The position numbers and the translations under genes are program-made. The notes below the pieces were generated by a model. It saw only the letters and a program-made list of their open reading frames with translations. It had not been told where the DNA came from and ran no database searches. Shown here piece by piece: positions 1 to 63,800 of a stretch of DNA of 63,800 nt. The DNA comes from Nodosilinea sp. LEGE 07298 (GTDB lineage: Bacteria > Cyanobacteriota > Cyanobacteriia > Phormidesmidales > Phormidesmidaceae), in the NCBI RefSeq assembly GCF_015207265.1, contig NZ_JADEXE010000003.1:1-63800 (forward strand), given 5' to 3'. Position 1 is the first letter of the stretch; the number at the start of each line of letters is the position of its first letter.

Positions 1-260
1 ATTTCTACGTGGTCAATGAATTGCCAGGCACCTATCAGGGCATGATGATCGCCATTCCACCTCACCTCTGGCAAGGCTTTGCCGGAATGCCGGTCGTTGA
101 GTTAGCCGATTTCCTCCAGGTCTTAGCCGCCAAGGTCAAGCTCAAACGCTTTCTCAAAGCCCCTCCGCAAAAGAAGAAGAAAAAGAAAAAGAAGCCATCG
201 CCCAAGTATGACCCGAAACACCCTCATGTCTCGACGGCTAAGCTTTTATCTGGCGACTAA
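1..260 (+). CDS. IS4-like transposase, C-terminal end (cut by window edge)
   Basis: The reading frame is open at the left edge and ends at 260, so only about the last 86 residues are visible. The part seen has a hydrophobic segment followed by a very lysine-rich run and the ending PHVSTAKLLSGD. A basic tail of this kind, ending in HVSTAKLL, is typical of IS4-family transposases in cyanobacterial genomes; this is recognition by eye, not a search. The catalytic DDE residues lie outside the window, so activity cannot be judged. No terminal inverted repeat was identified between 261 and 412, before leuA begins on the other strand. A GTG at 9 is an internal codon, not the start. Confidence 0.6.
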   Translation, partial: FYVVNELPGTYQGMMIAIPPHLWQGFAGMPVVELADFLQVLAAKVKLKRFLKAPPQKKKKKKKKPSPKYDPKHPHVSTAKLLSGD

Positions 261-412
261 ATAACACCTAGACAGAAATCGTTCAAAAGCCCTATAAAAA
301 TTACGGTGCGGTAGATGAAGGCGATCGCTCCCCTAAACTGGGGTAGGAGGCTGAAACGGTGCTATTGGAAACGTCTTCCAACCATGAATCAGCCTCTGAT
401 ACTCGGAAGGTT

Positions 413-2032
<1,620 letters not shown>

Positions 2033-2159
2033 GGTGACTCCCACAAAGTAGACAACGAGGGTGTTAGATCGAGATTAGGGCCTTTCTCAGACAATGACTA
2101 CCAAAGGCAGTTCCAGCGCTGGAATAGACCCGATAAATGTATCAATTCTAACCATTCTA

Positions 2160-2196
2160 CCCGCCTCCAAGTCGGATTCGCTACGACTTGGGCGGG
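2160..2196 (-). terminator. Strong hairpin between permease gene and leuA
   Basis: CCCGCC at 2160-2165 and CAAGTCG at 2168-2174 pair with CGACTTG at 2184-2190 and GGCGGG at 2191-2196, leaving a two-base bulge and a nine-base loop. It sits about 50 bases after the permease stop codon. It has no clean U-run on the minus strand, so it may be a Rho-independent terminator with a weak tail or an mRNA-stabilising stem; it could also be part of the leuA leader. Confidence 0.5.
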
Positions 2197-2245
2197 AGTA
2201 TTTTGAGCGATCGCTGACACGACTCAGGCCGTGCCCTAGCCTCAC

Positions 2246-3583
2246 CTATAGCAAAAACCGGATGCCTACATAGGCGCTAATTACCACCAGCTGCAGCGCC
2301 ATCAGCGGTAGGCCATAGGTCAAAAACAGGCGAAAGGAGATCGGCTTGCCGTGCTGTTCGGCAATACCCGCCGCCACAATGTTTGACGACGCCCCCACCA
2401 GGGTGCCGTTGCCGCCCAGGGTGGCCCCAAACATCATGGCCGCAAACAGCGGCAAAATCTCCGGCGGAATTTGCCCGGCGAAATCGGGCGACAGCAGCTC
2501 TGGCCCTACCAGGTTCACGTTCACCAGGTATTCCTTCAGCAGGGGCACCATGGCCACTACCAGGGGAATGTTGGGGATCAGGCTGGAGAGAATGCCGGTG
2601 ATAAACAGGAGAAGCATGGCCCCTAGCGCGATGTTTTGGCCGATCACCACCCCCAGTAGACCTGACGCAGCACTGATTACCCCAGTTTCCTGCAGCCCAC
2701 CGATCAACACAAACACGCTCATGAAAAACACCAGGGTGCTCCAGTCGACATCGCGCAGAATGTTTTGCACGGTGTCGATGCCGCTGTGATGGGTCAGCAA
2801 CAGGCAGAGGGCCGCCCCCAGCAGCGCGATCGCCGCAGGCGAAATGGGCACTGGCAGACTCTCACCCACCACAAACAGCACCAGCACCATAGCCACGATC
2901 GCGCCGCCCAGGGCCAGCATGCGGGGGTGGTTGACCACAGGGCGGGGCAGGTGGTCGAGGTCATCCAGCTTTTTGTTCCAGGTGTTGGGAAAGAGAATGG
3001 GCAGCATGACGACAATGGTTGCGATCGCCACTACGCCCCCCAAACTCAGCTTCAGCAAATAGTCCAAAAAGCTCATGTTGATCGAGCTGCCCACGATAAA
3101 GGTAGCCGGATCGCCCACAATGGTGAGCAGACCAGCGCTGTTGGCCACAAACACCATCAAAATGAGCAGCGGCACAAAATTGATATTTAGCTCTGCCGCC
3201 ATCGGGGGAATCAGCGGGGCCAGCAGCATCACCGTAGTAGCGTTGGGCAGCATGGCGCAGATCGGGGTCGTAATCGCCACAATGCCGAGCAGCAGTCGTT
3301 TGCCCTCGCCCCTCGCCATAATTACCATCTGGGTGGCCAGGTACTCAAAAATTTTGGTGGGCTCAAAGGCCCGCACCATCACCATCACCCCAAAGAACAG
3401 CGCCAGCGTAGCATGACTCTGGCTGATGTAGGCGATCGCCTGCTCCAGCGTCAGCACATGCAGAAAAATCAGCAGCATTGCCCCCAAAAAAGCGGCAATA
3501 GTCAGATGCAGACGCTCGGTAGCGATCAGGGCCAATACCCCAAAAAAGACCACCGACGCGGTGATCTCAGACCAGGTTTCCAT
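2246..3583 (-). CDS. ArsB/NhaD-SLC13-type ion permease
   Basis: A 445-residue polytopic inner-membrane protein with about 11-12 hydrophobic segments, consistent with the ion-transporter superfamily that holds ArsB, NhaD, CitT and SLC13 carriers. Two halves each contain a re-entrant-type motif: LPNATTVMLLAPLI near residue 110 and NIPLVVAMVPLL near 340, followed by GATLGGNGTLVGASSN near 395. The middle motif SAGLLTIVGDPATFIVG is typical of the ArsB/P-protein side of the superfamily. The substrate cannot be told from sequence; Na+, arsenite, dicarboxylate or sulfate carriers all occur in the group. The start has AGGAGA eight bases upstream. The 5' leader carries a ydaO-type c-di-AMP riboswitch, which suggests a role in ion or osmotic balance (inference). 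Confidence 0.85.
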   Translation of the reverse strand: METWSEITASVVFFGVLALIATERLHLTIAAFLGAMLLIFLHVLTLEQAIAYISQSHATLALFFGVMVMVRAFEPTKIFEYLATQMVIMARGEGKRLLLGIVAITTPICAMLPNATTVMLLAPLIPPMAAELNINFVPLLILMVFVANSAGLLTIVGDPATFIVGSSINMSFLDYLLKLSLGGVVAIATIVVMLPILFPNTWNKKLDDLDHLPRPVVNHPRMLALGGAIVAMVLVLFVVGESLPVPISPAAIALLGAALCLLLTHHSGIDTVQNILRDVDWSTLVFFMSVFVLIGGLQETGVISAASGLLGVVIGQNIALGAMLLLFITGILSSLIPNIPLVVAMVPLLKEYLVNVNLVGPELLSPDFAGQIPPEILPLFAAMMFGATLGGNGTLVGASSNIVAAGIAEQHGKPISFRLFLTYGLPLMALQLVVISAYVGIRFLL

Positions 3584-3606
3584 AGCCTGTCTCCTGTTGT
3601 AGTGCT

Positions 3607-3643
3607 AAACAAAATCCCTCCGATGAAAGTCATTCACCGAGGG
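3607..3643 (-). terminator. Candidate expression-platform terminator of the riboswitch
   Basis: On the minus strand a CCCTC...GAGGG stem (3643-3639 with 3620-3616), extended by TGA/TCA pairs, is followed at once by TTTTGTTT. It lies between the ydaO-type aptamer and the permease start codon, where a transcription-terminating expression platform would be expected. The stem is imperfect, so this is an assignment by position and shape. Confidence 0.5.
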
Positions 3644-3699
3644 TTAACTGTTGTAGGAGAACTACGGATAGCGCTAGAAAATGCTTCCAGTACGTTCTC

Positions 3700-3840
3700 T
3701 CCCAAGGCCGACGGAGTTAGCTGACGGGCGAGGGGTGAGAGATCCCCTTCTCTAGCGATGTGATTCGCCCTGAGATAAGCCCCAAAAAGTGGTTCCTCCG
3801 CTCCAGCAGACCTGTAGCAGGTGCTGAATTAGGCAGCGTA
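3700..3840 (-). promoter_or_regulatory. ydaO/yuaA-type c-di-AMP riboswitch
   Basis: Read on the minus strand the leader contains GAGCGGAGGAACCAC (3804-3790), then TTTTTGGGGCTTATC, GGGCGAATC, and finally CGCCCGTCAGCTAACTCCG (to 3712). These are the conserved blocks of the ydaO aptamer in order and spacing: the CGGAGGAACC strand pairs with CTAACTCCG, and CCCGTCAGCTAAC is the hallmark 3' block. The match to the Thermoanaerobacter aptamer used in crystal structures, as I remember it, is close. The permease gene begins about 120 bases downstream. In known members c-di-AMP binding turns expression off. Exact ends of the outer stem are approximate. Confidence 0.88.
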
Positions 3841-3958
3841 TCTATTGTATTGAATGCGAATTTAGCACATTTTGCCCTTGACCACCACAGGTTGACCTAC
3901 ACCTCGATCGCCGGACTGGGCCACGCCTGGATATTCGGCTGTGAATTCAGCGTAGAGC

Positions 3959-5383
3959 CTAGGACTCTGATACGTCTGAGTCCTGTTGTCTTTGGCGCTC
4001 GGCCAGCTGCAGCAACATTTCTTCGTGCATTTGCCGAGTAATGGGGTAAAACCGGGTTAGCGCGATCGCCGCCAGCAGCAACACCATCGGTACCGGGCCA
4101 ATAAATACGCGAATAGCCAGTAACGCCTGGGGAGACTGCTCTGTAGCCTCGCTGACAAATCCCGAAAACTGCAGCGCCAGACTGACCAAAAACAGCCCCA
4201 GGGCCAGCCCCACCTTTTGCAGCAGGGTCATAAAGGCGTAGAAAACGCCCTCCCGCCGCTGGCCAGTTTTCAGCTCGTCGAGTTCGATCACGTCGGGCAG
4301 CATGGCCCAGGGCACCACATAGGCCGTGGCCACCCCAAAGCTAATCACAACGCACAACAGATATAGAAACGCCACCTGCCCCGGCTGCACAAAAAACAGC
4401 GCGATTTGGGCAATAATCCAGACGCCAATGCCGATGTAAAACGCTTCCTGCTTGCCCAGACGGCGGCTGAGCTGGTTGACCACCACCATCATCAGAATGG
4501 CGGTACCCTGCACCAGCAGCGCCGCCAAAAAGTAAGAATCCAGCCCCATCCAGAAGGTGGTGTAAAACGGGATAATGCTGGCGGTCATTTGCAGAGCCAG
4601 CCAGGCGAATAAATAAATGCCGACCACAAACAAAAAGGCCCGGTTGGCAAAGACGACCTTAATTTGGGCCGGAAACGACAGGGCAACTTCGTCTGTATCG
4701 GCGGGCTGGAGCGCGTTGCGCTGCACCGCGTAGGGGTAGGTACCCCACACGCACCACAGCAGCGGCAGCACCGACAGCACCGAGCAAATGCCCCCCAGCA
4801 CCAGGTATTGCTGGCGCAGATCGTCGATCGATTGGGTAATCACCAGGCCTAGGCCCAGGGCAGCGATCGCCCCAAACAGCGACGACCCCAGCCGAAAGGC
4901 CGTCAGCTCGGTGCGCTCGTCGTAGTCTTTAGTGAGTTCGGCGGTGAGGGTGGTGTAGGGCAAATTCACCACCGTATAAAACACCTGAAACAGCAGCGAG
5001 ATCACCACGTAGTACCAAAATTTGGCGGCCTCACTCTCCCACCCTGGCACTATCCAATTCAAGAAAAACGTCACCCCAAAGGGAATCGCTCCCAGCAAAA
5101 TCCAGGGGTAGCGGCGACCCCAGCGGGTGCGAGTTTTATCGCTCAAGTAGCCAATAAAGGGGTCATTTACCGCATCCCAAATTCGCCCGATCGCCAGTAC
5201 CGAGCCTGCGGCTACCGGGCTTAGCCCCGCCGCCGTCGTTAGAAAGATTAAGTATGAAAAGGCCAGCAGGTTGGCCGTCATGCCCGGCCCAATGTCTCCG
5301 GCACCAAAGGCCAGCTTGCCCCAGAGCGAAAACGCTTTAGGCTCAGGGCGGCCAGCACGGTTAGACGGAGCATTGGAATCCAT
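3959..5383 (-). CDS. GPH/MelB-type sugar:cation symporter (MFS)
   Basis: A 474-residue, 12-TM permease of the glycoside-pentoside-hexuronide group. The family signature is visible at residues 60-90: AIGRIWDAVNDPFIGYLSD followed by KTRTRWGRRYPW, matching the DAxxDPxxG and RWGRRRP cation/sugar motifs of MelB. A second diagnostic stretch, NLPYTTLTAELTKDYDERTEL, lies near 145-165. The N-terminus (about 20 residues) and C-terminus are hydrophilic and probably cytoplasmic. Likely substrates are glycosides or uronides, but none can be named. The gene stands alone; the 306-base region before it has two inverted repeats that may control it or the divergent phosphoribosyltransferase gene. Confidence 0.85.
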   Translation of the reverse strand: MDSNAPSNRAGRPEPKAFSLWGKLAFGAGDIGPGMTANLLAFSYLIFLTTAAGLSPVAAGSVLAIGRIWDAVNDPFIGYLSDKTRTRWGRRYPWILLGAIPFGVTFFLNWIVPGWESEAAKFWYYVVISLLFQVFYTVVNLPYTTLTAELTKDYDERTELTAFRLGSSLFGAIAALGLGLVITQSIDDLRQQYLVLGGICSVLSVLPLLWCVWGTYPYAVQRNALQPADTDEVALSFPAQIKVVFANRAFLFVVGIYLFAWLALQMTASIIPFYTTFWMGLDSYFLAALLVQGTAILMMVVVNQLSRRLGKQEAFYIGIGVWIIAQIALFFVQPGQVAFLYLLCVVISFGVATAYVVPWAMLPDVIELDELKTGQRREGVFYAFMTLLQKVGLALGLFLVSLALQFSGFVSEATEQSPQALLAIRVFIGPVPMVLLLAAIALTRFYPITRQMHEEMLLQLAERQRQQDSDVSES

Positions 5384-5450
5384 AGGTTGAGTGCTCGGTA
5401 AATGGAGAAATCAAAGGCGGTGCTATCAATGGTTGATGTACAAACCATTT

Positions 5451-5571
5451 CAAGTCCAGAAGTAGAGTTCTGCTGTTGGGAAAACTCCAGATCCCAAGCT
5501 GGACTTGGTATAACAATTCAAACGGCGTCCTCAGTGTATTATTTCCCCATCGCAAAACGCCCTACACTGAG
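5451..5571. promoter_or_regulatory. Two 9-bp inverted repeats in a divergent intergenic region
   Basis: CAAGTCCAG at 5451-5459 pairs with CTGGACTTG at 5499-5507, and CTCAGTGTA at 5530-5538 pairs with TACACTGAG at 5563-5571. Both lie in the 312-base spacer between the divergent symporter and phosphoribosyltransferase genes. They could be operators or transcript stem-loops; no regulator is known. Nothing else was recognised in the spacer. Confidence 0.35.
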
Positions 5572-5695
5572 TCCAGCTTAGGAACTGTAGCGCTTCTCTG
5601 GACAAAACTCTAGCTAGATAGAGAGTTGGCTTAAAGAGCTGGGCAAACGCAGGACAGCAGTTGGTACGCTAGGGCGATCGCCTAGGAGAATGGCT

Positions 5696-6220
5696 ATGGC
5701 TGATTTTTATGTAAGCTGGGACGATTATCACCGCGATATTGAAAAGCTGGCCGTCCAGATTTACGAATCGGGCTGGGAGTTCAACCAGATTGTTTGCTTG
5801 GCCAAGGGCGGGCTGCGGATTGGCGATACCCTCTGCCGCCTGTTTGACGTGCCGCTGGCTATTTTATCTACAGCCTCCTACGGCGGATCCGATGGTCGCA
5901 CTCGGGGAGCTATCACCTTCTCCCGCGATTTGAGCATGACCACCCCTAGCCTGGGCAGTCAGGTGCTGATCGTTGACGACCTGGTCGACTCGGGCTACAG
6001 CCTGAAGAAATCGATGGACTGGCTACGCCACAAGTACGGCTTCTACATTGAAGATCTGCGCACGGCGGTGCTGTGGTACAAGGCCGAATCCATTATCAAG
6101 CCCGACTACCACGTGGTCTACCTGCCCGACAACCCCTGGATTCACCAGCCCTTTGAGCGCTACGAAACCATGACCCCGGCTGAACTGGCAGCTAATTATC
6201 AACCGGAACCTGCTTCCTGA
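5696..6220 (+). CDS. Phosphoribosyltransferase (type I fold)
   Basis: A 174-residue cytoplasmic protein with the PRPP-binding loop QVLIVDDLVDSGYSLK (about residues 88-103), in which the acidic pair DD and the following small-residue loop bind PRPP phosphate. The upstream CLAKGGLRIGDTL segment matches the pyrophosphate-binding loop of xanthine/hypoxanthine-type PRTases. This architecture fits a purine PRTase, but substrate specificity is not evident and no pathway neighbours help. I prefer the ATG at 5696, seven bases after AGGAG; the ATG at 5690 is only one base away from it. Its 3' end overlaps the convergent TPR gene by 29 bases. Confidence 0.82.
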   Translation: MADFYVSWDDYHRDIEKLAVQIYESGWEFNQIVCLAKGGLRIGDTLCRLFDVPLAILSTASYGGSDGRTRGAITFSRDLSMTTPSLGSQVLIVDDLVDSGYSLKKSMDWLRHKYGFYIEDLRTAVLWYKAESIIKPDYHVVYLPDNPWIHQPFERYETMTPAELAANYQPEPAS

Positions 6221-7376
6221 GTGGGGCAAGCTGGGCTGGAGACTGAACTGGGGCCGCCGAAGCCTCTGGCTCTCCGTAGAGACGCTGGTAGCCCCAGTAA
6301 CCCACCAGCAGCGTGACCAGCGTGAGGGAGGCAATTCCCCCGGCGCGGCACAGGCCCTGAATGGCCTTGGAGGCCCGCAGCGCGGTCAGGTAGTCGCCAC
6401 GCTGGTAGGCCTGGCGCAGGTTCATAGCGCAGGCCAGAGCGGGAATGCCCAGCGGCGGAAAAATCACGAAGGCTGTCAGCAGTACCCGATGCCAACGAGC
6501 CGGAGGGCAGGGCTGTCCCTGAAAGAGCTTGTAGCTGCCCCGCCACTCGACCACCGTCTGGTCCTGCACCTGCCCGGTGAGTTCAAAGCTTTGCACTTCG
6601 TCTAGCTGCCATTTGATAATTAAGGTGCGAATTTGGTCGGGCAGGGTGAAGTAGTTGATGCCGACCCCCACCGGGCGGTACACCTGAATCCGCAGGCTGT
6701 CGTCCTGGTGCTGGGCTACAACAGCAATCTGCCGTAGGCCTAGCTCTGTCTGCAGGCGCTGGGAAAGGGCGCGATCGCGGTGGGCCTGGTACTGGTGCTG
6801 TAATTTTAGCCGCGCCTGATCGAGGTTGAGATCGTTACAGAGCACCAGTTCCCAGTCGTTGGCAGCGGCGGCGGGCTGGCCTAGCTGTTCGTGGGTGTAG
6901 CCTCGGTGAAGGTAGGCCTCAGCCAGATTGGGGTTAGCGGCAATGGCGGCATTAAAGTCAGCCAGGGCAGCGGTGTAGTGTTGCTGCCGAAAATACAGCA
7001 GCCCCCGGTTGTAGTAAATCAGGGCGTGGCCAGGCTGCTGTTCCAGACCCCGTTGCCAGTCGGCCAAAGCCAGGTCATCCTGCCCCTGGTGGCAGTAGAG
7101 CAGGCCACGGTTGCCGTAGGCGCGCACACTGGTGGGGTCGAGGGCGATCGCGGCGGTAAAATGGTCTAGCGCCGACGCCGTATTCCCCATGTGCCAATGG
7201 GCCTTACCCAACTCAATATGAATATCGACCGGACAGGGATAACCGTCTAGCGCCTGGGACAAAATCGCCAGTGCCGCATCGACGTTACCCTGACGAATCA
7301 GGGTAAGAGCCTGCCGATAGCGATACCGAGCCTGCTGACGGCGCAACCAGGGGGTAAGGTAAAGTCCCATGAGCAT
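6192..7376 (-). CDS. TPR protein with C-terminal CD225/dispanin-like membrane domain
   Basis: A 394-residue protein. Residues about 15-190 form at least four tetratricopeptide repeats (for example ALDHFTAAIALDPTSVRAYG and ALADFNAAIAANPNLAEAYL), a protein-protein interaction scaffold. The middle part (about 200-290) is a beta-rich region of unknown nature. Residues about 300-365 resemble the CD225/dispanin family: a hydrophobic segment ending PPLGIPALACAMNLRQAYQ, then RGDYLTALRASKAIQ and a second membrane segment ending in LLVGYWGYQ. That family is membrane-associated. The function of the fusion is unknown. The short N-terminal segment may also touch the membrane. It overlaps the convergent PRTase gene at its 3' end. 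Confidence 0.75.
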   Translation of the reverse strand: MLMGLYLTPWLRRQQARYRYRQALTLIRQGNVDAALAILSQALDGYPCPVDIHIELGKAHWHMGNTASALDHFTAAIALDPTSVRAYGNRGLLYCHQGQDDLALADWQRGLEQQPGHALIYYNRGLLYFRQQHYTAALADFNAAIAANPNLAEAYLHRGYTHEQLGQPAAAANDWELVLCNDLNLDQARLKLQHQYQAHRDRALSQRLQTELGLRQIAVVAQHQDDSLRIQVYRPVGVGINYFTLPDQIRTLIIKWQLDEVQSFELTGQVQDQTVVEWRGSYKLFQGQPCPPARWHRVLLTAFVIFPPLGIPALACAMNLRQAYQRGDYLTALRASKAIQGLCRAGGIASLTLVTLLVGYWGYQRLYGEPEASAAPVQSPAQLAPLRKQVPVDN

Positions 7377-7445
7377 TGAAAATTATTTATGCAAAGAAGC
7401 TAATCATTCTCATGATTCCCCGAGAATCTTGCCTTGTCAGTGAAG

Positions 7446-7463
7446 CGTTACGAGATCGTAACG
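7446..7463. promoter_or_regulatory. Perfect 8-bp inverted repeat upstream of the TPR gene
   Basis: CGTTACGA at 7446-7453 and TCGTAACG at 7456-7463, separated by GA, form a perfect dyad about 70 bases upstream of the TPR-CD225 start codon. The shape fits a dimeric repressor site. No cognate regulator is identified. Confidence 0.35.
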
Positions 7464-7543
7464 TGCCGCTCAATTGATTTGGTGCAATTTGGTGACTGGT
7501 GCCGCTGATTAATGCTATCGGCATCGTCTGCTCACCTGCCTAG

Positions 7544-8206
7544 TTAGCAGAGGGGGGGATCGCTAGCCCTTTCGTCAATCTCAGCTGCCTTGAGGGCTAC
7601 CGAGGCAATCGTTAGGGTTAACCTTGCCTGCTCTAGGTCAGACAGCGAGGCCCATTCGGTAGCCGGAATCGCCCGCAGGTTTAGCTCTAAAATTTCGCCC
7701 CGGCCATCGCGCAGCGAGTAGGCCAAGGGCCGGGCCAGCACCGCCAGGTCGTCGATGTTCCAGCCAGGTAAGATATCGCCCACGCACTGCACCAGCTGAT
7801 CGATTAGGGGCTGACCGCTACGGGCCAGGGTAGTAGCTGACGTAGCCAGGCTTTGTAATAGCTCACCGGGTAGCCGTCCCTGAAACTGACGCAGCTGATC
7901 GAGCACCGAGGTAGCTGCTGCCAGGGCCAGGCCTGGCGTGGATTGAGCAGCGACTTGAGCCCCGTTCATTTGAGTCGTGATTTGGGCCGCTAGGGTTTGC
8001 CATCCCGCTGCGATCGCGGTATTGAGGTCATCATCGGCCAGAGCATCAAACTCGGTCTCTAGGCCAGTTAGATAGCCCTCTGCCTCTGGAGCTAGCGGCT
8101 GCCAGGGGTACGCCGGTTCAGCATGAAGAATCGTGGCAAGCAAATCGTGTTCGGCGGCCATAGCGGGCTCAGAGGCAGAATTGGGGTTGTGGGATGGCTG
8201 GGTCAT
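7544..8206 (-). CDS. Helical protein of unknown function, last gene of the PP2C/CHAT cluster
   Basis: A 220-residue soluble protein I do not recognise. It has no signal peptide or membrane segment. The first 30 residues are polar and probably disordered; the rest is predominantly helix-forming and rich in Ala, Leu and Gln, with a stretch near 165-190 (SLRDGRGEILELNLRAIP) that could be a short beta hairpin. It follows the CHAT-FHA gene after a 102-base gap on the same strand, and that gene follows the PP2C gene after 57 bases, so co-transcription is likely. By position it could be an adaptor or a substrate of the CHAT protein, but nothing in its sequence proves that. Confidence 0.7.
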   Translation of the reverse strand: MTQPSHNPNSASEPAMAAEHDLLATILHAEPAYPWQPLAPEAEGYLTGLETEFDALADDDLNTAIAAGWQTLAAQITTQMNGAQVAAQSTPGLALAAATSVLDQLRQFQGRLPGELLQSLATSATTLARSGQPLIDQLVQCVGDILPGWNIDDLAVLARPLAYSLRDGRGEILELNLRAIPATEWASLSDLEQARLTLTIASVALKAAEIDERASDPPLC

Positions 8207-8308
8207 AGCATTATCTATAGATGCACGAGAGGATAACAGTACCTGATGTCAGTGGATACATTGTGCCGCTGGAGGATTCCGTACGGCGTGAACAATTTGC
8301 CGTTTTTA

Positions 8309-9949
8309 CTAGCAGGGTGGGGGAGAGTTGGGGCTACCCTCCAGGGTAAATTCCATCAGTTCGCCATCTTGACTACCAAATCGCAGCGCCGTACCCAGGG
8401 CCAGGGGCACCTCGCTCCGGTGTACAAGCTGCCAGGAGCCACCATCACCGTAGTAGTAGGAGCCGTTGCGCGACATATCCCGCAGGTAATAACATGTCTC
8501 CGGTACCCCCTGCTCAAATTGGGTGCGGCTGAAAATTTCGGCATGCTGCCCTGACACCCAAGGCTCTAAAATCACCAGGTCATTGTCAGGTAGCCGCCCC
8601 ACCCGCAGATAGCCATCATAGAGTCGCCACATTCGAGACGGATTGTTTAGGCAGCGCAGCACCACCGACTGAGTCGACTGTAGATCTTGACCCGGCAGCT
8701 GGGTCACCGCCAGCCCAACCTCGTGCAGCAGGTGTCCGTCAAACTGAGGATGCTGATAGAGTACCGGCAACGTCCAGGCAGTATGGTTAAACCGATAGGC
8801 CGTCAGCAGGTGCTGTCGGGCCAGGGCAACGGCCTGGGCGATCGGCTGCCGCTCGGCCAGGCCCCGAGCCAGCACCTGAATAAAGCTCAAGGCCTCGTGG
8901 TCGGCGATCGAGTCGCGCATCGCCAGTACCGCTGGCACACCGTGGTGCAGCAGCACCTCCGCCAGGCTGCTGCGGGGAATCACCTGCTGCTGAAGCAGGT
9001 CGGGCTGGGCTCCCCAGCAGGTGTTAAATACCGCCAGGCGAATGCCGTTGGGAGCTAACCCTTGGGCCAGTTCAGTGCCACTCAGGCTGCCCCCCTGGCG
9101 CAAAAACAGCAGTCCCCCATCGGGGGCGGGTACCCCATGCCCCGCATAGAAAAATACGTTAAAGTACCCGGTTTCTAGGGCTTTTAGCAGCGTTTTGGCA
9201 TCGGGTTCGATCAGAGTTTGCACTTGGCAAACGACTGGGTTAGCCCCCTGATAGCTAAGGCGAGAGGCGCTGAGCTCTAGCAACTGCTTGAGGGCTTCGG
9301 CCTCCTGGGGCAGCTGCAAGACGTTCTTAGCACCCTCTGCGCTGCCCGGATCATCCTGCCCTAGCACCAGCAAAATGCGCAGAGAGGTGTCTGGTTCAGC
9401 CTCCAGCAGCGGACCTACAGCGCTGGCGGTACGGCTGAACAGCACCTGCGGCCCCAGCGATAGGGCCGGGCAGCCAGGCTGAGGCTGCATAATTTCCCAA
9501 GGCAGGCTAATTAGCTCGTGGGGACGCACTTCTAGCCGTAGTTTGAGCGGACGTTTTTGGCCAATGGCCATGCCCAAGCTGCGCTCTAGGGTCTGGCGAA
9601 TCGGGCCGTCAAACAACCATTCCCACAGGCTTACCCCTAACCCCTGCATCAATCGACCGGTTTTGCCCCCCGTCTCCGCCGCTGGGGCAACCCGGTCGAG
9701 CAAATCATCAAGGTGGAACTCTGGGACGTAGGCCGAGGGCACGTGGGGCACCTGAGGCAGTCCCCGCAGCGAAAAAAACTGCTGCCAGTTCTCCCAAAGC
9801 TGGGCCATCTGGCTATCCCATAGGCGATCGTGGTGGGCATAGCCGCCCGGAAACGGGCTTTCTAACACCCAAATGGCATAGTGATTAGACTCGACCTGGG
9901 TGAGGCGATCGATGGCAAGGCTGAGGGTGAGAGCATCGGACGACAGCAT
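8309..9949 (-). CDS. CHAT caspase-like domain protein with C-terminal FHA domain
   Basis: A 546-residue soluble protein. Residues about 130-400 form a CHAT domain (caspase HetF associated with TPRs), with the expected catalytic dyad: His271 in YAGHG and Cys311 in FNTCWG, followed by the conserved LLHHGVPAVLAMRDSI segment. Residues about 440-535 form an FHA domain with the phosphothreonine-binding set VGR (Arg452), SGQH (466-469) and RNGS (494-497). The first 125 residues are a family-specific N-terminal part. CHAT proteins are cysteine peptidases where tested; FHA domains bind phosphothreonine. Together they suggest a protease recruited to a phosphorylated partner. The neighbouring upstream gene encodes a PP2C phosphatase. 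Function is unknown. Confidence 0.87.
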   Translation of the reverse strand: MLSSDALTLSLAIDRLTQVESNHYAIWVLESPFPGGYAHHDRLWDSQMAQLWENWQQFFSLRGLPQVPHVPSAYVPEFHLDDLLDRVAPAAETGGKTGRLMQGLGVSLWEWLFDGPIRQTLERSLGMAIGQKRPLKLRLEVRPHELISLPWEIMQPQPGCPALSLGPQVLFSRTASAVGPLLEAEPDTSLRILLVLGQDDPGSAEGAKNVLQLPQEAEALKQLLELSASRLSYQGANPVVCQVQTLIEPDAKTLLKALETGYFNVFFYAGHGVPAPDGGLLFLRQGGSLSGTELAQGLAPNGIRLAVFNTCWGAQPDLLQQQVIPRSSLAEVLLHHGVPAVLAMRDSIADHEALSFIQVLARGLAERQPIAQAVALARQHLLTAYRFNHTAWTLPVLYQHPQFDGHLLHEVGLAVTQLPGQDLQSTQSVVLRCLNNPSRMWRLYDGYLRVGRLPDNDLVILEPWVSGQHAEIFSRTQFEQGVPETCYYLRDMSRNGSYYYGDGGSWQLVHRSEVPLALGTALRFGSQDGELMEFTLEGSPNSPPPC

Positions 9950-10006
9950 AGGCAGGCCGAAATCAACAGGGCCAAAAAGGTGGATTTAGGAACTGAAGCA
10001 AGCCGG

Positions 10007-12394
10007 TTAGGGCAGGCAGCGGCCCGATTGGGCTGGGGTAACCAACTCTAAAAAGGCCGCTGCTCTGTAAAGTTGGCGGGTCTGTACCCAGCCTTCATCG
10101 CCGGGGGCTAGGAGCTGCTGGCTTAGGTTGGGGTTAGCCGCTGATATGGGGGGCTGGCTAGTCTCCTGGGGACGCTGATCTAGCGATGCCCCGGAAGGAA
10201 TAGAGCAAACCCGTAACCGTACCCAGTCGACATTGTCAGCTGTGGTTTGGCGACTGACAACCCTAAGAACACTACCCGTCGCCACTGAGGCGTTAGCCAC
10301 CCCAGCGTCGGCTGGCGGCCCTGGCTGCGATCGCAGCAGCAGGCCGTTGGTCTCAAGGCCAGGGGTTGCAGCCTGCTGTGACTGCCAATACGACCCCACA
10401 GGCACGTCAACGGTAGCGGCCAGAGCGGTGGCGGGCAGCGGTTGTCCCGCTAGGGCCGCGATTGACCAGCTTGTTTGCAGGGGCTGTAGCGCCACTGGGG
10501 CTTGGGGCCGTCGGTCCCAGGCCAGGGCCACTGCCCCCAAACCAGTCAGCACCACGGCTATACCCCCCAAAAACGGACCCCAGGCCATGCCTGAGCGGGC
10601 AGGCCTGACATTGGCCTGTGTCGTTGGGGAAACAACTGGAGTGGATGGCGGCACGGTCTTTGGAAACGCAGCGGGGACGGTATCCGAATCGTGATCAAGA
10701 GTCGGATTGGCCTGCCGCAGCGGTCCGGGAGGGAGGGTCGGTAGGGCACCCGGCTGCGGGATAAACCGCATCAGCCCAACGGTGACATTGTCGTGACCAT
10801 TGAGTCGATTGGCTTGCTGTATAAGGGCTTCGACCGTAGGGCTAATCGGGCCAGGGGCGCTTGTCAGGGGCGCAACTAGGTAGGGGGCCAGGGCTTCAAC
10901 GCGATCGTAATCGCTCAGTCCGTCAGAGCACAGTAGTAGCACTGCTCTGTCGTCAAGCAGCAGATGCTGCACCGTGGGGTAAAGCAAGTCAGAGTCACTA
11001 ATGCCTAGGGCCTGAATCAAGGCCCCTCCACTGGGTAGCTGCGCCGCTTCAGAGTAAAGGGCATAGCCCATCTGGGCTTCACGCGAAGCGACATCATCGT
11101 CGACGGTAATTTGGTAGCAGGTGCGGGGGCTAACGCGATAGGCTCGACTATCGCCCACGTGGGCAATGGAAACGTAGGGGAAATGCACCAAAGCCACTAC
11201 TACCGTCGTACCCATGCGGGCTCGGGCCGATCGCTGTTCGTCGTTGTTGCGAGCTGCGATCGCGTCGTTGGCCAAAATTAGCGCCTGTCTGAGGCGCTGG
11301 GCGATCGCAGCCAGAGACAAATGGGGCTGCTGAGTCAGCGGTTCAAGCTCCTGCTGTAGCAGCTTGATTGCGGTTTGCGAGGCCACATTACCCTGTTCGT
11401 GACCACCGATGCCGTCGCACACCAGCAGCAGGGGCGGCGTCTCAACCCCCTCTGTCTGCCCAGTCAACCGCTGCTGGCGGGGATCCTTTTCTGGGTAGCA
11501 GGCGTCTTCATTGCGATCGCGGGTAGGCCCCTGGTCAGTATCGGCTGCCCAGTCTACCGTCACCAACAGCCCCTGGCCCAGGGTTTGAATCGCTCCCTCA
11601 ATCTCGGCCAGCAAATCTTTGGCAGAGGCTATGTGCCCGTCCTTGAGAGCCTTGACTAGCCACTTCAAGTAAGGACGCACCGACGGCTGGGCTGTCGCTA
11701 CCAAGTCATGCCACCGCTGGCCAAGCTGGGTCAGCGTAGGGCTAGCGCCATCGGCCACCAGGGTCGTGAGCCGCAGCAGGGCTCCATCGGCCCGAAGTCC
11801 GTCTAGATCTAGCAGGGTTGCAACCACCCGCTCGGTGGCCAGTACAGGCCATAGACTGGCAACCTGCCGTAGCCAATTCAGCTGCTGCAAGGCCGATCCC
11901 TGAGTCCAGATTTGGGCTAGGGTGGGCAAAAATACCGCTTCGATCTGCCCCCCTGAGGTTGAATCTAGGGAAGAGCCTGCATTTTCAGCCGCCGGATACG
12001 TGATCCGAACGCCAATGGGAGCCATGTCGAGCATCAGGACGGGCGTCGACAGCCCCGTTTGTTCTGGAGTCAGGTAGGCATAGGGCCGAGGAATATGCTG
12101 AGCCAGAGAAAATAGCTTTAGATAGTTCAGCACCGAAGCTGGAATCTGCTCCAGAGACGGGGTGGGATGATCGGGCCGAGTGTCTAACCAGATCTGATGC
12201 CCGGCTGGAGTTGATTTTGAACCGTCATTCCAAACCAAAAATCGGCCTGCAATCAGTGAGCCAGAATGGGTTGCCACAGGCCCATCGCCCACCGCTAGCA
12301 AAAAGCGGTATGGCAAAGGAGTCTGGCAAACCTTACAGTGGCTGGCAGGTGGGGTCGAGATCGACCGACAGGATGGATTAGAACACTGGATCAC
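10007..12394 (-). CDS. PP2C-type protein phosphatase with zinc ribbon, membrane anchor and SH3-like tail
   Basis: A 795-residue protein that should remove phosphate from Ser/Thr in partner proteins. Cys4, Cys9, Cys20 and Cys23 form an N-terminal zinc ribbon. Residues about 45-250 look like a degenerate kinase-like region. Residues about 278-550 are the PP2C domain, with the metal-binding motifs TRDRNED (291-297), LVCDGIGGHEQG (324-335), LLLCSDGLSDYD and NGHDNVTVGLM. One membrane segment follows near 605-628, then an SH3b-like C-terminal part (LLLRSQPG, VLRVVSR, GDEGWVQTRQL). The start is a GTG, with GAGGA just upstream but inside a long hairpin. It is first in a likely operon with the CHAT-FHA gene, 57 bases away. 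Confidence 0.9.
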   Translation of the reverse strand: MIQCSNPSCRSISTPPASHCKVCQTPLPYRFLLAVGDGPVATHSGSLIAGRFLVWNDGSKSTPAGHQIWLDTRPDHPTPSLEQIPASVLNYLKLFSLAQHIPRPYAYLTPEQTGLSTPVLMLDMAPIGVRITYPAAENAGSSLDSTSGGQIEAVFLPTLAQIWTQGSALQQLNWLRQVASLWPVLATERVVATLLDLDGLRADGALLRLTTLVADGASPTLTQLGQRWHDLVATAQPSVRPYLKWLVKALKDGHIASAKDLLAEIEGAIQTLGQGLLVTVDWAADTDQGPTRDRNEDACYPEKDPRQQRLTGQTEGVETPPLLLVCDGIGGHEQGNVASQTAIKLLQQELEPLTQQPHLSLAAIAQRLRQALILANDAIAARNNDEQRSARARMGTTVVVALVHFPYVSIAHVGDSRAYRVSPRTCYQITVDDDVASREAQMGYALYSEAAQLPSGGALIQALGISDSDLLYPTVQHLLLDDRAVLLLCSDGLSDYDRVEALAPYLVAPLTSAPGPISPTVEALIQQANRLNGHDNVTVGLMRFIPQPGALPTLPPGPLRQANPTLDHDSDTVPAAFPKTVPPSTPVVSPTTQANVRPARSGMAWGPFLGGIAVVLTGLGAVALAWDRRPQAPVALQPLQTSWSIAALAGQPLPATALAATVDVPVGSYWQSQQAATPGLETNGLLLRSQPGPPADAGVANASVATGSVLRVVSRQTTADNVDWVRLRVCSIPSGASLDQRPQETSQPPISAANPNLSQQLLAPGDEGWVQTRQLYRAAAFLELVTPAQSGRCLP

Positions 12395-12396
12395 GA

Positions 12397-12466
12397 TCCT
12401 CGGGGGTAGATAAACAGCTTATAGTTTCTACTGGTATATCTCTAAATGGTATCTAACCCCCGAGGA
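12397..12466 (-). promoter_or_regulatory. Long hairpin sequestering the PP2C ribosome binding site
   Basis: In the mRNA (minus strand) TCCTCGGGGGTTAGATA (12466-12450) pairs with TATCTACCCCCGAGGA (12412-12397): 16 pairs with a single bulged base and a 37-base loop. The 3' arm ends in GAGGA, the only Shine-Dalgarno-like sequence, two bases before the GTG start at 12394. Opening this stem would be needed for efficient initiation, so translational control is a reasonable inference. As DNA it is also a large dyad that could bind a protein. The rest of the 221-base spacer to ndhM holds nothing I recognise. Confidence 0.65.
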
Positions 12467-12615
12467 CCTAACCCTAGTTTGAACCGCTTGGAGACCCTAA
12501 TCCCTAGCTCTAAAAGCATTTGCCAAACAAAACTAGTCAGACAAAATCAGTTGCTACCACCGTTTCTAATTATCAAGGCAGCCTGATCTGGGCTAGAGGC
12601 CAGTTGCAATCGGCC

Positions 12616-12963
12616 TTAGCTAGCCGACTCCTCGGTTTCAATTCGGGGTAGGCCCATGCTGTAGTTGAGGGCACGGCTTTTAAGGTTGTAGCTAATCTCT
12701 CCCTTCTGCAAAAGCTGGCGCACAAAATGCTCTAAATCGGAGCCAATGCGGCGTAAGTTGTAGTCGGTCAAATCTTCTCCAGCAGCGGCATCGACTAGGC
12801 GGTCAAACTCGGCGTAGACGGCTTTAAGCGCGTCTTCGGACCAGTTGAACTCATTATCGGGGTCGATGTCTAAGGTGAGTTTATCGTCGCTAGGCACCAG
12901 TTCGTTGTTAGCAACGATGGCGGTATAAATATGGACGTGCCGGGTCGTTGATTTGAGCATCAT
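12616..12963 (-). CDS. ndhM: NAD(P)H-quinone oxidoreductase subunit M
   Basis: NdhM is a small peripheral subunit of the cyanobacterial and chloroplast NDH-1 complex that helps connect the hydrophilic arm to the thylakoid membrane and supports cyclic electron flow. The 115-residue product starts LKSTTRHVHIYTA and contains the highly conserved stretches LTLDIDPDNEFNW, DLTDYNLRRIGSDLEHF and GEISYNLKSRALNYSMGLP, covering nearly the whole protein. Length is normal. Two ATG codons are adjacent at the start. It stands alone, downstream of gloB on the same strand with 125 bases between, which contain a seven-base-pair GCCCCAG/CTGGGGC stem (13005-13032). Confidence 0.93.
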   Translation of the reverse strand: MMLKSTTRHVHIYTAIVANNELVPSDDKLTLDIDPDNEFNWSEDALKAVYAEFDRLVDAAAGEDLTDYNLRRIGSDLEHFVRQLLQKGEISYNLKSRALNYSMGLPRIETEESAS

Positions 12964-13088
12964 AGCCAGGTTTTGCCCCTTGTGTAGTCTGTCTAAGGTG
13001 GTTTGCCCCAGAATAATGGTTCATCCTGGGGCTGCTCTTGTGATTGTATAGCACCCGCTCCCTAGAGTAGGAAAGATAGTAGAAGGGC

Positions 13089-13862
13089 CTAAAACAGGTC
13101 TTTTTTACCTCGCAGTCGGGCAAAGGTCTGCACACCTGATGTGCTGCCGGTAGTCTGCTGTAGGGCAGCAGTGTCCCATCTGAGAAAGGGGTTGGTCTGC
13201 TTCTCAAGGCCTAGGTCAGTGGGCACCGTGGGCTGGTCTTGGGCGCGGGTCGCCTGTACCTGCTTCAGGCGATCGCGCAGGGCAGCATTGTCACTATCGA
13301 CCGTAATGGCAAACGTGAGGTTGCTGAGAGTGTACTCGTGGGCACACCACACGCGGGTGGCGTCGGGCAGCCGCCGCAGCTTGCCCAACGACTCAACCAT
13401 TTGCTGGGGGGTACCCTCAAACAGTCGACCGCAGCCCCCAGCGAACAGCGTATCGCCGCAAAATAGCTCGCCCCAGCCGGTATCAGTCGTAGGGGCAAAG
13501 TAGTAAGCAATGTGGGCGCGGGTATGGCCAGGCACAAAGAAAACCTCGGCTTGGCGATTGCAAAACTGCACCCTATCTCCCTCCTGCAAAAAGTAGGTTT
13601 GTTCTGGAATGCGGCCCCGGTCTTCGGCCCCGCCATAGACCAAAGCTGCCGGAAACTGCTCTAGCAGCTGCCGGTTTCCCCCTACGTGGTCGCTGTGATG
13701 GTGGGTATTAAAAATAGTGGTTAGCGTGGCCCCCAGGTGTTCTAAGGTTTGGAGGACTGGAGCAGCATCGCCAGGATCTACCACGGCCGCCTGGGCAGAG
13801 GTGGCGTCGTAGAGCACAAAGATATAGTTGTCGCGAAAAGCCGCTACTCGATAAATTTCCAT
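13089..13862 (-). CDS. gloB: Hydroxyacylglutathione hydrolase (glyoxalase II)
   Basis: Hydrolyses S-lactoylglutathione to lactate and glutathione, the second step of methylglyoxal detoxification, in the cytoplasm. The 257-residue product is a metallo-beta-lactamase-fold enzyme: [10 protein letters not shown] (about residues 53-62) gives the metal-binding HxHxDH motif, [12 protein letters not shown] the next metal His, and [18 protein letters not shown] the bridging Asp. The C-terminal HAGH domain contains [10 protein letters not shown] and ends NPFLRWD plus a short variable tail. I placed the start at the ATG at 13862, which begins [13 protein letters not shown] as in the family; an upstream in-frame ATG at 13883 adds seven unlikely residues. 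Confidence 0.93.
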
Positions 13863-14099
13863 AGTATTTCTCTTGATCTGCACTGTTTTTTGGAATGACT
13901 CCGTAACTTCTCTGTGGAAGATCTACCCTTAACCAGGCTTTAATACAAGTTTACTGAATCTTTACTGGCGGCTCAACCGTAAGGTTTAGGGATTGGGCAT
14001 GCTTAAGGAAGATGAAAATGTAGCGATCGCTACAACATCTCCCATGAGCTTTGGCCTGGGCCTCTACTATCGTCACTCCTGCATCGAGGATTTGCAATC

Positions 14100-14306
14100 A
14101 TGGTGTCGTCTCTACCCCAAAACCCTGCTTCAACTATTCAAGCCCTCGTCAGCACCGTCATACAACAGGGTACGTTGAGCCGTCGTGACCACCTCATTCT
14201 ATCGACGGCCATGCTCAGCAACCCGGCGCTCACCCCCAGCGATCGCCAGCACATCAACCAGGTGTTCGACAGTATTCGAGCTGGGCGAGTGCGGCTGACT
14301 GACTAG
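14100..14306 (+). CDS. Small conserved cyanobacterial protein of unknown function
   Basis: A 68-residue soluble protein, probably all helical, with the segments LVSTVIQQGTLSRRDHLILS and LTPSDRQHINQVFDSIRAGR. It resembles small uncharacterised proteins found across cyanobacteria; I know of no tested function. The ATG at 14100 is preceded nine bases upstream by GAGGA, and an intrinsic terminator follows the stop codon, so it is probably a real single-gene unit. Its codon use is similar to the neighbours. A longer frame starting at 13993 overlaps it in another phase and is not believed. Confidence 0.7.
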   Translation: MVSSLPQNPASTIQALVSTVIQQGTLSRRDHLILSTAMLSNPALTPSDRQHINQVFDSIRAGRVRLTD

Positions 14307-14330
14307 GTTTACCTCCAGAATAGGGGATCC

Positions 14331-14359
14331 GCGCTCTGGTTCACCCCAGGGCGCTTTTT
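14331..14359 (+). terminator. Intrinsic terminator after the small protein gene
   Basis: GCGCTCTGG (14331-14339) pairs with CCAGGGCGC (14346-14354) through one T-G wobble and is followed by TTTTT. It lies 25 bases after the stop of the 68-residue protein and before the K+ channel gene. Confidence 0.75.
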
Positions 14360-14426
14360 GCGGCTTCAGCTTTTTGCTCCTACAATTTAAAGCAGTCCAT
14401 AGGGCAGCTATGGCCGCCGATGGGTG

Positions 14427-15539
14427 ATGTCACTGCGTCGTCGGGTCAAGTTTCAGAGGGCCAAGTTTCAGGGGTTAACACCTGTGCGTCAAAAACGCCC
14501 TCGCTATGGCGAAACCGTTGTTGAAGAAAACTATCGACGCACCCGACTACATCTGATTCGCGGCGCGATCGCCTTGGTCGGTGTGCTGCTCCTGGGGGTG
14601 ATGTGGTATCGCCTGGTTGAAGGGTGGAGCTGGCTCGATGCCACCTATATGGCGGTGATTACCCTCTCAACCGTGGGCTTTGGTGAGATCAATCCGCTTA
14701 GCCCCAGGGGAAGGTTATTCACCATCTTGCTAATCATGATGGGTGTGGGTGTGATTGCCTACATTCTCAATAGCCTTACCGATGCCATTGTGCAGGGACA
14801 CTTTCAGGCTGGGTTTCGATTACTCAAGCGGCGCAGGCTGATGGAATCATTGCAGGATCACTATATTATTTGCGGGTTTGGGCGCACTGGCCGCCAGGTG
14901 GCCGCCGAGTTTTCTGCCGAAGCGATTCCGTTCATTGTGGTTGACTCCGACAATGCAGTGATTCAGACGGCGCAGCAGTTGGGGTATAACGCCCTCGAGG
15001 GCGATGCGACCCAAGATCAAATATTGCTCCAGGCCGGGGTAGAGCGATCGCGCTGTCTGGTAGCGGCCCTCCACTCCGACGCTGAGAATCTCTACATTGT
15101 GCTCTCGGCCAAAACCCTGTCGCCTCAGATTCGCGCTATTGCCCGAGCCAGCAGTGAAGAGGCCATTATCAAGCTCCAGCGGGGTGGAGCCGATGTGGTC
15201 GTGTCGCCCTACATCACCGGCGGCAAGCGCATGGCCGCCTCGGCGGTGCGGCCTCAGGTCGTAGACTTCTTAGACGGCATTTTGACCGGGGCCGAACGGT
15301 CAGTCTATGTGGAAGAGTTTTTGCTGCTGCCCGAGAGCTGCCCTGTGATTGGCAAGACCCTGGCCGAGGCCCAGCTAGGCCGTCAGTCGGGGGCGCTCAT
15401 TTTAGCCATTCGCCGGGCCGACAGTACGCTGATTTTCGGCCCCACTGCCGACACCCGCCTCTACCCTGGCGATATGGTGATCACCATGGGCAACGCCGAC
15501 CAGCTGCGGCTGCTCAGCCAAATCTTGAGCCCCATTTAG
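14427..15539 (+). CDS. Potassium channel protein with RCK (TrkA-N/TrkA-C) domains
   Basis: A 370-residue inner-membrane protein. After a basic N-terminus of about 40 residues come two membrane segments flanking a pore loop with the K+ selectivity filter STVGFGE (near residue 92; TVGFG is the filter). A RCK Rossmann domain follows, opening YIICGFGRTGRQVAAEF (about 145-161), with the acidic FIVVDSD end of the nucleotide site, then a TrkA-C domain (about 290-370). This is the MthK/Kch two-TM architecture. The ATG at 14427 directly follows an in-frame GTG at 14424; either may be used. It converges on ileS with a 65-base gap lacking an obvious terminator. Confidence 0.9.
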   Translation: MSLRRRVKFQRAKFQGLTPVRQKRPRYGETVVEENYRRTRLHLIRGAIALVGVLLLGVMWYRLVEGWSWLDATYMAVITLSTVGFGEINPLSPRGRLFTILLIMMGVGVIAYILNSLTDAIVQGHFQAGFRLLKRRRLMESLQDHYIICGFGRTGRQVAAEFSAEAIPFIVVDSDNAVIQTAQQLGYNALEGDATQDQILLQAGVERSRCLVAALHSDAENLYIVLSAKTLSPQIRAIARASSEEAIIKLQRGGADVVVSPYITGGKRMAASAVRPQVVDFLDGILTGAERSVYVEEFLLLPESCPVIGKTLAEAQLGRQSGALILAIRRADSTLIFGPTADTRLYPGDMVITMGNADQLRLLSQILSPI

Positions 15540-15604
15540 CGGCAGGTCAAAGAAAATCAGGGTAACCCGCTGACGACCTATACTGCACTGCTGTACGACA
15601 AAAT

Positions 15605-18487
15605 CTAGAACGTTCCGGCTAGAGCCTCGATGCAGCGATCGCAGATCGTCGGGTCTTCGCTACTCTTGCCCACATAGGTGGAGTAGTTCCAGCAGCGATC
15701 ACACTTTTTACCCTCGGCATCTACCACGCCAATGCCCAGGGCATCTGACTCGGCGCTGCACTTAATGCCCGCTAGCGGATCGGGCGAGTCTAAGATCTCG
15801 ACTTGAGAGACCAGGAACAGGTAGCGCAACTCATCTACATGGTTTGCACCGGAGGCGATCGCATCGGCAGGATTCATCGCTGCCAGCTGTGCTCGTAGGT
15901 CAGGGTCAGCCACATACAGCAGCGCTTTAGCCTCCAGGGATGAACCGATATCCTTGGCCGTGCGGGCCTGTTCTAGCACCCGGTTCACCTCCTGGCGGAT
16001 GGTGCGCAGCTGGCTCCAGAGATCTAATATGGCGGGCTGCTGCCACTGGTCGTCTAGTGTTACCCAGCCCGCCTCAAAGACCGATTTGTGGGCCATGGGG
16101 TAGGGCAGGTTTTGCCAGATGTCTTCGGCCATATGGGAGAGCACCGGGGCGATCGCACGGGCCAGGTTTTCGATCGCGATCGCCAGCACCGTCTGGCAGC
16201 TGCGCCGCCGAAATGAGTCTGCCGCGCTGATGTATAGCCGATCCTTAGCGATATCTAGGTAGAAGTTCGACAGATCGACTGCGCAGAAGTTTTGCACCGT
16301 TTGAAAGAACCGGAAGAACTGATAAGTCTCGAAAGCATCGGTGATGTCGGCAAACACCTCGGTCATGCGGTGTAGCATGTAGCGATCCAGCTCCGGCAGC
16401 TGGTCGTAGGGTACCGCATCTTTAGCGGGGTCAAAGTCGTGCAGGTTGCCCAGCAAAAACCGCGCCGTGTTGCGGATTTTGCGGTACACATCCGACATTT
16501 GCTTGAGGATATTGCCGCCCAAAGGCACATCAGAGGAATAGTCCACCGAGGACACCCACAGGCGCAGTACATCAGCCCCATAAGGTGGATCCTGCTTTTG
16601 GTTTTTGCCGCCGTTGATCACAATGGCCGGGTCGACCACGTTGCCCACTGACTTGCTCATTTTGCGTCCCTGTTCATCCAGGGTAAAGCCGTGAGTGAGC
16701 ACGGTTTTGTAGGGAGCGCAGCCATTCACCGCTACGCTGGTCAGCAGGCTCGACTGGAACCAGCCCCGGTGTTGGTCAGAGCCTTCCAAATAGATATCTA
16801 CGGGATATTTCAGTTCGTCGCGCTGCTGGGCTACCGCCGCCCAGGATGAGCCAGAGTCGAACCACACATCCATCGTATCGGTGCCCTTGCGGTAGGTGCG
16901 GCCATTGTTGCGGTACTGCTCCGGTAAGAGTTCCGCCTCCGACAGCTCCCACCAGGCATCGGAGCCTTTGTCGGCAAAGATAGCTTTGATGTGGGTCAGA
17001 ATATCTTCATTCAGCAGCGGCTCGCCGGTCTCAGTATCGTAGAACACTGGGATTGGCATGCCCCAGGTGCGCTGACGCGAGATGCACCAGTCGGAGCGAT
17101 CGCTCACCATTGAGGTAATCCGGTTTTCACCCGTAGCCGGAATCCACTGTACGCCCTGGATGGCCTTCAGCGCCGCCTCGCGGAAACCCTCTACCGAGGC
17201 AAACCACTGCTCAGTAGCGCGGTAAATTGTCGGTTGCTTGGTGCGCCAGTCGTAGGGATATTTGTGGCCATAGGGCTCGTGCTTAAGTAGAGAACCCGCC
17301 TTTTCCAGCGCTTCAATGAGGGCGGGGTTGGCGTCCTTGAGCACGTTGAGACCCGCGAAAGGACCGGCGGCGGCAGTCATGTCGCCCTTTTCATCCACCA
17401 GGCTGAGTATCGGCAGGCCGTAGCGCTGACCAACCTTAAAGTCTTCCTCCCCGTGGTCAGGGGCAGTGTGTACTAGACCGGTACCGGATTCGGTGGTGAC
17501 ATAATCGCCACCAATCAAAATGGAGCTATCGCGATCGAACAGAGGGTGGCGATAGGTAGAATGTTCCAGGGCTGCGCCCTTGATTTCGGCTTTGAGGGTG
17601 AGTTTTGAGCCCAGCACCTGAGCCATGCGATCGCACAGATCTTTTGCAATGATCAAGTACTTGAACGGTGTTCCAGAATCCACTTCCACCACGGCGTAGG
17701 TCAACTCTGCGTTCACTGCTACGCCCAGGTTGGCTGGGATCGTCCAGGGAGTTGTGGTCCAGATCGCCACGCCCAGCTCGTCCAGGTAGGGTTCCAGCGC
17801 GTCCTTTGCCTCGGCAGACGCGCTCACCATTGGGAAGGCCGCGTAGATGCTGGGGGACGTGTGGCCTTCAGGATACTCCAGCTCGGCCTCGGCTAGAGCC
17901 GTTTGGGAGGTCGGGCTCCAGTGCACAGATTTCAGGCCACGATAGATGTAGCCCTTCAGGTACATCTGGCCAAACACCTCGATCTGGGCCGCTTCGTAGT
18001 CGGGGGTCATGGTCAGGTAGGGGTGTTCCCAGTCACCCCAGATACCGTAGCGCTTGAAGCTCTCCCGCTGGCGATCGATAGTTTTGAGCGCAAAGGCCTT
18101 TGCCTTATAGCGCAGCTTGATGGGGGTAAGGTTGGCCCGCGCTTCTGGGTCCATGGCCTGGAGCACCTTCAGCTCAATCGGTAGGCCGTGGCAATCCCAG
18201 CCGGGCACGTAGCGCACCCTGCGACCTTTAAGCAGCTGGTACTTGTTAATCGTATCCTTCAAAATTTTATTGAGGGCGTGACCAATGTGTAGGTCACCGT
18301 TGGCGTAGGGCGGCCCATCGTGCAGCACAAACACCTCACCGGGGTTGCTGGTCGACAGGGTTTCATAGATTTTGCTCTCGGCCCAAAAGGCTTGAATTTC
18401 GGGTTCGCGCTTAGTGGCGTTAGCCCGCATATCAAAGCTGGTCTGGGGCAGAAGAACGGTATCTTTGTAGCTTTTAGAGTCTGTCAC
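15605..18487 (-). CDS. ileS: Isoleucyl-tRNA synthetase
   Basis: Charges tRNA-Ile with isoleucine and edits mischarged valine. The 960-residue cytoplasmic class I enzyme shows the HIGH motif in PYANGDLHIGHALNK (about residue 60), the editing (CP1) insertion, KMSKS in GRKMSKSVGN (about 600) and a C-terminal zinc finger with CDRCWNY and TICDRCIEAL. I chose the GTG at 18487, because family proteins start close to SYKDTVLLPQT; an in-frame ATG at 18562 would add 25 residues with no family resemblance. Full length. It follows ycf66 on the same strand, with 160 bases between. Confidence 0.96.
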   Translation of the reverse strand: MTDSKSYKDTVLLPQTSFDMRANATKREPEIQAFWAESKIYETLSTSNPGEVFVLHDGPPYANGDLHIGHALNKILKDTINKYQLLKGRRVRYVPGWDCHGLPIELKVLQAMDPEARANLTPIKLRYKAKAFALKTIDRQRESFKRYGIWGDWEHPYLTMTPDYEAAQIEVFGQMYLKGYIYRGLKSVHWSPTSQTALAEAELEYPEGHTSPSIYAAFPMVSASAEAKDALEPYLDELGVAIWTTTPWTIPANLGVAVNAELTYAVVEVDSGTPFKYLIIAKDLCDRMAQVLGSKLTLKAEIKGAALEHSTYRHPLFDRDSSILIGGDYVTTESGTGLVHTAPDHGEEDFKVGQRYGLPILSLVDEKGDMTAAAGPFAGLNVLKDANPALIEALEKAGSLLKHEPYGHKYPYDWRTKQPTIYRATEQWFASVEGFREAALKAIQGVQWIPATGENRITSMVSDRSDWCISRQRTWGMPIPVFYDTETGEPLLNEDILTHIKAIFADKGSDAWWELSEAELLPEQYRNNGRTYRKGTDTMDVWFDSGSSWAAVAQQRDELKYPVDIYLEGSDQHRGWFQSSLLTSVAVNGCAPYKTVLTHGFTLDEQGRKMSKSVGNVVDPAIVINGGKNQKQDPPYGADVLRLWVSSVDYSSDVPLGGNILKQMSDVYRKIRNTARFLLGNLHDFDPAKDAVPYDQLPELDRYMLHRMTEVFADITDAFETYQFFRFFQTVQNFCAVDLSNFYLDIAKDRLYISAADSFRRRSCQTVLAIAIENLARAIAPVLSHMAEDIWQNLPYPMAHKSVFEAGWVTLDDQWQQPAILDLWSQLRTIRQEVNRVLEQARTAKDIGSSLEAKALLYVADPDLRAQLAAMNPADAIASGANHVDELRYLFLVSQVEILDSPDPLAGIKCSAESDALGIGVVDAEGKKCDRCWNYSTYVGKSSEDPTICDRCIEALAGTF

Positions 18488-18647
18488 AGCCTGAGGTCGA
18501 CTAAGGGTGAAGGATGATTGAAAGATTCTCGCGCCATTATGGCAGAAGGCGTATTGAGCCATCTATATACATTAGGCCAGGTTGAGGGCAATTGCAGGGC
18601 TAATCTGGTTAATCGGGGTCAGCGGTGGCAGAATCTTCGCTGTCGGC

Positions 18648-19670
18648 CTAATTTTCGTCATCGGCCCAGTTGGTGTCCTCAGTATCTGCCCAGACCTCAG
18701 CACCACGGCTGGGTGAGCCAGTTGGGGTTTCTGTTATGGTCTCTTCGACGGGGCTAGACTGGTCCTCGGCGGCAGCGGTCTCGTGGCGATCGCTCGGTTC
18801 AGGCTCGTCAAAACTCTCGGTCGCCTCGGTATCGACAATGGTGATACCTGGCGGCTGATCTAGGCTAGCTCTCTCTTTGGCAAGGGCATCGGTTTTAGCC
18901 GCAGGTTGAGCCTTATTTTTAGCAAGCGGCGAGGGACGCGGCGGAATTTCGATCACCGCCCGCTTGGGTTTAGGCGCGGTCTTGGCTTTTACCACATCCC
19001 CCACCCACGCTTTGAGACCGGCCAATCTGGCTCCAAAGCTAACGGGCTTTTGCTTTGCTGCGATCGGCGGCGGCGGCTGTGGGGCTGGCGGTCGAGGCAA
19101 TCGTTTAGCTCTGACAGGTGGCGAAGCTAAGGCCTGATCTGATTCTACAATGGCAGGCTCGGGAGCCTGGCCTGCGGTAAGGGTAGATCGACGGGGGCTG
19201 GGTACCAATTCGTCTACGAACTCGTAGTCCACATCTTTGAGGGATGAAACTCGAATCTCGCTGATGGCGATCGCCGGATCACCCGGTTGTCTTTCTGCTT
19301 CCGTTTCAGGTAGCCAGCGGCCTAAAGGCGTTGCGTTAAGCAGGCTCAACGCCGACTGCTTGAGCTGTCGACCAAAATCAGGCCAGGAGTCGGGCGTCAG
19401 GGGAGTTTGTAGATCTAGCGGGGTGCGCTTGCGGCGCAGGGTCAGGGTTTGCCAGCCCAGCCAGCCCAGCAGCACAATACTGGCCAGGTGCCCCAGCAGC
19501 TCGGTGGGCGATGTCTGAACGGCGCTAAACCACAGCACCAGGCCATAAAATGCGCCTACCCCGCTCCAAAAAAAGTCGTGGCGACGATGCACTTCCGGAA
19601 AGAAAAAGGCGGCTCCGTACAGGGCAACACTGCCTAGCCAAACCGCGATCGCCAGAACCTGTACCCCCAT
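18648..19670 (-). CDS. Ycf66 family protein
   Basis: A 340-residue protein with two or three membrane segments in the first 80 residues (VLAIAVWLGSVALYGAAFFF, then GAFYGLVLWFSAV and LASIVLLGWLGWQTLTLRR), matching the Ycf66 domain that is conserved in cyanobacteria and some plastids. Function is not established. The remaining 260 residues are low in complexity, Pro/Ala-rich in the middle and strongly acidic at the end (many Glu, Asp and Thr), probably a disordered cytoplasmic tail. It precedes ileS on the same strand. The acidic tail is long for the family, and is the main oddity. Confidence 0.72.
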   Translation of the reverse strand: MGVQVLAIAVWLGSVALYGAAFFFPEVHRRHDFFWSGVGAFYGLVLWFSAVQTSPTELLGHLASIVLLGWLGWQTLTLRRKRTPLDLQTPLTPDSWPDFGRQLKQSALSLLNATPLGRWLPETEAERQPGDPAIAISEIRVSSLKDVDYEFVDELVPSPRRSTLTAGQAPEPAIVESDQALASPPVRAKRLPRPPAPQPPPPIAAKQKPVSFGARLAGLKAWVGDVVKAKTAPKPKRAVIEIPPRPSPLAKNKAQPAAKTDALAKERASLDQPPGITIVDTEATESFDEPEPSDRHETAAAEDQSSPVEETITETPTGSPSRGAEVWADTEDTNWADDEN

Positions 19671-19811
19671 GCCGCTGGTGTATCCGCAATCTCAATACCA
19701 CTACTCTATCGCGGCTTGCCAAGACCGAATCCTAATTTGGCGATCGCGGAACAGATCCCTCTCACCTATCCACTTACCGACGCACCCATCAGCTCTCTGC
19801 CAACTCACGGG

Positions 19812-20837
19812 TTAAGACGCCCCTGCTTTCTTAGAAAACAGCACCAAAACAGTTTTGATAATCAGCTGAATATCGTAGGCCAGACTCCAGTTCTTCTGGT
19901 AATCCAGATCCATCCGAATCACGTCCTCAAACTTTTTCACCGTAGAGCGACCGTTCACCTGCCACTCGCCAGTCATGCCGGGCTTAACGTCCAAACGCTG
20001 CCACTCGGGCACATTGTACTGCTCAATTTCATCCGGGGTGGGCGGGCGAGTGCCTACCAGGCTCATGTCGCCTTTCAGTACATTCCAGAACTGAGGCAGC
20101 TCATCTAGACTGGTGCGACGTAGAAAACGGCCTACCTTGGTAATGCGAGGGTCGTTTTCATTTTTAAATAGCGGCCCTTCGACCTCGTTTTTAACCTGGG
20201 CCTTGAGCGCTTCGGCATCGATTACCATCGAGCGAAACTTCCAAATTTCAAAGCGCTTGCCCATCCACGAGCACCGCACCTGCTTAAAGAAAATAGGGCC
20301 ACCGTCTTCGAGCTTGATAGCTAGCACAATCGGCACCGACAGCACTGCGGTGATGACTAGCCCGACTAGAGCGCCCAAAATATCTATAATGCGCTTGCCC
20401 TTAGAGGTCACTGACGGGTGAGCGGTCAGCGCCACAAACCGCATTTCGGGTTTGGGGGCAGGGGCCTCTGGCTCCCCTGGCACCGCCTCAAAGGTGAACA
20501 GCTGCTCTAGGTCGGTGAGAGCGAGTACCATGCGCACCTGTTCCTGCACGCCACGCAGCACCATATCCATGCTTTTAGCTTTGCAGGTACGGTAGCAAAT
20601 GACTAAAGCACCCAGGCCGCTACTGTCGATAAATTCGGTTTGGCTGAGGTCAATGATGATGGACTTAGGGACTGGCTGACTGAGGCAGTGGCGCTTGACC
20701 TGTTGCTCAAACTCAACCGCCTCAACAACGGTTAGGGTAGATGGCACTCCAACGACACAAACGGTGTCTAGATCCTCGGTGGCAGGCTGATGGGCAGCTA
20801 CTTGTGGATCGTGATCTGGAGCAATGGATGAGGTCAT
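19812..20837 (-). CDS. STAS domain-sugar transferase fusion
   Basis: A 341-residue protein joining two domains. Residues about 25-120 form an anti-anti-sigma-type STAS domain with the phospho-acceptor motif FIDSSGLGALV (Ser72/Ser73). Residues about 148-341 are a bacterial sugar transferase: KRIIDILGALVGLVI membrane segment, GGPIFFKQVRCSWMG, FEIWKFRSMV, RRTSLDELPQFWNVLKGDMS, VGTRPPTPDE and KPGMTGEWQVNGRS. Such enzymes transfer the first sugar-phosphate to undecaprenyl phosphate for exopolysaccharide. The fusion suggests phosphorylation-controlled polysaccharide synthesis (inference). I chose the ATG at 20837, with AGGGA nine bases upstream. It follows acnA by 213 bases containing a structured element. 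Confidence 0.88.
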   Translation of the reverse strand: MTSSIAPDHDPQVAAHQPATEDLDTVCVVGVPSTLTVVEAVEFEQQVKRHCLSQPVPKSIIIDLSQTEFIDSSGLGALVICYRTCKAKSMDMVLRGVQEQVRMVLALTDLEQLFTFEAVPGEPEAPAPKPEMRFVALTAHPSVTSKGKRIIDILGALVGLVITAVLSVPIVLAIKLEDGGPIFFKQVRCSWMGKRFEIWKFRSMVIDAEALKAQVKNEVEGPLFKNENDPRITKVGRFLRRTSLDELPQFWNVLKGDMSLVGTRPPTPDEIEQYNVPEWQRLDVKPGMTGEWQVNGRSTVKKFEDVIRMDLDYQKNWSLAYDIQLIIKTVLVLFSKKAGAS

Positions 20838-20922
20838 ACCGGCATCCCTGGTAATGGTTAGTGCAGTGGTTACTGTGAGGGTTCCCCCAACAATGGAAAC
20901 TATAGAAGCCTCTCCCAGGGGT

Positions 20923-21020
20923 TGCCCTGCCTCCGGCCTCAACTTCAACGAGTCTTAATGAGTCGTTGAGGAGTTGGTTAGGAACAGCTTTGTGTTCCTT
21001 CCCTTGACGGAGGCAGGGCA
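20923..21020. repeat. 98-bp element with 13-bp terminal inverted repeats and internal stems
   Basis: TGCCCTGCCTCCG at 20923-20935 is perfectly complementary to CGGAGGCAGGGCA at 21008-21020. Between them lie CCTCAAC/GTTGAGG (20937-20943 with 20965-20971), the alternative CAACGA/TCGTTG (20946-20951 with 20963-20968), and AGGAAC/GTTCCT (20980-20985 with 20994-20999). The whole folds as a three-way junction. It lies between acnA and the STAS gene and could be the acnA terminator, a structured leader or a MITE-like repeat. Confidence 0.55.
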
Positions 21021-21050
21021 TTACGGTTCCAGATTACGCCCTGTTGCTCC

Positions 21051-23744
21051 CTAAGCTACCAACAACTGCCGCAGTACGTAGGGCAAAATGCCGCCGTGGC
21101 GGAAGTACTCTACTTCATCCAAGGTGTCGATGCGGCACAGCAGAGGCACCTTGGTGGTGTCACCCTCGGCTCGGTGAATTACGAGATTGACCGTCATTCC
21201 AGGTTGAATGCCGCCGCTCAGGCCGGTCAGGTCAAAGGTTTCGCTGCCATCTAGGTGCAGCCCACCCCGATGTACCCCATCAACAAACTGAAGCGGCAGT
21301 ACGCCCATGCCCACCAGGTTAGAGCGGTGAATGCGCTCGAAGCTCTCGGCTACCACGGCTTTGACACCCAGCAGCAGGGTGCCTTTAGCGGCCCAGTCAC
21401 GGGATGACCCGGTACCGTACTCTTTACCTGCAATTACCACCAGAGGAATACCGCTGGCCTGGTACTTCATGGCTGCATCATAAATGGACATATCGGTGCC
21501 GTCGGGCATATACCGAGTGACTCCGCCGGAGGAACCGGGCACCATTTCATTTTTAAGACGAATGTTGGCGAAGGTGCCGCGCATCATTACCTCATGGTTG
21601 CCCCGCCGTGACCCGTAGGAATTGAAATCAGTAGCCGTCACGTTGTTGCCCACCAGATAGCTACCCGCTGGGCTGTCGGTCTTAATCGCCCCGGCCGGGG
21701 AAATGTGGTCGGTAGTAATGCTGTCGCCCAGAATGGCCAGAGGGCGAGCGCCAATGATATCGGCAAAGGCCTGGCCGTTGACGCTGGGGGCCATATCGGC
21801 AAAGTAGGGCGGGTTTTGGACGTAGGTGCTGTCGCCGCTCCAGGTGTAGGTTTGGCTTTCTGGGGTGGCGATCTGCTGCCAGTCGGCGGTGCCGGTAAAC
21901 ACATTGCCGTAGCGGCTGCGGAACATCTCGGGGGTGAGTGCCTCAGCCATCACGGACTGGATTTCAGCGCTGGTGGGCCAAATATCTTTTAAGTAAACTG
22001 GGCGGCCTCCGGTATCTTGGCCAATCGGGTCGGTTTTGAGGTCGATGGCCAGGCTGCCTGCGATCGCATAGGCAACGACCAGCGGCGGCGAGGCCAAATA
22101 GTTGGCTTTGGTGTGAGGGCTTACTCGGCCCTCAAAGTTGCGGTTGCCGGAGAGCACAGCTCCTACCACCAGGTCATTTTCTTCGATGGCGCTGGCAATG
22201 GGGGCAGGCAGTGGCCCCGAGTTGCCAATGCAGGTGGTACAGCCGTAGCCCACTAGGTTAAAGCCCAGGGCGTCTAGGTCACTTTGTAAATTCGCCTGTT
22301 CTAGGTAGTCAGATACGACTTGGCTACCGGGGGCTAGGGAGGTTTTGACCCAGGGCTTGACGGTCAGCCCTTTTGCTCGTGCTTTGCGAGCGACCAGACC
22401 AGCGCCAATCATTACCGAGGGGTTGGAGGTGTTGGTGCAGCTGGTGATAGCGGCGATTACCACATCGCCGTCGGTAAGGGCATAGTCGGTACCGGCTACC
22501 GGTACCGACTGCTTTTCGCTGTAGTCTTTGCCGCTAAAGCCGGGGAAGTCAGAGGACTTGAACTGATCGGCCAGTGCCGCTAGAGTGACGCGATCTTGGG
22601 GCCGCTTTGGCCCAGCCAAAGACGGTTCCACCGTGGCCAGATCCAGCGCCAGGGAATCGGTAAAGACTGGGTCGGGAGCGTTGGCCTCGCGCCAGAGGCC
22701 CTGGGCCTTGGCGTAGGCTTCGACCAGGGCCACTCGCTCAGGGTCACGCCCTGAGAACTCTAAATAGCGAATGGTTTCGCTATCGATGGGAAAGAAGCCG
22801 CAGGTAGCACCGTACTCAGGGGCCATATTGGCGATGGTGGCGCGATCGGCCAGGGTGAGGTGGTCAAGGCCATCGCCGTAGAATTCGACAAACTTGCCGA
22901 CGACACCTTTGGCCCGCAGCATTTGCACCACGGTGAGCACCAGGTCGGTGGCGGTGGCCCCCTCGGGCAGCTGTCCGGTGAGCTTAAAGCCCACCACTTC
23001 GGGGATGAGCATGGAAATGGGCTGGCCCAGCATGGCGGCCTCGGCTTCAATGCCGCCCACGCCCCAGCCCAGCACCGAGAGACCGTTGATCATGGTGGTG
23101 TGGCTATCGGTGCCGACCAGGGTATCGGGGTAGGCGACGGTTTCGCCATTTTCGTCCTTCGTCCACACCACCTGGGCCAGGTATTCGAGATTGACCTGGT
23201 GGCAAATGCCGGTACCTGGCGGCACTACCCGAAAGTTGTCGAAGGCGCTCTGGCCCCAGCGCAAAAAGGCGTAGCGCTCAAAGTTGCGCTGAAATTCTTT
23301 CTCAACGTTTTCGCCAAAGGCGTCAGCGCTGCCAAAGGAATCTACCATCACCGAGTGGTCAATGACCAAATCTACGGGGGAGAGGGGATTAATTTTGTTG
23401 GGATCGCCACCCAGGTTCACCATGGCGTCGCGCATGGCGGCCAGATCGACTACGGCAGGCACGCCAGTAAAATCTTGCATCAGCACTCGGGCAGGCCGGT
23501 AGGCAATCTCGCGCGAGGAGGATTGGGTCTGAAGCCAGTCGGCCACGGCCTGCACGTCTGCCGCCGTGACCGATCGCCCGTCTTCGTAGCGCAGCAGGTT
23601 TTCGAGCAGTACCTTCAGGCTAAAAGGCAAACGACTGACGTCCCCCAGGGTAGTAGCAGCGGCAGGCAGGCTGTAGATGGTGTAAGTGGTGCCGCCGACG
23701 GTGAGGTGGGTTTTGGCGTCGAAACTATTCACAGGGCTGTTCAC
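21051..23744 (-). CDS. acnA: Aconitate hydratase, AcnA type
   Basis: Interconverts citrate and isocitrate in the TCA cycle with a [4Fe-4S] cluster. The 897-residue protein has the AcnA/IRP layout: [16 protein letters not shown] near 108, [17 protein letters not shown] near 195, [22 protein letters not shown] near 230, the cluster cysteines in [13 protein letters not shown] (about 450) and [14 protein letters not shown] (about 520), and a C-terminal swivel domain with [16 protein letters not shown] (about 775). The first characterised cyanobacterial aconitases are AcnB type, so this class is less usual for the phylum. The gene has normal length and no frame damage. It is followed by the 98-bp structured element, then the STAS-transferase gene. 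Confidence 0.95.
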
Positions 23745-23863
23745 AGGGCTTGGGCTCTCCGAATCACGACAGGCATCATGGTTAGCGTTGCGATCTTATT
23801 ACATCCACTGCCCCGCTGTGCTGTAGGCTGTGTTGCCAATCGCGCCCCAGGGAACAATCTGCC

Positions 23864-24808
23864 CTAGCGGCTTATGCCTTTAGAAAAGAGACCGCCAAAC
23901 AGCGATCGCTTCTCAGGCGTGGGTACAGTTGTTGACCCAGAGCCCTTAACCTGGCGAGGCTGAGTGTCTGTTACCGTCACCTTGAGCTGCTGGGCATACT
24001 TGAGGGCGACGGCGTTTTTAGGGTTGAGGCGCAGGGCCTGCTTAAAGTGCACCTTAGCCATGCCCGTCAGTTTACTGAGTAGATAAGCCTGCCCCATTAG
24101 GCAGTGGTAGCTGCTGTTTTGAGGATCAATTTTGAGCGCGTCTTTGAGTTCTTGAATAGCAGCCTGGACATTTTTACCCTTGAGATACTCTTGGGCGCGG
24201 CCATAGTGGCGGTCGGCGTACATTGCCTCTGAGGCCGCCTTGCCGTTGGAGGGCGCGGCAGCCAGCGATTCAGATGCGAGGGTAGCGGTGGTGATCAGCC
24301 CAGCGCGCTTTTCGCGAATGACGGGTGCTCCCATTTTGCGGCGCAGGTAGACCAGATTCAGCTCACTGAGCTGCTGGGTACAAGCCTCAAAATCAGACAC
24401 CGACTCATACTGGCGATCGCACAATTGGTCAACCGCCTGCTCGTAGAACACATCAATCTCGGGCTCGGGCAGCGCCAGCAGCTTTTTACTTTGCTTACCT
24501 GTGGGGTTGAGCTGCTGGTCGCGGCTCAGGCGACGCACCTTGAAGCGCAGCATGGCCAACACTTCATTGCGGCTCTTGTCTTGCTTCAAACGCTGGTAGG
24601 CGGGGTTGACCAGCTTCGGCAAAACCTGATCGGCAAACTGGCGCAGATCTGGTGCCACATTCATCAACGCATCGGGATGGAGCTGTTTAGCTACGGTTCG
24701 ATAGCGCTTGAGAATACGGCGCTCGTCTGCAGCTATTGATAGCCCCAGCAGTGCGTAGGGGTCGGTGAAACGTTTTAGCCACTCAGGGGAGAAGGCAGCG
24801 TGGGACAT
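23864..24808 (-). CDS. J-domain protein with TPR repeats
   Basis: A 314-residue soluble protein. Residues about 12-80 form a DnaJ-like J domain (PYALLGLSIAADERRILKRY then AKQLHPDAL, containing the essential HPD tripeptide), which would stimulate an Hsp70 (DnaK) partner. Residues about 210-280 carry two TPR-like units (AQEYLKGKNVQAAIQELKDA and LTGMAKVHFKQALRLNPKNA). There is no zinc-finger or client-binding DnaJ C-terminus, so it is a type III J protein, perhaps targeting DnaK to a specific client. The C-terminus is basic and short. It is divergent from the TM2 protein gene, with 171 bases between the starts. Confidence 0.8.
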   Translation of the reverse strand: MSHAAFSPEWLKRFTDPYALLGLSIAADERRILKRYRTVAKQLHPDALMNVAPDLRQFADQVLPKLVNPAYQRLKQDKSRNEVLAMLRFKVRRLSRDQQLNPTGKQSKKLLALPEPEIDVFYEQAVDQLCDRQYESVSDFEACTQQLSELNLVYLRRKMGAPVIREKRAGLITTATLASESLAAAPSNGKAASEAMYADRHYGRAQEYLKGKNVQAAIQELKDALKIDPQNSSYHCLMGQAYLLSKLTGMAKVHFKQALRLNPKNAVALKYAQQLKVTVTDTQPRQVKGSGSTTVPTPEKRSLFGGLFSKGISR

Positions 24809-24979
24809 TCAGGGGCAGAACTAGGGGGCTCTTTGTTATCTTTACGGATCAATGCTAACCCCATACTAGAATCCGGAGGTCAATGTCGATTCTTTACGCC
24901 GGGCTTATACTGGTTTCACAAGCTGGTTCAAAGTCGGTTCAAAGGTTTAAATTTCACGGGCTTCAAAGGTGGCGAAGCA

Positions 24980-25348
24980 ATGTTGGCACAGCGTTCCCGT
25001 CGAACAGCCGTTTTTCTAGCGTGGGCTGGGGTTTTCACCCCGGTGTCAGGCTTTCATAAGTTTTACCTGGGACAGCCCTTTTGGGGTGCTCTCTATCTAC
25101 TACTCAGCTGGACGCAGATTCCTCGGGTTGCCTGCGCCATTGAGGGTTTTCTGCTGATGACTCAGCCCGCCGACGCTTTTGGCGCGATCGATGTTCCGGC
25201 TAAAGAGGCTAAGGCAGGTCTTGATCCGAAGCAAATCAACGCCTTGGCAGGAGCCCTGCGAGAGCTAGATACCCTGCGCCAGGAAGGACTGATCTCAGAG
25301 CTTGAGTTTGAGCAGAAGCGCCGCCTGCTGCTCGATCAGGTAACCTAG
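24980..25348 (+). CDS. TM2-domain membrane protein with SHOCT-like tail
   Basis: A 122-residue membrane protein. The N-terminal half has the TM2 pattern: RRTAVFLAWAGVFTPVSGFH, KFYLGQPFWGALYLLL and a second hydrophobic stretch, matching the G-x-HxFYLG...GxxY signature. The last 45 residues (LDTLRQEGLISELEFEQKRR) match the SHOCT short oligomerisation motif. Function is unknown for the family. I chose the ATG at 24980, preceded by AAAGGTGG; an open frame runs further up to 24800 but without family similarity. It may be co-transcribed with the HHH protein gene 45 bases downstream. Confidence 0.75.
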   Translation: MLAQRSRRTAVFLAWAGVFTPVSGFHKFYLGQPFWGALYLLLSWTQIPRVACAIEGFLLMTQPADAFGAIDVPAKEAKAGLDPKQINALAGALRELDTLRQEGLISELEFEQKRRLLLDQVT

Positions 25349-25392
25349 CCAGAACATACAGGCAGAGAACACAAGCAAAGATCAGTCGGTAA

Positions 25393-25938
25393 GTGGGTAG
25401 GTACTTTGTGCTGAAGCGTTGGCAAATTCTGAGGGCGCAGCTCGATCCCCTCGCTAGTCGCCTGAGCCAGGACCCAAACTATCGGCTGCGGTCTTACCAG
25501 GAGGTAGAACAGGCGGCCCAACTGGGTTTTAACATCGACGTGAACCGGGCCACGGTAGACGACTGGCTGCGCTTGCCGGGGCTATCGATTCGCCAGGCCC
25601 AGGGGTTGGTGCGCCTGCGTCAGGCTGGGGTCCAGTTCCACTGTTTAGAGGATGTGGCGGCGGCACTGGGGGTAGCTTCAACCCAGCTTGCGCCGCTGGT
25701 TTCAGTTCTGACGTTTTGCTACTACGACGACTACAGCGGTGCCCTACCCTGTCTCAGCCTGAACCAGGCGACGGCGGCCCAGCTCTGTGCGGTGCCGGGG
25801 ATGCCTCCGGGGCTGGCCCAGGCGGCAGTGCAGGAGCGATCGCGCCATGGACCCTACCAAGACCTAGCCGACTTGCAGCGCCGGTTAGGTCTAGCCCCCG
25901 ATCTAGTTCAGGCTTTGATTTATTACCTGCGCCCCTAG
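25393..25938 (+). CDS. Helix-hairpin-helix (ComEA-like) protein
   Basis: A 181-residue protein with two HhH-type units: FNIDVNRATVDDWLRLPGLSIRQAQGLV (about residues 47-74) and LSLNQATAAQLCAVPGMPPGLAQAAV (about 118-143), each the NxAxxxxLxxLPG pattern of ComEA-type DNA-binding domains, followed by shorter half-motifs (YQDLADLQRRLGL). There is no signal peptide or membrane anchor, unlike ComEA itself, so a role in natural transformation is not implied. Related short HhH proteins occur in many cyanobacteria. The start is GTG at 25393 or the in-frame GTG at 25408. It follows the TM2 gene by 45 bases on the same strand. Confidence 0.72.
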   Translation: MGRYFVLKRWQILRAQLDPLASRLSQDPNYRLRSYQEVEQAAQLGFNIDVNRATVDDWLRLPGLSIRQAQGLVRLRQAGVQFHCLEDVAAALGVASTQLAPLVSVLTFCYYDDYSGALPCLSLNQATAAQLCAVPGMPPGLAQAAVQERSRHGPYQDLADLQRRLGLAPDLVQALIYYLRP

Positions 25939-26041
25939 CAGATTTGCCTGCAAGACTTTAATGAAAAAGCCCAATTGACGCTCAAAATGTTGCATGCGGC
26001 CTTCTAATTCTAAATCCTGTTGGGTTACCCTCAGTACCTCT

Positions 26042-26060
26042 GGGCGAACGCAATTCGCCC
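26042..26060. repeat. Short dispersed palindrome (GGGCGAA...TTCGCCC)
   Basis: GGGCGAA at 26042-26048 and TTCGCCC at 26054-26060 form a small hairpin followed by CTACAG. This is the form of a palindrome widely dispersed in cyanobacterial intergenic regions. It is the only recognisable item between 25939 and the cupin gene. Confidence 0.5.
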
Positions 26061-26171
26061 CTACAGTTTTGCCTTTTGGAAATCGGGAATGTGTGATTCG
26101 GATTTGAGATAAGACATAGCAAGGTGCTGCTAGGTTTTCAACTATGCGTCACCTTTAGAAAGGATTTTAGT

Positions 26172-26654
26172 ATGGATAAATACGTCGTTACCCACGAAGA
26201 AATTGAAGCTTATGCCGGTTTAGCTAAGACTCACTTTCTAAATGAGAATGCAAAACGCATCAATAAATCGCTTGGCGATCTAACTGGGTTAACCGGGCTA
26301 GGCTTTCACATTATTGAGATCGCACCGGGGTACGAATCGACCGAACTCCATCAGCACTATCACGAAGATGAGTGCGTTTACATTCTAGATGGAGAAGCAG
26401 AAGCCACTATTGGAGATGCCAAATACTCCGTTAAAAGCGGTGATTTTATCGGGTATCGTGCCGGTGGCGAACCTCACACGCTCAAAAATATTGGTAATGA
26501 TATCCTCAGATGTATTGTCGTTGGTCAACGACTAGAGCATGATGTGGCAGATTACCCGCTGAAACAAAAACGGATTTATCGGAACCAAGGATTGAAATGG
26601 AATCTCGTCGATTTAGACCATATTTCTGAACCAGCTGCCGGCAAAAAGGCTTAA
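26172..26654 (+). CDS. Cupin-domain protein
   Basis: A 160-residue soluble protein with one beta-barrel cupin domain. Motif 1 is complete: GYESTELHQHYHEDECVYIL (about residues 54-73), giving the HxH and Glu metal ligands, followed by DG. Motif 2, GDFIGYRAGGEPHTLKN (about 93-109), supplies the last His but lacks the usual Pro. Metal binding is therefore likely, the reaction unknown. The ATG at 26172 has a strong AGAAAGGA eight bases upstream; earlier in-frame codons are not needed. Base composition is visibly more AT-rich than flanking housekeeping genes, and it begins the accessory block with the alcohol dehydrogenase, TetR gene and a broken DUF1772 gene, which hints at horizontal transfer. 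Confidence 0.82.
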   Translation: MDKYVVTHEEIEAYAGLAKTHFLNENAKRINKSLGDLTGLTGLGFHIIEIAPGYESTELHQHYHEDECVYILDGEAEATIGDAKYSVKSGDFIGYRAGGEPHTLKNIGNDILRCIVVGQRLEHDVADYPLKQKRIYRNQGLKWNLVDLDHISEPAAGKKA

Positions 26655-26702
26655 AGCCTTCTAAACCCAGCTGTTGAGGAATGGTCGCTATTCGACTCTT
26701 AA

Positions 26703-27728
26703 TTAAATGCTGATCGCCACTTTTCCCTGCACCTGTCGCTGTTCGAGATAGCGAATCGCCTGGGGAACGTCTTTGAGGGGATAGGTGCGATCGATATAGG
26801 GAGTGATCTTGCCTGCTGCCAAGAAATCGCTCAATGTCTGTAAGTCTGCCTGATTGGGCTTTGACTCTAGAAACTTCACGCGGCGATCGCGGGTTTTGCT
26901 AACCCAGGGGCCGAGCAGCATCGCCTGAAAAAATCCAGCCGTGGAGCCCCCCACCATGACGTAGGTGCCCCCAGCGGTCAAGGCGGGTAGAAAATCAAAA
27001 AACGGGCGGTAGGCGGCCGCGTCCACAATCAGGTCGTAGGGCTGCCTCGGTTGAGTAGGGTCTGTCTGGGTGTAATCGACGATGTGATCAGCGCCGAGCG
27101 ATCGCACCATATCTACCTTTTGCGGGCTGCATACCCCTGTCACCTCTGCCCCCAATGCCTTGGCTATTTGCACCGCAAACGACCCCACCCCACCGGAAGC
27201 CCCATTTACCAAAACCCTCTGACCGGGCTGAACCTGGCCTACATCCCGCAGGGCCTGGAGGGCGGCAAGTCCAGATACCGGCACGGTAGCCACCGATTCA
27301 AAAGAAATATTAGCGGGTTTGCGCACCAGGGCCGATTCCGGTGCACAGACATACTCAGCAAACGTGCCAAACCCCGATTCTGACAGGTCGCCAAACACCT
27401 CATCTCCCGGCTTAAATTGGGTGACCGCTTCGCCTACGGCTTCTACCTCGCCAGCCATATCTGTCCCAAGAATTTTGATGGCGGGTTTGCGTAGACCACC
27501 AAAGATCAGGCGAATCAGAAAGGGAGTGCCGCGCATCAGGTGCCACACGCCTGCATCTACGGCAGCGGCGCGAACTCGCACCAGAACTTCGTTGGCCTGG
27601 GGCACGGGCTTATCCATTTCTTCCAGCGTCAGTACATCCGGTGAGCCGTACTCGGTTTGAGCGATCGCTTGCATCTGGCCACTGCTTTGGGTGTTCTCTG
27701 GCATCGGGGCGAAGGCATTCGTCATCAT
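26703..27728 (-). CDS. Zinc-independent NAD(P)-dependent alcohol dehydrogenase/quinone reductase
   Basis: A 341-residue medium-chain dehydrogenase/reductase of the QOR-like group. The GroES-like part (about residues 20-130) contains ILGTDMAGEVEAVG, and the Rossmann part has VLVNGASGGVGSFAVQIAKA (about 160-179), the NAD(P)-binding loop. The structural-zinc cysteine cluster is absent, which fits NADPH-dependent enone or quinone reduction. The ATG at 27728 has GGGAG six bases upstream; a second ATG follows directly. It is divergent from the TetR-family gene across a 142-base spacer with two palindromic operators, so repression by that regulator is very likely. The inducer and physiological substrate are unknown. 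Confidence 0.87.
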   Translation of the reverse strand: MMTNAFAPMPENTQSSGQMQAIAQTEYGSPDVLTLEEMDKPVPQANEVLVRVRAAAVDAGVWHLMRGTPFLIRLIFGGLRKPAIKILGTDMAGEVEAVGEAVTQFKPGDEVFGDLSESGFGTFAEYVCAPESALVRKPANISFESVATVPVSGLAALQALRDVGQVQPGQRVLVNGASGGVGSFAVQIAKALGAEVTGVCSPQKVDMVRSLGADHIVDYTQTDPTQPRQPYDLIVDAAAYRPFFDFLPALTAGGTYVMVGGSTAGFFQAMLLGPWVSKTRDRRVKFLESKPNQADLQTLSDFLAAGKITPYIDRTYPLKDVPQAIRYLEQRQVQGKVAISI

Positions 27729-27786
27729 ACAGTTCTCCCACGTTAAGAGGCCTTGGCCAGGCACAAGCTCGGCTTCCGCACCTCAA

Positions 27787-27799
27787 CTTACACTGTAAG
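27787..27799. promoter_or_regulatory. TetR-type operator 1
   Basis: CTTACACTGTAAG is a perfect dyad of 5-bp arms around a 3-bp centre. It shares its arms with operator 2 three bases away and lies about 60 bases upstream of the alcohol dehydrogenase start. Confidence 0.75.
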
Positions 27800-27802
27800 C
27801 TT

Positions 27803-27819
27803 AACTTACGGCGTAAGTT
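27803..27819. promoter_or_regulatory. TetR-type operator 2
   Basis: AACTTACGGCGTAAGTT is a perfect dyad with 7-bp arms around GGC. With operator 1 it repeats the core CTTAC-N3-GTAAG with a 17-bp centre-to-centre spacing (about 1.6 helical turns), midway between the divergent dehydrogenase and TetR genes. The arrangement fits two dimers controlling both promoters, including autoregulation. Confidence 0.8.
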
Positions 27820-27870
27820 TGTCAAGATGAATGACAGACTTTATCTGCTGTAGACACCAGGAAAGCATTA

Positions 27871-28554
27871 ATGGCTAAGGCAGTCGGCTCAGAACCAGCC
27901 CCGCAGCTCCCCCTGAGTCGGGAACGGGTGTTGCGGGTCGCTTTGCGTCTGGCGGATCAGGGTGGAATTGAGGCCCTGTCTATGCGCAAGCTGGCCGAGG
28001 AATTGGGGGTGAAGGCGATGTCGTTGTACAACCACGTCGCCAATAAGGAAGACATTGTTGACGGCATTGTCGATGCTGTGGTTGGCGAAATTGAGCTGCC
28101 TACGCTCAAAACAGACTGGAAAACGGCCATGCGGCAGCGGGCGCTTTCGGCCCATACCGTGCTGTTGCGCCACCCTTGGGCAACGATGGCGATCGTGTCG
28201 CGGGTCAATGTGGGGGTGGCAATGCTGCGCTATGTGGATGCCACGCTGGGCTGTTTAGTAGAAGCAGGCTTTTCCTATGCTATGGCGGATCGTGTTTGGA
28301 ATGCGATCGATAGCCACATCTATGGGTTCACCCTCCAGGAACTAAACTTTCCGTTTGAGGCGGCGGAGTATTCAGCTGTGGCAAAAGACTATGTAGCCAT
28401 GATTCCGGCAGATCAATACCCCTATTTGAATCAACTTACCCACCACGTTATAGAAGGGCGGCACGATGGTTTACATGATTTTGAGTTTGGCCTAAATTTA
28501 CTCCTCGATAGTTTGGAGAAATGGTGTATTCAGGCCCAAGAATCGATCGCCTAG
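27871..28554 (+). CDS. TetR/AcrR-family transcriptional regulator
   Basis: A 227-residue DNA-binding repressor. The N-terminal helix-turn-helix is clear: RERVLRVALRLADQGGIEAL then SMRKLAEELGVKAMSLYNHV (about residues 16-55), close to classic TetR with the MSLYNHV recognition helix ending. The C-terminal part (about 75-215) resembles the TetR_C ligand-binding domain; HPWATMAIVSRVNVG and YGFTLQELNFPF are typical of this subgroup. It is divergent from the alcohol dehydrogenase gene across two palindromic operators. Likely function: repress the dehydrogenase and itself until an unknown ligand binds. The downstream DUF1772 remnant may once have belonged to the same regulon. Confidence 0.9.
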   Translation: MAKAVGSEPAPQLPLSRERVLRVALRLADQGGIEALSMRKLAEELGVKAMSLYNHVANKEDIVDGIVDAVVGEIELPTLKTDWKTAMRQRALSAHTVLLRHPWATMAIVSRVNVGVAMLRYVDATLGCLVEAGFSYAMADRVWNAIDSHIYGFTLQELNFPFEAAEYSAVAKDYVAMIPADQYPYLNQLTHHVIEGRHDGLHDFEFGLNLLLDSLEKWCIQAQESIA

Positions 28555-28623
28555 ATCCGCCCAGAGAGTTGATCGGCCGGTGAGTTAAATGACGGTCAGC
28601 CCAACTTTGATCGGATCAAATTC

Positions 28624-28848
28624 TCAGTTGGGTATCCCCCATCGCTGAAAGAACGAGAGGGTAAACAGAACAGCGGCCAAAACAGCAGCAGCGGTGCGGA
28701 TATGATTCCAAAATGTCCAATCTGTCAGGTACTTAGCCCAGAGGGTTGCCCCTTCTGCACTATCAGGATTGACCACGGCCAGGGCATCATTCAGCGGAAT
28801 ATTGCCCGCGATCGTCACGCCGATAGTGCCGATAACATATCGTTGAAG
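28624..28848 (-). pseudogene. Remnant of a DUF1772 (anthrone oxygenase-like) membrane protein gene
   Basis: The minus-strand frame reads RYVIGTIGVTIAGNIPLND near its beginning and ALWAKYLTDWTFWNHIRTAA later, ending RWGIPN. These are the NxPLN and W-x-x-WNxxR signatures of the DUF1772 family, covering its last half. In-frame TAA at 28849-28851 cuts off the expected N-terminal membrane segments, and no continuing frame was found upstream. It therefore looks like a decayed 3' fragment. It converges on the TetR gene, which often regulates such small oxidoreductase genes elsewhere (inference). Confidence 0.65.
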
Positions 28849-28851
28849 TTA

Positions 28852-29367
28852 GAAAAACCATTTGCTCGGGCAGGTATAGTCGTCGCCACAAGGGTTAGGA
28901 CATTCTTTACAGCGGCCTACTAGCGATGGCTATAGGCCAGGTCGCCGCCCCAGTTTGGCGGTTGGCAGTTGAACTGTCCTAAGCGAACTGGCTAAAGCTA
29001 TAACTCCATACTTAGACAACACGGCACCAGACCGCGTAGCCCGAAAAACCCTGAGAAACTATGGAAGCTCTCTTGGGGAGAAGCAAGCTCCCGCCATTTT
29101 TGGCAGCAATTCTCATTTTGGCAAAAAGCTGTTCCAGCCCTAGGAATGCCGGTATGGTAATGACATCTGAGCAACCCAACAGCAGTTGAACTTCCAAAAT
29201 AAGAATTGCTGCATTTTGGTCAGATGTGACTGTTTCGAGCCCACTGCGATCGCTGCAAACGCGTCACCTTATATCCTCTTACATATGCCAAGATCTATCT
29301 TTGGATGGATTTCTGCCTTTAGGTAGACTCTAAAACCGCTCTGATCATGGCTACATGAGAGAGAGAT
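28852..29367. other. Gene-poor stretch before the phytochrome operon
   Basis: About 516 bases without a gene I can support. It follows the broken DUF1772 fragment and leads into the phytochrome start. A short minus-strand frame (28849-28935) encodes a cysteine-rich peptide with CKECPNPCGDDYTCPS but has no start codon. No tRNA, terminator or clear promoter was recognised; the last 130 bases presumably contain the phytochrome operon promoter. Confidence 0.4.
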
Positions 29368-31662
29368 ATGGCCCCATGCAAAAAGCTGACCATAATGGTA
29401 GACCCGATTGATCTAACAAACTGCGATCGCGAACCCATTCATATTCCTGGGGCCATTCAGCCCCACGGGGTGCTGCTGGTATTACACGACCCCACCCTAG
29501 AGATCTTGCAGGTGAGTAGCAATACTCGAACGCTACTCGGCTTAGCACCCGAAGATCTGCTAGGCCAGTCCCTTTCCAAGCTGTTTAGCGCCGGCCAGAT
29601 TCAACAAATTCGGCAGGGCTTAGCCGAAGACTTTGAAAGTCTTAACCCCCTCCAACTCTCCGTCGATCAGGGGGAGCGATCGCGGCATTTTGATGGCATC
29701 GTTCACTGCATTGACAGCGTTATTATTTTAGAACTGGAGCCCAGAGGCGACCTCCAAAGCCCAGACTTTATTGATTTTTATCACCAGGTCAGGGGCGTCA
29801 TTACTCACATTCAAAAAGCGCCATCACTACAGGCTATGGGCCAGGTGGTGGTGAAAGAAGTGCGGCGGATGACCGGGTTTGACCGGGTAATGGTGTATCA
29901 GTTTGACGAAACCGGCGCTGGTAGCGTGATCGCCGAAGATACCCATCAAGACGAGCCCTATCTCGGACTGCGCTATCCTGCGACAGATATTCCCAATCAA
30001 GCACGGCATCTCTACACCCTAAACTGGCTGCGGCTGATTCCCCAATCGCAGTATGAACCGGTGCCGTTAGTACCAGCCCTCAACCCTGTTACCCAGGCCC
30101 CGCTCAACTTAAGCCTTGCGGTACTGCGCAGCGTTTCGCCCCTGCATAGGGAGTACCTGCGAAACATGGGGGTAGCCGCCTCTATGTCTATTTCTTTAAT
30201 TAAAAATCAGCAGGTTTGGGGCTTAATTGCCTGCCACCACAATGAGCCCAACTATATTCCCTACGACATCCGCACCGCCTGCGAATTTATTGGGCAGGTA
30301 ATGTCGGTCGAATTGGACAATAAAGCCGCCAGTGAAGACATTGACTACAAAATGCACGTAAAGTCGCGGCTAACCGAGTTCGTCAACGCCTTGTCCCAGG
30401 CAGACCATTTTTTAGACGGTATGGCGCGGCTCGATACCCAACTGCTGGGGCTAGTAAATGCTACCGGGGCGATCGTCTGTAGCGGCAACCAGTGTATTGG
30501 CTTTGGCCAAACCCCCCATGACGATGACATTAACGCCCTGCTCGACTGGATTAAACCTCGCTTTGACCAGGGTCTGTTTAAAACCCAGTGCTTGATGCAG
30601 GACTATCCTGCCGCCGCCGCGTACAAAGACATTGCTAGCGGGGTTTTAGGCCTAGAAATTTCGAGTATTCATCGGAATTTTATGCTTTGGTTTCGACCAG
30701 AGGTAATTCAAACGGTGAACTGGGGCGGCAACCCCAACAAGCCCGTCGAGATTGCTGCCGATGGCAGTTTGCGCCTGTCGCCGCGCCAATCCTTTGAGCT
30801 GTGGCAAGAGACAGTGAAGGGCACCTCTCTGCCCTGGAAAGCCAGCGAAATTGAGGCGGTGCAAGAGTTACGCAACCTGATCGTTGGCATTGTGCTGCGG
30901 CAGGCGGACGAGTTGGCGCTGATGAACTACAAGCTACAGCGCAGCAACGAAGAGCTAGACTCCTTTGCCTATATTGCCTCCCACGATCTCAAAGAACCGC
31001 TGCGGGGAATTCACAACTACGCCAACTTTTTGATGGAAGACTATAGCGAAGTTTTGGATCAAGATGGGGTGGCTAAGCTGCAAACCCTGGTGCGGCTGAC
31101 CCAGCGGATGGAGGACCTGATCAATTCTCTGCTCCATTTCTCTCGCCTAGACCGGGCCGAGCTGCAGCCTCAACCGGTGGATTTGAATGACCTGGTGCAG
31201 CAGGTCACCGCCACCCTAAAGATTGCCCGATCGCAAAACGACATCGAGTTTCGGATTCCTCAGCCCCTGCCGCAGGTACCCTGCGATCGCACTCAGGTCA
31301 CCGAACTCTTCACCAACCTGATCAGCAACGCTATCAAGTACAACGACAAAGCCCACAAATGGATTGAAGTTGGGGCGATTGACCCCTCCGAGGCTCCCCC
31401 TCCCGATAGCAGCCCGATCACCGCTAGCCCTGTGTTCTACGTGCGCGACAACGGCATTGGCATTCCGCCGCAGTTTACAGACAAAATTTTTCAGATTTTT
31501 CGCCGTTTGCACGGGCGCGACGATTACGGCGGTGGCACCGGGGCGGGGCTGACGATCGCCCGCAAAGTGGTCGAGCGCCACGGGGGCCGCATTTGGGTCA
31601 AATCTACCCCAGGGGAAGGCAGCACCTTTTTCTTAACGCTATCGCCGGAGAAAACAATATGA
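29368..31662 (+). CDS. Bacteriophytochrome-type (CphB-like) sensor histidine kinase
   Basis: A 764-residue soluble red/far-red photoreceptor kinase. Order: PAS (about 10-120), GAF (145-315), PHY (330-510), HisKA (525-590) with His539 in YIASHDLKEPLR, and HATPase (630-760) ending YGGGTGAGLTIARK. The GAF has the PATDIP motif. The Cph1-type chromophore Cys is replaced by Leu259 (SVSPLHREYL), while Cys19 in LTNCDREPIHIPGAIQPHG matches the N-terminal biliverdin-binding Cys of BphP proteins. The PHY tongue keeps PRQSF. So it should bind biliverdin. An in-frame ATG at 29395 is an alternative start. It overlaps the response regulator gene by four bases (ATGA), indicating translational coupling. Confidence 0.93.
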   Translation: MAPCKKLTIMVDPIDLTNCDREPIHIPGAIQPHGVLLVLHDPTLEILQVSSNTRTLLGLAPEDLLGQSLSKLFSAGQIQQIRQGLAEDFESLNPLQLSVDQGERSRHFDGIVHCIDSVIILELEPRGDLQSPDFIDFYHQVRGVITHIQKAPSLQAMGQVVVKEVRRMTGFDRVMVYQFDETGAGSVIAEDTHQDEPYLGLRYPATDIPNQARHLYTLNWLRLIPQSQYEPVPLVPALNPVTQAPLNLSLAVLRSVSPLHREYLRNMGVAASMSISLIKNQQVWGLIACHHNEPNYIPYDIRTACEFIGQVMSVELDNKAASEDIDYKMHVKSRLTEFVNALSQADHFLDGMARLDTQLLGLVNATGAIVCSGNQCIGFGQTPHDDDINALLDWIKPRFDQGLFKTQCLMQDYPAAAAYKDIASGVLGLEISSIHRNFMLWFRPEVIQTVNWGGNPNKPVEIAADGSLRLSPRQSFELWQETVKGTSLPWKASEIEAVQELRNLIVGIVLRQADELALMNYKLQRSNEELDSFAYIASHDLKEPLRGIHNYANFLMEDYSEVLDQDGVAKLQTLVRLTQRMEDLINSLLHFSRLDRAELQPQPVDLNDLVQQVTATLKIARSQNDIEFRIPQPLPQVPCDRTQVTELFTNLISNAIKYNDKAHKWIEVGAIDPSEAPPPDSSPITASPVFYVRDNGIGIPPQFTDKIFQIFRRLHGRDDYGGGTGAGLTIARKVVERHGGRIWVKSTPGEGSTFFLTLSPEKTI

Positions 31663-32138
31663 CCTTGAGTTCGACGGTTTCTTTAGCGCCACAACACCCG
31701 ATGCTCGTGGTCGAAGACAGCGACGAAGACTTTGAAGCCATTCAGCGGTTTGTGCGGCGATCGCCCATCTCCATTCCAGTGCAGCGGTGCGTTACTGGCG
31801 AACAGGCTCTGGCCCAGTTGTCTCAGACCGTTCTAACCGATGGGCCTACAGCGGCTCAGTACCCCGGCTTAATCGTCTTAGACCTGAACCTTCCGGGTAC
31901 CGACGGCAGAGATGTCTTGCGCCAAATCAAACAGGATGCCACGCTGAAAACCATTCCCGTGATCATTTTCACCACCTCCAATAATCCTCAAGATATCCAG
32001 GATTGCTACCACCTGGGAGTGCGCCGCTATATTGTCAAACCGATTGACTATGATCAGCTGAAACGAGATATCCAATCCCTGATTGATTACTGGTTTGAAG
32101 TTACCCATCGACCTGAGTCGCCGGAGCCATCGTCATGA
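31659..32138 (+). CDS. Rcp1-like response regulator
   Basis: A 159-residue single-domain receiver without an output domain. The acidic pocket is in LVVEDSDEDFEAI, the phospho-acceptor is Asp75 in LIVLDLNLPGTDG, then FTTSNNP (Thr switch) and VKPIDYDQL (Lys). The long loop and PGTDGRDVLRQIK segment match Rcp1, the partner of cyanobacterial phytochrome Cph1, so it should receive phosphate from the phytochrome encoded immediately upstream. It overlaps the phytochrome gene and the downstream hybrid kinase gene by ATGA at each end. A frame open to 31593 would lie entirely inside the phytochrome gene, so the start at 31659 is preferred. Confidence 0.92.
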   Translation: MTLSSTVSLAPQHPMLVVEDSDEDFEAIQRFVRRSPISIPVQRCVTGEQALAQLSQTVLTDGPTAAQYPGLIVLDLNLPGTDGRDVLRQIKQDATLKTIPVIIFTTSNNPQDIQDCYHLGVRRYIVKPIDYDQLKRDIQSLIDYWFEVTHRPESPEPSS

Positions 32139-35100
32139 CACAAGCGCCTCTCACTCTCCTGGTTGTGGAAGATTCTCCCGAAGATCGAGAGCTTTATCGG
32201 CGCTGCCTCAAGCGAGATCAGAACCATACCTACACGATTTTAGAAGCTTCCCTGGGCCAGCAGGGCCTAGAAATGTGGCGGCAGCATCAGCCCGATGTAA
32301 TTTTGCTGGACTATCGGTTGCCCGATCTCGATGGTCTTGACTATTTGGCCCAGCTCACCGCAGAGTCGCCGCAGCCCTGCCCGGTGATTGTGACCACCGG
32401 GCAGGGCGACGAAACCATTGCCGTTAAGGCGATGCGAGCGGGTGCTCAAGACTATTTAATCAAAGGTCAAATTACCCCAGAGGGGTTGCGACTGGCGATC
32501 GAGGGGGCGATTTCCCGAGTCCAGCTACAGGTTCAGCTGCAGCAGCGCATCGATCGCCAGCGGGTCGTCTCTGAAATTACTGGCAAAGTGCGGCAGTCCC
32601 TCGATCTTCACGAAATTTTGCAGACCACTGTAGATGAAGTGCGGCAGTTTCTGCAGGCCGATCGCGTATTTGTGTACCGCTTTCAGCCCGACTTTAGTCA
32701 GCCCGATTTTAGCGGGATGATTGCCGTGGAGTCGGTCAGCGAGGGCTTTACCGCAATTTTAGACCTACACATTGAAGCTGGCTACTTCAGAGTCAACTCC
32801 GGCGAAGACTGTGACCAGGGACGGATTCAGATCATTGAGGATGTTTATACCGCCGGACTCACCGACGGTCACCTGGAGTTTCTAGAGCGGTTTCAGATCC
32901 GCGCCAGTCTAGTGGTTCCCATTCTGCAGGGGGAGGCCCTATGGGGTCTGTTGGTGGTCAACCAGTGCTCGGGGGCTCGCCAGTGGCAGCCCTTAGAAAT
33001 CGACCTGCTTAAAGATTTATCGACCCAGGTGGGCATTGCCCTGCGACAGGCAGAACTGTATCAGCAAACCCAAACAGAACTGGCGCAGCGCAAACAGATA
33101 GAAGCAGAGCTGCGGCACAGTGAAGAACGCTTCCGCACCTCCGTTGAAAACATGCTCGACTGCTTCGGGGTGTATTCAGCGGTACGCAATGACCAGGGAG
33201 AGATTGTCGATTTTCGCATCGAATACATCAACCAGGCGGCCTGCGACGGTAACCAAATGGCCAAGCAAGATCAGGTCTCTCGCAATTTGCTGGAGGTTTT
33301 GCCAGGGCACCTTGAGAGCGGCTTGTTTCAGGAGTACTGCCAGGTAGTCGAAACGGGGGAGCCGTTAGTTAAAGACAGCCTAATTTATGAGGATGTGTTT
33401 GGGCAGCAAAGACTCATCAGGGCCTTTGATATTCGGGCCGCCAAGCTGGGGGATGGATTCGTTGCCACCTGGCGAGATATTACCGCCCGGAAGCAGGTTG
33501 AAGAAGCCCTGCGGCACAGTGAACAGTTGCTGCGGCTGGCCCTGCAGGGAGCCAACGCCGGCTCGTGGGATTGGGAAATTCCCTCGGGCCAAATTTTCTG
33601 GTCACCGGAAAACTATGACCTCTATGGTATTGAGCCCAAAGCAGCAGGCCCTCAATATGAGGACTGGTCTAACGCGCTGCATCCAGACGATCGCAACAGA
33701 GCCAATGCAGCAGTGCAGCAAGTAGTCGAACAACGGCTGCCGGAGTTCAATACCGAATTTCGGATTGTGCATCCCCAGCGCGGTGTTCGCTGGCTGCTGG
33801 GTCTGGGTCGCCTCAGCTTCGATAACCGGGGGGCACCGATTCGCCTCAGCGGCATCAACATTGATATCACGGCCCAAAAACAGGCCGAGTTGACCCTAGC
33901 GCTAAACGAAGCTCGCCTGCAGGGTTTTGTCGATGCCAATGTGGTCGGCATTTTGCAGGGAGACATTTACGGCAGTATTCATCGGGCCAATGACGAACTG
34001 CTGCGGATTATTGGCTATAGCCGCGATGAATTGAATCGCGGCGAGCTGCGCTGGACTGATATGACCCCCGCCGAGTATTTACCCCTTGACCAACAGGCCA
34101 TTGCCGAAGCCCGCGAGAACGGGGCCTGTACCCCCTACGAGAAAGAGTACATCCGTAAAGATGGCAGCCGAATTCCGGTCTTGCTGGGGTATAGCCTGGT
34201 GGGCGAGGCCCGAGAAGAGACGGTGGCTTTTGTGCTGGATCTATGCGATCGCAAACGCACTGAACAGCGACTGCGCCGCAGCGAAGACCGGCTACAAATG
34301 GCCCTTACGGCAGCCCAACTCGGCACCTGGGATTGGCGTATCCAAGCCAATCACCTGATTTGGGATAACCGTTGCAGAGCTATCTTTGGCCTTACTGCCA
34401 ACGCCGAGGTGAATATAAAAGTTTTTTTTGCGTGTCTCCATCCGGAGGATCGCGAGCCGATCGATCGCGCTATTCAAACTGCGCTAATGCCAGAAAACGA
34501 CGGGCATTTCGATGTAGAGTTTCGCACCGTGAGTCGCTCAGACTGGCCAAGTCGCTGGGTGGCCTCTAAAGGACAGGCTTACTTTAGCGCCAGCGGCACC
34601 CCCCAGCGATTCATCGGCACGGTTCGCGACATCACCGACCAAAAACAGGCCGAAGCCGAGCGCGAAAAACTATTGCACCGAGAGCAGGTCGCCCGGGCCT
34701 CTGCTGAACGGGCCAACCGGGTCAAAGATGAGTTTTTGGCGGTGCTTTCCCATGAATTGCGATCGCCCCTCAACCCCATTTTGGGCTGGACCAAGATGCT
34801 GCAAACCCGCCAGTTAGACAAAGACAAAACGCAGCGAGCGCTGGAGACCATTGAGCGCAACGTCAAATTACAAACCCAGCTGATTGATGACCTTCTAGAC
34901 GTGGCCCGTATTTTGCGCGGTAAGCTCAAGCTCGATGTCGTAGCTACTGATTTAGCCGATGTTATCAAAGCTGCAGTAGACGTTGTGCAAACCTCTGCCG
35001 AAGCTAAGTCCATCTCGCTAGGGTTTGTCTTTGTAGAAAACTGCCAGGTCAGGGGAGATGCGGGGCGTTTGCAGCAAATCATTTGGAATTTGCTCTCAAA

Positions 35101-35818
35101 TGCCATCAAATTCACGCCTGCTGGCGGGCAAATTGAGGTTCGGCTACAGACAGCTAACAATCAAGCCCAAATCACTGTAATCGACACCGGCAAAGGCATC
35201 AGTTCTGAGTTTTTACCCTATATTTTTGAATCATTCCGCCAGGAAGATGTCTCCATTACGCGGCAGTACGGTGGCTTGGGCCTCGGGCTATCGATTGTCA
35301 AATATCTGGTCGATGCCCACGGCGGCACTATTTCTGCCGCCAGCCCTGGCGAAGGGCTAGGGGCGACGTTTACCATTTGCCTGCCGCTGCTTCAAGCTTC
35401 TCACACGACCACTATAGCCAACCGTTCAGCCACGTCCGATCTTCAGGGTGTCAAAGTGCTCGTCGTCGATGACAGCCCAGATACGCGGGAATTGTTGCAG
35501 GTCGTCTTAGGAGCCTATGGTGCCGAGGTCGATACCATGCCTTCTGCTGAGGCCGCTTTAGCGTATCTTGAGACCGCTTCACCCGATGTGCTGGTTTGCG
35601 ACATCGGTATGCCCGATATGGACGGCTATCGCCTTTTGCAACACATTCGCGCCTCAGCGGCTTACCAGGGGAAGCATTTCCCCGCTATTGCTTTAACGGC
35701 CTATGCCCGTGAAGAAGACCGCCAACGGGCCTTTGAGCATGGTTTTCAAAAACACATGGCTAAACCCATCGAGCCAGAAGCCCTGGCGATCGCCGTCGCT
35801 GACCTGATCAAAACCTAA
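32135..35818 (+). CDS. Large hybrid histidine kinase (REC-GAF-PAS-HisKA-HATPase-REC)
   Basis: A 1227-residue soluble signalling protein. Domains: receiver (about 5-125, Asp59), GAF (about 150-310), several PAS/PAC units (about 325-850), HisKA with His873 in LSHELRSPLNPILGW, HATPase (about 975-1090, GGLGLGLSIVKYL) and a C-terminal receiver (about 1105-1227, Asp1156 in LVCDIGMPDMDG). The GAF resembles cyanobacteriochrome GAF domains (AGLTDGHLEFLERFQIRASLVVPI), but the chromophore Cys is Gly245 next to His246, so covalent bilin binding is doubtful. Overlap with the response regulator gene places it in the phytochrome operon; it may take phosphate or light signals into a phosphorelay. Confidence 0.92.
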   Translation: MTQAPLTLLVVEDSPEDRELYRRCLKRDQNHTYTILEASLGQQGLEMWRQHQPDVILLDYRLPDLDGLDYLAQLTAESPQPCPVIVTTGQGDETIAVKAMRAGAQDYLIKGQITPEGLRLAIEGAISRVQLQVQLQQRIDRQRVVSEITGKVRQSLDLHEILQTTVDEVRQFLQADRVFVYRFQPDFSQPDFSGMIAVESVSEGFTAILDLHIEAGYFRVNSGEDCDQGRIQIIEDVYTAGLTDGHLEFLERFQIRASLVVPILQGEALWGLLVVNQCSGARQWQPLEIDLLKDLSTQVGIALRQAELYQQTQTELAQRKQIEAELRHSEERFRTSVENMLDCFGVYSAVRNDQGEIVDFRIEYINQAACDGNQMAKQDQVSRNLLEVLPGHLESGLFQEYCQVVETGEPLVKDSLIYEDVFGQQRLIRAFDIRAAKLGDGFVATWRDITARKQVEEALRHSEQLLRLALQGANAGSWDWEIPSGQIFWSPENYDLYGIEPKAAGPQYEDWSNALHPDDRNRANAAVQQVVEQRLPEFNTEFRIVHPQRGVRWLLGLGRLSFDNRGAPIRLSGINIDITAQKQAELTLALNEARLQGFVDANVVGILQGDIYGSIHRANDELLRIIGYSRDELNRGELRWTDMTPAEYLPLDQQAIAEARENGACTPYEKEYIRKDGSRIPVLLGYSLVGEAREETVAFVLDLCDRKRTEQRLRRSEDRLQMALTAAQLGTWDWRIQANHLIWDNRCRAIFGLTANAEVNIKVFFACLHPEDREPIDRAIQTALMPENDGHFDVEFRTVSRSDWPSRWVASKGQAYFSASGTPQRFIGTVRDITDQKQAEAEREKLLHREQVARASAERANRVKDEFLAVLSHELRSPLNPILGWTKMLQTRQLDKDKTQRALETIERNVKLQTQLIDDLLDVARILRGKLKLDVVATDLADVIKAAVDVVQTSAEAKSISLGFVFVENCQVRGDAGRLQQIIWNLLSNAIKFTPAGGQIEVRLQTANNQAQITVIDTGKGISSEFLPYIFESFRQEDVSITRQYGGLGLGLSIVKYLVDAHGGTISAASPGEGLGATFTICLPLLQASHTTTIANRSATSDLQGVKVLVVDDSPDTRELLQVVLGAYGAEVDTMPSAEAALAYLETASPDVLVCDIGMPDMDGYRLLQHIRASAAYQGKHFPAIALTAYAREEDRQRAFEHGFQKHMAKPIEPEALAIAVADLIKT

Positions 35819-35897
35819 TGTCTCATGCAGATCTACAGGTATAGCAATCACCCCTTGGGTTAGGACACAACAGCCCCGGTGGTGGTGGCTAGCTTTC

Positions 35898-37034
35898 CTA
35901 AAGTTGAACCACATCCAAACGAGAGGTGGCCAGACGATCCATCCACGAAGCCAGAAAATCGTGGTTAGCAGACTGTTCTGCCAGGTTCGCTGTATCGGCA
36001 GGGTGAGGCAGCAGCCCCTGCAGCGAGGCGCTGGTGACGCAAAACATCGATTTTTGGAAACTCTGGCAGATTTTAACCCGCACATCGTCGAGGCCGCGCC
36101 CTTGAGACTGGTAGAAAGCGGTCAGGTAATCGGGCAGGTAGTGGCGCATATCCTGCATTAGCAGGGTAGGAGGAATGCCCGCACCGCCGATGGGTAAGGG
36201 GTCGGCGTAGAGAGCACCGTAATCAAAGCGGCCCTGGTCGACCGAGATTTGATTGGCCTGGGCGTTATAAGAGACTGTGCCTAAAAACGGGGTGCCCCGA
36301 AAAAACACAGCCTCGACATAGGGCACGGCTACATCCATCAAAAAGGTCAGCCCCGCCGACTTGGGCAGCAGGTCGTAGCGGCTGCCATTCAGCTCGACGG
36401 CGTAGGTAATCGGGTTAGCAGCTGCAGCCACCAGCCCGGCTTTGATAAAGGCCACCACCTCAGGAATGGTTTTCACCTGGCCCGCGTCATAGGCATCGGA
36501 CAGATCGATGAATAAGTCGCTCATGACCCGCCAAAACTGACCCAGGGCGCTGTAATAGGCGAGCTGGCGCACCTGCTCGGGCAAAAAGTCGGGGAACAGG
36601 CCATGCAGCCCCCGCATGGCTGGATTTGACTTGATTTTGGCCGCGATCGCAGCCCTACACCGCTGCAAAAAATCGTCGCTGTCGAGGTATTCGTCTAGCT
36701 TGCCGCCGCCGTGCCAGAGCATGGTTTTCATGCAGTACTCGGCATATTCAAAGTTGATTCGATCGTGCCACCAGTGGCGCAGCAGCTGGGGCAGCGTGAC
36801 CTTACCGTTAAAGTACTTGAAGAACGGGAACAGCACTAAAAACTGGTGGTCGGCAATGTAGATCAGATTTTTAGAGTAGGCGTCGAGCACTACCCCATAG
36901 CTCTTGAGAATGCCGACCACCTCCAACATGTTGGTTTCAGAGTCAGGCAGCAGAGCCTCAGCCCCCAGCAGCTTCTGAATAAAAGGCTCTAGGGGGTGGG
37001 CGGTAGCAGTAGCCAGAGGTAGGGTTTTGGTCAT
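35898..37034 (-). CDS. CO2 hydration protein (CupB/ChpX-like)
   Basis: A 378-residue protein of the Chp/Cup family, the specific subunit of CO2-uptake NDH-1 complexes that hydrates CO2 to bicarbonate at the thylakoid. Typical family stretches are SETNMLEVVGILKSYGVVLD near 32-51, FPFFKYFNGKVTLPQLLRHWW near 70-90, INFEYAEYCMKTMLWHGGGK and FCVTSASLQGLLPHP. It is downstream of ndhD and ndhF in one operon (18-base gap to ndhD). At 378 residues it fits the shorter constitutive CupB (ChpX) better than CupA, and no cupS-like gene follows. That subtype call is by length and context only. No signal peptide; it is peripheral. Confidence 0.83.
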   Translation of the reverse strand: MTKTLPLATATAHPLEPFIQKLLGAEALLPDSETNMLEVVGILKSYGVVLDAYSKNLIYIADHQFLVLFPFFKYFNGKVTLPQLLRHWWHDRINFEYAEYCMKTMLWHGGGKLDEYLDSDDFLQRCRAAIAAKIKSNPAMRGLHGLFPDFLPEQVRQLAYYSALGQFWRVMSDLFIDLSDAYDAGQVKTIPEVVAFIKAGLVAAAANPITYAVELNGSRYDLLPKSAGLTFLMDVAVPYVEAVFFRGTPFLGTVSYNAQANQISVDQGRFDYGALYADPLPIGGAGIPPTLLMQDMRHYLPDYLTAFYQSQGRGLDDVRVKICQSFQKSMFCVTSASLQGLLPHPADTANLAEQSANHDFLASWMDRLATSRLDVVQL

Positions 37035-37052
37035 GGCAGAGAGACCTGGGCG

Positions 37053-38672
37053 TTAGGGGTCAACAGGAACAGGGGCATTCGACAGGGGCATGGTTAGGGC
37101 CGGAGCGATCAAAACGGTATCGCCCAGGGTATCGGCCACAGTGGCAGGCGAAGTAGCGGGGGCGAACCGGGTTCCGGCCTGTACAAACCCCTGGTAGGGC
37201 TGGTGCAGCACCAGGGTAGTGTGCTCGCTCCAGCGGGCTAGCCAGTTGGGCTGTAGACCAAAGGCCACAATTAGGGCGGACAGGCCCAGAGCAGGGGCGC
37301 GATCGCGCCAGCTCACCTGGGGCAACACAATATCAAGCTGGGGAGTATTGGCTGGGGGTGCGATCGCCAATCGACCAAAAAAGGCCCGGTTGACCAGCAG
37401 CAAAAAGTACACCGCCGTCAGCCCCGAGCCCACCATACACAGCAGCGTCTGCACCGGAAAGATCAAAAAGCTGCCCCGAAATACTAAAAACTCCGAAATA
37501 AATCCCACCATACCGGGAATGCCAGCGCTGGCCATAACCCCCAGGATCATCATCGATCCGACGAAGGGCAGCCCCCGCTCGGGGTTGAGCAGGCCGCGCA
37601 GCACGGTCAGGTCGCGGGTGCCAGTGGTTTTGTACACCACCCCCACCAGCAAAAACAGCAGCGCCGAAATCAGCCCGTGGCTAATCATTTGAAACACGGT
37701 TGCCACAATGCTCAGCGGAGTCGAAGCCGCTGCCGCCAGCAGCACGTAGCCCATGTGGCCAATCGAGCTATAGGCCACCATTTTTTTCATGTCTGTTTGG
37801 GCGATCGCGGCCAGCGACCCATAGAGCACGCTGATCACGGCCCAGGTTGCCATCCAGGGGGCCAAAGCCATCCAGGCATCGGGCAGCAGCCCCAGGCCAA
37901 ACCGCACCACGCCGTAGGTGCCCAGCTTCAGCAGCACCCCCGCCAGCAGCACCGATACCGGAGTCGAGGCCTCCACGTGGGCGTCGGGCAGCCAGGTGTG
38001 AAACGGGAACAGCGGCACCTTAATGCCAAAACCCACCAGCAGCGCTACCAGCAGAGTCACCTGCTGGGCCAGGGGCAGGGCGGCGGCCAGGCCGCTGTCG
38101 TAGTCAAAGCTAGTGTTGCCCGATAGCCACACCAGGCCCAAAAACGCGCCCAAAATCAGCACTCCCGACAGGGCGGTATAGATCAAAAACTTAGTGGCCG
38201 CATAGCCGCGCCGCGCCCCGCCCCAAATGGCAATAAGCAGGTACAGCGGAATTAGCTCTAGCTCATAAAAAATAAAAAACAGCAGCAGGTTGGCGGCCAA
38301 AAATGCCCCGGCTACCGCACTGTTAATTACCAGCAGTAGCACATAGTAGAGCCGCACCCGATGCAGTTTTGGATCGCTGATATAAATAGCCACCAGGCCC
38401 AGCAGGCTATTCACCGCCAGCAGCGGCAGCGACAGGCCGTCGAGCCCCAGGCGATAGCTGAGTCCTAGCGGCTCGACCCAGGGCAGCAACTCCTCAAACT
38501 GAAACCCCGGTGTACCCAGTTCAAACCGAGTCGCCAGTAGCCCAACCCAACCCAGGGTAAACGCCAGGGCCGCACTGCTGATTAGCTTGGCGGTCTTCGA
38601 CTCCAGGGTGCCGGGCCACAGGCACAGCACCAGGACACCCACCAGTGGAATTAAAATTAGCGTGCTTAGCAT
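37053..38672 (-). CDS. ndhD: NDH-1 subunit NdhD, CO2-uptake type (D3/D4)
   Basis: A 539-residue, 14-TM antiporter-like subunit of the NDH-1 proton pump. Conserved stretches include LELIPLYLLIAIWGG, HTWLPDAHVEASTPVSVLLAGVLLKLG (about 225-250) and AYSSIGHMGYVL, with the functional Glu, Lys and His residues of the proton channel. It is followed by the CO2 hydration gene, so it belongs to the CO2-uptake form (NdhD3 or NdhD4) and not to the respiratory D1/D2 forms; D4 is preferred with CupB-like neighbour length. The ATG at 38672 is nine bases after the ndhF stop; an in-frame TTG at 38678 is less likely. Confidence 0.9.
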   Translation of the reverse strand: MLSTLILIPLVGVLVLCLWPGTLESKTAKLISSAALAFTLGWVGLLATRFELGTPGFQFEELLPWVEPLGLSYRLGLDGLSLPLLAVNSLLGLVAIYISDPKLHRVRLYYVLLLVINSAVAGAFLAANLLLFFIFYELELIPLYLLIAIWGGARRGYAATKFLIYTALSGVLILGAFLGLVWLSGNTSFDYDSGLAAALPLAQQVTLLVALLVGFGIKVPLFPFHTWLPDAHVEASTPVSVLLAGVLLKLGTYGVVRFGLGLLPDAWMALAPWMATWAVISVLYGSLAAIAQTDMKKMVAYSSIGHMGYVLLAAAASTPLSIVATVFQMISHGLISALLFLLVGVVYKTTGTRDLTVLRGLLNPERGLPFVGSMMILGVMASAGIPGMVGFISEFLVFRGSFLIFPVQTLLCMVGSGLTAVYFLLLVNRAFFGRLAIAPPANTPQLDIVLPQVSWRDRAPALGLSALIVAFGLQPNWLARWSEHTTLVLHQPYQGFVQAGTRFAPATSPATVADTLGDTVLIAPALTMPLSNAPVPVDP

Positions 38673-38681
38673 GGCCAATGG

Positions 38682-40517
38682 TTACCAAAGCGTCCAGGTC
38701 ATGAAAATTCCGAGCAGCCCTACCCCAGTAATAATGGTTAGTAGGTAGAGCTGCGATTGGCCAGAGGCACTGTATTTGAGGCTTTCGCCCCCAAACAAAG
38801 AAGCCAGACCGACGCCGTTTACCAGACCATCAACCACGTACTGGTCAAACCAGTTGCTAAACCGGGCTAGGCTCGATACGGCGGCCACCACGGTTTTGTC
38901 GTACAGCCGCTCGGTGTAGAAATCGTAGGCTAGCAGGTCTTGGGCAATGCGCAGGGGACGATTCAGCGATCGCGCCAGCGACTTAGATAGCGACACTCTG
39001 GCTCCTATGGCTACCCCCACCCATCCCGATACCAGTACCAGGGCTGTAACCGGCGGGTTGATGTATTCCCAAGGGGGCAGCAGCGTCAGCTTGCCCATAA
39101 TCAAGGGCACTAAAAGCGTTACCACTGTCAGGGTAACCATGGGCACCGCCATCGGCCAGGGCACCTCAGGGGCACGCCGTGTCTTAGGCTGGGCATTGCC
39201 CAAAAATACCAGGCGAAATACCCGAGTCAGATTCAGAGCGGTAAGGGCGTTGACGGCAATAAATACCCCTGCCAACAAGGGATACTCGCCACTGAGAAAG
39301 TCAGCTCCCATGCGCAGCCCCCAAAAGCAGCCCAGGGGCAAAACCCCCACCATTCCCAGCGCACCGGTTACGTAAGCCAAAGTAGTAGCAGGCATTTTCC
39401 TGCCCAAACCGCCCAACTCAGTCATGTTTTGGCAGTTGGTCGTGGTAATAATTGACCCCACCGCCATAAAGATTAGCGCCTTGGCCACCGCGTGGGTAAG
39501 CAGCAGCGTAAACGCCACCCCAGGCCACTCGGTACCCGCCGCAATAAACACTAGCCCCAGGTAGGCGCTGGTGGAGTAAGAGAAGGTGCGCTTGAGGTCC
39601 ACCTGGGCTAAAGCTACCAAGGAGGCACCGATCGCCGTTACTGTACCAATCGCGACCAGGGTGCCTAAGGCGACGGGCGACAGCACCACAATCGGCTGCA
39701 GCCGAATCAGCACGTAAGCCCCGCAGGTGACCACCACTGAGTTTCTCAAAATAGAGGCAGGGTTGGGGCCTTCCATGGCTTCATCAAGCCACAGATGCAG
39801 CGGAAACTGGGCGCACTTACCAATTGGCCCAGCAATCAACGCCAGCCCTAGCAGGGTGGCCATCGCTGGTGAAAGCCCCTCTATCTTGACCCATTCGTAT
39901 AGGTCATTAAAGTTGAGGCTGCCTGCCAGCGAGGCCAGAGCCACCACCCCCATCAGCAGCAGCACATCGCCAATGCGCTTGGTCAAAAAGGCGTCTCGGG
40001 CAGCGGTAACGACCAGCGGCTGGGCATACCAAAAGCCCACCAGCAGGTAAGTAGACAGCGTTAGCATCTCCAGCAGCGAGTAGGAGACAAACAACGACCC
40101 GCTCAGCACCAGCCCGCTCATAGCCGCCTCGAAAAAACCCATCAGGCCGTAGAACCTGGCTAAGGCCCAATCTTTTTCTAAGTAGCCCAGGGCAAAGACT
40201 TGGGCCAGCAGGCTTAGACCGGTAATTAGCTCCAGGGCACCCAGGTTGAGCACCGAAATGTCAAGGGCCAGGGTGAGGTGCAGATCGGCAAAGTCAAACC
40301 ACGAAAACAGCAGCTCTTGAGACCCCTGATTCCAAATGCCCCGAAAGGCTAACAGTCCGTGACCAAACGCCAGCAGGGTCATGGCGATGTTCAGGTAAAC
40401 CGCCGGGCGAGGGCCAGTACGGCGCACCAAACCTGTCGACCAGGGCAGCGATAGCAGCGCCCCCACTAGGCCATAAACGGGTAGTAGCCAGCTGGTTGCT
40501 ACAAAAAACTGGGTCAT
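38682..40517 (-). CDS. ndhF: NDH-1 subunit NdhF, CO2-uptake type (F3/F4)
   Basis: A 611-residue antiporter-like membrane subunit at the distal end of the NDH-1 membrane arm. Motifs: SYSLLEMLTLSTYLLVGFWY, RDAFLTKRIGDVLLLMGV, GKCAQFPLHLWLDEAMEGPNPASILRNSVVV (the channel helix with its Lys and His) and the C-terminal lateral helix. The start begins MTQFFVATSWLLPVYGLVGA, as family proteins do; an in-frame ATG at 40682 gives 55 extra residues with no match and would run into the regulatory region. It heads the ndhF-ndhD-cup operon. The gene is divergent from the ccm operon, with 680 bases between the two starts. Confidence 0.9.
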   Translation of the reverse strand: MTQFFVATSWLLPVYGLVGALLSLPWSTGLVRRTGPRPAVYLNIAMTLLAFGHGLLAFRGIWNQGSQELLFSWFDFADLHLTLALDISVLNLGALELITGLSLLAQVFALGYLEKDWALARFYGLMGFFEAAMSGLVLSGSLFVSYSLLEMLTLSTYLLVGFWYAQPLVVTAARDAFLTKRIGDVLLLMGVVALASLAGSLNFNDLYEWVKIEGLSPAMATLLGLALIAGPIGKCAQFPLHLWLDEAMEGPNPASILRNSVVVTCGAYVLIRLQPIVVLSPVALGTLVAIGTVTAIGASLVALAQVDLKRTFSYSTSAYLGLVFIAAGTEWPGVAFTLLLTHAVAKALIFMAVGSIITTTNCQNMTELGGLGRKMPATTLAYVTGALGMVGVLPLGCFWGLRMGADFLSGEYPLLAGVFIAVNALTALNLTRVFRLVFLGNAQPKTRRAPEVPWPMAVPMVTLTVVTLLVPLIMGKLTLLPPWEYINPPVTALVLVSGWVGVAIGARVSLSKSLARSLNRPLRIAQDLLAYDFYTERLYDKTVVAAVSSLARFSNWFDQYVVDGLVNGVGLASLFGGESLKYSASGQSQLYLLTIITGVGLLGIFMTWTLW

Positions 40518-41197
40518 TCCGACGCTCTCTGACAACACCTCACCCTTTGCACCAATGGTGCTATTTCTATTCTCTGTCTCAGGGGCTACCCGTAGGGTAC
40601 AGAAGCACCTCAGGGCGATCGCCCCTAGCGGCACTACCGCAGCAGCCCCAATCCCCAGACTCTTCTGAGACAACGGCCACATTACTTAGGATGAGCTTTC
40701 TCAGCTTGGGTAGGGGCGAAAAACGCCGCACCTTGAGCCTTAAGGTCCGCTATGACTTAGATATTCTACCTGATTCCCAATCGGCCTCTCAGCCTAGAAA
40801 CGGTGAGTTTCTAGGCCAATCTGTAAAAATGCTTAAAGTCAGCGATTAATCACCAAAACCCGCCTGAAGCTCCTAAGAGCGGGGGCAGCCCCTGAATTAA
40901 AGAGTGAGCGATCACTCTCACCCAGGTATGGATAAATTACGATAGAAAAAGCTTTGTTTCATAAGATTTAATAATATTCAACATTAGCAACAATCATTGG
41001 GGCTTATATTGCAAAAGTGACTATGGACACCTATGCTTAATCTGTCATCAAGAATTTTTGGGCAACCCAACGTTTTTGCTTTCCAGAGGCGATTCCCGTT
41101 TTTTTAATTTTTCGGGAGTTGTTTTTCGTGCCCGAATAACTGGTAAAACGTGTTAGGTGAGCCTAGGGTTGCCTAAATATATAAGGAGATATCGACT
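40518..41197. promoter_or_regulatory. Divergent control region between the CO2-uptake and carboxysome operons
   Basis: 680 bases without a supported gene, between ndhF (minus) and ccmK2 (plus). It becomes clearly AT-rich from about 40920. TATATT near 41006 could be a minus-10 element giving a long ccm leader, and AAGGAGAT just before ccmK2 is a strong ribosome binding site. I could not identify a CcmR or NtcA site with confidence. Both operons serve inorganic-carbon acquisition, so shared control by a LysR-type regulator is plausible. Confidence 0.4.
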
Positions 41198-41506
41198 ATG
41201 CCAATTGCTGTTGGAATGATTGAAACGCTCGGGTTCCCAGCCGTGGTAGAAGCAGCTGACGCGATGGTAAAAGCGGCCCGGGTTACTCTGGTGGGCTACG
41301 AAAAAATCGGCAGCGGGCGCGTCACGGTGATCGTACGGGGCGATGTGTCTGAGGTTCAGGCTTCTGTATCGGCAGGTGTTGAGTCTGCCAAGCGCGTCAA
41401 CGGTGGTGAAGTGCTTTCTACCCACATTATTGCCCGTCCCCACGAAAACCTCGAGTTTGTGCTGCCCATTCGCTACACCGAAGCGGTAGAGCAGTTTAGA
41501 ACTTAG
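41198..41506 (+). CDS. ccmK2: Carboxysome shell protein CcmK2
   Basis: A 102-residue bacterial-microcompartment (BMC) protein that assembles as hexamers tiling the beta-carboxysome facets. It shows the full single BMC fold: [60 protein letters not shown] and [20 protein letters not shown], with the pore motif KIGSG. It ends EQFRT, matching the shorter CcmK2. The AAGGAGAT ribosome binding site ends eight bases before the ATG. It is first in the ccmK2-ccmK1-ccmL-ccmM-ccmN-ccmO operon; a 151-base spacer with an own AAAGGA site precedes ccmK1. Confidence 0.95.
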
Positions 41507-41657
41507 GTTCCACGCTTCTTTAGGGTTTCAGGCTCGTCAGTTTGAAAGGTATTAGGTCTGCTCCAGTACTATTAATTAATTACGAGCAGCAGGTCTAGCC
41601 CAGCATTCGGTTAAGTTTCTCTATATCTCTATCTCTGCAAACAAAGGATACAAAAGA

Positions 41658-41996
41658 ATGGCAATTGCTGTTGGCATGGTTGAAACGTTAGGCTTCCCCG
41701 CTGTAGTAGAAGCGGCTGACGCGATGGTAAAAGCAGCCCGGGTTACCCTGGTAGGGTACGAAAAAATCGGCAGCGGGCGCGTTACCGTCATCATTCGCGG
41801 CGATGTATCTGAGGTTCAGGCTTCGGTCGCGGCTGGTATTGAGAATGTCAAGCGGGTTAACGGTGGCCAGGTCCTGTCCACCCACATTATTGCCCGTCCC
41901 CACGAAAACCTTGAGTTTGTGCTGCCCATTCGCTACACCGAAGCGGTAGAGCAATTTAGAGAAAGCGTCAGCGGTATCCGCCCCTACGGCAGATAG
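41658..41996 (+). CDS. ccmK1: Carboxysome shell protein CcmK1
   Basis: A 112-residue BMC-domain shell protein nearly identical to the preceding CcmK over the first 98 residues (for example [20 protein letters not shown] and the KIGSG pore loop) and differing mostly in the C-terminal helix, which continues [15 protein letters not shown]. This longer tail is typical of CcmK1. The two paralogs probably form hexamers, perhaps mixed. The nucleotide sequences have diverged at third positions, so the duplication is old and not a recent repeat. AAAGGA lies twelve bases before the ATG; ccmL begins only six bases after the stop. Confidence 0.95.
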
Positions 41997-42002
41997 GTCG
42001 TT

Positions 42003-42305
42003 ATGCTTTTGGCTAAGGTTCGCGGCACGGTAGTCAGCACCTGTAAAGAGCCCAGCTTGAGTGGCGTGAAGTTTTTGCTGGTGCAGCTCATTAGCGAAAC
42101 GGGCGACTTGCTGCCCGACTATACCGTTGCCGCCGATGTGGTCGGGGCCGGTCCTGGCGAATGGGTATTGATTTCCCAAGGCAGTGGAGCCCGCCAGCAC
42201 ATCGGCTACGAAAATCGTCCCGTGGATGCAGCCGTAATTGCGATTGTCGACACCGTTAGTCTCGACAGCGGCAATCTCTACAACAAACGGGACGATTTTA
42301 GCTAG
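42003..42305 (+). CDS. ccmL: Carboxysome vertex protein CcmL
   Basis: A 100-residue protein of the CcmL/EutN/CsoS4 family, which forms pentamers that close the vertices of the carboxysome shell. Family features are the start LLAKVRGTVVSTCKEPSLSG (about 2-21), KFLLVQLI, the glycine-rich VGAGPGEWVLISQGSGARQ loop (about 49-67) and DAAVIAIVDTV near the end. The gene is six bases after ccmK1, so translation is probably coupled. A 167-base spacer separates it from ccmM, which is longer than other gaps in this operon and contains no gene; it may hold a processing site or secondary promoter. Confidence 0.95.
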   Translation: MLLAKVRGTVVSTCKEPSLSGVKFLLVQLISETGDLLPDYTVAADVVGAGPGEWVLISQGSGARQHIGYENRPVDAAVIAIVDTVSLDSGNLYNKRDDFS

Positions 42306-42472
42306 CCGCATTTAGAGCGTTTTTGGGGCGTTACTTAAGGCGTTAAGAGCGTTTTAGGATGTTCTAAATCGGTTTGGTACGGCTGGATAGCGGTTAAGCT
42401 AGCTCTTTGGCTACATTGACCGGGCTTTAAAATGCCCGATCGCTCAAGGGTTCTTTTGGAGGATGTGTAGCA

Positions 42473-44482
42473 ATGGCGATCCGCACACCAGCGGCATCTC
42501 CGACCCAGACGGCAGCTCTAGGGCAGGGGTCTGGGCCACAGGTATCTCGGGTTCACCCTCTAGCCCAGGTGCACGGGCAAGTGATGGTAAACCCAGGAGC
42601 CATGCTGGCAGCCGGGGTCACGGTGCAGGCCGACCCCGGTGCCACAGTGCGTCTGGGTTCAGCCTGTGTTTTGCAGGAGGGTACCACAATCTATGGTCGT
42701 ACCCAGGGGCGAGTGCTGGGCGACGATCGCACAGCCTATGCAGTTTGGGTGGGCGATCGCGCCTTTTTAACCTACAAAGTTCTGGTGCAAAGCCCGGTCT
42801 ATATTGGTCCCGACTGCTTTATTGGCTTTCGCTCAACTCTATACAATGCTCGCTTAGGGGCTGGCTGTATCGTGATGATGCACGCCCTAGTGCAGGATGT
42901 GGCAGTACCGCCGGGTAAGCTGGTGCCTTCCGGTGCGGTGATTACTCAGCAGCACCAGGCCGATAGCTTGCCCGATATCAGCCCTGCCGATCGGGCTCTG
43001 GCCAACGAGCTTTCAGAAACGTCGGGCTTTGCGACCCCGGCCAATTGGCGCGAGCCGACCAGCTCCGCTTCCTCCTACCGCGCAGCAGACTCAAACGAAC
43101 GTGATGGATTTGGCACTATGACTTCTCAACTGCTACCCCCCGACGTTGTCCAACGGGCTCGTCAATATCTGGCTCAAGGATTGACCATTGGTACTGAGCA
43201 CGCCGACTCTCGCCGCTACCGCAGTGGCGTTTGGCAAACCTGTAGCCCCATTCAGTCGCCGCGAGAGTCAGAGGTGTTCGCTGCCCTAGAAGCTTGTTTG
43301 AGAGAGCACTCGGGGGAGTATGTGCGCATGTTTGGAATTGATCCAGGGGCTAAGCAGCGCATCGCCCCTGTAACGATTCAGCGAGCCGACGGCAAGGGCG
43401 TGGCTGTCAGTGGTGGTAGTGTAGCCAAAGCGTCAAACACTAACAGTTCCTATCGGCCAGCTTCGGCGGTTTCGAGCGGCCCTCTCTCTGCGGAGGTGGT
43501 CAACCAGGTGCGCCAGTACCTCAGCCAGGGCTACCGCATTGGTGCCGAACACGCCGATACCCGACGCTACAAAAGTAATGTATGGCAAACCTGCATGCCG
43601 ATCGAAGCGTCTCGCGAAGGCGAGGTGTTTGCTGCCCTAGAGCGTTGTCTGGCCGAGCATAACGGTGAATACGTGCGGCTGTTTGGGATTGACCCAAAGG
43701 CTAAGCGCCGAGTGGCACCCGTAACGATTCAGCGCCCCGACGGCAGTTCTCCAGCCATTAGCCCCGGATCACTATCTAGCCCATCGGTAAATCCGCCTAA
43801 CTACAGCACGTCCCCGAGCTTTGGTTCCTCCCCAGGCTATGGTGGCCCTGGGTCGGTTGCTGGAGATGCGGCCCAGCAGGTACGCCAGTGGCTCAGCCAG
43901 GGCTATCACATTGGGGCTGAGCACGCCGATATTCGCCGCTACAGCAGCAACGTCTGGCAGACCTGCGCTCCCATCACCAGCAACCGCGAGGGTGATGTTA
44001 TGGCAGCCTTGCAAACCTGTATGGCTGAACATCCGAACGAGTACGTGCGCGTTTTTGGCATCGATCCTAGGGCCAAGCGTCGAATGACGCCGATTACCAT
44101 TCAGCGGCCGGGTAGCCAAGTATCGTATCAGCATTCCCCGACTCCGGCGGCCCCGGCACCCACCAGCTTTAACCGCTCCAGTAGTAACGGCTCCAGTAGT
44201 AATGGCTCGGCTCCGATGGGCGGGCTTTCTCAAGACGTGGTGCAGCAGGTGCAGCAGCTGGTAAATCAGGGCTGTCGGCTCAGTCTTGAGCACGCCGATG
44301 CGCGCCGCTACCGCAGCGGCGCTTGGCAAACCGGCGGCTCCCTAGGCGGCAGTCGAGTCTCCGATGTGCTGTCTGCGCTAGAGTCGCAGCTCCGTCAGCA
44401 CCCAGGGGAGTACGTGCGCCTGATCGGCACCGATCCGAAGGTAAAGAAACGAGTGCTCGAATCTACGATTCAACGCCCCTAA
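42473..44482 (+). CDS. ccmM: Carboxysome assembly protein CcmM (inactive gamma-CA domain, four SSUL repeats)
   Basis: A 669-residue scaffold that condenses Rubisco and links it to the shell. Residues about 25-190 form a left-handed beta-helix gamma-carbonic-anhydrase domain, but the three zinc histidines are replaced: Tyr74 (TTIYG), Tyr101 (LTYK) and Gln106 (VQSP). So this domain should not bind zinc and is structural. Four Rubisco small-subunit-like (SSUL) repeats follow, starting near 222, 343, 463 and 585, with AEHAD and YVR..GIDP cores. Repeats 1-3 carry the WQTC plus LxxC redox cysteine pair; repeat 4 has lost both (WQTG, LESQ). Variable Ser/Asn/Gly linkers join them. An internal ATG may give a short form. 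Confidence 0.96.
   Translation: MAIRTPAASPTQTAALGQGSGPQVSRVHPLAQVHGQVMVNPGAMLAAGVTVQADPGATVRLGSACVLQEGTTIYGRTQGRVLGDDRTAYAVWVGDRAFLTYKVLVQSPVYIGPDCFIGFRSTLYNARLGAGCIVMMHALVQDVAVPPGKLVPSGAVITQQHQADSLPDISPADRALANELSETSGFATPANWREPTSSASSYRAADSNERDGFGTMTSQLLPPDVVQRARQYLAQGLTIGTEHADSRRYRSGVWQTCSPIQSPRESEVFAALEACLREHSGEYVRMFGIDPGAKQRIAPVTIQRADGKGVAVSGGSVAKASNTNSSYRPASAVSSGPLSAEVVNQVRQYLSQGYRIGAEHADTRRYKSNVWQTCMPIEASREGEVFAALERCLAEHNGEYVRLFGIDPKAKRRVAPVTIQRPDGSSPAISPGSLSSPSVNPPNYSTSPSFGSSPGYGGPGSVAGDAAQQVRQWLSQGYHIGAEHADIRRYSSNVWQTCAPITSNREGDVMAALQTCMAEHPNEYVRVFGIDPRAKRRMTPITIQRPGSQVSYQHSPTPAAPAPTSFNRSSSNGSSSNGSAPMGGLSQDVVQQVQQLVNQGCRLSLEHADARRYRSGAWQTGGSLGGSRVSDVLSALESQLRQHPGEYVRLIGTDPKVKKRVLESTIQRP
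43118..43120 (+). promoter_or_regulatory. Candidate internal translation start for short CcmM
   Basis: ATG codon 216 of ccmM, in frame, reads MTSQLLPPDVV just before the first SSUL repeat. In other beta-cyanobacteria an internal start here yields the short, SSUL-only CcmM (M35). Here the product would have 454 residues because there are four repeats. The upstream GATGGA is only a weak ribosome binding site. Confidence 0.5.
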
Positions 44483-44510
44483 CCCACTCCTGACGCAAAG
44501 ATCTTAGACC

Positions 44511-45188
44511 GTGGTAGTACCCGCCCTGGCCAGTAACCCGTCTACCAACGGCCATATCCAAGGGAATGTGGATTTGGCACCGGGGGTATCTATGGCTCCC
44601 GGTGTACTGCTGGGGGCATCGCCAGGCTGTCGTTTGGTGATTTCGACGGGGGTCTGCTTGGGTGCCGATGTCGTGGTTCAAGCCCGTCAAGGAGACCTGG
44701 TGCTTGAGCCTGGGGTGAGCCTGGGCAGCGGCGTGCTGGTCGTTGGTCATGGCTCCATTGGGCAGCATACGTGCATTGGCTCGAACAGTACAGTCGTTAA
44801 CCCCACTTTGGGGGCTTCTCAGGTTGTGGCACCAGGTTCTCTAGTGGGCGATCCAAGTCAACCTGTCTCGCCACCAAATTCTTCTGAGGGCGGGTCTAGC
44901 GTTGGCGCAGCCTCTCCGGTGAAGCATCGTACTCATGTCGCCAACGGGAACGCTGGATATGGGTTGAGCAACGGTAGTCGGCACGGCAACAGCCTGGATG
45001 AGAATGCTCAATACGGCACCTCTAACGGCAACACCTCCAACGGCAACACTTCTAGCAGCAACACCTCTAACGGCAGCCGCCTGAATGGTTCCTCGGTCTA
45101 TGGTAAAACCCAGGTGAATCATCTCCTGTCTACCCTATTTCCCCATCGTCAGGCGCTCAATGGCGCTACCTCAGAAGACAAGCCGTAG
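44511..45188 (+). CDS. ccmN: Carboxysome assembly adaptor CcmN
   Basis: A 225-residue adaptor that binds CcmM and, by a C-terminal encapsulation peptide, the shell proteins. The N-terminal half is a hexapeptide-repeat beta-helix (APGVSMAPGVLLGASPG, then ACLG-type turns such as VLEPGVSLGSGVLVVG). A low-complexity linker (about 125-195) rich in Asn, Gly and Ser with near-perfect NGNTS repeats follows. The tail VYGKTQVNHLLSTLFPHR (about 196-213) is the amphipathic encapsulation helix. The start is GTG at 44511, because an in-frame TAG lies two codons upstream. It begins 28 bases after ccmM. A ribosome binding site is not evident. Confidence 0.9.
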   Translation: MVVPALASNPSTNGHIQGNVDLAPGVSMAPGVLLGASPGCRLVISTGVCLGADVVVQARQGDLVLEPGVSLGSGVLVVGHGSIGQHTCIGSNSTVVNPTLGASQVVAPGSLVGDPSQPVSPPNSSEGGSSVGAASPVKHRTHVANGNAGYGLSNGSRHGNSLDENAQYGTSNGNTSNGNTSSSNTSNGSRLNGSSVYGKTQVNHLLSTLFPHRQALNGATSEDKP

Positions 45189-45209
45189 AATGGAGAAGCA
45201 GACATCCCT

Positions 45210-46100
45210 GTGCAGAGGCACCCTATGCAACCCGACGGCAAACTAGCCTCGCCCCTTGACCTCAAGTCTGGTGCGCCCAAGCGGCTGACCCTGGCAACGC
45301 CCGCACCCCGCCCCACAGAAGCTCAGCGGCGCGATAAGTATCGCGGGGCTGCTCTGGGTATGGTCTCAACGGAGAGTTTTCCGGCGGTGGTGGGTACTGC
45401 CGACGCCATGCTCAAAGCCGCCGATGTACTGCTGGTGGGCTACGAAAAAACCGGCGGGGGCCACTGCACCGCTATTGTACGAGGGGGTGTTGCTGATGTA
45501 CGTATGGCTGTCGAGGCTGGGGTCGAAACGGCCCAGGAATTTGGTCAGTTTGTCTCGTCGACCCTGATCCCTCGCCCCTTGCCCAACCTGGAGGCGGTGC
45601 TACCCATCTGCGCTCGCTGGGACGAGCTGCGCAGTGAAGCCGGGGGTAAACTGGGTAGCCAAGCCATTGGTCTACTCGAAACGCGGGGCTTCCCAGCGAT
45701 GGTAGGGGCCGCCGACGCGATGACCAAGAGCGCTGATGTGCAGCTGATGTCCCACGAGGCGATTGGCGAAGGGCTCTGCACAATTCTAATTCGGGGGTCG
45801 CTGCCCAACGTGGCGATCGCGATCGAAGCCGGTATGCATGAAGCCGAACGCATCGGCGAGCTTCACGCTGTCATGGTCATTCCTCGCCCCCTCGACGACC
45901 TGGTTGAGTCGCTGCCCATTATGGAAATGGAAGTGGAGCAGGCGCAGCCCGAGCCCCTACGCATTCCCCTCAATCTGGAAGTTAAGCAGGAAGAGGTCGA
46001 AGCCGAGCCGGTGCTAATCGAAGCCGCCGCAGAAGAGGCCGAACCGATCGCCTTAGAGCTAACAGTAGAGGATCAAGAGCTAGCTGATGAAGAGCTTTAG
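45210..46100 (+). CDS. ccmO: Tandem-BMC carboxysome shell protein CcmO
   Basis: A 296-residue protein with two BMC domains in tandem, forming trimers with hexameric outline in the shell. Domain 1 (about 45-135) has GMVSTESFPAVVGTADAMLK and LLVGYEKTGGGHCTAIVRG; domain 2 (about 148-240) has GLLETRGFPAMVGAADAMTK and CTILIRGSLPNVAIAIEAG. A preceding 40-residue basic segment and an unusual C-terminal tail of about 55 residues, strongly acidic (Glu-rich, VKQEEVEAEPVLIEAAAEEA), flank them. Start GTG at 45210, with ATG at 45225 as alternative. It ends the ccm operon, 21 bases after ccmN. The acidic tail is the main oddity. Confidence 0.93.
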   Translation: MQRHPMQPDGKLASPLDLKSGAPKRLTLATPAPRPTEAQRRDKYRGAALGMVSTESFPAVVGTADAMLKAADVLLVGYEKTGGGHCTAIVRGGVADVRMAVEAGVETAQEFGQFVSSTLIPRPLPNLEAVLPICARWDELRSEAGGKLGSQAIGLLETRGFPAMVGAADAMTKSADVQLMSHEAIGEGLCTILIRGSLPNVAIAIEAGMHEAERIGELHAVMVIPRPLDDLVESLPIMEMEVEQAQPEPLRIPLNLEVKQEEVEAEPVLIEAAAEEAEPIALELTVEDQELADEEL

Positions 46101-46247
46101 TAGAGAACTGGACACGGCTAGTTGATGCCTCAATTGTGAAGCACTCCCCGATGACCCTATAATTTCCCCACAGACTCAACTTAGTGGAAATGCCGCCTGG
46201 GGTGTTAGGCAATGCTGAGCTTTCCAAAATCAGGCCTGGTGAGCGAA

Positions 46248-46586
46248 CTACCGAAGATCTAAATGTAGCTTTACGGCAGCCTCTACATTTTGCATGGGGC
46301 CAATGCCCAAACGACCGACTTGGCGACCCACAATGCGCTGTTTTGCAATCGTGCGGATTTGCTGCACCTGGGCTTTAAAGGGTTTAGGCAAACCTGTGTC
46401 ATCCACAGCTAAAAACACTTCAAAAGGGTAGACCCGGTTTACCTGGGAAGTTAGCGGCACCACCGTTACGGTAGACGCGGCTCGATTGTTCGCATTGTTG
46501 CTGACAATTAATACCGGACGCTGCTTCGCGATTTCGGAACCAATGACTGGATTTAAGTCAGCGTAGTAAATCTCACCACGCCTCAT
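46248..46586 (-). CDS. MazF/PemK-type toxin (endoribonuclease)
   Basis: A 112-residue protein of the MazF/PemK family, which cleaves mRNA at short motifs to halt growth. It begins RRGEIYYADLNPVIGSEIAKQRPVLIVS with the characteristic GEIYxxDLxPxxGxExxKxRPxxV pattern, then STVTVVPLTSQ and, later, KAQVQQIRTIAKQRIV. The catalytic Arg in KQRP and the Thr in VVPLTS are retained. Its ATG lies inside the end of the antitoxin gene (14-base overlap), as in many toxin-antitoxin modules, which makes translation coupled. It is on the opposite strand to the ccm operon and converges on ccmO with a 147-base gap. Confidence 0.88.
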   Translation of the reverse strand: MRRGEIYYADLNPVIGSEIAKQRPVLIVSNNANNRAASTVTVVPLTSQVNRVYPFEVFLAVDDTGLPKPFKAQVQQIRTIAKQRIVGRQVGRLGIGPMQNVEAAVKLHLDLR

Positions 46587-46797
46587 CAGTTAATCCATCA
46601 GCGACAGTGACTTCCCAATCCGGGTCTGATTCTTCCGCAGCGAGGGCATAGGCTTCCTCAAGCTCTCGTTCGCGCAATAGTTCTAAGGCTTTTTCAATCA
46701 CCTGCGATCGCGACTTAAAGGCGTGGCTATGCCTGTAGTCTTCCACAAACCTCAGCAGCGGCTGAGGAATTGAAATAGATAGCTTAGCAACCTGCAT
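46573..46797 (-). CDS. Ribbon-helix-helix antitoxin of the MazF pair
   Basis: A 74-residue protein that starts MQVAKLSISIPQPLLRFVED and continues SHAFKSRSQVIEKALELLRE. This is the ribbon-helix-helix pattern: a short beta strand followed by two helices (residues about 4-45). The acidic C-terminus (EEAYALAAEESDPDWEVTVADGLTDEAW) would wrap and neutralise the toxin. Such antitoxins normally repress their own operon. I chose the ATG at 46797; the longer frame to 46851 adds residues without RHH similarity. It overlaps the toxin start by 14 bases and comes first, as usual for TA modules. Confidence 0.85.
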   Translation of the reverse strand: MQVAKLSISIPQPLLRFVEDYRHSHAFKSRSQVIEKALELLRERELEEAYALAAEESDPDWEVTVADGLTDEAW

Positions 46798-46869
46798 AGG
46801 GAAACTAGTAGGAAGGATGGTCGTACTGATAGTGTAGCCTGACCATCCCACTGCTCCAAAACGGCGAGC

Positions 46870-47847
46870 TTACTTTAGATTTACCTGACTCCAGTCTTTG
46901 ATCTGCCGCCACACCCGATCTACCAAATCTTTGGCCTCGGCATCGAACCACTGCACCGTTGCCCGATTGCGAAACCAGGTGCGCTGACGCTTGGCAAACT
47001 GGCGGGTGTGCTGCACAATTTCGGCCTGGGCGGTGGCTAGGCCAACCTTTCCCTGCACGTGGCGCAGCATTTCGGCATAGCCCAGAGTTTGCAACAGCGG
47101 CAGGTCGGGGCCGTACTTCTCCACCAAATGCATTACTTCTTCTTCAAAACCAGCGTCGATCATCGCCTGGGTACGCTGGGTGATGCGACGTTCTAGGGCA
47201 AGGGGATCGCAGTCGAGGCCGAGGTAGAGCACCGGATACGCAGGGGGCGCTTCGCCTTGGAGCGCCGACATGGGCTGTCCGGTGACGTAGAACACCTCCA
47301 GGGCACGTATCGTGCGCACCGAGTCGTTGGCATGGATGCGCTGGGCCGCGATCGCATCTAACCCCTGGAGCAGGCTGTAGCAGTAGGGCTGGCCCAGCGC
47401 TTCGAGTTGGTGGCGTAGATTAGGCTGGGGTGCAACCGGGGGAATGCGCAGTCCCTTTACCACCGCATCAATATAGAGGCCTGTGCCGCCTACCAGTAGG
47501 GGTGAGGTGCCCAACCGGTGAAACTGCTGAATCAATGCCTGGGCCTGGTGCTGATACTGGGCCAGCGTCAGAGTTTCGGTGGGGACGCAAATATCAATTA
47601 AATAATGAGGCACCTGCTGGCGATCGCAGATCGAAGGTTTTGCGGTGCCAATATCAAACTCTCGGTATACTTGTCGGGAGTCAGCGCTGAGAATGACGCC
47701 CCCTAAACGCTCAGCCAGAGCGACTGCCAAGGATGACTTACCGGTGGCAGTGGCACCGCCAATTACCAGCAGAAACGATACAATTGAACTATTGAGCGTG
47801 CTGCTCTGTGGCAATAACTCTAGCCGAGAAATTTTTGATGGTTGCAT
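46870..47847 (-). CDS. miaA: tRNA dimethylallyltransferase
   Basis: Transfers an isopentenyl group from DMAPP to A37 of tRNAs that read codons starting with U. The 325-residue cytoplasmic enzyme has the P-loop GGATATGKSSLAVALAERLGG (about residues 31-51), the substrate motif LSADSRQVYREFDIGTAKP, PHYLIDI, LVGGTGLYIDAVV (about 120-132) and FAKRQRTWFR near 290. The first 20 residues are extra and poorly conserved; the start at 47847 is the only obvious one but an internal start near the P-loop cannot be excluded. It is divergent from gyrB with 125 bases between, including a good minus-10 box. Confidence 0.95.
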   Translation of the reverse strand: MQPSKISRLELLPQSSTLNSSIVSFLLVIGGATATGKSSLAVALAERLGGVILSADSRQVYREFDIGTAKPSICDRQQVPHYLIDICVPTETLTLAQYQHQAQALIQQFHRLGTSPLLVGGTGLYIDAVVKGLRIPPVAPQPNLRHQLEALGQPYCYSLLQGLDAIAAQRIHANDSVRTIRALEVFYVTGQPMSALQGEAPPAYPVLYLGLDCDPLALERRITQRTQAMIDAGFEEEVMHLVEKYGPDLPLLQTLGYAEMLRHVQGKVGLATAQAEIVQHTRQFAKRQRTWFRNRATVQWFDAEAKDLVDRVWRQIKDWSQVNLK

Positions 47848-47903
47848 CCCTAGTTCATTCTTCGTCTGAAGCTGCCCTAGAGTCCGCTGTGGCAGCTTTG
47901 TGC

Positions 47904-47909
47904 TATAAT
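47904..47909 (+). promoter_or_regulatory. Candidate gyrB promoter minus-10 box
   Basis: A perfect TATAAT lies 63 bases before the gyrB ATG in the divergent miaA-gyrB spacer. A matching TTGACA at the usual distance is not present, so it may be an activator-dependent or extended promoter. The leader then has TTGGAGCG before the ATG. Confidence 0.5.
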
Positions 47910-47936
47910 TTTCTAGTATTTTAGTCTACTGGGTAG

Positions 47937-49913
<1,977 letters not shown>

Positions 49914-49984
49914 GGTGCCTAATCAGTTGGGCCAAGGCTTTGTAGACATTCTTGTCCAACCTGGCTAAGGGCTCTTTAAAAAAG

Positions 49985-50030
49985 CAAAAAGGATGGGGTG
50001 AGCTGATTGGCTTACTCCATCCTTTTTTCT
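49985..50030. terminator. Bidirectional terminator between gyrB and desC
   Basis: AAAAAGGATGGGGTGAG (from 49986) pairs with CTTACTCCATCCTTTTTT (to 50028) with two G-T wobbles and an eight-base loop. The stem has A-rich and T-rich flanks on both sides, so it can stop transcription from gyrB (plus) and from desC (minus). Confidence 0.85.
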
Positions 50031-50048
50031 TTTGGTCTGCATCTGAAC

Positions 50049-50870
50049 CTAGCTTTCTGTAGAGCCAGCCAGCTTCACTTTCTTGGCCAGACCCACCATC
50101 TCTAGAAAACGAATGGTCATCCAGGTCACGTCAATTTCCCACCACTTTAGGCCATGACGAGCCGAATATTGATAGGCGTGGTGGTTGTTGTGCCAGCCCT
50201 CACCGTAGGTAACCACGGCCACCCACCAGCAGTTGGTCGATTTATCATCGGTTTCATAGCTGCGGTAGCCGAACTTGTGGGTAGCACTGTTGACCAACCA
50301 GGTACAGTGATAAACCACCACCAGGCGCACAAAGATTCCCCACAGCACGAATGGCCAGCCGCCAAGGGCATAGAGCACAACCCCTAAAGCGACTTGAAGC
50401 AGCAGAAAATACTTTTCGCAAAATAGATAAAACGGGTCGTCTTTGATATCGCGAATGAAGCGATCGACATCATGCCGAGCCGGAACGTCACGCAGCATCC
50501 AGCCCATGTGGCTCCACCAAAAGCCTTTGTTAGAGTCGTGGTGGTCAAGGTTTTGGTCAGAATAGGCGTGGTGGTGGCGGTGTAGCCCCACCCACATAAT
50601 GGGACCATGTTGGCAGGCTAGGGTGCCGCAAAAAACAAAGAAGTACTCTAGCCACTTAGGCACTGTAAAGCTGCGGTGTGAGATCAGGCGGTGCCAGCCC
50701 AGGGTAATGCCTAGGCAGCCGGTAAACCAGTGCAGCAGCAGCGCCACACCAATCGCGGCCCAAGAGAAATTGCTGGGCAAGAAGGCCAAAGCAGCAATAC
50801 TGTGGACGGCGATCATAAACAGGAGAGTGACCCAATCGCGGGACAAACGCTCAGTAGTTACAGCAGTCAT
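50049..50870 (-). CDS. desC: Acyl-lipid delta-9 fatty acid desaturase
   Basis: A 273-residue membrane di-iron enzyme that puts the first double bond into lipid-bound stearate, using ferredoxin. The three histidine clusters are present: HRLISHRSF (about residues 61-69), HRHHHAYSDQ (about 98-107) and GEGWHNNHHAYQYSARHG (about 225-242), giving HxxxxH, HxxHH-type and HxxHH ligands. Hydrophobic stretches flank them (LLFMIAVHSIAALAFL, LEYFFVFCGTLAC, LLLQVALGVVLYALGGWPFV). It matches the cyanobacterial DesC group. The gene is a single unit, divergent from the PLP lyase gene; three 13-bp direct repeats lie just upstream. Temperature control is known for desC genes elsewhere. Confidence 0.92.
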   Translation of the reverse strand: MTAVTTERLSRDWVTLLFMIAVHSIAALAFLPSNFSWAAIGVALLLHWFTGCLGITLGWHRLISHRSFTVPKWLEYFFVFCGTLACQHGPIMWVGLHRHHHAYSDQNLDHHDSNKGFWWSHMGWMLRDVPARHDVDRFIRDIKDDPFYLFCEKYFLLLQVALGVVLYALGGWPFVLWGIFVRLVVVYHCTWLVNSATHKFGYRSYETDDKSTNCWWVAVVTYGEGWHNNHHAYQYSARHGLKWWEIDVTWMTIRFLEMVGLAKKVKLAGSTES

Positions 50871-50881
50871 GCAAAAGTCTC

Positions 50882-50932
50882 AGAATTTTGGACAGTAGCC
50901 CGAACAAGAACTTTGGACAAGAATTTTGCTCA
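50882..50932. repeat. Three 13-bp direct repeats upstream of desC
   Basis: AGAATTTTGGACA (50882-50894), AGAACTTTGGACA (50907-50919) and AGAATTTTGCTCA (50920-50932) repeat in the same orientation with starts 25 and 13 bases apart. They lie between 12 and 62 bases upstream of the desC start codon and about 80 bases before the divergent gene. They may be a regulator-binding array. Confidence 0.45.
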
Positions 50933-51012
50933 AGCAGAGTAAATGTAGGGGAAAATAGTGACCCCTGTTTCTTAACGGAAAAATTAAACCATTGCAACAA
51001 TCAAACCCGAAG

Positions 51013-52218
51013 ATGCCGCCAGAATCTATACTCCTTCCGATTTTTTATAGGATTGATGCCCAGGTTAAGCAAAACCTAGAGCGGGTGCTGGCAGCGTTTC
51101 GGCGACACCGGGTAGGCAGCCACCATTTTAGTAGTGTATCTGGCTACGGACACGACGACATCGGGCGAGACACCTTCGATCGCGTGTTTGCCGACGTTAT
51201 GGGGGCGGAGGCGGCTCTGGCTCGATCGCAGTTTGTGTCTGGCACCCATGCGATCGCCTGTGCCCTGTACGGTGTTCTTCGCCCTGGCGATGAAATTTTG
51301 GCAGTGGCAGGCACCCCCTACGACACCCTGGAAGAAGTAATTGGTTTACGAAGCGCAGGCCAGGGATCATTAGCAGAGTTCGGTGTATCCTATCGAGAAT
51401 TACCGTTGACCGCTGCCAACACCATTGACTGGATTGCCCTGGCGACATCGGTGGGGCCAAAGACCCGACTGGTACACATCCAGCGATCGTGTGGCTACAG
51501 TTGGCGGTCAACCCTCACCATAGCCGAAATCGAAAAAATAGTACGCGTCGTAAAAGAGCAGAATCCCAACCTTGTCTGTTTTGTCGATAACTGCTACGGC
51601 GAATTTTTAGAAGCCTGTGAGCCTGCCGCCGTTGGAGCCGATTTAGTCGCTGGGTCGCTGATTAAAAACCCCGGCGGCACGATTGCCCCCACCGGTGGTT
51701 ATGTAGCAGGTCGAGCTGATCTGGTGGCCGCCGCCGCCTGCCGCCTGACCGCCCCCGGTATTGGGGCCAGCGGCGGATCGAGTCTCAACCAAAATCGGCT
51801 GCTGTATCAGGGATTATTCTTGGCCCCTCAAATGGTGGGCGAGGCGATGAAGGGCAACTACCTGCTGGCTTCCACCTTTGCGGCTTTGGGCTACCCCGTT
51901 AACCCCGCTCCCAGTGCCCCGCGCGATGTAATCCAGGCCATTCGCCTGGGCTCGCCGGAGAAGTTAATAGCCTTCTGTAAAGCCGTACAGCGCCATTCAC
52001 CCATTGATGCCTACGTAGAACCTGTTCCTGCCGCCATGCCTGGCTACGACAGCGAGCTAGTAATGGCAGGCGGCACGTTTATCGACGGCAGTACCTCAGA
52101 ACTTTCTGCTGACGGTCCCCTGCGGGAACCATACATTGTTTATTGCCAGGGCGGTACCCACTGGACCCACGTGGCCCTGGCTGTTGAGGCCGCTGTTGAG
52201 GCGATCGGGCCGCTGTAG
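51013..52218 (+). CDS. PLP-dependent methionine gamma-lyase-like protein (YnbB/aluminium-resistance family)
   Basis: A 401-residue PLP enzyme of the Cys/Met-metabolism fold. Typical features are SGYGHDDIGRDTFDRVFADV near 43-62, the conserved RSQFVSGTHAIACALYGVLRPGDEIL stretch near 75-100 that forms the phosphate-binding part, FVDNCYGEF (the Asp contacting the cofactor) near 192, and AGSLIKNPGGTIAPTGGY near 212, with the likely Schiff-base Lys in SLIKN. The family is annotated as methionine gamma-lyase-like or 'aluminium resistance', but the true reaction is not established. An in-frame TTG at 50992 would add seven residues; the ATG at 51013 is chosen. A perfect bidirectional terminator follows. 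Confidence 0.85.
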   Translation: MPPESILLPIFYRIDAQVKQNLERVLAAFRRHRVGSHHFSSVSGYGHDDIGRDTFDRVFADVMGAEAALARSQFVSGTHAIACALYGVLRPGDEILAVAGTPYDTLEEVIGLRSAGQGSLAEFGVSYRELPLTAANTIDWIALATSVGPKTRLVHIQRSCGYSWRSTLTIAEIEKIVRVVKEQNPNLVCFVDNCYGEFLEACEPAAVGADLVAGSLIKNPGGTIAPTGGYVAGRADLVAAAACRLTAPGIGASGGSSLNQNRLLYQGLFLAPQMVGEAMKGNYLLASTFAALGYPVNPAPSAPRDVIQAIRLGSPEKLIAFCKAVQRHSPIDAYVEPVPAAMPGYDSELVMAGGTFIDGSTSELSADGPLREPYIVYCQGGTHWTHVALAVEAAVEAIGPL

Positions 52219-52229
52219 ACTGTCTTTAC

Positions 52230-52279
52230 AAAAGCACCCGAGGGGCATGGATTGAAATCCATACCCCTCGGGTGCTTTT
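52230..52279. terminator. Bidirectional terminator between the PLP gene and psaL
   Basis: AAAAGCACCCGAGGGG (52230-52245) pairs with CCCCTCGGGTGCTTTT (52264-52279); after one mismatch the stem continues with ATGGATT (52247-52253) and AATCCAT (52256-52262). A and T runs flank both sides. It serves two convergent genes. Confidence 0.9.
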
Positions 52280-52307
52280 CAAATTGAGGGATTGTTAAGG
52301 GGGAATC

Positions 52308-52793
52308 CTAGCTGTGGCCGCCGCTGACCAGGGTGGTCAAAATCGGCATATTAGCCGCTAGCAGGTAGGCGAAGGTAACGCCACCAATGCCGCCAATTAA
52401 AAAGCCTCCCGCAAACTCGCTCCAACCCTCATTGGTTTCAAGGGTAGCGGGAGGAGTAAAGGGAGTGGTGGTCTTGGTTACGGCGGTGTTAACGCCAGCA
52501 CCAGAGTAGAGGGACAGGCAGGCGGTCAAAATCACGATTAGGGCGGCAGCGCTTAGCAACCCGGCCAGACCTGGAATTTCAGAATCGCGCAGGGGGCCGA
52601 GCAGGGCAAAGGGGCCGTAGAGGAAATAACCGTGGGCCATACCAATTTCCAGGCCGCGACGCTGGGGCGATAGCCCCTGACGGTAGGCTGGCAAGTTGCC
52701 AATAAAGGCTTTAGAGAAACCAGAGGAATTGATCGGCGTTTCTAGATTGCCGATTTGTGGATCCCCAGCGGGCTGAATAACTTCTGTCGTCAT
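52308..52793 (-). CDS. psaL: Photosystem I reaction centre subunit XI
   Basis: PsaL is the subunit that holds PSI monomers together in cyanobacterial oligomers. The 161-residue product has the N-terminal TPINSSGFSKAFIGNLPAYR, then GLSPQRRGLEIGMAHGYFLYGPF (about 56-78, conserved chlorophyll- and trimer-contact region) and three hydrophobic segments, the last in FAGGFLIGGIGGVTFAYLL. I chose the ATG at 52793 with GGAG nine bases upstream; an in-frame ATG at 52823 would add ten residues. It is the last of psaF-psaJ-psaL. The order psaF-psaJ-psaL has been linked with tetrameric PSI; no psaI was found next to it. Confidence 0.95.
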   Translation of the reverse strand: MTTEVIQPAGDPQIGNLETPINSSGFSKAFIGNLPAYRQGLSPQRRGLEIGMAHGYFLYGPFALLGPLRDSEIPGLAGLLSAAALIVILTACLSLYSGAGVNTAVTKTTTPFTPPATLETNEGWSEFAGGFLIGGIGGVTFAYLLAANMPILTTLVSGGHS

Positions 52794-52834
52794 AGGGGTT
52801 TTCTCCAACTCAAACAAGGTCACAGCAAATGAAA

Positions 52835-52876
52835 AAGACGGTTTCTAGACGCCCTTAAGTCTCCAAAAACCATCTT
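52835..52876 (-). other. Hairpin in the psaJ-psaL spacer
   Basis: AAGACGGTTT (52835-52844) pairs with AAACCATCTT (52867-52876) with one mismatch, and AGAC (52847-52850) pairs with GTCT (52859-52862) inside. It lies 42 bases upstream of the psaL start. It may be a processing or stabilising stem that sets psaL levels relative to psaFJ. Confidence 0.4.
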
Positions 52877-52938
52877 CAAAGCAGTCTCAGAGCTTCCTCA
52901 GAGAATCCTGATCCAGGACTCCCTAACGAGGTCTTTCC

Positions 52939-53064
52939 CTAAGGGTGCAACAGCAAATCGGGAAAGAAACGGTTGAACTCGATCAAAATACCGGCGGTAA
53001 TGACCATCCACACAGTGGCTAGCACAGGCGCGGACGATAGATACCGAAGCAGGTTGTTGTCCAT
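52939..53064 (-). CDS. psaJ: Photosystem I reaction centre subunit IX
   Basis: A 41-residue single-membrane-span protein that binds chlorophyll and supports PsaF in the PSI core. The translation reads [20 protein letters not shown] at the start and continues with the hydrophobic ITAGILIE and the diagnostic NRFFPD motif, closely matching known PsaJ over its full length. It lies 52 bases after psaF and 145 bases before psaL on the same strand, so it is part of a psaF-psaJ-psaL transcription unit. The gene is small but its conservation leaves little doubt. Confidence 0.93.
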
Positions 53065-53116
53065 GGTCTAATTCGTTCTCCTGGGTCGTAGTTGTGGGAG
53101 CAAGCAGGGGAATTAC

Positions 53117-53617
53117 CTAGCGAGGAGATACGGTGATCTCGTCTTCTTTGGCAAACATGGCCCCGCTGGCAATGTCTTTGAAGGCAGCTAAAGGCCAAGC
53201 AAACCCAGTCAGAGCGCATTTGATAGCCAGAGGCACGTCAATAATGATCTCTTTGTCTTCAGGGTTCTTCTGACCGCGCACTGTGATTACGTAGGCCCGA
53301 CCAACCCAGCCAATCCAGCCTGCAATGTACAGAAACAGCAGACTAGGAATCAAAAACTCCCCAGCGTGGGCCAGGTCGCCGTCTACCACTAGGTGGGGTA
53401 GACCGTCGCTGCCACACAGCAGAGTGGAGCTACCGTAAAAATCAAACCGAGCCTTTGCCGATGGGGTCTTGGCATTGGCAGCCCGCTTGAGAAAAGCTTC
53501 GTTTTGGCCACAGGGGGTTAGCCCTGCCACATTGTCGCCAGCCAAGCTAGCGGAGGCCGGGGGGGCAAACCCGAACCAGAGAAACACTACAAGCGCTACA
53601 GCAAAAAACCGTCGCAT
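53117..53617 (-). CDS. psaF: Photosystem I reaction centre subunit III
   Basis: PsaF lies on the lumenal side of PSI and, in algae and plants, docks plastocyanin or cytochrome c6. The 166-residue product has a signal sequence (about residues 1-24, [23 protein letters not shown]), mature start near [20 protein letters not shown] with the conserved CGQNEAF, a second conserved Cys in [17 protein letters not shown], and membrane segments near [20 protein letters not shown] and [12 protein letters not shown]. Family length is normal. It heads the psaF-psaJ-psaL set and is divergent from tsaD, with 194 bases between the two starts. Confidence 0.96.
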
Positions 53618-53811
53618 AAACTGTTCCTTTTAATTACCTAAGAAACTAGGGCGATTTGAACGTAAAGTTAAGTTTTTTGAACAAAAATTCACCCAACTTG
53701 GTCGCCATAATAACCTGCAGCCGAACCGCCGTAAAGCTAAGATCGGTGGGGTGTTTACATCTCTACAAATTACGACTTGGCTTACGTTCATCCCTTTTCA
53801 GCAGCAATCCA

Positions 53812-54933
53812 ATGGCGACAATCTTAGCTCTCGAAACCAGCTGTGACGAAACGGCCGTGGCGGTGGTGCGCGATCGCACCGTTTTGAGCACCGTCGTCGC
53901 CTCCCAAATCGACATTCACCAGCCCTACGGCGGCATTGTGCCCGAGGTGGCCTCGCGGTACCACGTCGCTACCCTGGGCGATAGTCTGCGCGTAGCCCTG
54001 GAGCAGGCTGGGCTGGGCTGGGCCGATATCGATGCGGTGGCGGCCACCTGTGCACCGGGCCTGGTCGGTGCCCTGCTGGTAGGGCTAACCGCTGGTAAAA
54101 CCCTGGCGATGGTGCGCCAAAAGCCTTTTCTAGGCGTGCACCACCTAGAGGGCCATATCTACGCCAACTACCTGGCCAGCCCCGATCTCCAGCCTCCTTA
54201 CCTGTGCCTGCTGGTGTCGGGAGGGCACACCGGCCTCATCTATGTAAAAGGTTGTGGTCAGTACCAAACCCTGGGCCAAACCCGTGACGATGCGGCGGGG
54301 GAGGCTTTTGATAAAGTGGCTCGATTGCTGGGGCTGGGCTACCCAGGCGGTCCTGCGATCGATAAACTGGCGCAGACGGGCAACCCTAAAGCCTTTCCGC
54401 TACCTGAGGGCAATATTTCGCTGCCGGAAGGGGGCTTTCACCCCTACGACTCCAGCTTTAGTGGGCTAAAAACGGCGGTGCTGCGGCTGGTCGAAAAACT
54501 CAAAGCCGAAAGGGTAGACCCGCTACCCGTCGCCGATCTGGCCGCTAGCTTTCAGGCTACAGTGGCCCGCAGCCTGACTCGACGGGTGGTGGCCTGTGCC
54601 CAGGCCTACGGGCTGACTACTGTGGCGGTGGGCGGTGGCGTAGCGGCCAACAGTGGCCTGCGCCAGCAGCTTCAGCAGGCGGCGGTCGCCCACGGCTTGC
54701 GGGTGATCTTTCCGCCCCTCAGCCTGTGTACCGACAATGCCGCCATGATTGGCTGCGCTGCTGCTGACCACCTCAACCACGGCGATCGCTCTAGCCTGAG
54801 GCTGGGGGCGCAGTCGCGGCTTGATCTGGCCCGAGTGATGGAACTCTACGTGCCCAACTCAGGGCGTTCATTGGGCAGCCCATCTGAAGGGCTTGACGCT
54901 ACACTAAGGGAGCAGCGGCACGTTTCTCTGTGA
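53812..54933 (+). CDS. tsaD: tRNA N6-adenosine threonylcarbamoyltransferase
   Basis: Makes t6A at position 37 of ANN-decoding tRNAs together with TsaB and TsaE. The 373-residue protein starts [20 protein letters not shown], has the metal-binding [11 protein letters not shown] (about 110-120), the ASKHA-fold [11 protein letters not shown] (about 138-148), [15 protein letters not shown] and [14 protein letters not shown] (about 275-288). The ATG at 53812 gives the family N-terminus; a longer frame to 53656 is not supported. The last about 20 residues are extra to most homologues. Its stop overlaps the start of the next gene (ATG at 54933 or GTG at 54930), so they are probably translated together. 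Confidence 0.96.
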
Positions 54934-55385
54934 TGCTGCCTATTGCATTGAGCTTAATTGCAGCAGCCTGGATGAGTTTTATGATTCAATCCTACCCGTT
55001 ACGGCGCTGGCCTCAAGCTGTGGGGCTAGGTGGCATTGCTTTGGTGGCACTGCTGGCGTTTGGGTGTAGCCCCAATCCTTCAGATGCTGGTGTTAGCAGT
55101 AGTTACGAAGCCCAGCTTGCCCAGCATTTGACTGCCACAGGTGGGGTCATGTACGGGGCTTACTGGTGCCCCCACTGCGCCGACCAAAAGGCCATGTTCC
55201 AGAATGCTGTCGATCAGCTGTCCTACGTAGAATGTGCCGCCGATGGCGATAATCCTCAGCCTGAGCTTTGTCAGCAGAAGGGCATTGAAGGCTATCCCAC
55301 CTGGGAAATTGACGGTCAGCTGTATCCAGGGGTGCAGTCGCTCGATGAACTTGCTGATCTATCGGGCTTCTCGGCCCCTCAATAG
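54933..55385 (+). CDS. Thioredoxin-fold protein with CPHC motif, possibly membrane-anchored
   Basis: A 150-residue protein. The first 45 residues contain two hydrophobic stretches (IALSLIAAAWMSFMI and GLGGIALVALLAFGCS), the latter close to a lipobox, so it is probably anchored and faces the lumen or periplasm. The rest matches the thioredoxin-like domain that is fused to VKOR in cyanobacterial and plant disulfide-forming enzymes: YGAYWCPHCADQKAMF (CPHC active site), YVECAADGDNPQPELC and GYPTWEIDGQ. No VKOR domain is present here. It may be a redox partner for thylakoid-lumen proteins. Start ATG 54933, or GTG 54930. It overlaps tsaD. Confidence 0.75.
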   Translation: MLPIALSLIAAAWMSFMIQSYPLRRWPQAVGLGGIALVALLAFGCSPNPSDAGVSSSYEAQLAQHLTATGGVMYGAYWCPHCADQKAMFQNAVDQLSYVECAADGDNPQPELCQQKGIEGYPTWEIDGQLYPGVQSLDELADLSGFSAPQ

Positions 55386-55491
55386 CGTTTTTCCAGTGTT
55401 TTTTGTAGCTTTGGTAAGCCCACCGCCATCAGTCGATAGCTTGCTCAAGCCTTGATCAACGTTTCGATTCTCTATAAGTCACGTACAGCCG

Positions 55492-55839
55492 TTGCATAAC
55501 CCTAGCTCCCATCCCCACCCCCACCTGCACGAGGTTGATATCACCGCCGACAGCGGCGCTCATCCCCACGTGCACGATCCGGAGTCGCTGCGGCGCATTG
55601 TCAATCGCCTGGCTCGCATCGAGGGCCACATTCGTGGCATTAAGACCATGGTGCAGGAAAGTCGCCCCTGCCCTGACGTGCTGGTGCAGGTAGCGGCAGT
55701 GCGGGGGGCACTCGATCGCGTGGCCCGCATCATTCTCGATGAGCATTTAACTGAGTGTATTGGCCGCGCAGCCGAAGACGGCAACATCGAAGAAGAAATT
55801 GCTGAACTTAAAGCAGCCCTCGATCGCTTTTTGCCCTAG
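55492..55839 (+). CDS. CsoR/InrS-family metal-sensing repressor
   Basis: A 115-residue DUF156-type regulator, four-helix bundle, that releases DNA on metal binding. Conserved segments: LRRIVNRLARIEGHIRGIKTM (about 33-53), RPCPDVLVQVAAVRGALDRV (about 59-78) and EHLTECI. The metal ligands are Cys60, His85 and Cys89. With a His-rich N-terminus (HPHPHLH; His28) the H-C-H-C pattern and spacing match InrS, the nickel sensor of Synechocystis, as I recall it, more than plain CsoR. The start is TTG at 55492, chosen so that the His-rich segment is kept. No exporter gene lies beside it; its target must be elsewhere. Confidence 0.82.
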   Translation: MHNPSSHPHPHLHEVDITADSGAHPHVHDPESLRRIVNRLARIEGHIRGIKTMVQESRPCPDVLVQVAAVRGALDRVARIILDEHLTECIGRAAEDGNIEEEIAELKAALDRFLP

Positions 55840-55845
55840 CTCTCT

Positions 55846-56259
55846 TTAGGCTGGTATGAACCGGGCGTGCTCGTGCAGCAGGCGACGCTCAAACTGCCGT
55901 ACCCAGTGGCTAAAGCGATCGCTCTCTTGGGCGGTAGCAAACGTTAGCGGCTGACGTAGCAGCAGGGCAATGTATTCTTCTTTGGTGCGCACCACAATGG
56001 CGCTTTGCTGCTCTAGCTCGATGCAGATGTGAGAAAAGCCCTCTAGCTTAAGGGACGACATCAGCAGAGACTTGAGCCCCAGTGCCTGAAACACCAGCTG
56101 CACCCAGCTGGTACTTTCGTTGTCAGCGGTAATGAAATATTGCTGGGGCAGGCCGCTGAAGTCGAAAATTGCGACCCCAATAATATTTTCCAGCATGGCG
56201 TCTTGGGCGGAGATTGAAGACGCGGGCTGCGCCGGTACAGATGCCTTAGCCGTAGTCAT
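55846..56259 (-). CDS. Roadblock/LC7-like cyanobacterial protein of unknown function
   Basis: A 137-residue soluble protein. Residues about 22-105 resemble a roadblock/LC7-type alpha-beta fold: IIGVAIFDFSGLPQQYFIT, then LVFQALGLKSLLMSSL, SHICIELEQQSAIVVRT and EYIALLLRQ, the same strand-helix-strand pattern as in MglB-type proteins. Such modules often act on small GTPases or bind signalling partners. I do not know a tested function. The ATG at 56259 is chosen; a frame to 56313 adds an unlikely hydrophobic start. It converges on the metal-sensor gene with only six bases between, and is 238 bases from the adenylate cyclase gene upstream. Confidence 0.6.
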   Translation of the reverse strand: MTTAKASVPAQPASSISAQDAMLENIIGVAIFDFSGLPQQYFITADNESTSWVQLVFQALGLKSLLMSSLKLEGFSHICIELEQQSAIVVRTKEEYIALLLRQPLTFATAQESDRFSHWVRQFERRLLHEHARFIPA

Positions 56260-56496
56260 AGACTCAGAAAGGTAACACAGGATGCTAAATGAAACAGGCT
56301 GGGCGAAGACCAACCATTGGAGGAACTCCAGTTAGGTTTAGCATACCCGGCTGAGCCACTGAAATCGTGGCTAAAGATGCAGTCTGGAAAGTTTGGCAGT
56401 ATAAGACCTTACATCGGAGGTCATCGACTACCGATACGCTGGATGAAGACCGTGAGGGTTTGGGTCAAGCGATCCAATCAGTTTAGCCTGATAAGT

Positions 56497-58077
56497 CTAT
56501 CTTGAAGCCGGTTTAGGCACAGGCCGAGCCACCGTTACCGAGCTTTTTTGCCGCAGAAAATAGGTGCGCATGTGCCCTTTGCCCTTTACCCACACTTCCC
56601 CACGCAGATCTAGGGCGTGGGTATCTTTGAGGCATTGGTAGGTGGTCTCGGTTACCTGAATGTGCTCGGCCACTCCAAATGACTCCATGCGGCTGGCAGT
56701 GTTGACGGTGTCGCCCCACAGATCGTAAATGAACTTCTTGGTGCCAATCACCCCAGCGACCACTGGTCCCGTATTAATGCCAATGCGCAACCGAAAGGAC
56801 TGGCCGGTGCGATCGCTAAAAGCCTGGGCCATCGCCTGCATATCTAGAGCCATATCGGCCACGGCCTGGGCATGGTCACCGCGCTCGTGGGGTATGCCCC
56901 CTACCACCATGTAGGCATCGCCAATGGTTTTGATTTTTTCGAGCTGATGCTGCTCGGCCATGTGGTCAAACTGGGAGAAAATATCGTTAAGCAGCGCCAC
57001 CAAATCCTGAGGACTGAGATGCTCAGAGAGCTGAGTAAACTCGACAATATCGGCAAACATCACGGTGACCTCGGCAAAGTGGTCGGCAATCGTGCTGCGC
57101 CCCTGTTTGAGCCGAGTGGCAATGGGCAACGGCAAAATATTTAGCAGCAGCTGTTCCGACTTTTCTTTTTCTTCCTGCAGGGCAAGCCTGGCCTGCTCGC
57201 GCTCAGCCACTACGCCCGCCAAGATCAGGGCCGTAAACGTCAGCACGCAGATATAGGCCTGTAGATATAACAGCGCCAAATTGTGGTCTGTAGAAGCCCC
57301 TATCTTGATGATCCCCCAGGTGGCGATCACGGTGACTATGGCAGAGCCTAGAGCAGCCCAAAAAGGACTTAACCGCAGCGCTGCCCACATCACTACGGGA
57401 AAGATCATGTAATTTAAGCTGTAGTGGCTATCGGAGCTACAGAACACATACCAGCTCAGAGCGATCAAAACGGCCAGCCACAGACCGATGAGAGGTGGCG
57501 CGTAGAAATTGCGAAGCCGCCGCATCCCCTGGTGCCAGGTAATCATTAGGGAGGTAATTAAAACGACCCCAGTCACGTTGCTAATCCACCAGCTAAACCA
57601 GGCTACGGGATAGGTCGCCCAGGCCATGGGGGTTGTGAGGCAAAAGTAGGTGATGCCTACCGTAGCGCTGAAGATGGCCGGGGCTACGGCCCCCAGGCCA
57701 ATGAAAGCGCCTACATCTTTAATGCGAGAGAGAGAGTTGATGAAACCTACCCGACGCAGCAGCCAAAGCCCAATCAGGGGCTGAAGAGTGTTATTGGCGA
57801 CAGCAACGATATTCCAGTGCCAGTCTAGTCCGGAAGATGTCAGGGTAAACATGAGCGAACCCAGTGTTATCCCTGGTACCAGAGAAGCCCCCGCCAGCAG
57901 CACAACACCTTGGCTATAGCCCGCTGGTGGCCAGATGGGCAGGACAGGCTCTCCGTTACTAAATAGAAAGCTGAATTGATAGCTGAGCTTGGCTACGATG
58001 ACGTAGCCTATAGCCACGGCTAAAACACCAAGCCACCGTCGCCCCAGATGTTTAACCGACGATAAAACATTAGCCAT
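56497..58077 (-). CDS. MASE1-domain adenylate cyclase (class III)
   Basis: A 526-residue membrane protein that makes cAMP. The N-terminal about 300 residues are a MASE1 sensor with roughly eight membrane helices (GYVIVAKLSYQFSF, then LPIWPPAGYSQGVVLLAGA). A short coiled segment (REQARLALQEEKEKSEQLL) leads to the class III cyclase domain (about 325-510): VTVMFADIVEFTQLSE (metal Asp), LEKIKTIGDAYMVVGG (Lys selects adenine) and FIYDLWGDTVNTASRME (Asp selects adenine). The Lys/Asp pair indicates ATP not GTP. The ATG at 58077 with AGGA upstream is preferred to 58122. The signal sensed by MASE1 is unknown. Confidence 0.9.
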   Translation of the reverse strand: MANVLSSVKHLGRRWLGVLAVAIGYVIVAKLSYQFSFLFSNGEPVLPIWPPAGYSQGVVLLAGASLVPGITLGSLMFTLTSSGLDWHWNIVAVANNTLQPLIGLWLLRRVGFINSLSRIKDVGAFIGLGAVAPAIFSATVGITYFCLTTPMAWATYPVAWFSWWISNVTGVVLITSLMITWHQGMRRLRNFYAPPLIGLWLAVLIALSWYVFCSSDSHYSLNYMIFPVVMWAALRLSPFWAALGSAIVTVIATWGIIKIGASTDHNLALLYLQAYICVLTFTALILAGVVAEREQARLALQEEKEKSEQLLLNILPLPIATRLKQGRSTIADHFAEVTVMFADIVEFTQLSEHLSPQDLVALLNDIFSQFDHMAEQHQLEKIKTIGDAYMVVGGIPHERGDHAQAVADMALDMQAMAQAFSDRTGQSFRLRIGINTGPVVAGVIGTKKFIYDLWGDTVNTASRMESFGVAEHIQVTETTYQCLKDTHALDLRGEVWVKGKGHMRTYFLRQKSSVTVARPVPKPASR

Positions 58078-58507
58078 GGGTAATCCTAATGGAACTATGA
58101 CCCCCTTCGGCATCCGGCTCATTCAAGCTGGAACACCCCGAATCTAATGGGTTGAACAGTGGTAATAGTGACTCTGATTAAATCAGTAGCGGGGCCAAAA
58201 TTAGCTGCTCTACATTAAGTCTTAGCGTTGTCCGTTTTAGGATGAGCTTAGCTGCTAGGTTTCCAGCTTGCCCGCCCCTCAGTCTAGCCTTCACGGAAAT
58301 TGGGTTAAATTCCGCATTGGTTTAGCCTTATGACCGCAGAACGTGAACGTTTTTTTGACTTTAGGTTGATTGGCCAAAAAACATTAAGGAACCCGTAGAC
58401 GCTGTTCAAAGGGTCGCTAAAAATCGTATGGTTTTCAAAGGACGCCGCCCCTCTACAGCGGCTTTCATTTCAACTTATTTGTGTTCGTAAGCGACTCAGT
58501 ATTGTCT
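58078..58507. other. Divergent spacer between the cyclase and acsA
   Basis: 430 bases containing no supported gene. The middle is AT-rich (T7 run near 58352), as expected for promoters of both divergent genes. I see no CRP-type TGTGA-N6-TCACA dyad, although the neighbouring gene makes cAMP. Confidence 0.35.
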
Positions 58508-60475
58508 ATGGCTTCCCCCACCATCGAATCGGTTCTACACGAAAATCGCCTATTTCCCCCTGCCGATGAGTTTATACAAGATGCCTCTATCAAGAGCATG
58601 GAGGAGTATCGTGCATTGGCTGAGCGGGCAGCGGCTGATCCCGCTAAGTTTTGGGCCGATTTGGCCACCCAGGAACTGCACTGGTTTAAGCCGTGGGATA
58701 CGGTGCTTGACTGGCAGCCCCCGTTTGCCAAGTGGTTTGTGGGGGGCAAAATCAATATTTCCTACAACTGTTTAGACCGCCACCTAACTACCTGGCGGCG
58801 CAACAAAGCTGCCCTGATCTGGGAGGGTGAGCCGGGCGATAGCCGCACCCTTACCTACGCCCAGCTGCATCGAGAAGTGTGCCAAGTGGCCAATGTGCTG
58901 AAGGGGTTGGGGGTGCAAAAGGGCGATCGCGTCGGCATCTACATGCCGATGGTGCCCGAGGCGGCGATCGCGATGCTGGCCTGTGCCCGCATTGGCGCAC
59001 CCCACACCGTTATCTTTGGCGGCTTTAGCGCCGAGGCCCTTAAAGACCGCCTCAACGACGCCGAGGCTAAAGTGGTGATCACTGCCGACGGCGGCTTCCG
59101 CAAAGACAAAGTGATCCCGCTTAAAGCGGCGGTTGACCAGGCCCTGGAGGGCGGCAGTGTGCCCAGCGTCTCTAGCGTGCTGGTGGTGCAGCGCACTAAA
59201 GAAGACATTCCCATGGTCGAAGGGCGCGACCACTGGTGGCACGAGCTGCAGGCTACCGCCTCGGCCCACTGCCCGCCAGAAGAAATGGACGCCGAAGACC
59301 TGCTGTTTATCCTCTACACCAGCGGTACTACGGGCAAGCCAAAAGGGGTAGTACACACCACGGGCGGCTACAATCTCTACACCCACACCACCTTTAAGTG
59401 GGCCTTTGACATCAAAGACACCGATGTCTACTGGTGTACGGCCGATGTCGGCTGGATTACTGGCCACAGCTACATTGTCTACGGCCCCCTGTCGAACGGG
59501 GCCACCACAATGATGTATGAAGGGGTGCCCCGCCCTTCTAATCCGGGCTGCTTCTGGGATGTGATTGAGAAGTATGGGGTGACCATTTTCTACACCGCGC
59601 CTACGGCCATTCGCGCCTTTATTAAAATGGGCGACGAGCTGCCCAAGGCCCGCGATCTGTCGTCGCTGCGGCTGCTGGGCACGGTGGGCGAACCGATCAA
59701 CCCCGAAGCCTGGATGTGGTATCACCAGGTGATTGGCGGCGAGCGCTGCCCGATTGTCGATACCTGGTGGCAGACGGAGACCGGCGGTTTTATAATTACG
59801 CCGCTGCCGGGGGCGATCGCCACTAAACCCGGTTCTGCTACCCTACCCTTCCCCGGTATTTTGGCCGATGTGGTGGATTTGGAGGGCAACCCTGTAGCCC
59901 CTGGCGAGGGCGGCTACCTGGTGATCAAGCACCCCTGGCCCAGCATGATGCGCACCGTCTACGGTGACGACGATCGCTTTCGCCGCACCTACTGGGAGCA
60001 CATTGCCCCAGTGGATGGTCAGTACCTTTACTTTGCGGGCGATGGTGCCCGTAAAGATGCCGATGGCTACTTCTGGGTGATGGGCCGCGTCGATGACGTG
60101 ATCAATGTATCGGGGCACCGCCTTGGCACTATGGAGGTCGAGTCAGCTCTCGTCTCGCATCCCGCTGTGGCCGAGGCCGCCGTGGTAGGCCGCAAAGACG
60201 AGGTCAAGGGCGAAGACATTTTTGCCTTTGTTATTTTAGAGGGCCACTACAGCCCCAGCGATGAGCTGAAGCAGCAGCTCAAGCAGCATGTGGTGAATGA
60301 AATTGGGGTGATTGCCCGGCCCGGCGAAATTCAGTTTGCCGATGCTCTGCCCAAAACGCGATCGGGCAAGATCATTCGCCGCTTTTTGCGCAATTTGGCC
60401 AGTGGTGAGGCGATCGCAGGCGATGCCTCCACCATGGAAGACCAAAGCGTACTCGATCAGCTGCGTCAGAGCTAA
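58508..60475 (+). CDS. acsA: Acetyl-CoA synthetase (AMP-forming)
   Basis: Activates acetate to acetyl-CoA via acetyl-AMP. The 655-residue protein starts [20 protein letters not shown] and shows the adenylate-forming motifs [20 protein letters not shown] (A3, about 264-283), [39 protein letters not shown] (A5, about 412-430), [20 protein letters not shown] and the C-terminal [14 protein letters not shown] with the lysine that is acetylated in regulation of Acs elsewhere. I chose the ATG at 58508; the upstream ATG at 58481 adds nine residues. Length is normal. The downstream gene-poor stretch carries a MITE-like element. Confidence 0.96.
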
Positions 60476-60500
60476 CCCTGAGCTGGATCGTAACTCTCCC

Positions 60501-60629
60501 CTGAGCGAAGTCGTTGGCGGAGCCGCCCCAGAGGGGCTAGGGGACTTTCCCCGGTGGGTTTTGGCTTTCTCCCTTTGGGAGACGCTTCACGTTGGCGAAG
60601 CCTGCCGAAAGGCTTACGACTTCGCTCAG
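60501..60629. mobile_element. 129-bp MITE-like element with 14-bp terminal inverted repeats
   Basis: CTGAGCGAAGTCGT (60501-60514) and ACGACTTCGCTCAG (60616-60629) are perfect inverted repeats. Between them are smaller palindromes: CTCCCTTTGGGAG (near 60580) and AAGCCT/AGGCTT (60599 and 60610). The shape and the GGCGAAGCCTGCC text recall small dispersed cyanobacterial repeats. No target-site duplication was confirmed and no protein is encoded. It starts 25 bases after the acsA stop. Confidence 0.6.
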
Positions 60630-60812
60630 CCAGCCTAGTACTTTGCGGCACAAGTTTAGATACTATTCTCAGGGGGCTAGGGAGCAGGGGAGCTAGGGAG
60701 CCAAGCAATTCGGAATGGTTGGCATATTTCAGCCGTCGAGTACTAGAGTCAGGGACGCTTACGCTAGCTCTAGCCTAATGAGGCCTGAAAATTGGGCTAA
60801 AGCTCTCACAGC

Positions 60813-60856
60813 AAAAGGCACAGCAGCATCGGTTATGAAGTGCTGCTGTGCCTTTT
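60813..60856. terminator. Perfect 16-bp hairpin with A/T flanks
   Basis: AAAAGGCACAGCAGCA (60813-60828) pairs exactly with TGCTGCTGTGCCTTTT (60841-60856) around a 12-base loop. It is a strong Rho-independent terminator for either strand. No gene ends nearby (acsA ends 338 bases earlier), so it may end an acsA transcript that reads through the MITE, or a small RNA. Confidence 0.75.
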
Positions 60857-61357
60857 ATCAATCTCTAACATCATTTTTTGACATAGCTGAGAACAGAAAC
60901 CGAGAGCAGATCGGGGATGTTGATCGGGAAGACAGGTTTTGCCAATGCAAAGCCCCCTGAAGAAGTAAGTGTTGGGACGATAACCATAAATAATTGCGCG
61001 GCTCAGTTGACCTTAAATTCAACCTTACTTTTGTTGATAGTAAGCCATGGTAAAAGAACCCTGACGGCAAAAAATATCTTCAAATATTTACAGGACCATC
61101 GCTAGACAATGGATCTATGCCTTAAGGTACATGCCAATCTAACTCAAGCAAGGTAGTAAGTTTAAAGCCTTAGCTCCATCCGCAAGTATGGCGTTGCTCT
61201 CTCACCGCAACCCTCTCCCATACATACTTGGCTAGCGTTACAGATCTCATAGGATAAAAGCCCAAAAGCTCCGTTTCCCAATAGGGGAGTTTAGGCAAGA
61301 AAGCTACCCTTCCGGTCGGAAGACGGCTCAGTATTGCACGAAATAGAGAATAGGGGT

Positions 61358-61381
61358 GTAGCTGCCGAACTCGGCAGCTAC
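61358..61381. other. Perfect 10-bp hairpin
   Basis: GTAGCTGCCG (61358-61367) and CGGCAGCTAC (61372-61381) with an AACT loop. The flank CGTTTACT on the plus side is only weakly T-rich, so it may be a terminator or part of a structured RNA. Confidence 0.5.
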
Positions 61382-61635
61382 CGTTTACTAGTCAATTTAA
61401 TACCGATGGCCTAGCCAGAACTGAGCTGACTAAACGATTACCCTACCACTTCAAGAAAACTGACGATACAGCAGTAGTCGGCATCGTCAGAGTGAGCTTT
61501 TCTAACGCTGTCTTGGTCAAAGGGTGAGTAACGGTCAAGCGGAGATCATCAGTAAAAGCTCATCTAAATCATCTGTTTTTCAAATGACACCTTTTGACGT
61601 CGCAACTATAATTGACTGTGCGAATAAGCAGATTT

Positions 61636-61659
61636 ATTTGCTATTATTCATTTGCTATT
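61636..61659 (+). promoter_or_regulatory. Direct repeats ATTTGCTATT upstream of cyAbrB
   Basis: ATTTGCTATT occurs at 61636-61645 and again at 61650-61659, a 14-base period, about 90 bases before the cyAbrB start and shortly after TTGACT. The repeats may be a binding site for a regulator, possibly cyAbrB itself. Confidence 0.4.
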
Positions 61660-61747
61660 GCTCAACGGTTGTCGCCCCTATTCGCGGGCCGACCCGTTGC
61701 TTTTCACTATCCAGCTTCACGTCTATCACAAGGATTTTCCCTGTACA

Positions 61748-62128
61748 ATGGCAGAAAAACCAACGCCTCTGACCGGTAAAGCACTGCTTCAGAGGGTCAA
61801 AGACCTTTCGGACCTCACCAAGCGCGAAACGGCTAAAGAATGCGGCTACTACACCCTTACAAAAGAAAATCAGGTACGGGTCAACCTTTCTGGCTTTTAT
61901 GATGCTCTTTTAGAGGCTAAAGGCATTAATCTTGATCCTGAAAGCAGCAAAGATGGCCGGGGTCGCGAAGCTACCTATCGGGTTAGCGTCCACAAAAATG
62001 GTCAAATTGTGATTGGGGCTACCTACACTCAAGAAATGGGCCTCAAGTCGGGTGATGAGTTTGAAATTAAGCTGGGTTACAAGCACATTCACCTAAAGCA
62101 GCTTGACGCCGACTCGGACGAAGAATAG
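61748..62128 (+). CDS. cyAbrB-family transcriptional regulator
   Basis: A 126-residue DNA-binding protein of the cyanobacterial AbrB family, which carries the AbrB-like domain at the C-terminus. It starts MAEKPTPLTGKALLQRVKDL and contains KRETAKECGYYTL, then the DNA-binding part KDGRGREATYRVSVHKNGQI and GDEFEIKLGYKHIHLKQL. Family members (cyAbrB1 and cyAbrB2) coordinate carbon and nitrogen metabolism and control, among others, carbon-uptake and hydrogenase genes; I cannot assign it firmly to one subgroup. The ATG at 61748 fits the family; the longer frame to 61652 does not. The CPBP frame starts 12 bases downstream. Confidence 0.9.
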   Translation: MAEKPTPLTGKALLQRVKDLSDLTKRETAKECGYYTLTKENQVRVNLSGFYDALLEAKGINLDPESSKDGRGREATYRVSVHKNGQIVIGATYTQEMGLKSGDEFEIKLGYKHIHLKQLDADSDEE

Positions 62129-62133
62129 TACGG

Positions 62134-62149
62134 ATTTACCATGGTAAAT
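62134..62149. promoter_or_regulatory. 16-bp perfect palindrome at the CPBP start
   Basis: ATTTACCATGGTAAAT is self-complementary without a spacer and contains the ATG at 62141, which is the likely original start of the CPBP gene. It could bind a dimeric regulator or fold as a small stem in the cyAbrB-CPBP transcript. Confidence 0.4.
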
Positions 62150-62202
62150 GTGTCGGTGAATATGTTGGCGATCGCCCATCTGGCTGTTTTTTTTTAAGCT
62201 GG
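62141..62202 (+). other. Displaced 5' coding segment of the CPBP gene with a T9 tract
   Basis: From ATG 62141 the frame reads MVNVSVNMLAIAHLAVFF and stops at TAA just after nine T (62187-62195). One more T, or a minus-one slip on the run, would join it to the next frame so that VFF continues into LSWMALGIPASLL and the known CPBP part. The combined segment would form the first membrane helix. So either the gene is interrupted, or expression uses slippage, or the base count is a sequencing error. Confidence 0.65.
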
Positions 62203-63009
62203 ATGGCCCTGGGCATTCCAGCTAGTCTGCTGGTTGCTCGCATCGGTCAAATTCCACTGACTTACCCAGTTGCCCAGCAGCACAAACTGCCCCTGCTGCT
62301 ACCGCTATACCTGCTGGCTCCGGTGGCGGTTGAAATCCACCGCCGCCTAGAGGCAGGCACCTGGTCTGATTACGGCATCGCCTGGAATCAGACCTTTTGG
62401 ACGCTGATGCTGGTAGGCTTTGCGATCGCGGCGAGCGGCGTAGTTGCTCTTGTCGCGCTACAGGTGGGCTTGGGCTGGCGCAGGTGGCAGTCTTTCGCTC
62501 AGGCCCCTATTACTAAATCAAAGAGTCCCGAGGCTTTGGGGCCTAACCAGGATGCTCCCGCACCTTCGCCAGGGGTAGTGCTGCTTGCGGTGCTACCCCT
62601 GGCGCTGTTTGTGGGCTGGATTGAAGAACTGATCTTTCGGGGCGTGTTAGTGAATGGGCTGGGTCAGGCGTGGCCCGTTTGGCTAATGGCGATCGCCGTT
62701 AGCCTCATTTTTGCCGTCTCTCACCTGGTCTGGGATGGCCCCGCTGGAGCGCCTCAGCTGCCGGGGTTGACGGTGATGGGGGCCGTGCTGCTGCTGGCTC
62801 GCTGGGTCGCAGGCGGCAGCCTGGGGCTGGCCTGGGGGCTGCATGCCGGGTGGGTATTTGCAATCGCTGCGATCGACGCCCTGGCGCTGCTCAAACCCGG
62901 CAAAGATGGCCCCGTTTGGCTGGTGGGGCTACCCGATCAGCCGCTGACGGGGGCGCTGCCGATGGGGCTGCTGGTACTGACAGGGGTGGGGCTATGGGTA
63001 TTCGGGTGA
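62203..63009 (+). CDS. CPBP (Abi/CAAX)-family intramembrane metalloprotease, main part
   Basis: A 268-residue membrane protein. The catalytic motifs are present: VGWIEELIFRGVLVNGL (about residues 145-161, EExxxR), FAVSHLVWDG (about 168) and LGLAWGLHAGWVFA (about 205), giving the two Glu and His residues of the family. Eukaryotic relatives (Rce1) process CAAX proteins; bacterial ones act in bacteriocin immunity or unknown processing. Starting at ATG 62203 would remove most of the first membrane helix; see the upstream T9 segment. It overlaps the convergent cobL gene by 18 bases. Probably co-transcribed with cyAbrB. Confidence 0.8.
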   Translation: MALGIPASLLVARIGQIPLTYPVAQQHKLPLLLPLYLLAPVAVEIHRRLEAGTWSDYGIAWNQTFWTLMLVGFAIAASGVVALVALQVGLGWRRWQSFAQAPITKSKSPEALGPNQDAPAPSPGVVLLAVLPLALFVGWIEELIFRGVLVNGLGQAWPVWLMAIAVSLIFAVSHLVWDGPAGAPQLPGLTVMGAVLLLARWVAGGSLGLAWGLHAGWVFAIAAIDALALLKPGKDGPVWLVGLPDQPLTGALPMGLLVLTGVGLWVFG

Positions 63010-63800
63010 GATCAGAGAGATGATCGTAATCGGCGTCAGCGGCTGCCAGCGAGTGAGGGAGCCAACTCGGACGCCGTGCTGAACCTGGAGTTGGCGAAGT
63101 TGAACTGACCAGGGCCGTGGGCTGGTGGCAGTGCCGTCGACCCAGGCCAGCACCGTGCCTGTATGCTCCAAAGTAGCAAGGGCCAGGACAATGCGCCCCT
63201 GGGTGCCAAGGCGATGTGCAGACATGTCCAGAATGTCGCTCAGATGACCGCCGCTGCCGCCGATAAAGATGCGATCGGGATCGGGCAGATTGGTGAGCGC
63301 TTCGGGTGCAGTACCGTAGACCGGGTGCAGGTTGGCGGTGCCCAGGCGGCGCTGGTTTTGCTGAATGAGGCTAAATCCGGCGGCGGTTTTTTCGATCGCA
63401 TAGACATGAGCCGTGGGGCAGAGCCGATTGACCTCTACGCTGACGGAGCCTGTGCCCGCGCCAATATCCCAAATCATGTGCTCTGGCCTGGGGTCAAGGT
63501 CGGCCAGTATTTGCAGGCGAATATCGCGTTTAGTAATCAGGCCGGGGCGATCGCTAAAGGTCGCAAAAGCGCGATCGGGTAGGCCAATGAGCGGCAGATC
63601 GGCGGGGTCAAACCCCTCCTGCCGCTGTGGCTGGAGCACGACAACATTAAGGCTAGCAAAGGATTTTGAAACCACCTCCTGGGGGGTAAACTCGCGCACC
63701 TGTTCCCCATCGCCGCCCAGGTTTTCGCCCACCCACAAACGGTAGGGGCAGGGCAATTCTAAACTGAGGACGAGCTGCCCCAGGGCCGCTGGGGTATGGG
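62992..63800 (-). CDS. cobL: Precorrin-6Y C5,15-methyltransferase (CobL/CbiET), partial
   Basis: Acts in cobalamin synthesis: CbiE methylates C5 and CbiT methylates C15 with decarboxylation of precorrin-6Y/7. The frame is open at the right edge, so only the end of the CbiE part (LSLELPCPYRLWVGENLGGD) and the CbiT part are visible. CbiT features are LITKRDIRLQILADL, then MIWDIGAGTGSVSVEVNRL (SAM-binding loop) and DRIFIGGSGGHLSDIL. Known fused proteins have about 400 residues, of which about 269 are here. Its 3' end overlaps the CPBP gene by 18 bases. No other cobalamin gene is visible. Confidence 0.9.
   Translation of the reverse strand, partial: HTPAALGQLVLSLELPCPYRLWVGENLGGDGEQVREFTPQEVVSKSFASLNVVVLQPQRQEGFDPADLPLIGLPDRAFATFSDRPGLITKRDIRLQILADLDPRPEHMIWDIGAGTGSVSVEVNRLCPTAHVYAIEKTAAGFSLIQQNQRRLGTANLHPVYGTAPEALTNLPDPDRIFIGGSGGHLSDILDMSAHRLGTQGRIVLALATLEHTGTVLAWVDGTATSPRPWSVQLRQLQVQHGVRVGSLTRWQPLTPITIISLISPEYP

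Follow-up and report, generated by a model that had tools for sequence, protein, structure and literature searches.

Results

Three closely spaced genes on the minus strand

Do a phosphatase, a predicted protease with a phospho-reading domain and a small helical protein, encoded side by side in Nodosilinea sp. LEGE 07298, work as one system in which protein cutting depends on phosphorylation? The initial annotation of the window, a stretch of 63,800 nucleotides, proposed as much from the spacing of the genes. The ORF list bears out the arrangement: three ORFs lie close together, all on the minus strand, with gaps of 57 nt (PP2C to CHAT-FHA) and 102 nt (CHAT-FHA to the helical gene). The first (10007..12394 (-), GTG start) encodes a PP2C-type Ser/Thr phosphatase of 795 aa. 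The second (8309..9949 (-)) encodes CHAT-FHA, a predicted HetF-like CHAT protease of 546 aa with a C-terminal FHA domain, and the third (7544..8206 (-)) an all-helical partner protein of 220 aa without a known family. Promoter-like matches at the locus (3, against 1.4 +/- 1.4 in shuffled sequences) and terminator-like matches (4 against 4.3) were not clearly above chance, and an Rfam search of the locus returned no match.

Linkage in other cyanobacteria

Linkage was counted in 80 named loci, only where the flanks could be read. The PP2C gene lies directly upstream of CHAT-FHA in 57 of 67 testable loci and the helical gene directly downstream in 66 of 72; both neighbours are present in 47 of the 60 loci readable on both sides. 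With the 19 loci of at least 71% identity set aside, the counts are 39/49, 49/55 and 31/44, respectively. Because the full set recurs in 47/60 readable loci, the three-gene arrangement is not due to chance. In three loci (L075, L089 and L093) the PP2C stop overlaps the CHAT start (TGATG/TAATG), among only four PP2C–CHAT junctions inspected, which were picked since their ORFs met. A gene that we take to be ndhM is also linked (49/80 loci), so linkage alone proves little. Kinase genes are not a regular feature of the locus: when non-overlapping ORFs of 80 aa or more were scanned with a crude motif, three, from 2/80 loci, gave a hit.

Co-occurrence of the three genes across genomes

Among 292 sampled genomes, CHAT-FHA is found in 68 and the helical protein in 70, with both in 67 and either in 71. 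The exceptions are three genomes with only the helical gene (G042, G156 and G239) and one with only CHAT-FHA (G269); the L055 assembly likewise has CHAT-FHA without a helical gene. CHAT-FHA is spread over 18 families, f22 included; at an E cut-off of 1e-70, 67 of its 68 carriers have a single match, and in the last the match is split into two pieces. All three genes are adjacent and in order in 37 of these 68 genomes, from 9 of the 18 families. In 17/68 the CHAT-FHA and helical genes are unlinked (4 far apart on one contig, 13 on different contigs), and five of the six named genomes that lack the helical gene at the locus carry it elsewhere. Because the pair co-occurs even when unlinked, the tie between its members is stronger than spacing. 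Joint absence is seen inside genera g58 and g34. Of the 12 CHAT-FHA genomes in which HetF gives no match at 1e-150, 11 carry the helical gene. The Fisher p value for co-occurrence of the pair is 3e-61, a statistic that ignores shared lineage. The overlap ratio is 0.94 for the pair against 0.81 for HetF with either member, and much of the co-occurrence is lineage, since HetF overlaps CHAT-FHA at 0.81.

PP2C phosphatases of the locus type are more widespread (104/292 genomes, many without CHAT-FHA), so their tie to the other two genes is weaker. These counts bear on a narrower reading that confines the functional link to CHAT-FHA and the helical protein, as a protease with its substrate or regulator. 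PP2C would then have been inherited simply as a neighbour, and the FHA domain would be a module for general docking or structure. The agreement of the two profiles in 67/71 genomes fits such a pair, as do the wider distribution of PP2C, the linkage of the ndhM-like gene, the variation of FHA residue Arg452 described below, and the ten of 67 testable loci without an adjacent PP2C gene, nine of which still have the helical gene in place. We nevertheless hold this reading to be doubtful, given the adjacency of PP2C in the other 57 loci, the stop-start overlap in three of them, and the natural pairing that an FHA reader beside a phosphatase would make.

The CHAT region and its relatives

The CHAT region of CHAT-FHA (residues 6–410, 8720..9934 (-)) has a modelled fold like that of TPR-CHAT and separase. 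Pfam matches were counted when above the gathering score; CHAT (PF12770) matches residues 105–392 at 3.4e-19 (69.8 bits against a threshold of 24). The catalytic His271 (codon 9137..9139 (-)) and Cys311 (codon 9017..9019 (-)) are where the initial annotation had placed an intact dyad, and each is present in 64/64 aligned rows. Scattered homologues and a variable His/Cys pair had been named as signs against a system; linkage is conserved and the pair invariant in the aligned rows, so neither is seen.

Could the domain instead be a non-proteolytic scaffold? Proteolysis by CHAT-FHA is a prediction, and no paper with this protein as its topic is among the matches listed (searched by title or start of abstract, with most subscription journals outside the search). 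Retention of both catalytic residues in 64/64 rows, while FHA residues vary, makes a scaffold role very unlikely.

The structure model of CHAT-FHA (mean pLDDT 77.2) matches TPR-CHAT best (7zoq_A, Z 23.3, 326 residues aligned, rmsd 3.5); a CHAT sequence profile did not find TPR-CHAT in the PDB. TPR-CHAT (Csx29) of the type III-E CRISPR system (Craspase) has N-terminal TPR repeats, whereas a Pfam search at E up to 1 found none in CHAT-FHA. In both loci a CHAT protease is encoded near a gene of unknown function. PMC9729208 describes CHAT substrates as commonly encoded nearby, and cleavage of Csx30 by TPR-CHAT.

That CHAT proteases serve in defence elsewhere raises the idea of an anti-phage or programmed-death unit with the helical protein as the cleaved effector, and caspase peptidases and FHA are among the domains listed for counter-invader systems when multicellular bacteria were surveyed (PMC8195603). 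A link to phage, touched on at the outset, gained no direct support: the best PADLOC match was E 0.014 for CHAT-FHA, with nothing for PP2C or the helical protein. With one copy in 67/68 carriers and an order kept in nine families, the genes are also unlike what is expected of mobile defence genes, and we consider a defence role highly improbable.

The second structural neighbour is eukaryotic separase (7nj1_A, Z 21.3 over 304 residues). When a separase motif was set by eye against CHAT-FHA, the alignment was ambiguous, and a basic P1 preference is for this reason a guess. Glu352, 41 residues past Cys311, is present in 64/64 rows. In human separase, Asp2070 is described as part of the catalytic pocket lining (PMC12609080), and it too lies 41 residues past the cysteine (Cys2029, as numbered in the PDB title). 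The same source reports that substrate phosphorylation stimulates cleavage and that separase has five phosphate-binding sites. In CHAT-FHA, by contrast, phosphate reading would come from the appended FHA domain. We know of no further resemblance in gene layout between separase and this locus.

The closest CHAT family is HetF (NF045509), whose model matches 64/64 CHAT-FHA rows. The HetF-like protein of the host is 36.9% identical to CHAT-FHA over 320 residues, the dyads are identical, and the two occur mostly in the same genomes. CHAT-FHA is nonetheless distinct from HetF: the HetF model has 836 positions against the 546 aa of CHAT-FHA with its FHA domain, and CHAT-FHA scores 153.9 bits, in the CHAT part only, against a cut-off of 1200. 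HetF above this cut-off occurs in 30 genomes, all of family f22, which we take to be heterocyst formers. A transmembrane segment and TPR repeats follow the CHAT domain of HetF (PMC8406250), whereas in CHAT-FHA the FHA domain does. In a tree of 20 CHAT domains, support for the CHAT-FHA group was only 70/89. Another CHAT domain, L141, sits on the CHAT-FHA side of this tree on a very long branch.

HetF is described as acting at the divisome (PMC8406250), and PatU3 as cleavable by HetF (PMC12288457). Together with the standing of HetF as nearest curated family and its joint occurrence with CHAT-FHA in 56 of the 69 genomes with either (HetF at E up to 1e-150), this could place the three-gene unit in a side branch of HetF-dependent cell division, where it would cleave a division or septum regulator. 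We think this unlikely: HetF gave no match at 1e-150 in 12 of the 68 genomes with CHAT-FHA, no TPR repeat was found in CHAT-FHA, and the helical protein has no Pfam or NCBIfam match.

The FHA domain

The FHA domain (residues 430–538, 8336..8662 (-)) is supported by Pfam FHA (PF00498; residues 449–525, 5.6e-09, 36.7 bits against 20.7) and by the match of its model to 2ff4_B (Z 14.4, 94 aligned, rmsd 1.3). The Nodosilinea protein carries Arg452, Ser466 and Asn495 (the Asn of the NGT motif), the binding-loop residues of FHA domains, and the domain can be called intact here, as initially proposed. This does not extend to the relatives, in most of which the FHA domain is noncanonical: among 64 rows Ser466 is kept in 63, Arg452 in 57 and Asn495 in 10. 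Because Arg452 is missing in 7/64 and Asn495 in most rows, phosphothreonine reading may not be general. For the seven rows without Arg452, a PP2C gene is seen at the locus in three and absent in two (about 8 kb read), and the remaining two have shorter flanks; no trend linking loss of Arg452 to loss of PP2C is claimed.

The PP2C phosphatase

The predicted architecture of the phosphatase is a zinc ribbon, a PP2C domain, a single membrane span and a tail. Pfam identifies PP2C_2 (8.6e-11) and PP2C (1.4e-06). The catalytic domain (10760..11539 (-)) includes Asp297, Asp327, Asp491 and Asp535, the metal-binding residues of PP2C phosphatases, each present in 58/58 linked PP2C rows. The zinc ribbon (Cys4/9/20/23, 12326..12385 (-)) has four cysteines that are each kept in between 52 and 54 of 58 rows, and Pfam DZR matches 6/14 relatives. 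The predicted span (about residues 608–626, 10517..10573 (-), hydropathy 2.06) has a comparable hydrophobic window in 57/58 rows. The sequence features expected of a membrane anchor and a zinc ribbon are present; the SH3-like character also ascribed to the C-terminal tail (10016..10207 (-)) is weak, with SH3_3 matching 1/14 relatives (E 0.0018). The tail cysteines are conserved (Cys730 in 58/58 rows, Cys793 in 56/58) and a disulfide between them is possible.

The nearest curated family is that of PRK14559-type phosphatases (NF011149), which match the PP2C part at 1.2e-71 with the catalytic Asp kept. The locus protein differs from it in score (242.3 against a cut-off of 374) and in its membrane span and tail with the conserved Cys pair. 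PrpJ1, a heterocyst PP2C, may be a relative.

The helical partner protein

The third protein, described at first as an unknown helical protein, is one without a known family or a clear known fold. Its model is all-helical (mean pLDDT 86.4). Pfam gave nothing for the Nodosilinea protein at E up to 1 and NCBIfam no match; among 56 members no Pfam family matches more than two (best E 0.0019). Neither a sequence profile against the PDB (best E 0.23) nor Foldseek with the model (best E 1.2) gave a convincing match, and the best VIA-align hit (Z 6.1 over 83 residues) is at background level for helical models. Matches to separase (VIA Z 4.7 and 4.5), also at that level, were set aside. Two regions are conserved. 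A YPWQP motif in a loop (residues 33–37, 8096..8110 (-)) has Tyr33 and Pro34 in 53 of 56 rows and Trp35 in 52, and the C-terminal helical core (residues 134–205, 7592..7807 (-)) contains Asp153, Leu154, Arg159, Ser189 and Ala201 in all 56.

Discussion

Gene order, domains, intact catalytic residues and co-occurrence, all read from sequence, argue for an operon-like, vertically inherited cyanobacterial regulatory unit that would combine a HetF-like protease, a dedicated partner and a PP2C phosphatase in a phosphorylation cycle. We give this full reading about an even chance. As a system, the conserved unit and the invariant dyad speak for it, with the weaker tie of PP2C (104/292 genomes) as its soft point. 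Phosphorylation probably controls the HetF-like regulatory protease. Phosphorylation-dependent recruitment, as first predicted, has indirect support only: the four Asp are kept in every linked row, but PP2C often occurs without CHAT-FHA, is non-adjacent in 10/67 testable loci, and the FHA domain is altered in most relatives.

In the proposed cycle, CHAT-FHA would act in the cytoplasm as a cysteine protease, a member of the HetF branch of CHAT proteins in which FHA replaces the transmembrane and TPR parts of HetF. An unlinked Hanks-type kinase would phosphorylate a target, the FHA domain would dock the protease there, and CHAT-FHA would cut either this target or the helical protein. The latter would be a partner dedicated to CHAT-FHA, whether substrate, activator or inhibitor. 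PP2C would then reset the state. This putative phosphatase would cross the membrane once, and its catalytic domain, on the cytoplasmic side, could respond to an outer tail with the conserved Cys pair. A bolder version is a bacterial separase-like logic, with a separase-fold protease, target phosphorylation read by FHA, an opposing receptor-type transmembrane PP2C encoded in the same operon, and the helical protein as substrate or securin-like inhibitor; we offer it tentatively, as possible though not the likelier outcome.

Known CHAT-fold proteases include HetF in cyanobacterial development, TPR-CHAT in CRISPR defence and separase in chromosome segregation. To our knowledge, bacterial proteolysis under the control of Ser/Thr phosphorylation has been little explored. 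The locus supplies a predicted protease, a phospho-reader, a phosphatase and a candidate partner in one set, and could assign a function to a helical protein family absent from Pfam. The gene trio points to an unstudied switch that couples phosphorylation to protein cutting.

Conservation of the gene trio in related genomes

The initial annotation described three closely spaced genes on the minus strand, and open reading frames together with Pfam domains confirm this arrangement. The trio consists of a PP2C phosphatase gene (12394..10007, Pfam PP2C match), a gene for a protein with CHAT and FHA domains, CHAT-FHA (9949..8309, both domains matched in Pfam), and a gene for a helical protein (8206..7544, without Pfam match), separated by gaps of 57 nt and 102 nt, respectively. 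Directly upstream of the phosphatase gene, also on the minus strand, lies ndhM (12963..12616). The downstream flank (7376..6192, minus strand) encodes a TPR protein whose C-terminal segment is CD225-like (2e-06 in Pfam); tblastn found this gene in 17 of 30 short loci of our first survey.

That survey, of 30 relatives' loci with about 1.5 kb of flank, used single-sequence tblastn and found the helical gene in 25/30 loci and PP2C in 24/30. A profile built from 15 orthologues (A1) was searched against a collection with one genome per species; of 382 relatives, the best 80 were taken as named loci. For the linkage count, profiles were rebuilt from the named loci, the minimum flank was 2600 nt upstream and 1500 nt downstream, and a gene was counted as linked when on the same strand within 1500 nt (PP2C upstream, helical gene downstream). 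Linkage of the three genes, set beforehand as a refutation test, is kept in these best 80 of 382 relatives: PP2C lies upstream of CHAT-FHA in 57/67 testable loci, the helical gene downstream in 66/72, and both are in place in 47 of the 60 loci readable on both sides. Dropping the 19 loci whose identity is 71% or higher leaves 39/49, 49/55 and 31/44, respectively. The testable loci lacking PP2C are L070, L072, L073, L087, L088, L092, L097, L098, L102 and L108; those lacking the helical gene are L055, L060, L068, L071, L072 and L107. Of four PP2C/CHAT-FHA junctions inspected, three have one base common to the PP2C stop and the CHAT start (TGATG or TAATG).

Other neighbours, taken as gene clusters found in at least five of the more distant loci and labelled by eye, served as a yardstick. 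The next commonest was an ndhM-like gene (49/80 loci), for which no functional tie is apparent despite its kept linkage; evidence beyond linkage is therefore needed to regard the trio as a unit. Next came a protein with an FHA domain, encoded on the opposite strand (20/80), and a peptide deformylase-like gene (17/80). This second FHA protein is about 450 aa long and is encoded downstream of the helical gene (e.g. L070:10662-12068, L088:10480-11820 and L108:10612-12012), and the peptide deformylase-like gene lies beyond it.

Co-occurrence of the CHAT-FHA and helical genes

Co-occurrence is a stronger test of a unit than linkage. We sampled 292 genomes of the phylum; at E up to 1e-70 for CHAT-FHA and 1e-4 for the helical protein, CHAT-FHA was found in 68, the helical protein in 70 and both in 67, i.e. 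in 67 of the 71 genomes having either (ratio 0.94). As a lineage control we used HetF at E up to 1e-150 (57 genomes, 30 above the curated cut-off), which overlaps CHAT-FHA in 56/69 and the helical protein in 57/70 genomes, a ratio of 0.81 each. Much of the overlap thus reflects lineage; the Fisher test takes no account of this, and its value of 3e-61 is not to be taken literally. Among 12 CHAT-FHA genomes without a HetF match at 1e-150, 11 have the helical gene. Within genus g58 one genome (G176) carries both genes, far apart, and two (G180, G215) carry neither; within g34 one (G243) carries both, on different contigs, and two (G094, G118) neither. One of the presence searches in these genera lacked a positive control; its profile matched the controls used in the search of named genomes.

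The helical gene lies directly downstream in 50/68 CHAT-FHA genomes, elsewhere in 17 (far away but on one contig in four, on separate contigs in 13) and was not found in one. Stretches of 5 to 9.5 kb around the unlinked helical genes, from 15 of the 17 genomes, lack CHAT-FHA; the other genes there differ, some being common to related genomes. A hemC-like gene (by eye) is near the helical gene in three of the 15 (L112:4686-5672, L114:3474-4436 and L116:1780-2754). Five of the six named genomes without the helical gene at the CHAT-FHA locus carry it elsewhere (positive controls matched 2/2), and a whole-assembly search did not find it in the sixth (L055, 2.9 Mb assembly).

Four genomes are discordant, three with the helical gene and no CHAT-FHA (G042, G156 and G239) and one with the reverse (G269). 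G042 retains a CHAT-FHA remnant that matches the FHA end over about 80 residues (L111:5609-5851, tblastn 1.3e-11) between PP2C and helical genes that are open frames; the CHAT-FHA gene has thus decayed there, which explains this discordance in part.

The PP2C family (E up to 1e-50) occurs in 104/292 genomes, many of which hold two or three copies, and is thus not confined to CHAT-FHA carriers, in 39/68 of which the best PP2C match lies directly upstream.

Features of the three proteins

CHAT-FHA proteins were aligned (A5) as 64 rows, the window protein and the 63 of 79 named-locus proteins passing a length filter. Conservation of the His271/Cys311 pair, likewise set beforehand as a refutation test, holds in 64/64 rows. 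The FHA domain, initially described as intact, does have Arg452, Ser466 and Asn495 in the window protein, but the description does not extend to its relatives: Ser466 (63/64) and His469 (64/64) are kept, whereas Arg452 is found in 57/64 and Asn495 in 10/64, position 495 being Tyr, Phe or Trp in 52/64. Set against the invariant dyad, this variation indicates that catalysis is more constrained than canonical phosphothreonine reading.

Each of the 64 rows matches the HetF model with an E-value of at most 1e-5 (6.6e-54 for the strongest match), but the score of the window protein, 153.9 bits, falls short of the cut-off of 1200 and comes from the CHAT part only. In a tree of 20 CHAT domains, eight CHAT-FHA rows stand beside five HetF rows, with support of 96/96 for the HetF group and a modest 70/89 for the CHAT-FHA group; they are joined by one of the seven other CHATs, whose branch is very long. 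In the predicted CHAT-FHA structure (mean pLDDT 77.2), most of the stretch from residue 2 to 410 resembles TPR-CHAT (7zoq_A, Z 23.3, 326 residues aligned at rmsd 3.5) as well as human separase (7nj1_A, Z 21.3, 304 residues at rmsd 3.7). The C-terminus resembles FHA structures, EmbR among them (2fez, Z 14.8, 99 residues at rmsd 1.8). Besides CHAT-FHA, the Nodosilinea genome encodes a HetF-like protein (599 bits, below the 1200 cut-off) and a minimum of three other proteins with a CHAT domain (contigs C47, C312, C593 and C293).

The helical protein, called unknown in the initial annotation, has no Pfam or NCBIfam match, and no Pfam family matches more than two of the 56 members of its alignment (A4, the window protein and 55 of 66 named-locus proteins). 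Its predicted model has nine helices (mean pLDDT 86.4, pTM 0.63), and fold comparison gave no convincing match. Conservation is highest in a YPW loop (52-53/56) and in the C-terminal core, where five residues are invariant, and we infer that it looks like a binding-surface protein rather than an enzyme.

The window PP2C was aligned with the 57 of 66 named-locus matches reaching 650 aa. All 58 rows keep the four catalytic Asp, and 57 have a membrane-like segment after the PP2C domain; in the tail, Cys730 is kept in 58/58 and Cys793 in 56/58. This pattern would fit a receptor-type phosphatase whose outer part carries a disulfide bond, in a topology predicted from sequence.

Discussion

The analysis establishes anatomy, conservation and co-inheritance; for a mechanism, passages in three papers offer precedents. 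HetF, the nearest curated relative of CHAT-FHA, can cleave PatU3 (PMC12288457); genes for CHAT substrates are commonly close by, as with Csx30, which is cut by TPR-CHAT (PMC9729208); and substrate phosphorylation stimulates cutting by separase via phosphate-binding sites (PMC12609080). From these precedents we favour a reading in which CHAT-FHA would be a regulatory protease, the helical protein its substrate or regulator, and phosphorylation would control the proteolysis; the least secure part of this proposed mechanism is what FHA and PP2C would do in it. We found no paper treating a protein with both CHAT and FHA in the open literature, subscription journals being mostly outside the search. 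The parts of the trio are of known kinds; combined, and with a partner family that has no name, they appear not to have been described in the open literature searched.
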